From Chlorobiaceae bacterium (GTDB taxonomy: Bacteria > Bacteroidota > Chlorobiia > Chlorobiales > Chlorobiaceae): DNA of 47,290 nucleotides. Position numbers and translations under genes: made by a program. The stretch is from the NCBI GenBank assembly GCA_013334435.1, contig JAAXXP010000002.1, positions 14,468-61,757 on the forward strand, given 5' to 3'. Under the pieces are notes generated by a model. It had not been told where the DNA came from, ran no database searches, and saw only the letters and a program-made list of their open reading frames with translations. Shown here in pieces: positions 1 through 47,290 of the stretch. Numbering within the stretch: position 1 is the stretch's first letter; every line of letters begins with the position of its first letter.

Positions 1-746
1 GCCAGCATGAAGAGCGCGAACTTTCCGAAAGCCCATGATTGAGGAAGCACGAACGCAATGGCGCCGAAAGGCACCATGAACACGATCGTTGTAAGGATGA
101 CGAAGAGATAACTGAGCAGGGTCAGGGCAACCGCGTTCTTCAGCAGGGGTTTCCACGACTGGCAGTAGATAAGAATGCCGGATTTCGCCGCATCGAACAC
201 GTTCGGGTTTTTCGTGCGGAAGGTCCAGGCGATAACGGACTCGTCGATATAGGTGAGACTGAAGGTCACGATGCGCTGAACGACGGATGCCAGTCCTTCA
301 AGCGCAGGAATGGGCACTGCCTGCATGATGTTGAACAGGGTGCGATTGAGAGAAACAAGCACACCCTTGACCAGCTGATCGACGAGGGCGAGCACACTGA
401 CCTCCCTGAAACAGCTCATGACCCGCTCCTTTGCCCAGGCCGTCTGTGAGATCCCTTGCGGTAACGCTCCATTTTCCACGATTTCGGTAATCAGGGCGAT
501 ATGACCGGCCTGCAGCAGGTAGAGTACATACTCCCGGATGAACCTGAAACCGAATCCCCCGCCGAGCAGCAAGAGAAAAAACAGCACTGCCGCCGCGCCG
601 CCGCCGAAAACAGAGCCGATGAGCGCAAGAAAACCCAGAAAAACCGCCACCACCGCGACAATCACACCGTAAACCATTGCACGATAGAAAAGATATGCGC
701 TGGTACGCATGACGATGCCTGTTGCCCTGCCAAGCTGAAGTGCCAT
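1..746 (-). CDS. Integral membrane protein, 3' end cut by window edge
   Basis: An open minus-strand frame starts at the ATG at 744-746 and stays open to base 1, so the C-terminus is missing (about 248 residues visible). It begins MALQLGRATGIVMRTSAYLF. Two long hydrophobic stretches rich in V/A/L/G follow (about residues 25-60, including a GGGAAA and a LLLLGGG run), and more hydrophobic segments lie near the visible end, so it is a multi-pass inner-membrane protein. It starts 19 bp downstream of mtgA on the same strand and is probably cotranscribed with it. I do not recognise the family and assign no function. Confidence 0.7.
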   Translation of the reverse strand, partial: MALQLGRATGIVMRTSAYLFYRAMVYGVIVAVVAVFLGFLALIGSVFGGGAAAVLFFLLLLGGGFGFRFIREYVLYLLQAGHIALITEIVENGALPQGISQTAWAKERVMSCFREVSVLALVDQLVKGVLVSLNRTLFNIMQAVPIPALEGLASVVQRIVTFSLTYIDESVIAWTFRTKNPNVFDAAKSGILIYCQSWKPLLKNAVALTLLSYLFVILTTIVFMVPFGAIAFVLPQSWAFGKFALFML

Positions 747-765
747 AGTTTGAATCTCCCTCGCC

Positions 766-1677
766 TCAGGGATTTGATGAACCGGTTTCAGGCGAAGGTG
801 CCGGGCTTTCTCCGGTGGCGTCGGAATTTCCGTTTCCCTCGCCGGATCCGGGAGCTTCCACCCCAGGGACGGAAGCGCTGTCGGATGATTCAGCCTGCTC
901 GATCAGATAATCCGGAACCCCGACAACGACGGAATCGACTGTTGTGGTATCCGGTGGAGAAGTCATGACCTCCTGATAATCGGGCACCACGATTCCCCGC
1001 CTTCGCATGATGGCGTAAATGTGGCGGGCCCGGCTCCTCACGTAGCTGGACGGGTGGACCGGCGAATACTCCAGGGGATTGGGCAGCACTGCGGCCAGAC
1101 GCGATGCCTGCTGAGCGGAAAGTCCGGCGGCACTGACACCGAAATAGTGGCGGGCCGCCGCTTCGATACCGAATATGCCGTCTCCCCATTCGGCTACGTT
1201 CACGTACAGTTCAAGAATCCTGCGTTTTGTGAGACTCTTTTCGATCCTCCAGGTCAGGATAGCCTCCTTGATTTTCCTGACAGGATTTTTCGATGGTGAA
1301 AGGAAGAGATTTTTGGCCAGCTGCTGACTGATGGTGCTCGCTCCCGACTCGAACTTCTTTGCCTCGATATTTTTTTCGATCGCCTTTTCAATGGCTTCAT
1401 AGTCGAACCCCTTATGCTCCCAGAATTTGTTGTCCTCGGCGATCAGTACGGCCTTTACCAGATTGGGTGATACCCTGTCGAGAGGAACCCACTTCTGGAG
1501 AATTTTCCTGTCGTCGAGCCCATCTCTTCTCCACTGGTCTTGACGGTACTCCATGAATGCGGTAACGGACGGATTTTCGCGGGCGAGTTGACCGACATCG
1601 GGAAAAACCAGGTAGCGGGCTACATCGATAACGAAAAACAGCAGGAGAAGGGTCGCGAGAGTTCTGACAAGCTTCAT
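766..1677 (-). CDS. mtgA: Monofunctional peptidoglycan transglycosylase (MtgA)
   Basis: GT51 glycosyltransferase that polymerises lipid II into glycan strands at the outer face of the inner membrane. A single N-terminal membrane anchor (about residues 4-25) is followed by the GT51 motifs: AEDNKFWEHKG with the candidate catalytic Glu at residue 81, GASTISQQLAKNLFL (112-126) and LELYVNVAEWG (155-165). There is no transpeptidase domain, which separates it from bifunctional PBPs. I chose the ATG at 1677; the frame extends 22 codons upstream to a TTG, but the anchor then no longer sits at the N-terminus. After the catalytic domain the protein continues with about 50 residues rich in Ser, Gly, Pro and Glu, making it (303 aa) longer than the usual 230-240 aa. 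The downstream membrane protein is probably in the same operon. Confidence 0.92.
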   Translation of the reverse strand: MKLVRTLATLLLLFFVIDVARYLVFPDVGQLARENPSVTAFMEYRQDQWRRDGLDDRKILQKWVPLDRVSPNLVKAVLIAEDNKFWEHKGFDYEAIEKAIEKNIEAKKFESGASTISQQLAKNLFLSPSKNPVRKIKEAILTWRIEKSLTKRRILELYVNVAEWGDGIFGIEAAARHYFGVSAAGLSAQQASRLAAVLPNPLEYSPVHPSSYVRSRARHIYAIMRRRGIVVPDYQEVMTSPPDTTTVDSVVVGVPDYLIEQAESSDSASVPGVEAPGSGEGNGNSDATGESPAPSPETGSSNP

Positions 1678-2012
1678 GTTCCGTACATTTGAAATCAAAA
1701 GATTATCCCCGTAAAGGCCTTTTATTTGACCGTAAAATACCAATAATCGGTCATATGACGTCAGGATGCGGGAAAATTGTTCCCCGCAATAATAAAATCT
1801 TTACCTTTCCGGAGAGCCCCCGTCAATGGTCGCGTGCGGTACCTCCATCCCTGCAGGAGCGGCATGACTCCGCATCCTGATGCCCCTCCCGCAGATGAGA
1901 ACCCGGCAACACCGATGACAATCCGGAAGATGGTGACACCGGCCTCCCGGGGCTGATCCGCAAAAAAATGAACGCTGACGCCTGTAGCACAATACCAGCA
2001 AAAAACACTGCC
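1678..2012. other. Intergenic region between divergent mtgA and cytochrome c genes
   Basis: About 335 bp without a convincing gene; the open frames here have no recognisable protein features. It must hold the divergent promoters for mtgA and the cytochrome gene. It also contains a long-range inverted repeat (1759-1771 with 1870-1882), listed separately, and a short inner hairpin around 1767-1789 (TGCGGG with CCCGCA). Confidence 0.6.
1759..1882. repeat. Long-range inverted repeat, possible structured leader
   Basis: CGTCAGGATGCGG at 1759-1771 is complementary to CCGCATCCTGATG at 1870-1882: 11 perfect base pairs plus one G-T wobble and a closing C-G pair. The intervening 98 bases contain a further possible hairpin. 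The geometry resembles a closed RNA domain, but I do not recognise a known riboswitch or ncRNA family and cannot tell which strand is expressed. Confidence 0.5.
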
Positions 2013-2438
2013 ATGAAACCGATTCTTATCCTGCTGCCGGCCCTGCTGCTGGCTCCTCTTGCCGCCCCTGAAGCACACGGCGCATCAACGGGTCCCGATG
2101 GAAAGGCCCTGTTCGACAGAAACTGCGGCGTCTGCCATTCGGTGAATCCTCCGCCGAAAAGCGCTCCGCCCATTGTGCCGATCGCCTCGGCCTACCACCG
2201 GCAGTTCGCATCGAAAGCTGCGGGAGTCTCCCATATGGCGGCATTCCTGAAATCGCCGTCGAAAGCGGCATCGAAGGTAGATCCGGAAGCCATTACCCGT
2301 TTCGGACTGATGCCTCCTGTGGCGCTGGGCGATGCAGAGCTGAAGGCGGTAGCCGGCTGGGTCTGGGATCAGTATAATCCGAACATGGGACAAGGAGTGG
2401 GCGGCTCACAGAACGGGGGAAACGGCAACTGCCGTTAA
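2013..2438 (+). CDS. Periplasmic c-type cytochrome, single heme
   Basis: Small class I-like cytochrome c of 141 aa. Residues 1-24 form a cleavable signal peptide (MKPILILL, a leucine/alanine core, then a site near AHGA). The heme-binding CGVCH motif is at residues 38-42, and Met100 in a GLMPP context is the likely distal ligand. The tail is Gly/Asn-rich. I start at the ATG at 2013 because the signal peptide begins there; the frame opens 15 codons earlier at 1968. It should carry electrons in the periplasm, where green sulfur bacteria use small cytochromes between sulfur oxidation and the reaction centre, but the exact partner cannot be read from sequence. It is transcribed alone and divergently from mtgA. 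Confidence 0.85.
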   Translation: MKPILILLPALLLAPLAAPEAHGASTGPDGKALFDRNCGVCHSVNPPPKSAPPIVPIASAYHRQFASKAAGVSHMAAFLKSPSKAASKVDPEAITRFGLMPPVALGDAELKAVAGWVWDQYNPNMGQGVGGSQNGGNGNCR

Positions 2439-2465
2439 ACCGGAGGCATTCATCCTGCAGCCATA

Positions 2466-2498
2466 CCGGAACCTCCGGGACAACATCCGGAGTTCCGG
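2466..2498. repeat. Strong hairpin downstream of the cytochrome gene
   Basis: CCGGAACCTCCGG (2466-2478) pairs with CCGGAGTTCCGG (2487-2498) with one bulged C and an 8-base loop. It follows the cytochrome stop by 27 bp. No U tract follows on either strand, so it is more likely an mRNA 3'-stabilising stem or a weak terminator than a canonical one. Confidence 0.5.
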
Positions 2499-2511
2499 GC
2501 CGGCTGAAAAT

Positions 2512-2536
2512 AAAAAAAACAGGGCAAGGCCCTGTT
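2512..2536 (-). terminator. Intrinsic terminator of tRNA-Arg
   Basis: Read on the minus strand, the 8-bp stem AACAGGGC/GCCCTGTT with a 3-base loop runs directly into eight U residues. It lies about 28 bp beyond the 3' end of the tRNA. Confidence 0.88.
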
Positions 2537-2564
2537 CCTTTCACAACTCGCCCGAAAAGCGATG

Positions 2565-2637
2565 TACCCTTGGGCAGACTCGAACTGCCGACCCACAGTT
2601 TAGGAAACTGTTGCTCTATCCACTGAGCTACAAGGGT
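2565..2637 (-). tRNA. tRNA-Arg (anticodon CCU)
   Basis: A complete 73-nt cloverleaf on the minus strand. The acceptor stem is ACCCTTG/CAAGGGT with discriminator A, the D stem GCTC/GAGC, the anticodon stem ACAGT/ACTGT with loop TTCCTAA (anticodon CCT, reading AGG), and the T stem GGCAG/CTGCC with loop TTCGAGT. CCA is not encoded. It has its own terminator and lies between the convergent cytochrome gene and mutL. Confidence 0.96.
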
Positions 2638-2685
2638 ATGCGCTTGAATGTAGTTTTTTTCACAGAAACATGCAACCCCGCCCGG

Positions 2686-4575
2686 TTACGTCCGCCCGAA
2701 CATCCTGTCGAGCTGATCGAGCATCAGCTTGATGATGACCGGCCGTCCATGAGGACACGAATAGGGCACCCGTGTCGCGAACAGGTTGTCGATCAGGGAG
2801 CGCATCTCCTCAAGGCTTAGTTTCTGGCCCGCCATAATGGCGTTGCGGCACGAATAGGACTTCGCAAGGTTGTCACGCTTCTCCAGTCTGAGCTTCGAGG
2901 CGTTTTCCTGGTAGCCGGAAATCATGTCCTGCAGGATGGTGACCTCCGTTCCCGAACGAACATCCTGGGGAATCCCTTCAATCATGACGGTTCTCGACCC
3001 GAAATCCCTGAGATTGAAGCCGAGACGGTAAAGATCGTCGCGGATATCCTCGAATACCTCGTACTCCCACTGGCGGAGTTCGACCTTCTGGGGAAAAAGC
3101 AGCTGCTGGGAGTTCGGCACGTTCTGGTTCATGACATCGAGCGCCCTTTCATAGAGCACCCGCTCATGGGCGACATGCTGGTCGATGATCATCATGCCGT
3201 TCTTGATCTGGCAGATGATGTACTTGTTGTGCAGCTGCCAGATTTTCGGCTCGGCCCCGCCCGGTTCAGTATCGCTCTGGTCGTCCTGAAACCTCGACTG
3301 GAGAATGGTGGTCAGCACTTCATCGCCCGCAGGTACTCCGCTCTCTTTCCTCCACCTCTCTTCAGCTTCACGGAGAGGAAAAATCTCCTCCTGCCGTGAC
3401 GATCCGGACCTCTGAGGGGAAGCGGCCGCAAGGGAGTTTTCCCGGAAACCCTCATAGAGTTCCCCCGTCGTCGACATCTTTCCAGGACGATCATGGTACA
3501 TGAGCCTGCGGTAGAGCGCCTCGTCCACCTGTCGAACCTCACCCCCCGGCGACTCCTGAAGGGGAGCTGCCGAGAGATCGGGCGAAAAATCATGGAGCTG
3601 AACCGCCCTCTTGATAACAGGATAGAACATGTTGCGCACGCTGCGCTCATCCTCAAATTTCACCTCGAGTTTCGCCGGATGAACGTTGACGTCGACACGT
3701 GAGGGCTCGATACCGAGAAAGAGCATCGCAAAAGGGGCCTGACGCTCCGCGAGCAGCTCCCCGTAAGCCTGCTGGAGCGCCTGGGAGAGCATGCGGTTCT
3801 GGATGATCCGCCGGTTGACGAAGAACAGCTGATCGGATTTATGGCGCTTCATCATCCCCGGCTTTCCGATAAATCCGTGGATGGACAGATAATCGTTCTC
3901 CTCGGTGATGGCAAGCAGTCCTTCGGAAAAACCGGAGCCGTAAAAGTAGTCGAGGCGTTCGCGGATATCCGGGCTCCTGAAATGAAACAGCTCTTCGTCA
4001 TCGCTGTACATGCGCCACTCGATATCGCCGTAGGCGAGCGCAAGCGCCTTTACGGCTTCGAAAATGTGGCGGAATTCCGTTGCATTGGATTTCAGGAACT
4101 TGCGGCGGGCCGGTACGTTGTAGAACAGGTTCCTCACACTGACGGAAGTCCCCTCTTCACCGGATACCTCGCTCTCCTCGAGAAGCGCCCCTCCCTCGTA
4201 CCGGAACCTGAGCGCGAGAGCGGAAGCGGATTGCCTGGTTTTCATTTCGAAATGGGAGACCGATGAGATGCTGGCAAGCGCTTCGCCTCTGAACCCGAGA
4301 CTCATCAGGGTATCGAGGTCCTCGACTCCCGAAATCTTGCTGGTGGCAAAACGCTCGACCGAGAGCAGTGCATCCTCGCGGTTCATGCCCGAGCCGTTAT
4401 CGATAACCCTGATCAGCTCCTTGCCGGCATCCTTGACCATGACGGTTATCCTGGACGCGCCTGCGTCGATTGCATTTTCAAGGAGCTCCTTGATAACCGA
4501 AGCCGGACGCTGAACAACCTCGCCGGCCGATATTTTATTGGCAACCGTATCCGGTAATCTTGAAATTTTTGCCAT
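2686..4575 (-). CDS. mutL: DNA mismatch repair protein MutL
   Basis: MutL couples MutS mismatch recognition to strand removal. The 629-aa protein has the N-terminal GHKL ATPase with KELLENAIDAGAS (about 29-41, with the ATP-hydrolysis Glu and Mg-binding Asn), DNGSGM (59-64) and GFRGEAL (94-100). A low-conservation linker (about 345-440) follows, then the C-terminal dimerisation domain. That domain carries a DQHVAHERVLYE motif near residue 465, matching the metal-dependent nicking-endonuclease pattern DQHAxxExxxxE except for Ala to Val, and SCRNAIMAG and SCPHGRP near the end. MutL of this kind goes with organisms lacking MutH. It is followed downstream by the tRNA and preceded by cinA (92 bp gap). 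Confidence 0.97.
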   Translation of the reverse strand: MAKISRLPDTVANKISAGEVVQRPASVIKELLENAIDAGASRITVMVKDAGKELIRVIDNGSGMNREDALLSVERFATSKISGVEDLDTLMSLGFRGEALASISSVSHFEMKTRQSASALALRFRYEGGALLEESEVSGEEGTSVSVRNLFYNVPARRKFLKSNATEFRHIFEAVKALALAYGDIEWRMYSDDEELFHFRSPDIRERLDYFYGSGFSEGLLAITEENDYLSIHGFIGKPGMMKRHKSDQLFFVNRRIIQNRMLSQALQQAYGELLAERQAPFAMLFLGIEPSRVDVNVHPAKLEVKFEDERSVRNMFYPVIKRAVQLHDFSPDLSAAPLQESPGGEVRQVDEALYRRLMYHDRPGKMSTTGELYEGFRENSLAAASPQRSGSSRQEEIFPLREAEERWRKESGVPAGDEVLTTILQSRFQDDQSDTEPGGAEPKIWQLHNKYIICQIKNGMMIIDQHVAHERVLYERALDVMNQNVPNSQQLLFPQKVELRQWEYEVFEDIRDDLYRLGFNLRDFGSRTVMIEGIPQDVRSGTEVTILQDMISGYQENASKLRLEKRDNLAKSYSCRNAIMAGQKLSLEEMRSLIDNLFATRVPYSCPHGRPVIIKLMLDQLDRMFGRT

Positions 4576-4667
4576 TACAACCCTGTAAATACGTTTATCG
4601 CTTCCGGTTTCACCGAGTAACCGTCGACCGATCCTGCCGCTGCAGGCCGAAAAAAACCTTCAGCCGG

Positions 4668-5939
4668 TCACTGCCCTGTTTCCTGAAGATACTTCCATAC
4701 TTCCCGCAACGCCGCTTCGCTGAAACGCTGCTTGTTCTGCAGCCTTGTGCCGTACATCCGCAGCGACGCCGTTCTGGAACCGATACTGCCGTCCTGCTGT
4801 TTTCCTGCAATACCGATACAGAGCGTCCCCACCGGTTTTTCCCGGGAACCTCCTGAAGGTCCGGCAATGCCTGTGGTAGAAACGGCAACATCGGCGCCGC
4901 TCTTTGCAAGACAGCCTCGAGCCATCTCTTCGGCAACGGCTTCGCTGACCGCGCCGTACCTGTCGAGAGTTTCCGGAGAAACGCCGAGCAGCCGGACTTT
5001 AGACTGGTCGGCATAGGACACCACTCCCTGAAGAAAATATACGGATGAACCCGGAACATCGGTCAGGCGGCTTGCCACAAGCCCGCCGGTACACGATTCG
5101 GCCACGGCGATGCTCCTCCTGCTTTCGGCAAGCATCCTGCCGACCGTCTCTTCGAGGGTGGCCTCTCCGGTTGCGTAGACAAAACGACCCGCCCTGCCAA
5201 GAACGGCCTCGACCACCCTGCGGTTGTCCTCCTCCACGCTCTCCATGGTGGCGCCGATGGTGGTGACGACAAGATCGACGCCGGCCGTATGCGGAAGATA
5301 GGCGAGGGTCGTTCCTTCGGGAAGGGCATCCTCGACGGCTTCGATGAGTTCGGCAAGCATGGTTTCACCGATGCCGACCGTTTTGACCGGGGTATGCAGC
5401 ATGACCGTCGGGCTTTTTTCGGCAAAAAACGGTATGACCGTTTCGCGCATCATGGCCTGCATTTCAGCAGGTACTCCCGGCATCAGCACCAGGTGGTGAT
5501 CATGAAAACGTTCGCCGCAAGGCACAATCATGCCGGCCGCCGTTCCCACACTGTTGGGAACAAGCAGGGAGCCTTCGAGAATCATTGCCTGGTCCCGCAT
5601 GCTTTCCGGAAAGGAACGGCCTCTCGCGGAAAACCAGGAAGAAAGCTTCCCGAGTGCTTCGGGGCTCTCTTCAAGACCTCTCTGGAGAAGCCGCATGACG
5701 GCTTTCTTCGTCCGGTCGTCACGGGTCGGCCCGAGACCTCCGGTCACCAGAACAATATCCGCCCTTGAAAGAGACTCTGAAAATACCGTACCGATGGCAA
5801 CCTCATCATCGGCACAGGCCACGATCCTCGAAACCGGAATACCGATCTCTCCGAGAGCGGAAGCAATGAAGGGCGCATTGGTGTTGACCTTTCCGCCTTT
5901 GAGCAGTTCATCGCCGATTGAAACGATTTCAGCAACCAT
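4668..5939 (-). CDS. cinA: CinA: nucleotide pyrophosphatase / NMN amidase-like protein
   Basis: Full-length CinA (423 aa). The N-terminal half is a MoCF/MogA-like domain with IVSIGDELLKG at the start and VTGGLGPTRDD near residue 66, linked in this family to ADP-ribose pyrophosphatase activity. The C-terminal half (about 265-410) is a PncC-type nicotinamide mononucleotide deamidase domain with VAESCTGGLVASRLTDVPGS and TTGIAGPSGGS. The pair is thought to recycle pyridine nucleotide damage products. It starts 8 bp after the thrA stop on the same strand, so it is very probably translated from the thrA transcript; the functional link to threonine synthesis is unclear. Confidence 0.95.
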   Translation of the reverse strand: MVAEIVSIGDELLKGGKVNTNAPFIASALGEIGIPVSRIVACADDEVAIGTVFSESLSRADIVLVTGGLGPTRDDRTKKAVMRLLQRGLEESPEALGKLSSWFSARGRSFPESMRDQAMILEGSLLVPNSVGTAAGMIVPCGERFHDHHLVLMPGVPAEMQAMMRETVIPFFAEKSPTVMLHTPVKTVGIGETMLAELIEAVEDALPEGTTLAYLPHTAGVDLVVTTIGATMESVEEDNRRVVEAVLGRAGRFVYATGEATLEETVGRMLAESRRSIAVAESCTGGLVASRLTDVPGSSVYFLQGVVSYADQSKVRLLGVSPETLDRYGAVSEAVAEEMARGCLAKSGADVAVSTTGIAGPSGGSREKPVGTLCIGIAGKQQDGSIGSRTASLRMYGTRLQNKQRFSEAALREVWKYLQETGQ

Positions 5940-5947
5940 TTTTTACG

Positions 5948-8422
5948 CTATACCAGATAACTTGCGATACGCAGAATATCGGCGAATACCCCTCCTGCGG
6001 TCACTTCACCTCCTGCTCCCGGCCCCTTGACCACAAGAGGCGTCATGAGGTAGCGGTCGGTGGTAAAGACCACCAGATTTTCGGTACCGTTCAGTCCGGC
6101 CACAGGACTCTCGAGCGGAACCCGCTTCAATCCCACTTTCGCCTTGCCTTCCTTGAGTTCGCCGGTATAGGCGATGGTAAAGCCCTCTCTGGCGGCGCTT
6201 TCCATCTCGGCGGCATACCAGTCATCTATGGCCGGGAGGCGGTCGAGAAATTCGGCGGGGGTCATCTCGCCACGGCACGATTCGGGAACAAGGCTCTGGC
6301 ACTCCACATCGGCATACTCCAGCTTATAGCCAAGCTCCCTGCCAAGAATGAGCAACTTCCTGGCAAAATCAGCGCCCGAAAGATCGTCCCTCGGATCGGG
6401 CTCGGTATAACCGGCGTCTCTCGCTTTCCTGACGATCTCGCTGAACCGGCCACCCTTGCGCAGCTCGTTGAAAATGAAACTCAGCGTACCCGACAGCACC
6501 CCCTCGATACAGAGTATCCGGTCACCGCTGTTCTTCAGGTCGTTGAGCGTACTGATGATCGGAAGCCCCGCCCCGACATTGGTTTCATACAGGAACTTCG
6601 CGTTGCTCGATCGCTGGGCCTCCATGATCCTGCGGTACAGAGCCCACTCTCCGGCCATGCCGAGCTTGTTGGCCGTGGCCACGGAGATGTTTGCCTGAAG
6701 CAACTCCGGATATTTTTCGGCAACCAGCCTGCTTGCGGTACAATCAACCACAATTGTATTGTGCCTATTCGCTTCCTTGATCAGCCCGATATACTCATCG
6801 ATACCGGCCCGGCCATCACGTGAAGACCGTTCATGCATTTCGTGTATAGTGTCATACCAGTAATCCATCTCTTTCCTGTCACCATCAATCACCATAACTC
6901 TTGTATTGGCCAACCCGCATACCACTACGTCAAGATCCATCTCTTTCTGCAGGGTCAGGCGATGCTGCCGGATCTGGCTGATAAGACTTTTAGCGATAGT
7001 TCCGGTGCCGGCGATGAAGACATGCACCTTGCGCATCGACAGGAAGAAGGACTCATGAATGCAGTTGAGCGCCTTGTCCTCGTCGCCGCTTTCGATGACG
7101 AGCGAGATGTTCATCTCGTTGGCTCCCTGAGCGACAGCGATCACGTTGATGCCATTTTTGCCGAGCGTCTCGAAAAGCTGCGCCGACACCCCCGGATGAC
7201 CGGACATCTTGTTGCCGACCACGGCCACCATTGCCAGATTGCGGCGAACGCTGACCGGATCGATCCGGCGCTCATCGATTTCGCGGACAAACTCCTCTTC
7301 GAGCACCTTCTTGGCCATCATCGCCTGCGCGGGCATAATTGCAACACTGATGGACTGCTCCGAAGATGCCTGGGAGATGAAAATAATATTGATGCTGTGC
7401 CGGGCAAGGCAGGTAAAAAGACGTGACGCCGTGCCGGGAACACCTGCCATGCCGCTCCCTGAAAGGCTCAGCAGAACCACATGGTTGATCGAGGTCAAAC
7501 CGGTAACCGTTCCGGGCCGTCCTTCCTGCAAGCCGGATTCATTGCCGATTCTGGTGCCGGGACTGTCCGGATTGAATGAATTTTTTATCCGCAGAGGAAT
7601 ACCTGCCTTCATGACCGGCTGCACGGCAAGTGGATGGAGCACTTTCGCGCCGGCATGGGAAAGCTCCAGCGCTTCGACATAGCTGATCTCGGGAATGACC
7701 TGTGCATCAGTCACCCGCTTCGGATCGGCACTGTAGAAACCATCGACATCGGTCCATATCCACACCTCCTCGGCATGCAGGGCGGCGCCGAGAATCGTGG
7801 CCGTAAAATCGGAACCGCCCCGACCAAGGTTGGTCACGCTTCCATCCGGAGCGGAAGCGATAAAACCGGTGACAACGGGCAGTGAATGAAATTCGCTGAA
7901 CCGCTCGCGAATCCGCTTGCCGGTAGCCAGACGATCAACTTTGGCATAGCAATGGTTCTCATCGGTCACAATCAGACTGCGAGCATCGATACATTCTGCC
8001 GGCGTTCCCGAAAAATGGAGATAGCGACTGACAATCCTGCACGAAAGCCGTTCGCCGTAACTCAGTACAAGAGCAAGACTTTTATCGGAAAGCTCCCTCA
8101 GCAGAAACACCCCGTGCAACACATCCCTCAGCTCGGCAAGCAGCTCCTGAAGCCAGGAATCTTCTGCTGATGCTGCTTCACGGAACAGTTCGCGAACGAT
8201 CCCGCTGTGCAATGCCGCTATCCCGTCAAGTTTTTCACGGTAAGCCGCATCGCCTTTCCCTGCCAAAAAGGCGATCTCGGCAAGCATATCGGTTACTTTC
8301 CAAATCGCCGAAACCACGATGATAAGTGAAGTCCTGCTCGACGCATTCTGGATTATACCGGCTACATTGCAGATTTTTGTCGCTGATGCGATCGACGAAC
8401 CTCCGAACTTGAATATCTTCAT
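5948..8422 (-). CDS. thrA: Bifunctional aspartokinase / homoserine dehydrogenase I
   Basis: It catalyses the first and third steps from aspartate toward threonine, methionine and (first step) lysine. The aspartokinase domain opens with MKIFKFGGSSIA and continues to about residue 290. Two ACT-type regulatory segments follow (about 310-375 and 395-455), the usual site of threonine feedback. The homoserine dehydrogenase starts near 465 with VHVFIAGTGTIAKSL, a Rossmann nucleotide site, and contains NVGAGLPII and a GYTEPDPRDDLSG catalytic region. Its length (824 aa) is normal for the fused ThrA. thrB and thrC lie 3 kb away on the opposite strand, so the pathway is not one operon here. Confidence 0.96.
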   Translation of the reverse strand: MKIFKFGGSSIASATKICNVAGIIQNASSRTSLIIVVSAIWKVTDMLAEIAFLAGKGDAAYREKLDGIAALHSGIVRELFREAASAEDSWLQELLAELRDVLHGVFLLRELSDKSLALVLSYGERLSCRIVSRYLHFSGTPAECIDARSLIVTDENHCYAKVDRLATGKRIRERFSEFHSLPVVTGFIASAPDGSVTNLGRGGSDFTATILGAALHAEEVWIWTDVDGFYSADPKRVTDAQVIPEISYVEALELSHAGAKVLHPLAVQPVMKAGIPLRIKNSFNPDSPGTRIGNESGLQEGRPGTVTGLTSINHVVLLSLSGSGMAGVPGTASRLFTCLARHSINIIFISQASSEQSISVAIMPAQAMMAKKVLEEEFVREIDERRIDPVSVRRNLAMVAVVGNKMSGHPGVSAQLFETLGKNGINVIAVAQGANEMNISLVIESGDEDKALNCIHESFFLSMRKVHVFIAGTGTIAKSLISQIRQHRLTLQKEMDLDVVVCGLANTRVMVIDGDRKEMDYWYDTIHEMHERSSRDGRAGIDEYIGLIKEANRHNTIVVDCTASRLVAEKYPELLQANISVATANKLGMAGEWALYRRIMEAQRSSNAKFLYETNVGAGLPIISTLNDLKNSGDRILCIEGVLSGTLSFIFNELRKGGRFSEIVRKARDAGYTEPDPRDDLSGADFARKLLILGRELGYKLEYADVECQSLVPESCRGEMTPAEFLDRLPAIDDWYAAEMESAAREGFTIAYTGELKEGKAKVGLKRVPLESPVAGLNGTENLVVFTTDRYLMTPLVVKGPGAGGEVTAGGVFADILRIASYLV

Positions 8423-8479
8423 TCTGACGTTAACACATTCATTGAATAAATGACCGGCGCCCTCATCACGAACTTACGA

Positions 8480-8508
8480 AATAAACATCATTTCCATGAA
8501 GACGTCAA
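8480..8508 (-). promoter_or_regulatory. Candidate sigma-70-type promoter for thrA
   Basis: On the minus strand TTGACG (8508-8503) and TTTATT (8485-8480) are separated by 17 bp, about 58 bp upstream of the thrA start. It lies just downstream of the atpG terminator, where a new promoter is needed. Assigned by eye only; no attenuator leader peptide was seen. Confidence 0.4.
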
Positions 8509-8538
8509 CCCCTTCAGGGAAAAACGCACCGGTTCGGC

Positions 8539-8565
8539 AAAAAAAAAGCGCCCATGCGGGCGCTT
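8539..8565 (-). terminator. Intrinsic terminator of the atpA-atpG operon
   Basis: On the minus strand an 8-bp stem AAGCGCCC/GGGCGCTT with a 4-base loop is followed by a run of U residues. It lies 34 bp past the atpG stop and separates the ATP synthase genes from thrA. Confidence 0.9.
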
Positions 8566-8599
8566 CTAAAACAACACATTCGGTCAAGAGAGTGCGTTA

Positions 8600-9475
8600 T
8601 CAGTTCTTCAGGGCATCAGCGCCGGCCACGATCTCGCTCAGCTCTTTGGTAATGGCTGCCTGACGGGCCCGGTTGTAGCTGATATTGAGCGTTCTGAGCA
8701 GCTCCTTGGCGTTTTCCGTCGCGGAGTCCATTGCCGTCATCCTTGCGGCCTGCTCGGCGGCATTGGATTCAAGCATCATTCTCCAGACCTGCGTGCTCAG
8801 ATGCTTGGGTACAAGCTCATCGATGATAGCCGCGGGAGAGGGCTCATAGATATAATCGCCGCTGTTCTCCTTTCCGGTGCTTTCGGCTGCTATCGGAAGC
8901 AGATCCTCGGCTTTCAGGACTGGCGCAAGCACGCTCTTGAACTCGTTGTACACAACGATAACCCTGTCGGCTTCACCGCGCAGGTACATTGCGGAAGCGG
9001 TTTCGGCGATCTCCTTTGCGACGCTGAAATCGAGGTTCTGGAACACCGAAGGATACCCCTTGACGATGGAGAATCCCCGTTTACGGAAATAGTCAAACCC
9101 CCGGCTACCTGCGCAGATCATGCACACACCACCGTTTTTGTACTGGGCAGCGTAGTCCTCCGTAACCACCTTCTGGGCCAGCTTGATGATGTTTGTATTG
9201 AAGGCTCCGCACAGACCTCTGTCGGCTGCGATGAGAATCACCAGTACTTTTTTAACATCCTGACGGCTCGAAAGCAGGGGATTGAGCGATGTATCCACCT
9301 TCGCCGAAAGGGAGCCCAGCATCTCCTTCAGCTTGCCGGCGTAGGGTCGGGCCATGATTGCCCGCTCCTGCGCCCTGCGCAGCTTGGCCGCCGCAACCAT
9401 TTTCATGGCCTTGGTAACCTGCTGCGTGGATTTTATCCCCTTGATTCGTACACGTATATCCTTTAATGTCGGCAT
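8600..9475 (-). CDS. atpG: ATP synthase F1 subunit gamma
   Basis: Central rotor stalk of F1 (291 aa). The N-terminus [27 protein letters not shown] is cited here only by its core: the [20 protein letters not shown] helix region is diagnostic of gamma. [10 protein letters not shown] occurs near residue 83, and the C-terminal helix has [12 protein letters not shown] and [20 protein letters not shown], which turns inside the alpha3beta3 ring. It follows atpA by 50 bp on the same strand and ends at a strong terminator, so atpA-atpG forms a two-gene unit without delta, beta or epsilon. Confidence 0.97.
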
Positions 9476-9525
9476 GTATTAGGGTCTGTTAATAAATTAT
9501 ATGCTTACTTGCTCTTCAATGCGCT

Positions 9526-11106
<1,581 letters not shown>

Positions 11107-11349
11107 ATCGTATTCGCTTGGTTATTTGTTTTTAAGAAAAGAGAAAGATTCTGCTTACCTTCTTTTGAAATCTGACTCGGTCTTTTACCATTCAAAAAAT
11201 AAAAGCCAAATTTAACGAAAAGCTTTTAGTTATTCAAATTCTCTGCATAATTTGATGACCGCGCTTTTCCGGCTTCCGGCAATCCTGCCCGGTACAGACA
11301 CAATACAGAATAAAGACTAACCAGACAAAGAGAAGTTACAGCAAACAGT

Positions 11350-12312
11350 ATGAAAACGGTCAAGGGATTTGCTTCCGCTACAGTCGGCAATGTTGCCTGC
11401 GGATTTGATGTACTGGGATTTGCCATTACCGAGCCTGGTGATGAAGTGACCCTGACCCTGCTTGACGAAAAAAAAGAGGATTGCCCGGTATCACTCACCG
11501 GCATTACCGGCGACGGCGGAGCCCTTCCTCTCGATCCCAAAAAAAACACCTCCAGCTTTGTCGTCCTGAAGTTTCTCGAATATATCCGGACGCACAAGGA
11601 TATCGATTTTTCCGGCCATATCTCCCTCGAACTGAAAAAGAACCTGCCGCTCAGCAGCGGCATGGGCAGCAGCGCGGCAAGCGCCGCCGCGGCTCTGGTT
11701 GCGGCAAATGAACTGCTCGGCCAGCCGTGCACAAAAATGGAGCTTGTGCATTTCGCCATAGAGGGGGAACGGGTCGCCTGCGGTTCCGCGCATGCCGACA
11801 ATGCCGCCCCGGCAATCCTTGGCAATTTCGTGCTGATCCGCAGCTATACGCCGCTCGATCTCATTACCATCCCCTCGCCGAAAGATCTCTTCTGCACGCT
11901 TGTCCATCCCCATACGGAACTCCGCACCTCGTTCGCCCGTTCGGTACTGCCCCGGAATATCCCGCTGAAAACGGCAATCCAGCAGTGGGGAAATGTCGGA
12001 GCGCTCATCACGGGGCTGCTCACTTCGGACTACGAACTGATCGGCCGCGCGCTGGTCGATGTGGTTGCGGAGCCGAAACGCGCTCCGCTCATTCCGGGAT
12101 TCTTCGAAGTCAAGCATGCCGCACTCGAAGCCGGTGCGCTGGGCTGCAGCATTGCCGGGTCGGGACCCTCCCTGTTCGCATTTTCGTCATCGGAAAAAAC
12201 CGCAAGAGAGGCTGGTGATGCGATGCAGCACGCCTTCCGCTCATCAAAAGCAAACCTCAACTCCGATATGTGGGTATCACCCATCTGCAGCGAAGGGGCC
12301 AGAATACTGTAA
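11350..12312 (+). CDS. thrB: Homoserine kinase
   Basis: GHMP-family kinase that phosphorylates homoserine for threonine synthase. The protein (320 aa) begins MKTVKGFASATVGNVACGFD, typical of ThrB, and has the glycine/serine-rich ATP loop PLSSGMGSSAASAAAA at about 101-116. GCSIAGSGPSLFAF near residue 261 is the third GHMP motif. An AGAGAAG-like purine-rich stretch lies upstream of the ATG. It is the first gene of a plus-strand operon thrB-thrC-plsC with gaps of 24 and 16 bp. Confidence 0.96.
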   Translation: MKTVKGFASATVGNVACGFDVLGFAITEPGDEVTLTLLDEKKEDCPVSLTGITGDGGALPLDPKKNTSSFVVLKFLEYIRTHKDIDFSGHISLELKKNLPLSSGMGSSAASAAAALVAANELLGQPCTKMELVHFAIEGERVACGSAHADNAAPAILGNFVLIRSYTPLDLITIPSPKDLFCTLVHPHTELRTSFARSVLPRNIPLKTAIQQWGNVGALITGLLTSDYELIGRALVDVVAEPKRAPLIPGFFEVKHAALEAGALGCSIAGSGPSLFAFSSSEKTAREAGDAMQHAFRSSKANLNSDMWVSPICSEGARIL

Positions 12313-12336
12313 ATCTCACTGTTTTTTCAAGCGCGT

Positions 12337-13650
12337 ATGATCTACTTCAGCACAAACAAGACATCCACTCCTGTCTCCATAAAAAAAGCCACGCTCGAAG
12401 GTCTCGCTCCTGACGGAGGGCTTTACGTACCGTCCATGGTCCCGGAATTCTCCCTGCCGGAGCTGGAGCTGCTCGAAGGAGGAAACTTCACGAGCATCGC
12501 ATTCGCCATCGCAAAAAAGTTCGTCGGCGGCGAGATACCCCTCGATCATCTCGGCGATATCATCGACAGCTGCTTCCCCTTCGAAACGCCGCTCGTCGAA
12601 CTTGAAAAGGGCACCTTCATTGAAGAGCTCTTTTCCGGCCCGACCCTTGCGTTCAAGGATTACGGAGCAAGGTTCCTTGCCCGCCTCACCGGATACTTCG
12701 CATCGGAAGAGCGGAAGCTCATCACCGTACTGGTAGCCACCTCCGGAGATACCGGCAGCGCGGTCGCCTACGGATTTCAGGGCATCCCCAATACAAGGGT
12801 CGTCCTGCTCTATCCTTCGGGCAAAGTCAGCCGCCTTCAGGAACAGCAGCTTACAACCGCGGGAGGCAATGTGCATGCGCTGGAAGTACTGGGTGATTTC
12901 GACGACTGCCAGCGACTGGTCAAACAGGCCTTCATCGATCCCGAACTCAGGGAGCAGCTTACCCTGACCTCGGCCAATTCCATCAATATCTCCCGACTGA
13001 TACCCCAGTCATTCTATTATGCATGGGCATCGCTCCATCTGAAGGCGGAGCACGGCATGCAAAACCCGGTCTTCTCGGTGCCAAGCGGCAACTACGGCAA
13101 CCTTACCGCCGGAGTGCTTGCCATGATGATGGGGTTCCCGATCGGGCATTTCATCGCCGCATCGAACGCCAACGACAGCGTCACCCGTTATCTCGATGAG
13201 GGCAGGTACGAACCGCGTCCTACCATCCCGACGCTCTCGACCGCCATGGATGTAGGCAACCCGAGCAACTTCGCCAGACTCCGGCATTTCTACAACAGCG
13301 ACTACCGGGCGATGGGCGCCGACATCACCGGGATTTCCGTTTCCGATGAAGCCACAACCGCCGCGATCCGCAACATTTACGGACGCTACGGATACATTGC
13401 CGATCCGCATACCGCCGTCGGGTTCCACGCGCTCGAAGAGTACCGCAAACAGAGCGGCAGCAGGTCGCCGGGCATCGTACTCTCAACGGCCCATCCGGCA
13501 AAATTCCTCGAAGTGATCGAAGAGGCTCTCGAACGGGAGATCGAGATTCCCGAACGGCTTCGTGTGGTGCTCGAAAAAGAGAAAAAAGCGGACCTGATCG
13601 GCACGGACTACAGGGAGCTTGCCGATTTCCTGAAACAGCTCGACCGGTAA
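12337..13650 (+). CDS. thrC: Threonine synthase
   Basis: PLP enzyme converting O-phosphohomoserine to threonine (437 aa). The N-terminus has the ThrC signature APDGGLYVP. The PLP lysine is expected at residue 107 in GPTLAFKDYGARFL, and ATSGDTGSAVAYGF (about 133-146) binds the phosphate. SVPSGNYGNLTAG near residue 248 is also conserved. The length and N-terminal domain match the bacterial/yeast-like form rather than the short plant-like one. It follows thrB directly. Confidence 0.97.
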   Translation: MIYFSTNKTSTPVSIKKATLEGLAPDGGLYVPSMVPEFSLPELELLEGGNFTSIAFAIAKKFVGGEIPLDHLGDIIDSCFPFETPLVELEKGTFIEELFSGPTLAFKDYGARFLARLTGYFASEERKLITVLVATSGDTGSAVAYGFQGIPNTRVVLLYPSGKVSRLQEQQLTTAGGNVHALEVLGDFDDCQRLVKQAFIDPELREQLTLTSANSINISRLIPQSFYYAWASLHLKAEHGMQNPVFSVPSGNYGNLTAGVLAMMMGFPIGHFIAASNANDSVTRYLDEGRYEPRPTIPTLSTAMDVGNPSNFARLRHFYNSDYRAMGADITGISVSDEATTAAIRNIYGRYGYIADPHTAVGFHALEEYRKQSGSRSPGIVLSTAHPAKFLEVIEEALEREIEIPERLRVVLEKEKKADLIGTDYRELADFLKQLDR

Positions 13651-13666
13651 CCGGGGGAACAACCGC

Positions 13667-14383
13667 ATGAACCTGCGCACACTGCTTTTTTTTCTCATTA
13701 TCATCCCGGTCATGTTCTTCGGCATGTCCGGCGCTCTCGTTGTGAGTATATTCGAACGCACCGGTGACTCCTTCGCCCGTCTGGCTTCCTGGTGGGGAAG
13801 GTTCAGCGCCGGAGTGTTCGGCATCGCCATCGAGGTGATCGGCAAGGAAAACTACAGAACGGACCGGAACTATCTGGTCATCAGCAACCATGCCGGCATG
13901 GCCGATATCCCGCTGCTTCTCGGAGCCATGAGACTGAATCTGCGCTTTGTGGCAAAAGAGGAGCTTGGCCGGATTCCGGTTTTCGGATGGGCTCTCAAGC
14001 GGTCGGGATATGTCATGATCAAGAGGGGGCAGAACCGGGAGGCGCTGAAAAGCCTGCTGGCCGCAGCCGATGTCCTCAAAAGCGGACGCTCGGTGCATAT
14101 TTTCCCGGAAGGCACCCGTTCGGAAACGGGAACACTGCTGCCCTTCAAGCGGGGAGCGTTTCTCGTAGCGCAGAAAGGGGGCGCCCCGCTACTGCCGGTC
14201 ACCATTATCGGCAGCAACCTGATCACCCCGAAAAAAAGCCTCAGAATCAACAGGGGAACGGTACGGATCGTTATCGGAAAACCTCTCGAACCGGCCGGGT
14301 TCAGCACTGTCGAAGCTCTTATGGAGGCATCCAGAAAGGCGATCGAGGCCAATCTCGTCCGGTACGGCAGCAGTCAGAACTGA
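13667..14383 (+). CDS. plsC: 1-acyl-sn-glycerol-3-phosphate acyltransferase (PlsC family)
   Basis: LPLAT-type acyltransferase making phosphatidic acid at the membrane (238 aa). A hydrophobic N-terminal anchor (about residues 5-28) precedes the catalytic NHX4D box NHAGMAD near residue 74, and the substrate-binding [10 protein letters not shown] box is near 146. It is third in the thrB-thrC-plsC unit. Its last 10 bp overlap the 3' end of ribH on the opposite strand. The acyl donor (acyl-ACP or acyl-phosphate) cannot be told from sequence. Confidence 0.9.
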
Positions 14384-14844
14384 CGGTAGAGGTTCACCAT
14401 TTCCATCGCCGTCATGGCGGCGTCGAATCCCTTGTTGCCGGATTTCGTGCCGGCACGCTCGATTGCCTGTTCGAGGTTGTCCGTAGTCAGCACCCCGAAC
14501 GATACGGGAACCATGGTGTCGAGAGAAACCTGTGCGATTCCCTTGGTCGCCTCGGCGGCAATGACATCGAAATGGGGAGTCGATCCCCTGATAATCACGC
14601 CAAGAGCGATCACCGCATCGGCACTGCCGCTCAGGGCGACTTTTTTCGATACCATCGGCAACTCGAAAGCGCCGGGACAGCGGTAGATGGTGACGTTCTC
14701 CTCGCTGCCCCCGTGGCGGAGGATACAGTCAAGAGCGCCTTCAACCAGCTTCTGTCCGATAAAATCGTTGAAACGTGAAACCACCAGCGCAAAACGGATG
14801 CCACTGGCGCTGAGCGTGCCTTCAATCTGTTTTATCTGCATCAT
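14374..14844 (-). CDS. ribH: 6,7-dimethyl-8-ribityllumazine synthase
   Basis: Penultimate step of riboflavin synthesis; usually a 60-mer or pentameric shell (156 aa). Diagnostic segments are [12 protein letters not shown] near the start, CPGAFELP (about 56-63) and [16 protein letters not shown] (about 80-95), containing the catalytic His region. [16 protein letters not shown] and GNKG close the protein. Two Met codons are adjacent at the start; either is possible. It lies 18 bp downstream of gmhA in the same direction, and it overlaps plsC tail-to-tail. Confidence 0.96.
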
Positions 14845-14862
14845 GATTGTGAGTTTAAAACG

Positions 14863-15504
14863 TTAGGTTTTCGAGTGGCCGTAACCGAGCATCCGCTCGA
14901 CAAGATCGATGATAACGTGGCCTATGGTAATATGACACTCCTGTACCCGGTCCGCTGATCCCGAATGGGGCACCACGATCGAAAGATCGGCCGCACCTTT
15001 CATCATGCCGCCATCCCCCCCGAGCAGCGCGATGGTTTTCATGCCGTGTTCGCGGCCGTAGTGCAGCACATTGAGCACGCTCCGGCTGTTGCCGCTGGTC
15101 GAGAGGCCAAGCACCACATCCCCTTCCCTGCCGTAGGCTTCGGCAAGCCTGCGGAACACCTCATCGTAACCGAGGTCGTTGGCTCCCGCAGTCAGCGCCG
15201 TCGTGTCGGCGTTCAGGGCTATGGCCGGCAGCGCCGGACGATCCACGCTGCTCCGGTAGCGGATGGTCAGCTCGGTAGCCAGGTGCTGCGCATCAGCCGC
15301 ACTCCCCCCGTTGCCGCAGAGCAGCAGCTTGCCCCCCTCCTCGAAGGTAGAGGCCAGAAGGCGCGCCATGGCCACGATAACCGCACTGTTCTGGCGGGCA
15401 ACACTCTCCTTCAGCCTGGCGCTGTAGAGCATGGTGTCGAGCACAACCTCTTCGTATGGCGTACGGTCGGTCAGGCCCGCCGGACATCTGCATTTGCCGG
15501 TCAT
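14863..15504 (-). CDS. gmhA: SIS-domain phosphoheptose isomerase (GmhA-like)
   Basis: Sedoheptulose-7-phosphate isomerase of the ADP-heptose pathway for LPS inner core. The SIS domain has [21 protein letters not shown] and the acidic/His site region. [16 protein letters not shown] and [26 protein letters not shown] are both typical of GmhA. The frame is open to an ATG at 15636, but that start lies inside the hemE terminator and would add 44 non-conserved residues. I therefore use the ATG at 15504 (213 aa); a still later Met at LYSARLKES is also possible. It is upstream of ribH in the same unit, and no other heptose genes are in the window. Confidence 0.88.
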
Positions 15505-15607
15505 AACAGAGAGTTTAACACTGGGACGACGTTGAAAACTGATAATATAAGGAAAAAACAGGGCATGCACCACCCCCTCCCGTGATACCCGAAGGGGACC
15601 GAATCTT

Positions 15608-15647
15608 AAAAAAAAACTCCGCCTGACGAGCAGCATCAGGCGGAGTT
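15608..15647 (-). terminator. Intrinsic terminator of hemE
   Basis: On the minus strand a perfect 12-bp stem (AACTCCGCCTGA at 15615-15626 with its complement at 15636-15647) and a 9-base loop run into about nine U residues. It lies about 28 bp past the hemE stop and is one of the strongest terminators in the window. Confidence 0.93.
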
Positions 15648-15674
15648 CAGGAGAGATGAAAACAGAAACCCTCC

Positions 15675-16730
15675 CTAGTGGTATTTCGCGCTCTCTTCCT
15701 TGACGAATTCGACAAGAAGCTTCAGGTTGGCCGGATCGACGTCGGGAAGGATACCGTGGCCGAGGTTGAAAACATGGCCCGACCCTGCGGTATGCTGACC
15801 GAACTGCCTGAGGACCTTGGCGGCTTCCGATCTGATTTTTTCGGGCGTTCCGTAAAGCACCGTGGGATCCATGTTACCCTGCAGGGCCACGCGGTCGTTG
15901 AGCTCCTTGCGCGCCTTGGCGATATCGATGCCCCAGCCGAGCCCCATGGCATCGCAGCCGGTATCGGCGATATCGGAAAGGATGGTATTGCAGTCCTTCG
16001 AGAAGACAATAACCGGAATGTCCGGGTATTTGGCCTTTACTGCCTGAACATTCTCCCTGATGTAGGGCAGTGCGAACTCGCGGTAATCGTCTTCCGAAAG
16101 CGCGCTGGCCCAGGAGTCGAATATCTGGATGGCATCGGCACCGGCCTCGACCTGCTTGAGGAGGTAGGCGCTGATGGTTTCGGTGATCTTTCTGAGCAGC
16201 TGATGGGCCATCTGCGGCTCGCGGTACATCATCTTCTTGGCGAAAGCGTAGTTCTTCGAACCGCCGCCTTCGACGGCGTAGGTGAAGAGCGTCCATGCTG
16301 CGCCCGAGAAACCGATAAGGGGAACGCGGTTGTCGAGCTCTTTCTTGGTGAGACGGAGGGCATCCATAACATAGCCGAGCTTCTCGTCGATGTCGGGTAC
16401 GATGAGTTTATCGATATCGGCCTGGCTGCGGATAACCGGAGTAAGCTTGATTCCTTTTGTTTCGATGATCTCGACATTCATGCCCATGGCTTCGTTGACA
16501 ACAAGAATGTCGGAAAAGATGATGGCGGCATCGACACCCATCAGATCAACTGGCTGGATGGTTACCTCGGCAGCCAGTTCAGGCGTTTTGCAGAGGGTCA
16601 GAAAGTCCGTTTTTTCTCTGACTGCCCGATACTCCGGAAGATAGCGACCGGCCTGCCTCATCACCCAGATAGGCGTCCGGGAACACGGCTGACGCTTCAA
16701 TGCCCGGAGGAAAAGATCATTTTTGAGCAT
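15675..16730 (-). CDS. hemE: Uroporphyrinogen III decarboxylase
   Basis: Converts uroporphyrinogen III to coproporphyrinogen III, a step shared by heme and bacteriochlorophyll synthesis. The N-terminus has the substrate-binding signature [17 protein letters not shown]. The catalytic-site segments [29 protein letters not shown] and a C-terminal [12 protein letters not shown] with GNMDP are all present. I start at the ATG at 16730 (351 aa); the codon three positions upstream is a TTG. It is monocistronic by its own terminator. Demand for bacteriochlorophyll makes this a central gene in a phototroph. Confidence 0.97.
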
Positions 16731-16882
16731 GCAATGCAATAATTTGAATGGTTTGTAAAGACAGTTTTACCCGCTGCAGCTTGCGGAGCCATCCGGCTTC
16801 GGGTATTTTTTCAAAGTGCAAAACTACATTTTTTTAGCCTTATTTGAAAACTTTACCGATGAGCCGTCAGACCTGCTGCAAT

Positions 16883-16912
16883 TAAAAAAAGCCGCAAGAC
16901 AAAAGCTCAGCT
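16883..16912 (-). terminator. Possible weak terminator after sdhE
   Basis: On the minus strand AGCTG and CGGCT can pair (one wobble) around a 13-base loop, followed by seven U residues. The stem overlaps the sdhE stop codon and is short, so this is tentative. Confidence 0.3.
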
Positions 16913-17770
16913 GACAATATGCCGCTTGATGCCAAGCTGTTTTTCCGTATAACCAAGAGCAAGACCAACCATCTCCGAAAGATGAAAAACAGGGATGGAG
17001 CTGTTAACATTGGCCTGCCTGAGCGCTTTGGCCTGGTAGCCGTCAAGTACGGTATGGCAGAGCGGGCATGGGGTGACAATGAAATCCGCCTTGATCTCGA
17101 TAGCCTCTTCAAGCGCTTCGGCAGCAACGTTGAGAGACTCCTCCTCGGCAACAAGCAGCGTATGGAAACCACAGCAGCGGTTTTTATGCTCATAGGGCAG
17201 GGGCGTTCCGCCGAGCGCCTCGATCATCATGTCCAGAGTGCTCGGTTCGAGCGGATCGTCCTTTCCGAGAACCATCGAGGGGCGGAGAATGTGGCAGCCG
17301 TAAAACGGTGCAATCCGGTAATTTTTCAGCGGCACCCTGACCTTCTGCCGGATAGCCTCGAAACCGACGTCTTCGGCAAGCACCCAGAGAAGGTGCCGCA
17401 CATTTGCCGTTCCCTTGTACTCGAGTCCCTCCTTTTTCAGGAGCTCATTGACCTCTTTTTTCAGTTCCGGCGTCTCATCGAGTTTTTTCTTGGCCGTCCG
17501 GATAGTCATCAGACAGGTATTGCAGGAGACAACCAGATCGAGTCCGAGTTTTTCTGCAAGAGCGATATTGCGGCCATTGACAAGCGCAAAATGCTTCGGG
17601 CTGACATAATCGAGATTGCTGCCGCCGCAGCAGGTGCTTTCATGAAGCTTTACAAACTCGATGCCAAGATCGTTCTGCCACAGATCGATGGAACGGTCAA
17701 CCTCTTTGGTCATGGATTCGTTGATACAACTCAGATAGTAGGCATACCTCTTCATACCGCGGTTCTCCAT
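16907..17770 (-). CDS. sdhE: Type-E succinate dehydrogenase / fumarate reductase subunit (CCG domains)
   Basis: HdrB-like membrane-associating subunit of a type-E succinate:quinone oxidoreductase or fumarate reductase (287 aa). It carries two complete CCG cysteine motifs. The first has Cys15, Cys47-Cys48, Cys83 and Cys86; the second has Cys159, Cys199-Cys200, Cys235 and Cys238. These ligate Fe-S centres in heterodisulfide reductase B and in SdhE. There is no membrane-spanning anchor subunit such as SdhC/SdhD nearby, as expected for type E. It starts 2 bp after the sdhB stop, so translation is coupled. In a green sulfur bacterium the complex most probably works as fumarate reductase in the reductive TCA cycle. 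Not to be confused with the small flavinylation factor also named SdhE. Confidence 0.9.
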   Translation of the reverse strand: MENRGMKRYAYYLSCINESMTKEVDRSIDLWQNDLGIEFVKLHESTCCGGSNLDYVSPKHFALVNGRNIALAEKLGLDLVVSCNTCLMTIRTAKKKLDETPELKKEVNELLKKEGLEYKGTANVRHLLWVLAEDVGFEAIRQKVRVPLKNYRIAPFYGCHILRPSMVLGKDDPLEPSTLDMMIEALGGTPLPYEHKNRCCGFHTLLVAEEESLNVAAEALEEAIEIKADFIVTPCPLCHTVLDGYQAKALRQANVNSSIPVFHLSEMVGLALGYTEKQLGIKRHIVS

Positions 17771-17772
17771 GG

Positions 17773-18807
17773 TTATTTTTTATGGGATTTCTGTTCCGCC
17801 CTGACGTGTTCCGTCATCTCCCGGAACATCTCCCTGAATTTTTTCATCCCTTTGGCCGGTTTGACCAGAGGGGGAGGAGGAGGCGTTCTGCGCTTCAAGA
17901 TCATTTTTATCGCCATGGGAAGCAGGTTCTGCAGCGTCCAGGCAACCCCGTTGGTTCGGATGGGCAGAGTGGCTTCGACAAGCTTGCCCTTCTTTTCGAT
18001 ATCCTCCATGAACGCCTCGGCATGTTTCGCTCCGCTCGTATCCCTGACGCCCCTGACTTCGATCGCATCCTCCCGGATGCCGTGAATGGCCTCCATGATG
18101 GGAATATGTTTCACGCAGGTCTCCTGGCAGCGGTAACAGTGCGTGCAGTCCCATACCCCGTGGTCCTTGACAAGCTCGCCAAGGCGCACATCGTGGATGG
18201 CGTCACGGCCGTCAACGTTCATCCTGTATGATTTCAGAAGAACCGCAGGAGAGACATACTCCTTGTGCGCCCGGAGAATGGTGCATTCCGACACGCACGA
18301 AGCGCAAAGAATGCAGTCTGTAGCCTTGTCGTATTTCCGGAACTCCTCTTCCGATACAAGAAACTCCTTTTTGCCGATTTCCGATTCGGGCATTCTGGTC
18401 TCGATCCAGTTCGAGTACTGCTTCATCTTTTCGACAAGCGGGTCCATGTCGACAATGAGATCCTTGATCAGCGGCATGTTGCGCAGGGGTTCGATCTTGA
18501 TGATCCCCGCCTCCCTGCATTTCGAAAGTTCATCCCACACCTGGGTGGTACATGCCAGTTTTGAAATTCCGTTGATGCGCATGCCGCAGGAACCGCAGAT
18601 TCCTGCCTGGCAGAATGCCCGGAAACTCACCGAGGCATCGACATGCTCTTTGATATAGTTGAGAGAACGGAGAACCGTGATACCTTTTTCGATCTGTATC
18701 GTGTAATCGTCAAAATACGGCTTGCTGTCCACCTGCGGGTTGAAGCGGAACACCCTGAGGGTTATATCTCTTTTCTCTTCCGTATGCAGTTCTAAAGCTC
18801 CTGTCAT
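17773..18807 (-). CDS. sdhB: Succinate dehydrogenase / fumarate reductase iron-sulfur subunit
   Basis: Electron-transfer subunit (344 aa). The N-terminal plant-type ferredoxin domain ligates a 2Fe-2S cluster through Cys66, Cys71, Cys74 and Cys86 (CQAGICGSC...C). The C-terminal domain has two further cysteine sets: Cys165/168/171/175 (CILCASCVSEC) and Cys221/224/227/231 (CTHCYRCQETC). A long C-terminal extension after about residue 250 ends with a basic and proline-rich segment (RRTPPPPPLVKP). It lies between sdhA (12 bp upstream) and sdhE (2 bp downstream). Confidence 0.94.
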   Translation of the reverse strand: MTGALELHTEEKRDITLRVFRFNPQVDSKPYFDDYTIQIEKGITVLRSLNYIKEHVDASVSFRAFCQAGICGSCGMRINGISKLACTTQVWDELSKCREAGIIKIEPLRNMPLIKDLIVDMDPLVEKMKQYSNWIETRMPESEIGKKEFLVSEEEFRKYDKATDCILCASCVSECTILRAHKEYVSPAVLLKSYRMNVDGRDAIHDVRLGELVKDHGVWDCTHCYRCQETCVKHIPIMEAIHGIREDAIEVRGVRDTSGAKHAEAFMEDIEKKGKLVEATLPIRTNGVAWTLQNLLPMAIKMILKRRTPPPPPLVKPAKGMKKFREMFREMTEHVRAEQKSHKK

Positions 18808-18819
18808 ATCGAGTAGTTG

Positions 18820-20523
18820 TTAATAGGTTCTTTCCTGAAGTTCATACCTGCCCATGGACACAGGCTTTTCGCCCAGCCTCACCCCGTTTCTGTCGAGAGT
18901 CGCCAGGGTATGCTTGTGCCATTTCTCGTCATCCCTTACCGGAAAATCGGTGCGCGTATGCGAACCGCGGCTCTCTTCACGGGCAAGCGCTCCTGATGCG
19001 ACGGTTTCAGCAAGATCAAGCATGTTTTTCAGTTCAAGAACCTGAAGCAGGTTGGTATTGAATATATCGCTGGTGTCGAAAACACGGATATGCCTGAAAC
19101 GCTCACTGAGTGCAGCGAGATCTTCGATGCCTTTCCGGATCTTCGATGCCTCACGGTAGATGCCGACATTCATGCCGAGCGTCTGGCCAAGCTCCTCCCG
19201 GAGAGTGCCGTAACGCTCGAAGTGGCCTGACGGGCGCATATAACTCCGGAGCGCTGCTTCCGTATCCTTGAGTTCTTCTGCGCCGATCTGTGCGGGCTCG
19301 AATCTGCGCGCCTCCTCGGCGGCAGTCCGTCCGGCCAGACGGCCGAAAACAAGAATGTCGAGCAGCGAGTTTCCTCCGAGACGGTTGGCTCCGTGTACCG
19401 AAACACAGGCGCACTCACCGGCGGCATAGACGCCGTCCATGACGGTTCTGCCGAAATTGTCGGTATCGATGCCGCCCATCGAATAGTGAGCCGTAGGCCT
19501 TACCGGAATAGGCTCTTCGATGGGGTCCACGCCCTCGAAATACATCGACATCTCGCGAATCTGCGGAAGCCTTGACATGATAAGGTCGGCCCCGAGATGG
19601 GTCAGGTCGAGATGCACGTATTTGCCTGCGGGGCTGTCGAAACCCCGTCCCTGCAGAATTTCGGTCTCGATCGACCGGGAAACGAGATCTCTGGGCCCGA
19701 GCTCCATTTTTTCAGGCGCATATCTCGACATGAACCGCTCGCCTGCGGCATTGACAAGATAGCCGCCTTCGCCCCTGGCGCCTTCGGTTACCAGAAGCCC
19801 GCTCTTTCTCAGACCGGTGGGATGGAACTGCACGAACTCCATATCCTTGAGCGGAATACCCGCCCGGTAGGCTATGGCCTGTCCGTCGCCGGTATTGCCG
19901 GCTGCATTGCTCGAACGGTTCCAGTACATTTTGGCGTAGCCTCCGGTTGCGAAAACAACCGTCCTTGCAGGAAATGCCTCGACCTTGCCGGTCTTGATGT
20001 TCAGGGCGATAAGCCCTTTCATGCGGCTGCCGTTGACCGACAGCTGCAGGGCAAAATACTCATTGAAAAAAAAGACCCCTTTTTTCAGACACTGTTCGTA
20101 AAGGGTCTGCAGAATGGTATGCCCGGTCTTGTCGGCACAGTAGCAGCAGCGCGGCCGGCCGGCGCCGCCGAAAGGACGCTGGGCGATCGTGTTGTCCTCA
20201 AGCCGCGACCAGGGCGTTCCGATGTTGTCAAGCTCACGAATGATTTTCGGCGCCTCGGAACAGAGTATCTCTACGGCATCCTGATCTGCAAGGTAGTCGC
20301 TGCCCTTGATGGTATCGAAAATATGCAGTTCGACCGTATCGTCCTTTGCCGTGTTGGCAAGAGCCGCGTTGGCGCCCCCCTGGGCTGCGGATGTATGGGA
20401 ACGGTTGGGATAGACTTTGGACAACACGGCAATATTGAGCGCCGGATTGGTTTTCATGGCTTCCATCGCCGCATACAAACCGGCGCCTCCGCCTCCGACG
20501 ATAACAATATCAAATGGTTTCAT
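18820..20523 (-). CDS. sdhA: Succinate dehydrogenase / fumarate reductase flavoprotein subunit
   Basis: Catalytic flavoprotein (567 aa) that interconverts fumarate and succinate. It has the N-terminal dinucleotide fold DIVIVGGGGAGLYAAMEA and RSHTSAAQGG, in which His43 is the expected covalent FAD attachment residue. It also has HPTGL and TEGARGEGGYLVNAAGERFM in the active-site region, and RPTAHYSMGGI with GANRLGGNSLLD in the capping/FAD region. It is first of the sdhA-sdhB-sdhE operon. A GAGATAAGAG purine-rich stretch precedes the ATG. The direction of catalysis in vivo cannot be read from the sequence, but reductive use fits this phylum. Confidence 0.95.
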   Translation of the reverse strand: MKPFDIVIVGGGGAGLYAAMEAMKTNPALNIAVLSKVYPNRSHTSAAQGGANAALANTAKDDTVELHIFDTIKGSDYLADQDAVEILCSEAPKIIRELDNIGTPWSRLEDNTIAQRPFGGAGRPRCCYCADKTGHTILQTLYEQCLKKGVFFFNEYFALQLSVNGSRMKGLIALNIKTGKVEAFPARTVVFATGGYAKMYWNRSSNAAGNTGDGQAIAYRAGIPLKDMEFVQFHPTGLRKSGLLVTEGARGEGGYLVNAAGERFMSRYAPEKMELGPRDLVSRSIETEILQGRGFDSPAGKYVHLDLTHLGADLIMSRLPQIREMSMYFEGVDPIEEPIPVRPTAHYSMGGIDTDNFGRTVMDGVYAAGECACVSVHGANRLGGNSLLDILVFGRLAGRTAAEEARRFEPAQIGAEELKDTEAALRSYMRPSGHFERYGTLREELGQTLGMNVGIYREASKIRKGIEDLAALSERFRHIRVFDTSDIFNTNLLQVLELKNMLDLAETVASGALAREESRGSHTRTDFPVRDDEKWHKHTLATLDRNGVRLGEKPVSMGRYELQERTY

Positions 20524-20658
20524 ACGCTCTTATCTCGTTATGAAGCTGCAGAACAGATTCAGTGAATGTAAGAAGGGCTGCAGAAGGGGCAGTACCCTGC
20601 AGGTTGAATGATTTGTCTCTTGTGAAGAGGAGAGAGACGGCAAGACAACAGCGAGCGG

Positions 20659-21105
20659 TTACAGCGCTACATGGTCGTCATGGACAGGAAGCTCTTCGAC
20701 AGCGTGGAGGACATCGGTCATGTTCAGCACGCCGAGTACCTTGTCGTTTTCCATGACGGTAAGCCGTCTGACATTGGTTCTCTTCATCAGACGGAGAGCG
20801 TACTTGACTCTGAGTGCGGGATTGATACTGATGATCGGCTTGCTCATGATCTGAAAAACCGGAGTGTTCCATGGATCGCGATGCACGTCTTCGCCGGGAT
20901 CGATAACTTTTTCGAGAATATCCTTTTCGGTGACAATACCGTAGCAGTCGTCTTCATTGCGGGGCTCGACAACCAGGCCGCTCTGCTTTGTGCTTTTCAT
21001 GATCTGCAGCGCCTCGGCAACCGTACAACTGCCTTTGATCGTCTTAAAATCTTTCTGCATCAAAGCCGAAACCGGGAGAGTCCGCAGTGTTATAAGCTGA
21101 TCCAT
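20659..21105 (-). CDS. CBS-domain pair protein
   Basis: Stand-alone Bateman module of 148 aa with two CBS domains: about 12-75 ([20 protein letters not shown] to [11 protein letters not shown]) and about 85-140 ([15 protein letters not shown] to [12 protein letters not shown]). Such proteins usually bind adenine nucleotides and regulate partners, but no partner domain is fused here. A good Shine-Dalgarno (AGAGGGA) precedes the ATG. It sits upstream of sdhA with a 135-bp gap, so it may or may not share a transcript with it. Confidence 0.85.
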
Positions 21106-21212
21106 AGAAATTCCCTCTGATTAAAAAAAGGACAAAACGCCCATTATTATTGGAAAAAAGGCAACTCGCAAAGAGTGCCGGGACTATGTCTGAAAAATCT
21201 GGATAGGAAGGG

Positions 21213-21228
21213 AGGCCCGTCAGGGCCT
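21213..21228. repeat. GC-rich hairpin between the efflux operon and the CBS gene
   Basis: AGGCCC (21213-21218) and GGGCCT (21223-21228) form a 6-bp stem with a 4-base loop, 56 bp downstream of the MBL-fold gene stop. No U tract follows on the minus strand, so it is at most a weak terminator. Confidence 0.4.
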
Positions 21229-21283
21229 ATACGCAAAAAAAGCAACTTAACAATATAGAAAATCAGCCGGAAGGAGACAAAAA

Positions 21284-21925
21284 TTATTTTATGCCGTGAG
21301 CTTTTTTGAAGGCGGCCCAGTTGTTTTTCAGGGCGATGAATGCGTTGAGATCGGGCTGCAGGAGAAAGGGGTTCGAAGCCTTTTCATCCCCGAGCGTGGT
21401 GATGGGCCGCTCCCCGTAATCATGCCCGGGATAAACCGTGGTGGAAGGCGGCAGTTCTTTCAGCAGCCGGCGCAGCGAGTCATATTCGGCGGCGGCTTCC
21501 TCCCCGGAACAGGTGCCCCCGACCTTTCCGGTAAAGAGCGTATCACCGGTAAAAAGCGCATCGCCCGCGTGAAGGCAGATGGAGTCAGGAGTATGACCGG
21601 GAGTATGGAGAATATGCACGCTAAGCGAGCCGAGCGGGAAAAGCGCTCCATCTTCCACCCTCGTCCCCGTCAGAGGGCAGATATCCCCGTAAAGCAGCGG
21701 ATGAAGACCGGTCAGGCGCGCCATCTCTTCGTTGCCGTTGGTATGGTCGGCGTGAGAGTGGGTGGAAAAAACATAACGGACCCTGTAGCCGTGCCCTGCC
21801 GCGAAATCGGCAATGGAACGGGGATCCCAGGAGGCATCGACGACCAGCGCATCCCCCGAGTGTTCATCAGCGGCAAGATAGCCGAAATTCCTGTCGCCCC
21901 CCGTGCGGAACTGTTTGACGATCAT
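21284..21925 (-). CDS. Metallo-beta-lactamase-fold hydrolase (glyoxalase II / ETHE1-like)
   Basis: MBL-fold hydrolase of 213 aa with the dinuclear metal motif THSHADH near residue 55, [10 protein letters not shown] (second His), FTGDTLF (bridging Asp) and YPGHDYG near the end. The overall pattern fits the glyoxalase II / ETHE1 persulfide dioxygenase group. Sequence alone does not separate a thioester hydrolase from a persulfide dioxygenase, and the segment after the bridging Asp (GKVGG) looks more like the hydroxyacylglutathione-hydrolase-like branch. It is the last gene of the six-gene operon headed by the CsoR-family sensor, 21 bp after the PII-like gene. Confidence 0.85.
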
Positions 21926-21946
21926 GGATATCCTTTGGGTTGCCTG

Positions 21947-22255
21947 TCAGGCGGTTTTTTCGACATTCATGAGAAAAGCCCTTGCCGGAAAATCCCGGTC
22001 GACGGCAATGGGGTTCGTTTCGAGTTCCTCCATGATCGCTTCCGCCTTGTCGTCGTCGAGCACGGCGAAACAGAGCGACGAGTAGGTGCCGATCATCTCA
22101 TCGGAAGGCCACCAGGGCTGCTGGGTTCCCGTTTTGCGGTCGCAGTTGCACCCGCGGATAGAGACATTGCTGAACATGTGCACCTGAAACTTCCTGAACA
22201 GGGCACGGACCATCGGCCGGGTCTCTTCATGACCCATAATCGCTATGAATTTCAT
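21947..22255 (-). CDS. Small PII/CutA-like protein in RND operon
   Basis: A 102-aa soluble protein beginning [20 protein letters not shown]. The alternating beta-alpha-beta pattern, the early helix after strand one and a second beta strand (SLCFAVLDDDKAEAIMEELE) suggest a ferredoxin-like fold of the PII/CutA type. A CNCD cysteine pair (near residue 36) could bind a ligand or metal. Its ATG overlaps the permease stop by 4 bp (ATGA), so it is translationally coupled to the RND permease. Small PII-like proteins of unknown function are known beside RND transporters. The family call is by fold impression only. Confidence 0.6.
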   Translation of the reverse strand: MKFIAIMGHEETRPMVRALFRKFQVHMFSNVSIRGCNCDRKTGTQQPWWPSDEMIGTYSSLCFAVLDDDKAEAIMEELETNPIAVDRDFPARAFLMNVEKTA

Positions 22256-25200
22256 GGTTTATTCGCCTCCTGCACCGGTTTTTCCGATTTTTTTTCAGTG
22301 ATATAATAGACCAGAGGAACGACAACAAGCGTCAGGACGGTCGAGAGAATCCCCCCCCAGATCATCGAAATGGCCAGTCCCTGAAATATCGGATCGAAAA
22401 GCATGATCACCGATCCGATAACCACAGCCCCGGAGGTCAGAATGATCGGACGCGTCCGCACCGCTGCAGATTCGATGATCGCCTGTTTAAGTTCGGTACC
22501 CTCTTCCCTCCGGATCTGGATAAAGTCGATCAGAAGAACGGAATTTCTCACCATGATGCCGGCAAGGGCGATCATGCCGATCATGCTTGTGGCGGTAAAA
22601 AACGCGCCGTGAATGAAGTGGCCGGGAATGATGCCCACAAGACTCAGCGGAATGGAGATCATCATGATGAGCGGCGTCTTGAACGACTGGAACCAGCCCA
22701 CGATCAGGAGATAGATGATGACCAGCACCACGGCGAAAGCCGTACCGAGATCCCTGAACACCTCGAAGGTTATCTGCCACTCCCCGTCCCATTTCATGGC
22801 GAGTCTATCCTCGACGGCAGGATTCGAGGTATAGAGCGGGTTGATGCTGTAACCGCCGGGAACCTTGATCTGCCGGATTTTTTTGTCCATGTCGAGCATG
22901 GCGTAGACCGGGCTTTCCGTCGCACCGGCAACATCGGCCGTTACATAGAGCACCCGGCGGAGATCCTTGCGGTAGATGCTCTTGTCCTGTATTTTTTCCT
23001 CGACCTTCACCAGCTCCGACAGCGGAATCATCTCTCCGGCGCGCAGACGGGTGGTGAGGGACCCCATTCCCTGCGACTGGACAAAGATGCCGGAAAGATC
23101 CCTGAGAGAGGTCCGGTCGGCTTGAGGCAGCCGCACCTGTATCATGACCGGCTCCTTGACATTCTGCGTATGCAGCACACCGACATCCATGCCGCTGAGC
23201 GACATGCGCAGCGTCTGGGCGATCTGCTCGGTGGAGACGCCGCGAAACGCCGCCCGCTCCTTGTTGACCACCAGGTTGTAGACCTTCTGGTCGTCCTCCA
23301 GAAGCCAGTCGACATCAACCACGCCCGGAGTCTCGGAAAAAACCCGCTTAACCTCTTTTGCAAGCGCGATCTGCTCTTTCTGCGAAGGTCCGTATATCTC
23401 CGCCACGATGGTCGAGAGCACCGGAGGGCCTGGAGGAATTTCCACAATTTTCGCATTGCCACCGTACTTCAGGGCGATCTTCTGGACTCCGGAACGGACC
23501 CTTTTGGCGATATCGTGGCTCTGGTCCTTGCGCTCTCCCTTATGGACAAGATTGACCTGAATGTCGGCAAGATTGGATGCCTGACGCAGATAGTAGTGGC
23601 GGACGAGGCCGTTGAAATTTATCGGCGCACTGGTTCCGACATAGTACTGGTAGCTGCTGACCTCCGGCACCGTTTTCAGATATGCTGAAATCTCCTTGGC
23701 AACCCTTGCCGTCCGTTCCAGGGCGGTGCCTTCCGGCATATCGACGATAACCTGGAACTCGTTCTTGTTGTCGAACGGCAGCATTTTCATCTGCACGGCT
23801 TTAAGCGGTATCAGGATGATCGCGCCGGCAAGCAGCAGACCGACTCCGGCAAATGCAATCAGACGCATGAAGCTGTTGTCGAGCAGCGGAGAGAGAATCT
23901 TTTCAAACAGCCTGTAGTACCCGGTCTTCGTGATATCATACTCCGCATGCCCTCCGTCCTCTACTTTCAGCAGTCTGTAGGAAAGCCACGGGGTTACGAT
24001 CAGGGCGATCAGGAGCGAAAAGATCATGGCCAGCGAAGCTCCGATCGGCATCGGACTCATGTATGGGCCCATCAGTCCGGAAACGAACACCATCGGCAGC
24101 ACGGCGGCGATAACCGTAAAGGTTGCCAGAATCGTGGGATTGCCGACCTCGCTGACCGCCGTTATGGCCGCCTGCAGTTTCGGCTGACGCTTCATGGCGA
24201 AATGGCGGTGAATGTTCTCGGCAATGATGATCGAGTCATCGACAACGATACCGGTCACGAAAATCAGTGCGAAAAGCGTCACCCGGTTCAGGGAGTAATC
24301 GAACAGGTAATAAACAAGAAGGGTCAGGGCGAAGGTAATCGGCACGGAAACGAAATTCACCAGCGCGCCCCGCCATCCAAGGAAAAGACCCACGACGATC
24401 GTCACCGCAACAATGGCGATGATGAGATGTTCGAGCAGCGTGAACACCTTCTCCGTCGCACTCTCGCCGTAGTTCCTTGTTTCGGTAACGGTAATGGAGG
24501 CCGGGATGACCGATCCCTTGAGCTGATCGACCTTGGCAACAACCTTTTCGGCAAGCACCGAGGCATCGGCTCCCTTGCGCTTCGCCACCGTCAGGGTGAC
24601 GGCCGGATATTCGCCGCGGTCTTTGGACTCCGAAGCCGATCCCCAGCCGAAAAAGTTGTAGTTGCTGACCTCTTCGGGCCCATCGACAATACGGGCGACA
24701 CTGCTCAGGTAGACCGGCGATGCGCCGTAAATACCGACAACGATGTTGCCGACATCTGAGGCGCTTTCCAGGAAACTACCCGAGCGGACAAGAATTTCGC
24801 TGTTCTGCTGCCTGAAATCACCGGAAGGCATCTGGCTGTTTGCCATCTGCACCTGGCGGGCGATCTGCAGGGCGCTTACGTTGTACTGCAGCAGCTTCTG
24901 CTTGTCCAGAAGAATGCGCACCTGTCGCCTGAGCCCCCCCTTGATGTCGACGTCGCCTATATTTTCGGTCTTTTTCAGTTCATCGGCAACATCCATGGCG
25001 GTCTTTCTGAGCTGATAGGGGTCCCTGCTCTTGCTCCACATGGTCAGGTTCAGCACCGGAACATCGTCGATGGCCACCTTTTTCATGAGCGGCATCTGTA
25101 CCCCCTGAGGCATCTTGTCCATGTTCTTCATGAGGGTTGCCCAGAGCTTGACCATGCTCTCCTCGGTATTCTGACCCACGTCGAAGCGAACCGTCACCAG

Positions 25201-25482
25201 CGCAAAATCCGGCATGGAGGTTGAATAGACATAGTCAACGCCGGGAATTTCGGTCAGCGAACGCTCGAACGGCTTGGCGACACGTTCTTCGACCTCGGAG
25301 GGGGGCGCACCGGGATAGGGAATGTAGATGTCCACCATCGGAACGACAATCTGCGGTTCCTCCTCCCTCGGCGTCATGAACGTTGCGATCACGCCTACAA
25401 GAAGCGAGGCCACCATCAGAAGCGGCGTTATCTTCGAGTTGATGAACTGCCTGGCAAGCCTGCCTGCAATACCTTCATTCAT
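22252..25482 (-). CDS. RND efflux transporter permease (HAE-like)
   Basis: Inner-membrane proton-driven RND pump (1076 aa). TM1 is near residues 20-38, and TM2-6 and TM8-12 flank two large periplasmic loops, as in AcrB. The TM4 segment [15 protein letters not shown] carries the Asp pair Asp415-Asp416, which matches the hydrophobe/amphiphile (HAE) type. Metal pumps of the CzcA/CusA type usually have a single Asp there. [12 protein letters not shown] and [24 protein letters not shown] are typical RND stretches. It overlaps the short adaptor gene by 8 bp and the PII-like gene by 4 bp. Substrate unknown. Confidence 0.93.
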
Positions 25483-25930
25483 TGGACTGAATCTCTTTTG
25501 TTTCTGAAACCTGCTCTTTCACCAGCGCTCCCTCCCGGAGCGACCGGTTATACCTGCCGACAATCCTCTCTCCCGCATCGAGACCTCCGAGAATGACAAC
25601 TGAACCGTTGACGGTACGGCCGGTCCGTACCCACCGAACGGTAAGCCGATCCTCGCCGTCAACGACATAAACCCCTGCCAGCTCCCCCTGGTGAAACACC
25701 GCTCCTCCGGGAACGGTGAGCGTTGACGTTCCCTCACGGCCGGAACTCTCCCCGACGGTAACAATGCTTTCCACCGCCAAGGGAGTGGCCGGCTTCACGA
25801 TTGCCTGAGACGCCGGCTCCTCTTTTCCGCACCCCGTCACAATGCCGAAGAGTACGGCAAAAAGAAACAGTCTGATCATCCTTATATCCATAATGCTCAA
25901 TCCGGTTTCCCGTCCGTTTATGATAAACAT
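25475..25930 (-). CDS. Very short RND adaptor-like lipoprotein
   Basis: In the position where an RND periplasmic adaptor (usually 350-400 aa) is expected, only 151 codons are open. A signal peptide with lipobox IVTGC (Cys34 from the first ATG; Met14 or Met18 are alternative starts) is followed by about 30 residues. Then comes a segment resembling the C-terminal membrane-proximal domain of adaptors: TVPGGAVFHQGELAGVYVV, VRTGRTVNGSVVILGGLDAGERIV and LREGALV. The alpha-hairpin, lipoyl and beta-barrel domains that reach TolC are absent. There is no stop or frameshift, so it looks like a clean in-frame deletion or a purpose-built mini-adaptor. It is 12 bp after tolC and overlaps the permease by 8 bp. 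Confidence 0.75.
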   Translation of the reverse strand: MFIINGRETGLSIMDIRMIRLFLFAVLFGIVTGCGKEEPASQAIVKPATPLAVESIVTVGESSGREGTSTLTVPGGAVFHQGELAGVYVVDGEDRLTVRWVRTGRTVNGSVVILGGLDAGERIVGRYNRSLREGALVKEQVSETKEIQSNE

Positions 25931-25942
25931 TCAGCTGTTGCG

Positions 25943-27268
25943 CTATTTTCCCGAGTAGTAGTCGTACTCGCTTCTGGCTATGCAGAAGTCGTGGCGCGCC
26001 TGGTTGAGGCGCAGCTTCGCATAGGTGTAGGCTCCTTCACGCATCAGCAGCTCGAAGGTCATGGCCATACCGGTTTTGAACTGGGTTCCGATATAATCGA
26101 GACTCACCCGCGCCTCCTCGAGCGCCTGCTGGGCAACGGCCATTCTGGCCTTGGCCGTTTTCATTTCACGAGCAGCTTTCCTGATCTCCGCAAGACTGCC
26201 GCTGCGGGCCGCCTCGTAAGAGTATCGCGCTTCGAGCTCCCTTGCTTTCGCTTCCTGGATACGGCCTTCCGAGGCCATGCCGTCGAAAATATCCCACTGC
26301 ATGTTCACCCCCATCGACCAGCTCGAACCGCCGCTGAAAACATTGTCGCTGTGCAGGTCGGTTCTGAGAAAACCGTTCACTCTCGGAAGCCTCGATGCCC
26401 TTGCCATATCTCCCTGCTGCCGGGCGATCTCCCGGTAGGTCTGCATGGCCATGAGGTCGGACCGGTTTTCAGGCACTGCCGCCTCATCGACCGAAGGCAC
26501 TCCCTTGCCGACAACGAAATCGCCGGAAGGAATGACGTTGACGTCCTGCTCGAGATTCAGCAGCACTTTAAGGGCGTCGGTCGCATTCTTTATGGCGTCG
26601 TGAAGCATGAGTTTCTGCTCGTTGAGCTCGGCAAGCCTCACCTCGGTGGAAAGTTTGTCGGATTTTGTCAGCAGCCCCACACTATACGCTTTCGCCGCCT
26701 CGCGGCTGTGCCCGCTCATGGTGCCAATGGACTGGTCGATGGCCTCGATGTTTTTCCGGGCGAGGATCAGGCCGTAATAAACCTTGCTGACCTGCAGCTC
26801 AATGGCTTCCGCCGTTCTTGCCGTCATGAGCTCCTGGGCCTTCTTTGAGGTCGAAGCGACCTTGCGGCCAATTGCCGCATCGGCGTTGAATATGGGCTGT
26901 ATAACCTGCAGCGACGTATTGAAGTCGTTGATCGTATCGGCGTTGTTGAGTTTTTCAGGATTGAAATCGGCCATCGTGACACTGTTCTGCTGCAGCTTCA
27001 GAACAAGTGCCGCGCCTGGATCGTTGGTCACAAGAAAGGTCTCAGACAGCGTTACTTTCGGCAGGTAGGACTGGCGGGACTGGGTGATTTTCGCCTCGGC
27101 CTGGTCAACCCTGCTGCGTGCCGCCCTGATCGTGTAATTGTTTTCACGGGCCATGCGCACCGCATCTTCAAGCGAAAGCCTCACGGTTCTGCTGCCTGCA
27201 GCTGCCTGGCCGGGCGAGAGAAGCGCTCCGCACAGACAGATACCGGTCAGTACCTGGTATACCTTCAT
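25943..27268 (-). CDS. TolC-family outer membrane efflux protein
   Basis: Outer-membrane channel subunit (441 aa). A signal peptide (MKVYQVLTGICLCGALL..., cleavage near QAAAG) precedes two repeats of the TolC helical-barrel unit. LSLEDAVRMARENNYTI and RSRVDQAEAKITQSRQSYLP mark the first, and the second ends in LNQARHDFCIARSEYDYYSG. It lies 6 bp after the CsoR-family gene and before the short adaptor, so it should supply the exit duct for the RND pump. Confidence 0.9.
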   Translation of the reverse strand: MKVYQVLTGICLCGALLSPGQAAAGSRTVRLSLEDAVRMARENNYTIRAARSRVDQAEAKITQSRQSYLPKVTLSETFLVTNDPGAALVLKLQQNSVTMADFNPEKLNNADTINDFNTSLQVIQPIFNADAAIGRKVASTSKKAQELMTARTAEAIELQVSKVYYGLILARKNIEAIDQSIGTMSGHSREAAKAYSVGLLTKSDKLSTEVRLAELNEQKLMLHDAIKNATDALKVLLNLEQDVNVIPSGDFVVGKGVPSVDEAAVPENRSDLMAMQTYREIARQQGDMARASRLPRVNGFLRTDLHSDNVFSGGSSWSMGVNMQWDIFDGMASEGRIQEAKARELEARYSYEAARSGSLAEIRKAAREMKTAKARMAVAQQALEEARVSLDYIGTQFKTGMAMTFELLMREGAYTYAKLRLNQARHDFCIARSEYDYYSGK

Positions 27269-27274
27269 GGTGTT

Positions 27275-27505
27275 TTACTGTTTTGAGATGAGTTTTAAAA
27301 TCCGTGCCACATTTTCCGAGTCGTTACGGCTCATGCACTCTTTCAGACTTCTGTCGAGAACAAGGGAATAGGTCTTGTCAAGCGCGGCTTTTGCTGCCTG
27401 AAACTGTATGATGACCTTTTCACATCCCTGCGAGCTCTCGATCATCCTGACAAGAGCCTCTACCTGACCGGCTACCTTTTTCAGCCGTACAATCACATCG
27501 TCCAT
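27275..27505 (-). CDS. CsoR/CstR-family transcriptional repressor
   Basis: An all-helical DUF156 regulator of 76 aa: VIVRLKKVAGQVEALVRMIE, then ALDKTYSLVLDRSLKEC. Cys28 and Cys57 are 29 residues apart, the same spacing as the ligand cysteines of copper sensor CsoR (36/65) and persulfide sensor CstR (31/60). The position of the CsoR copper-ligand His, four residues before the second Cys, is Ser53 here. Copper sensing is therefore unlikely and a thiol-based, CstR-like input more so. I start at the ATG at 27505; upstream codons in frame are not conserved. It heads the operon and has a perfect operator-like palindrome 63 bp upstream. Confidence 0.88.
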   Translation of the reverse strand: MDDVIVRLKKVAGQVEALVRMIESSQGCEKVIIQFQAAKAALDKTYSLVLDRSLKECMSRNDSENVARILKLISKQ

Positions 27506-27547
27506 ACGCTTCAAGCCCTTTTGATGAAAAACATCGCATAAATCTGC

Positions 27548-27596
27548 ATACCCGGCGCCGGCATACCTATACCCGGTTAGGGTATAAAAAGTACAA
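27548..27596 (-). promoter_or_regulatory. CsoR-type operator and promoter region
   Basis: TATACCC (27568-27574) and GGGTATA (27580-27586) form a perfect 7-bp inverted repeat around a 5-bp spacer. Two more ATACC half-sites (27548 and 27563) lie beside it on the gene side. On the minus strand a possible -35 TTGTAC (27596-27591) and -10 TATAGG (27571-27566, 19-bp spacing) flank or overlap the palindrome, so bound repressor would block RNA polymerase. TACCC/GGGTA inverted repeats are typical of CsoR-family operators. Confidence 0.6.
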
Positions 27597-27629
27597 AAAA
27601 AAGTATTAAAAGCCAAAAGAGGGAACTGC

Positions 27630-28241
27630 TTAGCGGGCCCCCCCCTCAACGGCAAGTTCAGCTGTCGAGCAGCAGATATCGGCCTGTACCTGGCAGAGCA
27701 TGCTCTCGGTTGCCTGCTGCATGATCTGGGACATGATGGTTTCACTCATGAACTTTATGATCCCTTCAGGCATCATGTTCAGGGGAAACGAAAGCGTGAA
27801 ATCCAGTGCGATATCGGTCTCGAAGTGCACTTCGGTTTTCCCTTCGTCCAGATGGTACAGACAGATACGCGTATTGGCCCGACCGACAAAGGTGTGGTTA
27901 TCTTCGATGTCGATATGCGGTGTATTCTGAGCATGAGCCCACCTGATGCACCTTGCCCCCGTCGGAAGGTGCCGGGCTACTTCATGCGGAACCACTGCAG
28001 GCGAATGGTGATCGAGCGGCTCCTCGACCTGCTCGACGAAGAAAATCGCGGTTATGGGATTGTTTCTCGGGTCCTTGGCCTGAAATATCCATTTGTAGAT
28101 GCCCAGCTCCTTCAGATGAACAACGCTGGTACAGTAGGGATTGCATCTGATAATTCTTGTATGATCGGCAAAATACCGGGAAGAGTCATGCAGACATGAT
28201 TCTATAACCACCTTGGCCTTGCTTTTTCCAACAACCTCCAT
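27630..28241 (-). CDS. START/SRPBCC-like protein (DUF1997-like)
   Basis: A 203-aa soluble protein without signal peptide. The alternating beta pattern and a long C-terminal amphipathic helix (EGIIKFMSETIMSQIMQQATE) suggest a START/SRPBCC ligand-binding fold. The family that comes to mind is DUF1997, found in cyanobacteria and chloroplasts, but this is an impression. It lies upstream of the CsoR-family gene on the same strand with about 124 bp between. That gap contains the operator, so the two are probably separate transcripts. Function unknown; a pigment- or lipid-related role is only a guess. Confidence 0.65.
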   Translation of the reverse strand: MEVVGKSKAKVVIESCLHDSSRYFADHTRIIRCNPYCTSVVHLKELGIYKWIFQAKDPRNNPITAIFFVEQVEEPLDHHSPAVVPHEVARHLPTGARCIRWAHAQNTPHIDIEDNHTFVGRANTRICLYHLDEGKTEVHFETDIALDFTLSFPLNMMPEGIIKFMSETIMSQIMQQATESMLCQVQADICCSTAELAVEGGAR

Positions 28242-28472
28242 AGTCAGTCAACACTTGATTTACTTGTAAACCTGTAATAAATGATGAATCGAGAAATCTT
28301 CAAAGGAACAGTGACGCTATTTCAAGAGTTCCCTGCAGAAACCGGTAAAAACAGAAAGCGGAGAACCCTTCCGGACAGCTTATCTATTTGCCGGATTTTT
28401 CTTATTATCCTGTAACGGCAGGACCGTCCGTCATTGCCGATCCGTTCAGTTCACGCCATCAATGCCTCTTTT

Positions 28473-28598
28473 ATGCAGGAATCATTCAATTATACGACGA
28501 TCGTAGCCCCTGTGGCCTTTTTTATCAGCGGTATTTTCATCGTGCTGCTGCTGAACAAATTCATAGGAAAAAATTCCGGCCAGAAAAAAGCCGGATAG
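28473..28598 (+). CDS. Possible 41-residue single-pass membrane peptide
   Basis: A short ORF encoding about 41 aa: MQESFNYTTIVAP, then a clean hydrophobic segment of about 20 residues (VAFFISGIFIVLLL), then a basic tail (NKFIGKNSGQKKAG). The N-out/K-rich C-in layout is that of a real single-pass peptide rather than chance. No clear Shine-Dalgarno precedes it, but that is common in this window. It is 206 bp upstream of csmB on the same strand. I do not recognise a family. Confidence 0.5.
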   Translation: MQESFNYTTIVAPVAFFISGIFIVLLLNKFIGKNSGQKKAG

Positions 28599-28604
28599 GC
28601 CGAA

Positions 28605-28649
28605 GGAATCCCCCAACCCTTGCCATTGCAATGCCGGAGAGAGGATTCC
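28605..28649. repeat. Inverted repeat between small ORF and csmB
   Basis: GGAATCC at 28605-28611 and GGATTCC at 28643-28649 can pair, with a nested CATTGCAATG palindrome between. There is no adjacent U tract. It may be an end-of-transcript or leader structure. Confidence 0.3.
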
Positions 28650-28804
28650 AATGATCTAACCCCTTGATCTTTCATGGTTTCCTGCCGGTTTTTTATTTGT
28701 TCCGCATCGGAAAATTAGTTAGCTTGAAACAAATATGTCCAGGGCAATGTCGGTTACGGATATTCTCCCTTAAACTCTTTCTCAAACTCAAACCATAAAG
28801 CATC

Positions 28805-29032
28805 ATGTCAAACGGATCAAACATCGATGTTCAGGGCGCAGTCAACAATCTTGTTGAAACCGCCGGCAAGCTCTTCCAGCTTCAGCTTGACCTCATGAAC
28901 AACAGCCTCAAGGTTCTTGCCAACGTAGCAGAACCGCTTGCAAAAACAGCAACCGACCTGATCGGAAACTTCGCAGCTACCGCTACCCAGGTTCTGCAGA
29001 GCGTCTCTTCAGCTGTTGCTCCGAAAAAGTAA
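28805..29032 (+). CDS. csmB: Chlorosome envelope protein, CsmB/CsmF family
   Basis: A 75-aa chlorosome envelope protein: MSNGSNIDVQGAVNNLVETA, then GKLFQLQLDLMNNSLKVLAN, and an end VLQSVSSAVAPKK. Length, amphipathic helical character and the VAPKK terminus match CsmB and its paralogue CsmF, which coat the chlorosome surface. I favour CsmB by length but cannot separate it from CsmF without an alignment. The gene is monocistronic, with a strong terminator right after it. The family is confined to green sulfur bacteria and relatives with chlorosomes. Confidence 0.85.
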   Translation: MSNGSNIDVQGAVNNLVETAGKLFQLQLDLMNNSLKVLANVAEPLAKTATDLIGNFAATATQVLQSVSSAVAPKK

Positions 29033-29050
29033 GCAACGCCTTTTTCCTGA

Positions 29051-29089
29051 AGCACCTTATGCCTTGAGGGATAAGGTGCTTTTTTTTTG
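29051..29089 (+). terminator. Intrinsic terminator of csmB
   Basis: A 10-bp stem AGCACCTTAT (29051-29060) / ATAAGGTGCT (29071-29080) is followed by nine or more U residues, 18 bp past the csmB stop. Confidence 0.93.
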
Positions 29090-29169
29090 TCTTGCTGCCG
29101 GGAAAACCTGTCGAGGTATCTGATTTTCGCTGACCTTTGCCGACACACGGCATCCTTACACGCTCCAGT

Positions 29170-30177
29170 ATGAACACCGAGTACCATATACGGGGCTTCT
29201 ACAGCCCGGAAGATCGGAATCAGCTTCATATAACGCCAATACAGGGCGATGCCTCCACCCGAAGCTATTACAGGGTCTCCGGCCCGGACGGCAGCGCAAT
29301 CGCCTGCTGCGACCCACTGCTCCGTGAAGCGAACCCGGACGACTACCCGTTCCTGATCGTGTACGATCTCATGCGCGGCCACAACCTGCCGGTTCCGGAA
29401 GTCCTTGCCGTCAATGCCGGAGAAGGCCTTCTGCTGATAGAGGACTGCGGAACGGTTCAGCTGCAGGACATCGTTTCCGGGGAAAAACAGTACTCCGCTC
29501 CGGAAATCTACCGGGAGGTGATCGACACGCTTGCCCGCATCCAGTCCATAACGGGGAACCCCGACCGACTGCCCTTCAGGCTCAGCTTCGACAGGGAAAA
29601 ACTGATGTTTGAATTCGATTTTTTCATCGAACACGCACTGCTCGGCTATTTCAAAGCGGATTTCGACCGCAGCAAAGCCGGTGAGCTTCGCCGCGAATTC
29701 GAAACCATAACGGAAATTCTCGTTCAACCGAAGCATTTCGTGCTGAATCACCGCGATTTTCACAGCCGAAACATCATGATCCATAAGGGCAAGCCGGTTA
29801 TCATCGATTTTCAGGATGCCCGCATGGGGCTGCCCCAGTACGATGCCGTCTCGCTTATCCGCGACTCCTATGTCGTACTCGATCCGGCTCTCGGCAACGA
29901 ACTGAAAACCCGTCATTTCATGACGCTTCAGGGCCGCGACGCCATGACGATGAGCCTCGACGAATATCTCTACCTTTTCGACCTGATGGCGTTCCAGCGC
30001 AATGTAAAGGCTCTCGGCACCTTCTGTTATCAGACTGCGGTTCTCGGCAAAACACAGTATGAAGCATCGATCCCTCCGACGCTGGCATACCTTTCAGACT
30101 ATATCGAATCCCGCATGGAGCTGAAAAAAGCAGGAGTGCTGCTGCAGTCGCTCCTTGAAAAAACAGGCCCCCGATGA
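29170..30177 (+). CDS. AmgK-like amino sugar kinase (APH fold)
   Basis: Aminoglycoside-phosphotransferase-fold kinase (335 aa from the ATG at 29170; the frame opens 11 codons earlier). The catalytic loop HRDFHSRNIM (about 194-203) and the metal-binding IDFQDARMGLPQYDAVSL (about 213-230) match the AmgK branch, which makes MurNAc/GlcNAc 1-phosphate in cell-wall recycling. The stop overlaps the start of the nucleotidyltransferase gene by 4 bp (ATGA), as amgK and murU are paired in Pseudomonas. The substrate assignment is inferred from motif and neighbour. Confidence 0.8.
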   Translation: MNTEYHIRGFYSPEDRNQLHITPIQGDASTRSYYRVSGPDGSAIACCDPLLREANPDDYPFLIVYDLMRGHNLPVPEVLAVNAGEGLLLIEDCGTVQLQDIVSGEKQYSAPEIYREVIDTLARIQSITGNPDRLPFRLSFDREKLMFEFDFFIEHALLGYFKADFDRSKAGELRREFETITEILVQPKHFVLNHRDFHSRNIMIHKGKPVIIDFQDARMGLPQYDAVSLIRDSYVVLDPALGNELKTRHFMTLQGRDAMTMSLDEYLYLFDLMAFQRNVKALGTFCYQTAVLGKTQYEASIPPTLAYLSDYIESRMELKKAGVLLQSLLEKTGPR

Positions 30178-31109
30178 AAGCACTTGTCCTTGCCGCCGGT
30201 TTCGGTACACGCCTCAGACCGTTTACCGAGCACTGCCCCAAGCCCCTGATACCCGTTCTCAACGTTCCGTCCCTCTTTTATGCCTTCGCGCTGCTCAAGG
30301 AGTCGGGTGTCACCGAAATCGTCTGCAACATTCACCACCACGCCGCTGAAATCCGTAAAGCGGTCGATGCTTTCGATTTCGGGAAATTACGCATCACCTT
30401 TTCGGAAGAAACGTCGATACTCGGCACGGGCGGCGGTCTGAAAAAATGCGAACCCCTGCTTGAAGACGACGATTTTCTGCTCGTAAACAGCGATATTATC
30501 TCCGATATCGACTTCGCGGCACTTGTCGGCAGCCACCGCATGTCGGGTGTTGCCGGAACGCTGGCCCTGTATGAAACGCCCGATGCGGGCACTATCGGAG
30601 CCGTCGGTGTCGAAAACGGCCTTGTCAGGGATTTCAGGAACATGCGCCTTACCGGCCTCCTCTCCTCGCTTATCTATACCGGTACAGCCGTGCTCAGTCC
30701 GGCAATTTTCGCTCACCTGAAAAAGGGGTTTTCGAGCATCGTCGATACCGGATTCACCGGCCTCATCGACAACGGAGGACTTGGCGCATACCTGCACGGC
30801 GGATCGTGGATGGATATCGGAACGCTCGAAAGCTACTGCAGGGCCAACACGGCCCCGGGCATGCTTCCTGAGCTGCTTGCCGGAAGAGTGCGGACCGGCA
30901 TCGGCATGATGCCCCGCCGCATCGCTGCCGATGCCGCGATCGATGCCGGAGCGAGCGTCGTACGCTCCTGTGTCGGCAGCGGGTGCACTGTCGGCCGGGG
31001 CGCTGCAGTTGAAAACTCGGTGCTCCTGCCGGGTGCAGTTGTCGAGCCCGGGGAAACGCTCAGCTCCGCCATCCGGGACCGCTGCAGCACCGTCTTTCTT
31101 GCCTGCTGA
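30174..31109 (+). CDS. MurU-like sugar-1-phosphate nucleotidyltransferase
   Basis: NTP-transferase (311 aa) with LAAGFGTRLRPF (6-17), PKPLIPV (22-28) and LLVNSDIISDIDF (about 103-115) of the sugar nucleotidyltransferase fold. By position next to an AmgK-like kinase it probably makes UDP-MurNAc (or UDP-GlcNAc) from the 1-phosphate. Unlike Pseudomonas MurU (about 220 aa), this one has a C-terminal hexapeptide-type extension (IDAGASVVRSCVGSGCTV and GAVVEP), which suggests oligomerisation or an extra function. A related activity such as GDP-mannose or glucose-1-phosphate transfer is the main alternative. Confidence 0.75.
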   Translation: MKALVLAAGFGTRLRPFTEHCPKPLIPVLNVPSLFYAFALLKESGVTEIVCNIHHHAAEIRKAVDAFDFGKLRITFSEETSILGTGGGLKKCEPLLEDDDFLLVNSDIISDIDFAALVGSHRMSGVAGTLALYETPDAGTIGAVGVENGLVRDFRNMRLTGLLSSLIYTGTAVLSPAIFAHLKKGFSSIVDTGFTGLIDNGGLGAYLHGGSWMDIGTLESYCRANTAPGMLPELLAGRVRTGIGMMPRRIAADAAIDAGASVVRSCVGSGCTVGRGAAVENSVLLPGAVVEPGETLSSAIRDRCSTVFLAC

Positions 31110-31136
31110 ACAAATAAAAACGCAACACTCGCAACC

Positions 31137-32300
31137 ATGATAGCAACCGGTCTGGATATCCTGCTCGACAATATCGGGCAGTACCGTCAGAGAAACATCG
31201 GCATGATCGTGAACCAGACTTCGGTAACCGCCGATCTCTGTTACTCGTGGGATGTACTCAGGGAAAAAGGGCTGAACATCCGACGGATTTTTTCTCCGGA
31301 GCACGGTCTTTTCGCCACCGAGCAGGACCAGATCGCCGTCGGCTGTCAGCCGGTGCCCGGCATCGAACTTGCAAGCCTTTACGGCAGCTCCGCCGAAACA
31401 CTGATACCCGACGGCAGCATGCTTGAAGACCTCGACCTGATCCTTTTCGACATTCAGGATGTCGGCTCGCGCTACTATACCTATGTCAACACGCTGGCAC
31501 TCTTCATGGAAGCTGCTGCCGGCAGGGATCTGGAGATCATGGTGCTCGACCGTCCCAATCCTCTTGGAGGCGCCATCGTTGAGGGGCCGCTGCTCGATCA
31601 GGCATACCGATCTTTTGTCGGGATATTTCCCGTTCCGGTCCGTCACGGCATGACACCCGGAGAACTGGCCCTGCTCTACCGCGACTGGAAAAAACTCGAC
31701 GTCCGGCTCACGGTTCTCGGCATGAGAGGGTGGCGGCGCGACATGCGCTTCCCTGAAACCGGACTCCCCTGGGTACCTCCTTCGCCGAACATGCCGAGCG
31801 TTGAAACCGCTGCGGTATATCCCGGAATGTGCCTGTTCGAGGGGCTCAATGTTTCGGAAGGCCGGGGCACCACAACCCCTTTTCAGCTCTTCGGAGCGCC
31901 ATTCGTTCGCCCCGACGATCTGATGGAGCAATGCAAGGGACCTGGATTCGAGGGACTCCGCATGAGGCCGACATGGTTCAGGCCGACTTTCCACAAGTTC
32001 AGCGGCTCGGTTATCGGCGGCATCTGGCTGCACGTCGCCGACCACGACAGGTTCAGGCCTTTCGCCGCCGCCGTTGCCCTCACGGCCGCACTACAGAAGC
32101 TTTATCCCGACGACCTGCAGTTCCTTGGCGGCATTTACGAATTCAACGACACCATCCCGGCCTTCGATCTGCTTGCCGGGAACAGCGCCATCCGCACCTC
32201 GATACTCGACGGATGCGACGCCGCTTCGCTGATCGCATCGTGGGAGACCGACGAGCGAACCTTCACCGAAACAAAAAAGCACTACCACCTTTATCAATGA
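31137..32300 (+). CDS. NamZ-family exo-N-acetylmuramidase (DUF1343, GH171)
   Basis: A 387-aa protein of the former DUF1343 family, characterised in Bacillus as NamZ, which removes MurNAc from peptidoglycan fragments. Family stretches are GMIVNQTSV, IFSPEHGLFA (Glu55), DVGSRYYTYV, LDRPNPLGG and FEGLNVSEGRGTTTPF. No signal peptide is present: an in-frame stop lies directly upstream, and the start MIATGLDILL is not a signal. The enzyme should therefore be cytoplasmic, unlike the secreted Bacillus one. It is 27 bp after the MurU-like gene and 21 bp before the symporter. Confidence 0.85.
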   Translation: MIATGLDILLDNIGQYRQRNIGMIVNQTSVTADLCYSWDVLREKGLNIRRIFSPEHGLFATEQDQIAVGCQPVPGIELASLYGSSAETLIPDGSMLEDLDLILFDIQDVGSRYYTYVNTLALFMEAAAGRDLEIMVLDRPNPLGGAIVEGPLLDQAYRSFVGIFPVPVRHGMTPGELALLYRDWKKLDVRLTVLGMRGWRRDMRFPETGLPWVPPSPNMPSVETAAVYPGMCLFEGLNVSEGRGTTTPFQLFGAPFVRPDDLMEQCKGPGFEGLRMRPTWFRPTFHKFSGSVIGGIWLHVADHDRFRPFAAAVALTAALQKLYPDDLQFLGGIYEFNDTIPAFDLLAGNSAIRTSILDGCDAASLIASWETDERTFTETKKHYHLYQ

Positions 32301-32321
32301 CGACCTGAAAACCCACTCTCC

Positions 32322-33737
32322 ATGCATGCTGCCGATATTGCCATCGTCATCCTTTTCCTTGCCGGAAATATCCTGCTCGGCCTCTGGCAGGGCAAGAGCA
32401 ACAAGAACACCGGAGACTACTTTCTCGGCGGCCACAAGCTGCCCTGGGTCGTCGCCATGCTCTCCATTGTCGCGACGGAAACATCTGTACTGACTTTCGT
32501 CAGCGTGCCGGGACTTGCCTACAGAGGCGACTGGACCTTCCTGCAGCTGCCTCTCGGCTATATCCTGGGCCGGGTGCTGGTAAGCTCTTTTCTCCTGCCG
32601 ATGTACTTTAAAAACGGCGTCAGCTCCATTTATGAAATAATCGGCGAGAGATTCGGCACCGGCATGCAGAAGCTTGCCTCGGTCGTCTTTCTTGTAACCC
32701 GAATCCTCGGCGACGGCGTCAGGTTTCTGGCTACCGGCGTTGTCGTGCAGGTTGTGACCGGCTGGTCGCTTCCGGTCGCCGTACTCCTTATCGGTGCAGT
32801 AACGCTGATCTACACGATTTCGGGCGGCCTGAAAACCGTAGTCTGGCTCGACAGCATCCAGTTCGGGCTCTACCTCCTCGGAGGCATCATATCCATTGTC
32901 TTTATCCTGCTCCAGCTCGATGACAGCTTGCCGCAGATACTCGGCTCCCTTGCGGCTGCAGGAAAGCTCACCATGTTCAACATGAGCGGCGACCTGCTTT
33001 TCAATCCCATGGCTTTCGGCGGCGCCTTTCTCGGAGGCGTGTTTCTCTCCCTGGCATCTCACGGCGTCGATTACATGATGGTGCAGCGGGTACTCGGCTG
33101 CAGCGACCTCGGCTCGGCACGAAAAGCCCTGATCGGCAGCGGCCTTTTCGTATTCGTGCAATTCATGATCTTCCTGCTGGCAGGATCGCTCATGTATCTG
33201 TTCATGCAGGGCGCCGTAACCGAAAAGGACAGGGAGTTCGCCACGTTTATCGTCGACTACCTGCCGTCCGGACTCAAGGGTCTGCTGCTGGCGGGCATTC
33301 TTTCAGCCGCAATGTCCACCATAGCATCCTCGATCAACTCCCTTGCCGCATCGACCGTTACCGATCTGATGGGCGGACGGGCGTCGCTGAACCTCTCCAG
33401 AATCATCAGCGCAGGATGGGCTGCCGTGCTTATCGGAATAGCCCTGCTGTTCGACGAAAACGACAAAGCCATCATAATGGTCGGTCTTGAAATAGCATCC
33501 TTTACCTACGGAGGGCTGCTCGGCCTCTTCCTGCTCTCGAAAAGCAAACGGAACTTTCATCCCGCAAGCCTGGCGTCAGGCCTGCTTGCAAGCATGGGCA
33601 TAGTCTTTATCCTGAAGATGAACGGAATCGCCTGGACCTGGTACATCATCATTTCGGTCTCCGTCAACATTCTGATAACCCTGCTTGCCGATATCCTGAT
33701 CAAAAGCATCAAACCTGAAATGAATGCAAAGTCCTGA
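32322..33737 (+). CDS. Sodium/solute symporter (SSS family)
   Basis: Multi-pass transporter (471 aa, roughly 13 hydrophobic segments) of the SSS family. It has GDYFLGGHKLPW at the end of TM1, SIVATETSVLTFVSVPG in TM2 and the TISGGLKTVVWLDSIQF segment typical of the family. Its place at the end of the kinase-nucleotidyltransferase-NamZ operon suggests a cell-wall sugar or fragment as substrate, by analogy with SSS transporters in sugar loci. The substrate is inference. Confidence 0.85.
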   Translation: MHAADIAIVILFLAGNILLGLWQGKSNKNTGDYFLGGHKLPWVVAMLSIVATETSVLTFVSVPGLAYRGDWTFLQLPLGYILGRVLVSSFLLPMYFKNGVSSIYEIIGERFGTGMQKLASVVFLVTRILGDGVRFLATGVVVQVVTGWSLPVAVLLIGAVTLIYTISGGLKTVVWLDSIQFGLYLLGGIISIVFILLQLDDSLPQILGSLAAAGKLTMFNMSGDLLFNPMAFGGAFLGGVFLSLASHGVDYMMVQRVLGCSDLGSARKALIGSGLFVFVQFMIFLLAGSLMYLFMQGAVTEKDREFATFIVDYLPSGLKGLLLAGILSAAMSTIASSINSLAASTVTDLMGGRASLNLSRIISAGWAAVLIGIALLFDENDKAIIMVGLEIASFTYGGLLGLFLLSKSKRNFHPASLASGLLASMGIVFILKMNGIAWTWYIIISVSVNILITLLADILIKSIKPEMNAKS

Positions 33738-33799
33738 TTGCGATAATGACGGCATATCGTATCTTTAAAAAAAAGAGCAGCCCATAAGCCGGAACCCCT

Positions 33800-36700
33800 G
33801 TGTCAGAGCGCAACAAAACAAAGGCTGAACTGCAGGACGAGATAGCCTCGTTGAAAAAGCAGCTTTCGCTGTGCGGCAACAGAGCTGACCGACAGGAAGA
33901 TGCTGAAAAACCCCTGATCGGGCTCAGAAAAAACTTTTTCGCCTTTGTCGAGCACGCCCCCCATTATCTGGTGGTCGTCGACCCGTCGCACGACGGCGGT
34001 CCGGCCATAGAAACCGCAAATCCTGCCGCCTGCGCCATACACGGCTTTACGGAGAAGGAACTGAAGCATCAGCCCTTCACCTCCCTCTTTGCCCGGCATC
34101 ACCGGAAATTCGTGACGGAACAGATCGGCCGGGCCCTTTCGAATAAGCACCGGCCGTTCGAATGCGACGCTCTCCGGAAAAACGGCTCTACCTTTCCGGT
34201 AAGAATAACCACCGAAATGGTCACCGAAAACGGACGACAGTTCGTTTACGCCATAGAGCACACCCTCATCGATCAGAAAAACGCCGAAGAGGCTCTCCGC
34301 TACTCGGAAAGGCAGCTGGCGAACCTGATGGACAACATCCCTGGCATAGCCTATCGATGCAGAAACGACCTGTTCTGGACCATGGAATTCATCAGCAACG
34401 GATGCCTTGCCCTTACCGGATATCCCGCAGATGACCTGATCCACAACCGGAAAAAGGCATTCACCGATCTGGTTCATCCCGATGACCTCCCGGGAATCTC
34501 GACGGCGGTCGGAAAAGCCCTGAAGAAAAAAAAGCCTTTCGAAATCGAGTACCGCATCATAACCGCTGAGGGTTCGACAAAGCATGTCTGGGAAAAAGGG
34601 CTCGGCGTTGAGGAGCCCGGTGAAGGAATCTTTCTGGAAGGATTCATAACCGATATAACCGAACGAAAAAACGCGGAAAACGCAAAAAAAGCTTCCGAGG
34701 AGAGATACCGCTTCCTTTTCGACAACATGTTCCTCGGCGTAGCCATCACCAATGCAAAGGGAAAAATCCACGTCGCGAACAAGGCTCTGTGCAATATCGT
34801 AGGCTACAGCCAGGAAGAGATCGTCCGGCTTAATTCCCGACAGTTTTATGTGGACCCCGACGAACGTGATCGCCTCATCGCCCTGTTGCGGAAAAACGGC
34901 ATCCTGGAAAATTTTGAAACCCGTATCAAAAGAAAAAACGGGAAGCAGATATGGCTGCACTACAAGGTCTACCCCTTCGACTACGAAGGCGAAGCTGCCT
35001 TTTTCATCACCTGCATCGACATCACGGAGCGAAAACAGACCGAACTGCAGCTTCGCAAACTCTCCGCCGCCGTGGAACAGAGCCCGATCTCCATCATCAT
35101 CACCGATAAAGAGGGCGATATCGAGTATGTCAATCCGGCCTTCGTCAACACAACGGGATACCGGGCCGGCGAGGTTGCTGGCCGCAATCTGCGCATGTTC
35201 AAAACCCCTGAACGGCCCGATGAGTACTACCGGAACATCTGGAAAACCATTTCGGAAGGAGCTGTCTGGCAGGGGGAGTTCCACAGCAGGAAAAAGAACG
35301 GCGAACTCTTCTGGGAAAAGACTACCATTGGCCCGATTACGGAGGCCGGAGGAGAAATAAGCCACTTCATAGCCCTGAACGAGGATATAACGGAAAAAAG
35401 GAGCATCGAGCATGCCCTGCAGCAGAGCGAGGAAAAATACCGGAAGCTCGTCGAGGGTTCGATTCAGGGGGTAATCATCGCGCAGGACGACCCGCTGAGG
35501 ATTTCCTATGCCAGTCAGCCCATGGAGGCGATCACGGGTTACACTCCAGAGGAGCTGGTCGGCCTGAGTGCCCGGCAGGTCTCCGACATGGTTCACCCTG
35601 AAGACCGCGACATTTTTTTCGCGCAGTTCAGAAAACGGCTGGCGGGAAAGAAAAAGAAGCCTCGCAGAGACTACAGAATCCTGCACAAAAACGGCAGTTT
35701 CGTCTGGGTTGCCGTTCACAGTACCGCCATCGAATACAACCGGACTCCGGCAACGCAGACGGTATTTCTCGACATAACCAATTACAAGAAAGCGGAAACG
35801 CAGAAAGAAAAACTCGAGGAACAGCTTCGCCAGGCCCAGAAACTTGAAACCATAGGAACCCTCGCCGCAGGAATCGCTCACGACTTCAACAACATTCTCA
35901 CCCCGATCCTCGGCTATGCAGAGATGGCCAAGCTGAGAATGATCGCATCGGATCCGAACAACCAGTACCTTGACTCGATCGTCAAGGCTGCCCACAGGGC
36001 AAAAAAACTCATCGCACAGATACTCACCTTCAACAGGCAGGCCGCCCAGCAGCAGAAACCCGTCAGCCTTCACCCCATCGTCACCGACGTGATGTCGCTC
36101 CTGATACCGTCAATCCCGGCAGGGATATCCGTACGCCAGCTCCTCTCAGTCCCCTGTGCGGAAATTCTCGCCGATCCCGAACAGATGCATCAGGTCGTCA
36201 TGAACCTCTGCACCAATGCCGTTCAGGCGATGCAGAAAAAGGGCGGAACGCTGACCGTCGGACTGAAGCCCGTCCACTCTACCCTCAGGATGGCAAAAGC
36301 CTGGCCGGGGCTGAAGCCGGGGCTGGAGTATATCCGCCTGACCATATGCGATACCGGTATCGGGATCAGCAAGAAAAATCTCGAACGGATTTTCGAGCCT
36401 TTTTTCAGCACGAAACCTCCTGACAAGGGAACCGGACTCGGCCTGTCGGTTGTTCACGGCATCATTCAGAGTCACCACGGGACCATCACCATTCACAGCA
36501 AACCCGGCAAGGGAACCGCCGTTCACGTCTACTTTCCCCTGGGCAACCGGAACATCTGCAGTGAAAAACCGGAAAACGCCGTCGCCGGCAGCGAAAATGA
36601 ATCTATTCTGGTGATCGACGATGAAACGGCCGTCACCGAAACCATCAGCCACATGCTCGACCAGCTCGGCTATCACGCCGTAACCGGCAACGACAGCGTC

Positions 36701-36982
36701 CAGGCGGTAACCCTCTTTTCGGAAAATCCCTCGGGCTTCGAACTGGTCATCACCGACCTTTTCATGCCGGAGATGAACGGTTTCGACGTTGCAGAAAAAG
36801 TCCGCGCGGCACAACCAGGCGTCCCGGTCATCATCATCGCCGGCAATGACAAGGATATCGACCGGGAACAGCTGCGGCTGTCCGACATCAGTACCGTGCT
36901 GGTAAAACCGGTTGCGTTCAGCGAACTGGCCGCAGCTGTCAGAAAAGCTCTCTATCAGAACCTCTCCGGAAAAACATCATGA
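33800..36982 (+). CDS. Hybrid sensor histidine kinase with five PAS domains
   Basis: A soluble hybrid kinase (1060 aa, GTG start). Approximate layout: short coiled-coil N-terminus; PAS 45-165, 170-295, 298-415, 418-540 and 545-665, each ending in a DITERK-type PAC; HisKA with the phospho-acceptor His694 in GIAHDFNN; HATPase_c with NLCTNAVQ (about 801), DTGIGI and GTGLGLSVV; and a C-terminal receiver (about 937-1055) with phospho-acceptor Asp986. No transmembrane segment is seen, so it senses cytoplasmic cues such as redox, light or small ligands. Its stop overlaps the next gene, a single receiver, by 4 bp. Confidence 0.93.
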   Translation: MSERNKTKAELQDEIASLKKQLSLCGNRADRQEDAEKPLIGLRKNFFAFVEHAPHYLVVVDPSHDGGPAIETANPAACAIHGFTEKELKHQPFTSLFARHHRKFVTEQIGRALSNKHRPFECDALRKNGSTFPVRITTEMVTENGRQFVYAIEHTLIDQKNAEEALRYSERQLANLMDNIPGIAYRCRNDLFWTMEFISNGCLALTGYPADDLIHNRKKAFTDLVHPDDLPGISTAVGKALKKKKPFEIEYRIITAEGSTKHVWEKGLGVEEPGEGIFLEGFITDITERKNAENAKKASEERYRFLFDNMFLGVAITNAKGKIHVANKALCNIVGYSQEEIVRLNSRQFYVDPDERDRLIALLRKNGILENFETRIKRKNGKQIWLHYKVYPFDYEGEAAFFITCIDITERKQTELQLRKLSAAVEQSPISIIITDKEGDIEYVNPAFVNTTGYRAGEVAGRNLRMFKTPERPDEYYRNIWKTISEGAVWQGEFHSRKKNGELFWEKTTIGPITEAGGEISHFIALNEDITEKRSIEHALQQSEEKYRKLVEGSIQGVIIAQDDPLRISYASQPMEAITGYTPEELVGLSARQVSDMVHPEDRDIFFAQFRKRLAGKKKKPRRDYRILHKNGSFVWVAVHSTAIEYNRTPATQTVFLDITNYKKAETQKEKLEEQLRQAQKLETIGTLAAGIAHDFNNILTPILGYAEMAKLRMIASDPNNQYLDSIVKAAHRAKKLIAQILTFNRQAAQQQKPVSLHPIVTDVMSLLIPSIPAGISVRQLLSVPCAEILADPEQMHQVVMNLCTNAVQAMQKKGGTLTVGLKPVHSTLRMAKAWPGLKPGLEYIRLTICDTGIGISKKNLERIFEPFFSTKPPDKGTGLGLSVVHGIIQSHHGTITIHSKPGKGTAVHVYFPLGNRNICSEKPENAVAGSENESILVIDDETAVTETISHMLDQLGYHAVTGNDSVQAVTLFSENPSGFELVITDLFMPEMNGFDVAEKVRAAQPGVPVIIIAGNDKDIDREQLRLSDISTVLVKPVAFSELAAAVRKALYQNLSGKTS

Positions 36983-37338
36983 ACGTCCTGGTGATTGAAG
37001 ACGATGCGGACATCAGAAACATGATCAGCCTGATCCTGGCTGATGAAGGGCACTCCGTCGTGGAGGCGTGCAATGGTCTTGAAGGCACGAAGCAGCTGAA
37101 CTGCAGGGGACCTTTCGACCTGATCGTTACCGACATGCTCATGCCCGAAAAGGAGGGCATTGAAACCATCAGAGAGGTAAAAAAACAATCTCCCGCAACG
37201 AAAATCGTCGCCATCTCGGGCGGAGGAATATGCATTCCGGAAAACTACCTGAACCTCGCCCTGATGATGGGCGCAGACGCCTCTCTCTGCAAACCGTTCG
37301 GACGGCAGGAGCTGCTCGACATCATCAGAAACCTGTAA
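36979..37338 (+). CDS. Stand-alone response regulator receiver
   Basis: A single-domain receiver (119 aa) with the acidic pair Asp8-Asp9, phospho-acceptor Asp52 (VTDMLMPE) and the Lys of SLCKPFG. There is no output domain. It is translationally coupled to the hybrid kinase (ATGA overlap), so the two likely form one phosphorelay whose final output lies elsewhere or is protein-protein. Confidence 0.92.
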   Translation: MNVLVIEDDADIRNMISLILADEGHSVVEACNGLEGTKQLNCRGPFDLIVTDMLMPEKEGIETIREVKKQSPATKIVAISGGGICIPENYLNLALMMGADASLCKPFGRQELLDIIRNL

Positions 37339-37491
37339 AAACAGGGTCGATTGACCGCCCGTGCGGTCGATAAAAAGCCTTTGGCAGTCGAGAAATATTT
37401 TTTTACTTTGAAAAAAGCGCCTGCCGGATGTTGACACTGCAACAGGATGCGGTCGGGACAATCGATATGCAAACCACTAAGAACAGAAAAA

Positions 37492-37749
37492 ATGAGCAAT
37501 AATTCAGGAGCATTCGTTCAGGGTGCCGAAGCATACGGGAGGTTTCTGGAGGTGTTCATTGACGGCCACTGGTGGGTTGTTGGCGATGCCCTGGAAAACA
37601 TCGGCAAAACCACAAAACGGCTTGGAGCCAATGCATACCCTCATCTTTACGGTGGCGGCGGAGCATCCGCAGGGCTGAGAGGCTCTTCCCCCGACACGTC
37701 GGGATATGCGGTACCCAACAAGGATGTCGAACGCAGGTTCAAGGACTGA
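37492..37749 (+). CDS. csmE: Chlorosome envelope protein, CsmA/CsmE family (CsmE-like)
   Basis: An 85-aa baseplate-family chlorosome protein. The N-terminal half (GAEAYGRFLEVFIDGHWWVV) aligns with CsmA's GRIFEVMVEGHWETVG, and His26 occupies the position of the CsmA His that binds bacteriochlorophyll a. The tail LRGSSPDTSGYAVPNKDVE matches the propeptide-like CsmA/CsmE end. It differs from the very conserved CsmA N-terminus, so I favour CsmE. The frame opens 15 codons earlier, but MSNNSG is the natural start. It is monocistronic, with a terminator downstream. Confidence 0.85.
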   Translation: MSNNSGAFVQGAEAYGRFLEVFIDGHWWVVGDALENIGKTTKRLGANAYPHLYGGGGASAGLRGSSPDTSGYAVPNKDVERRFKD

Positions 37750-37783
37750 TTTCGCTGCAGAAACAGATTTTCCGGATTTCAAT

Positions 37784-37811
37784 AAAGCCCTCCACTCGGA
37801 GGGCTTTACCG
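37784..37811. terminator. Bidirectional terminator between csmE and the NAD(P)-binding gene
   Basis: A perfect 10-bp stem AAAGCCCTCC (37784-37793) / GGAGGGCTTT (37798-37807) with a 4-base loop. The stem's own A/U ends give a short U run on each strand. It lies between the convergent csmE and 37828-38526 genes. Confidence 0.75.
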
Positions 37812-37827
37812 TTTCAGCCATCCTGCA

Positions 37828-38526
37828 CTAACCCGCCAGCCTGTCGTAATACCGTTCGAGACTCTCCTGAACCTCGCCGGATTCGCTGATCACCTCGAAG
37901 GTTCTGTTTCGGGCCTTGCCATTCCACAGCGAAAGCACAAGCAGTTCGGCAACATCGGAACGGTTCGTCCACCCGTTCCATATCCGGTCTCCCTCATCCA
38001 CGTGAAGCCTGAACATGAGTGGCTCCCCATCCTTCAGCCCTCCCGGACGGACAATGGTATAACTCCGGCCTTCACGGGAAAATACCGATCTGACATGCTC
38101 TTCGGCAGCATACTTCATGGAAAGCACCCCTGCAAAAAGATTCAGGGGGTGGTACCATTTGGTTACCGCAATGGAACTGACCATGGCAAAATGCGTCACG
38201 CCTGCCTTCAATGCCTCGTCGGCAAGCCGGATAACTCCATCCCGGTCAACCTCCTGCGGCGATGCCTCTCCGAAAAAAGAACTCGATCCAAGAGCGGAAA
38301 TGACGGCGTCGCAGCCCTTTACAGCGGCGGCAATCTCCTCCGTATTCTGCACATGTCCCACGGCAACCTCGACACCGCTGCCGAACATCGCGGCTTTTTC
38401 GAATGATCTCACAAGTACGCGAACCGGAATACCATAATGCTGCAGACGCTTTACAACCCACTGTCCGGTTTTGCCTGTCGCTCCGGCAACAAGCACCCTG
38501 CCTTTATATGATGACTTTCCGTCCAT
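37828..38526 (-). CDS. NAD(P)-binding atypical SDR (NmrA/YwnB-like)
   Basis: A 232-aa Rossmann protein with VLVAGATGKTGQWVVKRL (nucleotide-binding GATGKTG at 15-21), ISALGSSSFFG and IVRPGGLKDGEP. This pattern fits the atypical SDR_a5/NmrA group (including chloroplast Tic62-like proteins), which often act as redox sensors or oxidoreductases. There is no classical YxxxK catalytic pair in the usual place. It is transcribed convergently with csmE and divergently from the pentapeptide gene. Confidence 0.8.
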   Translation of the reverse strand: MDGKSSYKGRVLVAGATGKTGQWVVKRLQHYGIPVRVLVRSFEKAAMFGSGVEVAVGHVQNTEEIAAAVKGCDAVISALGSSSFFGEASPQEVDRDGVIRLADEALKAGVTHFAMVSSIAVTKWYHPLNLFAGVLSMKYAAEEHVRSVFSREGRSYTIVRPGGLKDGEPLMFRLHVDEGDRIWNGWTNRSDVAELLVLSLWNGKARNRTFEVISESGEVQESLERYYDRLAG

Positions 38527-38710
38527 AATTGAAGCTCCTTTAATGAATCCAGATAAATTTTATCCGTATATTATACAATCACCATTCAAAGAAGAAAGTT
38601 TCACTACTTACCGGCATTTTCCTTACTTTTACCGTAACCATAACCCTTATCACCGCACGAACGCAGCGACTGACAGCAAGACGCATCGTTCGGGCATCAA
38701 CACTCCCGGC

Positions 38711-40066
38711 ATGAACCTGAAACGCTCCCTTGCGCAGGCTTTTCTGCTTGCGGCCTGCTTTTGTACCGCTCCGACTCCCGGCCTGGCTGCCGATCCCGAG
38801 GCAATAAAAATGCTCATCAACAACCGAGAACAATGGCATGCCGCACGGCAGTCCAATCCCGGAAAAACCATCGATCTGAACAAGGCAAAACTGGATGACG
38901 CCAACCTCGAAGGGGCAAATCTCAGCAACGTCTCGCTGGTACGGGCGGAACTGAGCGGAGCAAACCTCAACAGGGCTAACCTGCAGCGAACGAATCTCTC
39001 CATGGCCTTCATCAAGAAAGCCGACATGAAAGAGGCTGATTTAAGCGGAGCGTCTCTCGTCAAGGCGAATCTCAAGGAGTCGTTCATGAAAGGAGCCTCT
39101 CTCAGCAGGGCTAACCTGCAGGGAGTCAACCTCAGATGGAGTCAGCTTGAGGCCGCGGATCTTTCCGGAGCTAACCTTGCCGGTACGGTTCTTTTCGAAA
39201 CCAATCTGCAGCACTCGAATCTGAAAGGCGCCAATTTCAAGGGCGCGCAGTTCCTGGACACTGCCGACCTCAACGGAGCCTCGGTTTCCGGCAACACCAT
39301 CACCGCTTCCGGCGATAAAGCGACGAGATCCTGGGCCTCCATGCGCAAGGCCCGCTTTGTCAGCGAACCCGAAACCGCTCCGCCGGTCTACCTGACGCCC
39401 CCCGAACCGGTATACCTGTCGGATCAGCCGGAAGATGACGGAACCTCTGCGAAAAACCGTTCAGGAAGCGTAAAAAACGCACCGCAAAGCAGGGAAAAAC
39501 AGCAGGCGCTCCTTATTGACGACGTGGAGACATGGAACAGCATGAGATCCAAAAATCCGGAACTGCCGATAACCCTCAAACAGGAAAAACTGGAGAATGC
39601 CAGGCTCAGGGGAGTGAACCTGCAGCAGGCATCGATGGCAGGATCGGATTTCGAGGATGCCAACCTCGACGAGGCGCTTCTCAACGGCGCGGATTTCAGC
39701 GGATCGAATTTCCAGAAAGCCGACATGAAAGGGGCAAAACTGCAGGGAGCAAAGCTCCAGAAGGCAAACTTCGACCGGACATTCCTCAGGGAAGCCGATC
39801 TGAGCAATGCAGATCTGACAGGGGCAAACCTTTACGGAGCGATGCTCGCAGGGGCCAACCTGCGCGGCGCCGATCTTAGCGGCACCTCGCTCTTCGACGC
39901 CGATTTAGAGGGTGCCGATCTTTCGGGAGCCATACTCAAGGGCGCCAACATGATGGACACAAACCTGAAGAATGCCATCATCACTCCCGAAACCATACTT
40001 CCTTCAGGAAAAAATGCAACTGCAGACTGGGCCATTCCGAAAGGAGCGATTTTCAGGAAACCCTGA
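38711..40066 (+). CDS. Secreted pentapeptide-repeat protein, two tandem modules
   Basis: A 451-aa exported protein. Signal peptide at 1-26 (MNLKRSLAQAFLLAACF, cleavage near GLAAD). Two copies of one module follow (about 35-225 and 266-451). Each starts with LI(N/D)(N/D)xExWxxxRxxNP, continues in pentapeptide repeats of the A(D/N)Lxx type that form a right-handed quadrilateral beta helix, and ends with SGxxATxxWA. A Pro/Ser-rich linker joins them. I start at 38711 because the signal peptide begins there; the open frame extends 80 codons further upstream across the promoter region. Role unknown. Confidence 0.85.
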   Translation: MNLKRSLAQAFLLAACFCTAPTPGLAADPEAIKMLINNREQWHAARQSNPGKTIDLNKAKLDDANLEGANLSNVSLVRAELSGANLNRANLQRTNLSMAFIKKADMKEADLSGASLVKANLKESFMKGASLSRANLQGVNLRWSQLEAADLSGANLAGTVLFETNLQHSNLKGANFKGAQFLDTADLNGASVSGNTITASGDKATRSWASMRKARFVSEPETAPPVYLTPPEPVYLSDQPEDDGTSAKNRSGSVKNAPQSREKQQALLIDDVETWNSMRSKNPELPITLKQEKLENARLRGVNLQQASMAGSDFEDANLDEALLNGADFSGSNFQKADMKGAKLQGAKLQKANFDRTFLREADLSNADLTGANLYGAMLAGANLRGADLSGTSLFDADLEGADLSGAILKGANMMDTNLKNAIITPETILPSGKNATADWAIPKGAIFRKP

Positions 40067-40077
40067 ATACCGGAAAC

Positions 40078-40100
40078 GGGCGGCCGACTCCCGGCCGCCC
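40078..40100 (+). repeat. GC-rich hairpin after the pentapeptide gene
   Basis: GGGCGGCC (40078-40085) pairs perfectly with GGCCGCCC (40093-40100) around a 7-base loop, 12 bp past the stop. No U tract follows, so it may be a processing or stabilising stem, or a partial terminator before the next small gene. Confidence 0.5.
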
Positions 40101-40138
40101 CCCCGACCAGAAAGAAAAAAGCTGAAAAAATTCCGGTT

Positions 40139-40372
40139 ATGGCAAATATTCTCGTTTCGAGCTACTACAGCAGATGGGACATTACCGAACATGAAGGGCG
40201 CATAGCCTTCTATGACTCGGACAACCAGCAGATAGAAAACAGGGTATTCAAAGACCCTGCTGAATTTCAGGTAGTTATCAGCATGCTGCGTCATGACGCT
40301 CCGCTCTGGTACGATACCGAAGCACATCATCTTCGTGCAGGAACCGAACCGGCCGGCGATGGTGAGGAGTGA
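40139..40372 (+). CDS. Small protein of unknown function
   Basis: A 77-aa acidic soluble protein (MANILVSSYYSRWDITEHEG to a GTEPAGDGEE tail). A beta-rich N-terminal half is followed by a helix. No motif I recognise. It sits 73 bp after the pentapeptide gene on the same strand and is probably cotranscribed with it. It ends 15 bp before the convergent stop of the next gene. Confidence 0.55.
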   Translation: MANILVSSYYSRWDITEHEGRIAFYDSDNQQIENRVFKDPAEFQVVISMLRHDAPLWYDTEAHHLRAGTEPAGDGEE

Positions 40373-40387
40373 AAATCTGTCGAGCCG

Positions 40388-40684
40388 CTATTTCCTGATC
40401 TCCGCCAGTTGCGGAAACCGTTTGCGGTACATGAGGTGCTGAAAGATGTCTGCCTTGCGGATATTGGGATCGCCGGCTTCAAGCCGATGTTTTTTTCCGG
40501 TACGGGTGGTAACCTCTATGGTTCCGTCATTATGTACATCCGTTACCTTCCAGAACTTGTCCACCACATAATGATACTCCTCTCCGTGTTCGAGAGGATA
40601 AACCTGCCTGGCTCTGGGACCCGGGCAGAACGAACTTTTCGGCTTGTGGTAGACAATGGCATCGCCAACCCTGAACTGCGTCAT
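40388..40684 (-). CDS. Small basic protein of unknown function
   Basis: A 98-aa protein with a compact beta-barrel-like pattern (FRVGDAIVYHKPK, YHYVVDKFWKVTDVHNDGTIEVTTRTGKKHRL cited in parts) resembling SH3-like or nucleic-acid-binding small folds. The basic RTGKKHR stretch near residue 64 fits RNA or DNA binding. That is only an impression from composition. It is convergent with the 40139 gene, and about 158 bp separate its start from the Get3-like gene. Confidence 0.6.
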   Translation of the reverse strand: MTQFRVGDAIVYHKPKSSFCPGPRARQVYPLEHGEEYHYVVDKFWKVTDVHNDGTIEVTTRTGKKHRLEAGDPNIRKADIFQHLMYRKRFPQLAEIRK

Positions 40685-40842
40685 CTTGACCTCCTCTCCG
40701 GCATAGACATCCGGCTGCTTGACTGCGTTGAATGATAGTGAAACCCTAAACTTTTAATTTACAATCGATAACCGATATTCAAAACAGTTTGTCGCTTCAG
40801 GAACCGCAATAATGCGGTTTATTGTACGATAACCGTCCGTTT

Positions 40843-42027
40843 TCAGGGTTTTTCGGTAAAGCGGATCACCAGACGCTCGCCCTCCATTTCCGCACCGTCC
40901 GTTTTCAGTGTAGCCAGCGACTGGGGAAGCACCATATTGCGCCGGTGATTCCCGATCCGGATATTGAGCTCGTCCCCGCTCTTGCTGAGCTGTATCTGCT
41001 CTTTGGGTATTCCGGGCAGATACAGCTCGAGAGAAAACCCGTCCGCAACCTTCAGCACCCGTAAGGTCTGGTTATGGTAGTATACCTGTGATGGGTCCTC
41101 CCCGTCCGGATAGAGAAAATCCCTGAGTTTTTCCAGCGCATCCATACCGCAGATTTCACGGGAATAAAGCGGCACCTCCTTGACCGGCAGGGGGCTGAAA
41201 CTGTCGATAATCTCCTGACGGTAGATTGCCTGGTTCGCCTTCCAGTAAACAAAATAAGGATCGTTGACCTCGGGCGGGATGATTCTGTTGGCGATGACCA
41301 GATCGACGGAGATATTGTAGAGACTCAGGTAAGCATGCGCACGCAACGACTCCTTGATCACCATTTTTTCAGGGTTGGTAACAAGCCGTACGGAGGTAAC
41401 GGTATTATCGGTAAGAATGCCGCCGAGCGCCGCTATGTTTTCATAGAACTCATGGGGAATCTGCATCAGCGCCTTGTCGGGAAGCGAAAACCCCGCAATC
41501 GGGCGAAAAATCGGTTCAACGAGTGGCCGAAGATAGAGCGCGACTTTTTCCATCGGCCTGTAAAACCGGCGCATGTACCAGCCGGTCACTTCCGGAATGC
41601 TCAGAAGTCTCAGAGCCGTTCCGGTAGGCGCCGAATCGATGATCAGCACATCGTAGCTCCCCTCCCGGTGGTGGCGGAACACCCTGACAAGCCCGAAAAT
41701 TTCATCGGTTCCCGGCAAAATAGCCAACTCATCGGCCTGTACGGCATCCAGCCCCCGTGCCTGCAGCACCTCCGTGATGTAACGCTTTACCGCCCCCCAG
41801 TTCTGTTCGAGTTCCTGCAGCACATCGAGCTCGGCAGCGTAAAGGTTCTCGGAAACTCTTACCGGTTCATGCCCGAGAGGCATATCGAAGCTGTCGGCAA
41901 GCGAATGGGCAGGGTCGGTGCTCAGTACCAGCGTCTTGTAGCCGAGTTCCGCACAGCGAAGCCCTGTCGCAGCCGCCATGGATGTTTTGCCGACGCCGCC
42001 TTTGCCGGTCATGAGAATAAGACGCAT
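40843..42027 (-). CDS. Get3/ArsA-family ATPase with HSP20-like C-terminus
   Basis: Deviant Walker A P-loop ATPase [10 protein letters not shown] (about 7-16) with [14 protein letters not shown] (switch I region) and [14 protein letters not shown] (switch II). This is the ArsA/Get3 pattern, and no ArsA duplication is present. The last ~80 residues ([20 protein letters not shown] to ERLVIRF) look like an alpha-crystallin/HSP20 beta sandwich, a known fusion in Chlorobi and cyanobacterial Get3-like proteins. I use the ATG at 42027 (394 aa), which has GAGG 5 bp upstream; two codons earlier a GTG is possible. The likely role is client binding or membrane-protein handling rather than arsenite export, as no arsB/arsR is near. 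Confidence 0.88.
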
Positions 42028-42125
42028 AGGCACCTCACAGCAATCGTTACCAAGCGTTAAACACCGTTTGCTATAACCGGCAGCGTCATATAAAAAGTTT
42101 ACCGGCAGCGAGGACCGGAAGAAGC

Positions 42126-43052
42126 CTACTTCCCCAGCGCCCTGAGCGCCTGGATGGAAAGCGTATCGCCAAGACTGGCGGCCTTCTGCATATCTTCGAT
42201 CGCTCCGCCGGCATCTCCCAGCTGTTTTCTGGCCAGCCCTCTGTTGTAATAGGCTTCGGCGTTCTCCGGTCTGATCTGAAGAAGCCGGTTCATATCGTCA
42301 ATGGCGCCCTGGTAATCGCCAAGCGCAGCCTTCGTACAGGCTCGGTTGTTGTATGCCTCGACCAGCCCGGTATTGAGAATCAGCGCCTTGTTGTAATCTT
42401 CCAGGGCACCCTTCAGATCACCGCTGTTCGCCCTGGCGTTGCCGCGGTTGTACCATGCTGCGTCATACCCCTGGTCCCGTTCGAGAGCGAGCGAGAAATC
42501 ACTGATGGCTCCTCTGTGGTCGCCACTGAGGCTTTTTGCAAGACCCCGGTTGTTATATGCGCCGGCAAGCTGCGGACTGAGCTGTATCGAGCGGGAGTAA
42601 TCTGCAATAGCTCCCTTGTAGTCGCCAAGTGCCGATCTGGCCGTGCCCCGGTTATTGTAGAATTCCGGGATGGCAGGGTCAAGCGCTATCGCTTTTGAAA
42701 TATCGGCGACTGCTCCCCTGAAATCCCCGAGAGCCGCACGGGCAAATCCCCTGTTGTTATACGCCCCGAGCAGTTTCGGATCGAGATCAATCGCTCTGGT
42801 ATAATCGGCAAGAGCCTGTCTGGCATCGCCTCCAAGGGATTTTGCGAGTCCCCGGTTGTAATACGCTCCAGCATTTTCGGGATCGAGCATGATGGCTCTG
42901 CTGAAAGAATCGATGGCCTCCTGAACGTGCCCTTGTCGTCCAAGTCCGATACCCAGCTCAATGTACTCATCTGCGGTCTCGGCGACCACGGTGGTCGTAT
43001 GCAGCAGCAGCGAAACAGCGGCAACAATGGATGCCCTGTGAATAATATTCAT
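42126..43052 (-). CDS. Exported TPR protein with eight repeats
   Basis: A 308-aa protein with a signal peptide ([17 protein letters not shown], cleavage near VVAET) and eight consecutive 34-residue TPR units, most carrying the consensus AYxNRGxAxxxLGDxxGAIxDxxxAIxLDP. It should be a periplasmic scaffold for protein-protein contacts; no partner is evident. It is divergent from the RlpA pair. Confidence 0.9.
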
Positions 43053-43223
43053 TTTTTTTAAAAAAAACCCTTATCAATCTCCTCTTTACCGGCATGGTAA
43101 AGTAACAAACCCGGACGAAAAACCGACCGGATTTCTGAGGAAAAATGCCATTTATGCCTCCGGAAAGCACCGCTATCAGCGGCTTTAGTGCCTTATTTGC
43201 ATCTTTAAAATATTATTCTCTAT

Positions 43224-43255
43224 ATTTAGTGTTGTCAAAACAATGAATACTAAAT
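43224..43255. promoter_or_regulatory. Palindrome upstream of rlpA1, possible operator
   Basis: ATTTAGT (43224-43230) and ACTAAAT (43249-43255) are perfect inverted arms, and the centre TTGTcaaaACAA adds a nested inverted repeat. It lies 73 bp upstream of the first RlpA ATG, in the AT-rich gap between divergent genes. It could be a repressor or activator site; the factor is unknown. Confidence 0.45.
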
Positions 43256-43327
43256 GAAATTTTATTCAATTTACCTGTTCTTATTGTCGATCTTGTTTAA
43301 GGGACAGAGTGCTAAACCTTAGCATTT

Positions 43328-43828
43328 ATGAGACATGAAAAAAAAATCTTCTCTTTTTCGATCTATGGCGTACTGACCTGTTTACTCTTTTCCGCATGCC
43401 AGACAAGCATGCCTTTTTCGGGTTCATCAGACCAGCTCGAATCAGCAATTCATTCCACAGCTTTTGCCGACTCCCGTCCTGAGGGCAGAAACAAAGCCCA
43501 AAGCTTTCTTCTGGTTTCGGAAGGAAAGGCATCATATTACGCAAACCAGTTTCACGGTAAAAAAACAGCAAACGGCGAAACGTTCGACATGAACGAACTG
43601 ACCGCCGCGCATCCTTCCCTGCCTTTCGGTACCCGCGTAAGGGTCACCAATCTCCGAAATGGCAAGGATGTCATTGTGCGCATCAACGACCGCGGTCCTT
43701 TTATCAAGGGAAGAATAATCGATCTTTCGGCAGAAGCAGCCAAAGAGATCGGCCTGTTCAGATCCGGAACCGCCCAGGTGCGCGTGGAAGCCATCAATAA
43801 ACAAATCGCGGACGCATACTCCGGATAG
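43328..43828 (+). CDS. rlpA: RlpA-like lipoprotein (DPBB domain)
   Basis: Lipoprotein of 166 aa. The signal has a lipobox LFSAC (Cys at residue 24), a linker follows, and then an RlpA double-psi beta-barrel domain with [32 protein letters not shown] and [11 protein letters not shown]. RlpA in Pseudomonas is a lytic transglycosylase for glycan without peptide stems. No SPOR domain is present, so septal targeting through SPOR is not expected. Tandem with a second copy 112 bp downstream. Confidence 0.9.
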
Positions 43829-43940
43829 AGAGCATTTTCAGAAACCTGCACTGCTATCGAGCATCGCGCCGCTCCAATTGCCTGAAAGGCCGCCAGGAGA
43901 AGCCCCGAGCGCTCGGTACCCGGCAGAAAACAACAGGATC

Positions 43941-44381
43941 ATGCGGCAAACGTTCAAATTCCCGTCTGCGTCAGCCACGGCAATACTGCTCGTTCTGGTC
44001 GCACTCCGCCCGGCTACCTGCGGTGCTGCCGAACCTGTTTTTCAGTCCGAAACACCCGCGACCACGGCTGTTTCCGGCAGCAGCGGCATGCTCGCTTCTG
44101 AAGGCCGGGCATCCTATTATTCCCAGCGCTTCCACGGAAAAAGAACTGCAAGCGGAGAACGCTTCAGCGTACAGGACTTTACCGCCGCACACCGCACCCT
44201 CCCTTTCGGAACCACGGTCAGGGTAACCAATCTCGACAACGGGAGGGAAGTTATCGTGCGAATCAACGATCGCGGCCCATACCTCAGAAGCCGGATTATA
44301 GACGTCTCTCCCGCCGCGGCAAGAGAGCTCGGCCTGCTCGGCAGAGGCACGGCATCGGTACGGATCGTGGCCGTGAACTGA
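43941..44381 (+). CDS. Second RlpA-like protein, tandem copy
   Basis: A 146-aa RlpA-like protein with a signal peptide ([16 protein letters not shown]..., cleavage near CGAAEP) and no good lipobox. Its DPBB domain closely matches the upstream copy: [32 protein letters not shown] and [20 protein letters not shown]. The pair is thus a tandem duplication with different targeting, one lipoprotein and one probably soluble. I start at the ATG at 43941; a TTG-opened extension starts at 43878. It ends 6 bp from the convergent methyltransferase. Confidence 0.88.
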
Positions 44382-44387
44382 TATACG

Positions 44388-45101
44388 CTATTTCCCTTTC
44401 CTGAAAACCATCACCAGCGCGGCCGAACGCTCCCTGCTGAACGCCTTGCCGCCGAAAGCGCCGTAACTGCCCGTACAGATAAAACCCGCTCGCTCGTGAA
44501 GCTGGCGGTACCTGCCGGAAGTTACCGGATAGAGAGCGAACTCTTCGCTGAAAACCGCCGCATCCCCCCTTTTGAGCGAAAACGTGAACCGCACCTGTTC
44601 CTGCGTTATATCGCTGTACCGGCGATGAAAGGTCATCTCTCCGCCATCAAGCGTTTTTACCGGAAACAGGAACTCCCTCCGATCGAGCATCTCCTCCCAG
44701 TTCACGACCTGCAGCACCCAGCATCCACCCGGAGCGAGCAGGGTGTACATCTCTGCAATGAACCGCTCCAGTTTGCCGGGAGACAGGTGGGACAACACGT
44801 TGCCGATGGAATACGCCAAACCGAAAGTCCCCTGAAGAACACCGGCATCGGCCATGTCCATGCAGTGGAACGAGGCCTGCGGATAGGATGCCTTGGCCGC
44901 TCCGATCATCCGGCTGTCGAGATCGATCCCCACGGCGGCAAAGCCGTCACGGGCAAATCTTCCGCAGTAATGGCCCGGACCGCACCCGATATCGAGTACA
45001 GCGCCGTCGGCCCGCGCATATCCCTTCAGGAAATCGTACACCTCCTCCCTGAACGGAAACACCTGCTCGTAATAGGGGGCGAATTCGGAATAGAACGACA
45101 C
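44388..45101 (-). CDS. SAM-dependent methyltransferase (class I)
   Basis: A 237-aa class I methyltransferase with VLDIGCGPGHYCGRFA (35-50; SAM motif I), AVGIDLDSRMI (acidic end of strand 2) and VLSHLSPGKLERFIAEMYTLL. The middle region is a methyltransferase_25-like domain. The substrate cannot be inferred. It starts 21 bp downstream of the LOG-family gene on the same strand. Confidence 0.85.
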   Translation of the reverse strand: MSFYSEFAPYYEQVFPFREEVYDFLKGYARADGAVLDIGCGPGHYCGRFARDGFAAVGIDLDSRMIGAAKASYPQASFHCMDMADAGVLQGTFGLAYSIGNVLSHLSPGKLERFIAEMYTLLAPGGCWVLQVVNWEEMLDRREFLFPVKTLDGGEMTFHRRYSDITQEQVRFTFSLKRGDAAVFSEEFALYPVTSGRYRQLHERAGFICTGSYGAFGGKAFSRERSAALVMVFRKGK

Positions 45102-45122
45102 GGCGCTACCGGATAAGATTGA

Positions 45123-45713
45123 TCAGGCCTCTTTTTTTCTGTCTATCCATTTATCGAGGGCAACATGCTCGTATGCGGCGATGCGATCGATGAGCCGGGC
45201 GCCATCCGAATCGACAATCAGGCTCCTGTAATGCTCATCCTTGACAAACCGCTGTTCCACCATGAACTCGAGAAAGGAAAACAGGCCCGAATAAAAACCG
45301 GCGACATTCAGGAATGCGCAGGGTTTCCGGTGAAAACCCAACTGCGTCCACGTATAGACCTCGAATATCTCCTCAAGCGTGCCGATACCGCCCGGCAAAG
45401 CCACAAAGGCGTCCGACAGGTCGGCCATCATCATCTTCCGCTCGTGCATCGAGGAAACGCAGCGAAGCTCGGTAAGGTTTTTGTGGGCGACCTCTTTTTC
45501 CAGAAGTCTCCGGGGTATGACGCCGGTTACTCTCCCGCCTGCATCGAGCGCACCATCAGCGACTGCGCCCATCAATCCCACATTGCCGCCCCCAAAGACA
45601 AGTTCGATGCCGCGAAGGGCAAGAAGCCTCCCGAATTGCGTCGCGGCAGCGATGTATTCGGGAAGAATACCGGGACTTGATCCACAGTAAACACAAATCG
45701 ACTTAAGGTTCAT
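45123..45713 (-). CDS. LOG-family nucleotide 5'-monophosphate phosphoribohydrolase
   Basis: A 196-aa Rossmann-like protein with ICVYCGSSPG, VFGGGNVGLMGAVADGAL and the signature PGGIGTLEE (107-115), preceded by SMHERK (Arg/Lys pair at 92-93). These match the LOG family (often misannotated as lysine decarboxylase), which cleaves N6-modified AMP, and some members hydrolyse AMP or other nucleotides. It is upstream of the methyltransferase gene in the same direction. Confidence 0.92.
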   Translation of the reverse strand: MNLKSICVYCGSSPGILPEYIAAATQFGRLLALRGIELVFGGGNVGLMGAVADGALDAGGRVTGVIPRRLLEKEVAHKNLTELRCVSSMHERKMMMADLSDAFVALPGGIGTLEEIFEVYTWTQLGFHRKPCAFLNVAGFYSGLFSFLEFMVEQRFVKDEHYRSLIVDSDGARLIDRIAAYEHVALDKWIDRKKEA

Positions 45714-45793
45714 CTTCTTTTCCGGAATAACCGTTTTTCCCGATTCAGCCGGCCGAAAGCGGCCGAAGAGACCGACAACTATGCAGCTCGCCC

Positions 45794-46555
45794 TTAGGGA
45801 TAATCCTGGCGTGTCGGCCGCACGACGACATCGCTGAAATGCACATGCGGCGGCTGCGATACGATCCCGTGAATCGCCCGGGCCACATCCTCTCCGAAGA
45901 GCAGCGGACCGAACCGGTCGTGAAAGGTATTGACCAGATCGTCGGTATAGCCCGCCACCGACTGAAACCCGCTCACCACGATGCCAGGCGCCACCAGCGA
46001 CACCCGCACGCCTTTCGGGCCGATTTCGCGACGCAGCCCCTCGGCAAGGGAGTGCACGGCGAATTTCGTAGCCCCGTACACCGCACTGAAAGGCGAAATC
46101 TGACGCCCGACGGTGGAACCGACAACGACGATATCGGCGGCTTTTCCGGGAAAGCGCCCTTCCTGCATGGCAACCATCCTGCGGGCGGCCTTCTGCAGAA
46201 GCAGCAGCGCTCCGCTGACGTTGATGTCGAGCACCTCCCTGAACTCCCCGAGGTCGGCATCCTTCACCGAACCGCCGAGTCCGCGCCCTGCGTTGGCCAC
46301 CACGATGTCGGCCTCCCTGTTGAATCGTTCCTCTGCCGTTGCGAACAGCCGGTCGATCACCGCCTCATCGGCGGCGTCTCCGGCCACCCCGGAGAATACC
46401 CTGCCGAGCTCGTGCTCAAGATCGGCCAGTTTTTCAGCATTGCGTCCGCTGCCCACGACCCCGTAACCGGAAGCCGCGAACAGACGCGCCGTCGCCTCAC
46501 CGATGCCGGATGTGGCTCCGGTTACAATCGCTATCCTTTCATACTGCTCATTCAT
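45794..46555 (-). CDS. Short-chain dehydrogenase/reductase (SDR)
   Basis: A 253-aa classical SDR from the ATG at 46555 (the frame opens 11 codons earlier). It has the NAD(P) motif TGATSGIG (12-19), VVVANAGRG as the NNAG-like motif, a Ser in VVVGSTVG, and YGATKFAVHSL with the catalytic Tyr-Lys. The substrate is unknown; the pattern resembles the YdfG/serine-dehydrogenase-like SDRs. It is transcribed alone and is preceded by the terminator of the four-helix-bundle gene. Confidence 0.92.
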   Translation of the reverse strand: MNEQYERIAIVTGATSGIGEATARLFAASGYGVVGSGRNAEKLADLEHELGRVFSGVAGDAADEAVIDRLFATAEERFNREADIVVANAGRGLGGSVKDADLGEFREVLDINVSGALLLLQKAARRMVAMQEGRFPGKAADIVVVGSTVGRQISPFSAVYGATKFAVHSLAEGLRREIGPKGVRVSLVAPGIVVSGFQSVAGYTDDLVNTFHDRFGPLLFGEDVARAIHGIVSQPPHVHFSDVVVRPTRQDYP

Positions 46556-46608
46556 GGTGTGTATTGCTTGATACGTTACTGATATCATTTATATATACGC
46601 AGGCAAAG

Positions 46609-46648
46609 CAAAAAAGCAATCCGTGAAGGGCTCATGGATTGCTTTTTT
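46609..46648 (-). terminator. Intrinsic terminator after the four-helix-bundle gene
   Basis: AAAAAAGCAATCC (46610-46622) pairs with GGATTGCTTTTTT (46636-46648), a 13-bp stem with a U-rich 3' arm on both strands. It lies about 117 bp past the four-helix-bundle stop and just upstream of the SDR gene. Confidence 0.85.
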
Positions 46649-46764
46649 ACGGGGACTATATGGCGGTTGCGGACCATGAGGCAGTAACTTACAGGTCATA
46701 GGAAAAACTTTCGGGTACCGAAGGGACATAAAGGGCCTAACTGTCTTTATTCCGTTTTCGGGCA

Positions 46765-47289
46765 TTATGCCTGCGCTCCCCGCAGACCGCCATCCTCAGG
46801 AAATGAGTGCTCCTGCTGCTCCAGTTGCCTGTCGAGCAGAAATGTCGTGACCTTTATCAGTCCCATCACCACATTTGCGGAAATTTCCGGATCGGCATGC
46901 TCGATTCCCTTGCGGAAGGTCTCGTAATCAGCTCCCGGCTGGCCGTTCAACTCCCGCATCCGCTTTGTGTACGGATGCCCCTGGGGCCACTCCTGCAACC
47001 CTTGCATCCTCAGAAAATCGCGGTAATCCTCGAGCAGTTCCTCCAGACTTGCCCGGGCGACACTGGTCAGTCTGATCTCCGTCTCCTTCGACGCACCCGG
47101 TGCCTGACTGCCCTCGACGATATTCTGCTTCCCCGAACGGGCAGCCTGCACCATCCGGTCGATGGTTCGATCGGGCCTGAGGAAAAACCGGTTGCAGAAA
47201 TACACGGTGGCATCGTAGACGATCTGCGCCTTTTTGCGGGACAACTGGTTATGATAACAGTCCTGCGGGGGAATGAACGAGCTGGTCAT
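46765..47289 (-). CDS. Four-helix-bundle protein (IVS-like family)
   Basis: A 174-aa all-helical protein with LSRKKAQIVYDATVYF, IDRMVQAARSGKQNIVEGS and SLEELLEDYRDFL, the conserved stretches of the four-helix-bundle family named from 23S rRNA intervening sequences. Here it is a free gene, not in an rRNA operon. The ATG at 47287-47289 lies at the very end of the window, so an upstream start cannot be excluded. Function is not established. Confidence 0.8.
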   Translation of the reverse strand: MTSSFIPPQDCYHNQLSRKKAQIVYDATVYFCNRFFLRPDRTIDRMVQAARSGKQNIVEGSQAPGASKETEIRLTSVARASLEELLEDYRDFLRMQGLQEWPQGHPYTKRMRELNGQPGADYETFRKGIEHADPEISANVVMGLIKVTTFLLDRQLEQQEHSFPEDGGLRGAQA

Positions 47290-47290
47290 A

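Follow-up and report, generated by a model that had tools for sequence, protein, structure and literature searches.

The six-gene operon analysed here encodes an RND efflux pump whose periplasmic adaptor is reduced to a membrane-proximal (MP) domain or missing altogether in the Chlorobiaceae, and whose permease carries a 10-residue insertion in a hairpin facing TolC. RND pumps are held to need a periplasmic adaptor that bridges the inner and the outer membrane. In our estimation, there is about an even chance that the best explanation, taken whole, is right: an autoregulated efflux operon under the control of a sensor, encoding a pump that was stripped of its adaptor and in which RND docks directly on the TolC tips via the lengthened hairpin. 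The operon resides in a window of 47,290 nucleotides (the whole stretch of DNA analysed), to which the following positions refer.

21284..21925, minus strand: MBL-fold hydrolase of the glyoxalase-II/ETHE1 superfamily
21947..22255, minus strand: cytosolic protein of PII-like fold, 102 aa, with CxC (C36, C38) in a long loop (predicted fold)
22252..25482, minus strand: RND permease, 1076 aa, proton relay D415/D416 and R979 (PF00873, 2e-163)
23041..23070, minus strand: 10-aa insertion, RND residues 805-814, forming the tip region of the TolC-facing DC-domain beta-hairpin (alignment)
25475..25930, minus strand: mini-adaptor, 151 aa, a lipoprotein (lipobox C34) with MP domain only (TIGR01730 positions 245-321 of 322; 50 homologues)
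25514..25744, minus strand: mini-adaptor residues 63-139, comprising the MP domain (TIGR01730 match, predicted structure, structure matches)
25943..27268, minus strand: TolC-family outer-membrane channel, 441 aa (PF02321, 3.5e-45)
26030..26074, minus strand: TolC periplasmic tip H7/H8, residues 399-413 (G400/E406 correspond to E. coli G365/D371)
26627..26671, minus strand: TolC periplasmic tip H3/H4, residues 200-214 (G198/D204 correspond to E. coli TolC G147/D153)
27275..27505, minus strand: CsoR/CstR-like repressor, 76 aa, with C28/C57 and S53 (PF02583, 9e-18)
27563..27585, minus strand: predicted operator ATACCCTAACCGGGTATAGGTAT (consensus ATACCYNTACGGGGTATAGGTAT), conserved in CsoR upstream regions

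All six open reading frames lie on the minus strand with intergenic gaps of 6, 12, -8, -4 and 21 bp, just as described, with correct coordinates, in a first-pass annotation of this DNA. That annotation had let its proposal stand or fall with conserved linkage among relatives, and the linkage is indeed conserved: the Chlorobiaceae share the order DUF1997-CsoR-TolC-MFP-RND-PII-MBL-CBS, with RND present in 80 of 86 genomes and 78-97% identical throughout the family. Synteny extends across dozens of genomes, many of the compared genomes being drafts, and is far above chance. A functional unit of all six genes was considered and set aside. In seven genomes (L094, L097, L102-L106) the MBL gene keeps DUF1997 and CBS as neighbours but not the pump; five of these seven have the pump at another place, and the others lack it. 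The MBL gene is separable from the pump and the operon is therefore better described as a five-gene module plus a neighbour, the MBL gene probably being co-transcribed without its product forming part of the pump.

The most striking part of the operon is the truncated or absent adaptor, which the first-pass annotation overlooked. Its term "minimal RND pump" is an understatement, as the product of the MFP gene covers no more than the final ~77 positions in the 322-position model of the adaptor family (43 bits against TIGR01730, cut-off 94.9); the lipoyl, hairpin and beta-barrel domains are missing. What is left is predicted with a pLDDT of 94-98 across the MP domain and matches the MP domain of AcrA, MexA, TriA, SilB and BesA in fold. 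Among 75 Chlorobiaceae loci, 51 encode the mini-adaptor, 24 have no adaptor and none has a full one, while a full adaptor is found in 61 of 63 uncut loci outside the family and also in the f3 relatives. The adaptor was lost at least six times (seven parsimony changes, six of them forced by supported branches), and some adaptor-less loci feature C-terminal deletion scars, e.g. GELVVGTYNPELGEGLTVIKSPNVTEEVQS immediately upstream of the RND start in G018. In the best explanation, the lipoyl, hairpin and beta-barrel domains disappeared from the ancestral adaptor as one block at the base of the Chlorobiaceae, and the surviving lipoprotein, which retains only the domain seated on the RND porter region and would serve as an optional clamp, was repeatedly deleted later. 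The mini-adaptor is neither an assembly error nor a pseudogene: 51 loci carry it in intact form, with invariant residues in both the lipobox and the MP domain. Likewise, assembly gaps do not account for the adaptor-less loci, where TolC adjoins RND on contiguous sequence with no more than 190 bp in between (in one case they overlap by 4) and scars are frequent.

For the mini-adaptor dN/dS amounts to 0.31 as opposed to 0.035 for RND; TolC has a value of 0.10, and a full adaptor belonging to a different pump, compared across the same pairs of genomes, has 0.14. In most species some purifying selection still acts on the mini-adaptor, which is thus not useless, and this counts against the best explanation. 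The fast evolution of the mini-adaptor and the recurrent adaptor loss could point at degeneration, with RND confined to moving its substrate between the inner membrane and the periplasm, or having acquired a new, TolC-free role. We consider this unlikely, as the permease evolves under the strict constraint just mentioned and is so widely kept, and as TolC, likewise under strong selection, always adjoins RND with tight spacing and is most conserved at its periplasmic tips. In the Chlorobiaceae, the H7/H8 tip is the most conserved 15-mer of TolC (0.96, rank 1 of 426 windows; rank 44 outside the family) with A402, M403, F405, M409 and R410 as family-specific residues, and the H3/H4 tip occupies rank 12 of 426 (112 outside). 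Conserved tips would equally be expected if the adaptor of another pump docked there. Compensation by an altered length of the TolC periplasmic domain was discarded, because TolC differs in length from that of f3 mainly by what resembles an insert in an extracellular loop.

The permease itself has the Asp415-Asp416 pair noted in the first-pass annotation, which makes up the Asp-Asp relay of TM4; D415, D416 and R979 align with AcrB D407, D408 and K940. Its sole multi-residue family-specific indel is the insertion, which is exactly 10 aa long in 74 of 74 Chlorobiaceae RNDs and absent from all 74 relatives, contains the invariant residues G805, R812 and R814 and falls between the equivalents of AcrB A794 and D795. 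AcrB D795 is part of the beta2 hairpin, which has been modelled as intermeshing with H3/H4 and H7/H8 of TolC (PMC2292822). At a threshold of 80%, no RND change separates loci with a mini-adaptor from adaptor-less ones. The pump stayed in use after adaptor stripping, and position and distribution of the insertion suggest that RND would dock straight on the TolC tips via the lengthened DC hairpin. A two-component RND-TolC pump, in which the extended hairpin replaced the bridging role of an adaptor that was then dispensed with several times, is a reading we hold tentatively, at somewhat less than an even chance. Truncation and insertion are linked by one co-occurrence and by position, because both are single events that map to the same branch or close to it. 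As to dimensions, a hairpin of 10 residues may be too short for the gap seen in adaptor-bridged pumps.

The main rival reading, possible though doubtful, is that the pump is tripartite still and uses in trans a full-length adaptor that belongs to a different RND or ABC system, with the mini-adaptor as a leftover or helper. Every Chlorobiaceae genome indeed contains several other full adaptors, the TolC tips as the binding place of adaptor hairpins remain conserved, and exchange of adaptors between pumps is known (PMC8446912). However, the adaptors of the other pumps share no more than 32% identity with the ancestral one and, where this was checked, reside beside their own transporters; no relocated orthologous adaptor was found in the genomes, the best full-length match likewise not exceeding 32% identity. 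The other RNDs of the source genome are only 27-29% identical to that of the operon, and borrowing leaves the hairpin insertion unexplained. The preferred reading of direct docking covers the insertion, and on it the small cytosolic protein encoded behind RND would act as a tuner of the pump.

"PII-like", as the first-pass annotation termed that protein, is borne out by its predicted fold, which matches GlnK/PII (Foldseek E 2e-5, TM 0.64, single-chain model), and not by a sequence signature: Pfam, NCBIfam and PDB yielded no sequence match, PF00543 being absent at E 0.01. The gene follows RND in Bacteroidota and f3 relatives as well. PII-NG proteins occur next to CzcABC in Geobacter (PMC7726332), the loop CxC is conserved in Chlorobiaceae and the sensor belongs to the CsoR family, and the operon could thus be imagined to serve efflux of Cu/Ag or another soft metal with a metal sensor and a metal-binding PII-like partner. 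We rate this as improbable. The sensor has no His ligand, the operator is not of the long G/C-tract type and the PII-like proteins of f3 relatives are devoid of CxC. RND scores 446 bits with multidrug models versus 293 bits with CusA/CzcA, both below cut-off (701 bits for the heavy-metal model TIGR00914).

In the repressor, C28 and C57, the pair at CsoR/CstR spacing pointed out in the first-pass annotation, are invariant in 79 of 79 Chlorobiaceae sequences, and residue 53, Ser in place of the copper-ligand His in the window, is N, S or D and never His. This supports the earlier assignment to a CstR-like rather than a copper-type sensor. The palindrome ascribed to the repressor gene is present as a perfect 7-5-7 repeat, TATACCC-TAACC-GGGTATA, which occupies 27568-27586 and precedes the ATG by 62 bp. 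Of 77 CsoR upstream regions, 60 contain ATACC-N7-GGTAT and 66 a loose inverted pair (0.1 in shuffles); the operator is the sole site in the window and does not occur in shuffles. Its architecture, TAC-N3-TAC-N3-GTA-N3-GTA, is close to the operator of TTHA1953, a Cys-regulated repressor of sulfur oxidation, which reads TACNNTACNNNNGTANNGTA and is likewise composed of paired TAC/GTA units, spaced by 2 and 4 nt instead of 3 nt (PMC10318464). A CstR-like sensor is plausible because the repressor is Cys-only and its operator resembles the one recognised by a CsoR homologue that is sulfur-linked and likewise Cys-only. The repressor would bind the TAC/GTA operator, would probably be freed by thiol oxidation or persulfidation, and would control TolC, RND, the PII-like protein and, through co-transcription, the MBL hydrolase.

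The first-pass annotation went further and drew an analogy to the CstR-controlled operon with its persulfide dioxygenase (PDO); in the corresponding model, the MBL protein would be a PDO partnering an exporter of sulfur species. The Cys-only sensor, the TTHA1953-like operator, the oxidation of sulfide by the hosts and the metallo-beta-lactamase fold of the last gene product within the ETHE1/glyoxalase-II superfamily, confirmed here with invariant metal ligands (H56, H58, D60, H61, H111, D128, H168), all fit. This model is nevertheless very unlikely. The key PDO arginine, R163 of ETHE1, is replaced by an invariant glycine (G137), the GRTDFQ motif is missing (GGT in the MBL protein) and the gene parts from the pump as outlined above. 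No sulfurtransferase, SQR or PDO gene is found among the operon targets, i.e. the pump, the PII-like protein and the non-PDO MBL protein. Moreover, a dioxygenase using O2 is unlikely in strict anaerobes. From the idea of a thiol- or sulfur-responsive export and detoxification unit, linkage and the CstR-like sensor thus survive, and the persulfide dioxygenase analogy does not.

Direct contact between transporter and channel has long been debated on the basis of AcrAB-TolC crosslinks and cryo-EM, and one narrow literature query returned no publication on adaptor-free RND pumps. With an adaptor stripped or deleted at least six times, a permease and TolC tips that are nearly frozen and an extension of the very hairpin under dispute, the Chlorobiaceae offer a natural experiment on this contact. 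If direct docking is true, structural studies would gain a minimal transenvelope pump, and the operon would reveal which adaptor functions (assembly, triggering of transport, sealing) can be dropped.

Among the closest known systems is BesCAB from Borrelia burgdorferi, in which BesA lacks the alpha-hairpin, implying direct contact between transporter and channel in this RND-TolC pump; however, BesA retains lipoyl, beta-barrel and MP domains where the Chlorobiaceae have MP only or nothing, and BesB and BesC have no compensating extra domains, unlike the Chlorobiaceae RND with its new hairpin insertion (PMC3807786). AcrAB-TolC and MexAB-OprM (HAE-1) share the RND fold, the DD proton relay and a TolC-family channel, but their full adaptor is considered essential, an insertion at AcrB 794/795 is absent and K940 takes the place of R979. 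Operons from Bacteroidota and Chloroherpeton-like organisms (L060, L159, L168-L190) encode the same RND subfamily (~55-70% identity) in the same order TolC-MFP-RND, in most cases followed by the PII-like gene as in Chlorobiaceae, but with a full-length adaptor, no RND insertion and no CsoR or MBL neighbour. The PII-NG/CzcABC arrangement in Geobacter likewise places a PII fold next to an RND pump; the Chlorobiaceae protein differs by its loop CxC and the missing PF00543 match, and its pump is not clearly of the metal class. Finally, TTHA1953 and staphylococcal CstR are CsoR-family proteins with two Cys 29 residues apart, just as the Chlorobiaceae repressor, but they target Sox or cst genes whereas the Chlorobiaceae repressor is associated with a pump operon.

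All six ORFs of the operon, their gaps and the residues singled out in the first-pass annotation proved to be correct. Pfam assigns gene 1 to the PF02583 repressors, gene 2 to the OEP/TolC proteins, gene 4 to the ACR_tran RND permeases and gene 6 to the MBL-fold hydrolases. Gene 3 has no Pfam match and aligns with the adaptor model TIGR01730 at positions 245-321 only, of 322. Its product, here termed mini-adaptor, is a lipoprotein (C34 is invariant in 50 homologues), and its sole folded part in the predicted structure is a membrane-proximal domain (pLDDT 94-98) that Foldseek matches with the same domain of AcrA, MexA, TriA and BesA. It lacks one internal block, made up of barrel-sandwich, hairpin and beta-barrel, that is present in the full adaptor of sister family f3 (genomes G038 and G041).

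Among the 75 Chlorobiaceae loci with a near-complete RND gene, 51 encode the mini-adaptor, 24 no adaptor and none a full adaptor. This pattern requires seven changes on the RND tree, six of which are forced by well-supported branches. The TolC-RND gap still codes for about 30 C-terminal mini-adaptor residues in genomes G018 and G096 and for about 15 in G016, G033 and G087, while no mini-adaptor sequence or traces only are present in the other adaptor-less loci. The gene was thus repeatedly lost from between two intact neighbours. Full adaptors in the family genomes reach at most 32% identity to the f3 orthologue, so the ancestral adaptor did not simply relocate.

A genome-wide scan using the RND alignment yielded 80 loci. 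Eight from Chlorobiaceae were left out, as were nine that a contig end interrupts within the RND gene or shortly before it; the remaining 63 stem from Bacteroidota, KSB1, Rhodothermales, Geobacter, Acidobacteriota, Nitrospirae and others. A long adaptor adjoins RND in 61 of them; in L197 it spans two frames. The other two are L209, with a short MFP ORF on the chromosome of an Acidobacteriota MAG, and L210, a lone RND gene in a proteobacterial MAG. In most Bacteroidota loci RND is followed by a PII-like gene. CsoR and MBL genes are adjacent in Chlorobiaceae only, with scattered matches further off elsewhere. The RND homologues of L206 and L225 (Blastocatellia/Acidobacteriota) comprise about 1350 aa, some 280 aa above the family norm, possibly due to a fusion.

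Median pairwise dN/dS (Nei-Gojobori, 17-19 pairs) is 0.035 for RND, 0.077 for the PII-like protein, 0.10 for TolC, 0.11 for CsoR, 0.17 for MBL and 0.31 for the mini-adaptor. In nine genome pairs, a full adaptor of another pump gave 0.14 versus 0.31 for the mini-adaptor and did not exceed it in any of the nine (Wilcoxon p 0.004, pairs not all independent). The mini-adaptor is therefore under relaxed yet non-neutral selection, and strong constraint acts on the pump itself.

When 74 family RNDs were compared with 74 from outside, the sole fixed multi-residue indel was an insertion at 805-814, exactly 10 aa long in 74/74 family proteins and absent from 74/74 others, with G805, R812 and R814 invariant. 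It aligns between A794 and D795 of E. coli AcrB. D795 is part of the crown beta2 hairpin, which has been modelled as intermeshing with the H3/H4 and H7/H8 loops of TolC in agreement with published crosslinks (PMC2292822). Of 426 TolC windows ordered by conservation within the family, the H7/H8 tip (residues 399-413, E. coli G365-D371 region) comes first and the H3/H4 tip 12th; in proteins from outside, the two tips come 44th and 112th. Family-specific tip residues include A402, M403, F405, M409 and R410. Because of the insertion, its position relative to AcrB and the conserved tips, we read these sequences as pointing to direct RND-TolC docking that would have replaced the adaptor. Caution is in order, as adaptor reduction and insertion represent one co-occurrence in evolution. 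The main rival, a possible one, is an unrelated full adaptor borrowed from another system: its docking on the TolC tips would likewise lead to tip conservation, and further RND pumps in the window's genome do adjoin full adaptors of their own.

RND (at least 78% identity) occurs in 80 of 86 Chlorobiaceae genomes and most family loci keep the order DUF1997-CsoR-TolC-(MFP)-RND-(PII)-MBL-CBS; the lack of linkage named in the first-pass annotation as refuting its own proposal is thus not found in this family. The operon flanks in nearly all family genomes are, with positions in the window:

27630-28241, DUF1997 gene
20659-21105, CBS-domain gene

Linkage is loosest for MBL. It remains with DUF1997 and CBS, the older neighbourhood in such genomes, in G002, G007, G015, G018 and G028, where the pump module occupies a different site; in the draft genomes G013 and G020, MBL is at the site and the pump was not found. 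The old site in G007 (L094, G007:C45, 6661-9270) retains CsoR, a 57-aa PII remnant, MBL and CBS, and an intact five-gene pump module resides on a different contig, a trace of pump deletion and relocation.

The PII-like gene is absent from about a dozen family loci. Its product has no family or PDB sequence match, falls outside PF00543 by sequence and carries a CxC motif (C36, C38) conserved in the family and absent in f3. The association as such has a precedent in the PII-NG proteins known to adjoin RND pumps (PMC7726332). In locus L092 (G030:C1) the operon's 3' part is partially duplicated: a second PII-like gene (10888-11394; 71% identity to the window protein) is preceded by a 60-aa RND fragment.

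All 79 repressor sequences share C28 and C57, with N (70), S (8) or D (1) at the copper-ligand position. Of 77 regions preceding the gene, 60 contain ATACC-N7-GGTAT and 66 a looser inverted pair (0.1 expected); the operator consensus is ATACCYNTACGGGGTATAGGTAT, i.e. TAC-N3-TAC-N3-GTA-N3-GTA. Tandem pairs of CsoR-like genes precede the pump in L049, L090, L091 and L133, and their upstream members have no canonical operator before them. TTHA1953 is Cys-regulated, metal-insensitive under reducing conditions and binds TACNNTACNNNNGTANNGTA; as in the Chlorobiaceae repressor, its cysteines are 29 residues apart (PMC10318464). Invariant cysteines, a copper-ligand position other than His and the TTHA1953-like site and Cys spacing make a thiol- or sulfur-reactive sensor the best guess. 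The interpretation in the first-pass annotation is partly supported as to regulation; the parallel it drew between MBL and persulfide dioxygenase is not supported. As Chlorobiaceae use N-methyl-bacillithiol (PMC6282198), export or hydrolysis of thiol adducts would be a reasonable idea for the operon's role.

The finding to follow is adaptor reduction and loss together with a new TolC-facing hairpin loop. The closest precedent is BesA, whose partners are without compensating domains and in which the hairpin alone is missing (PMC3807786), whereas in Chlorobiaceae the adaptor is reduced or lost.
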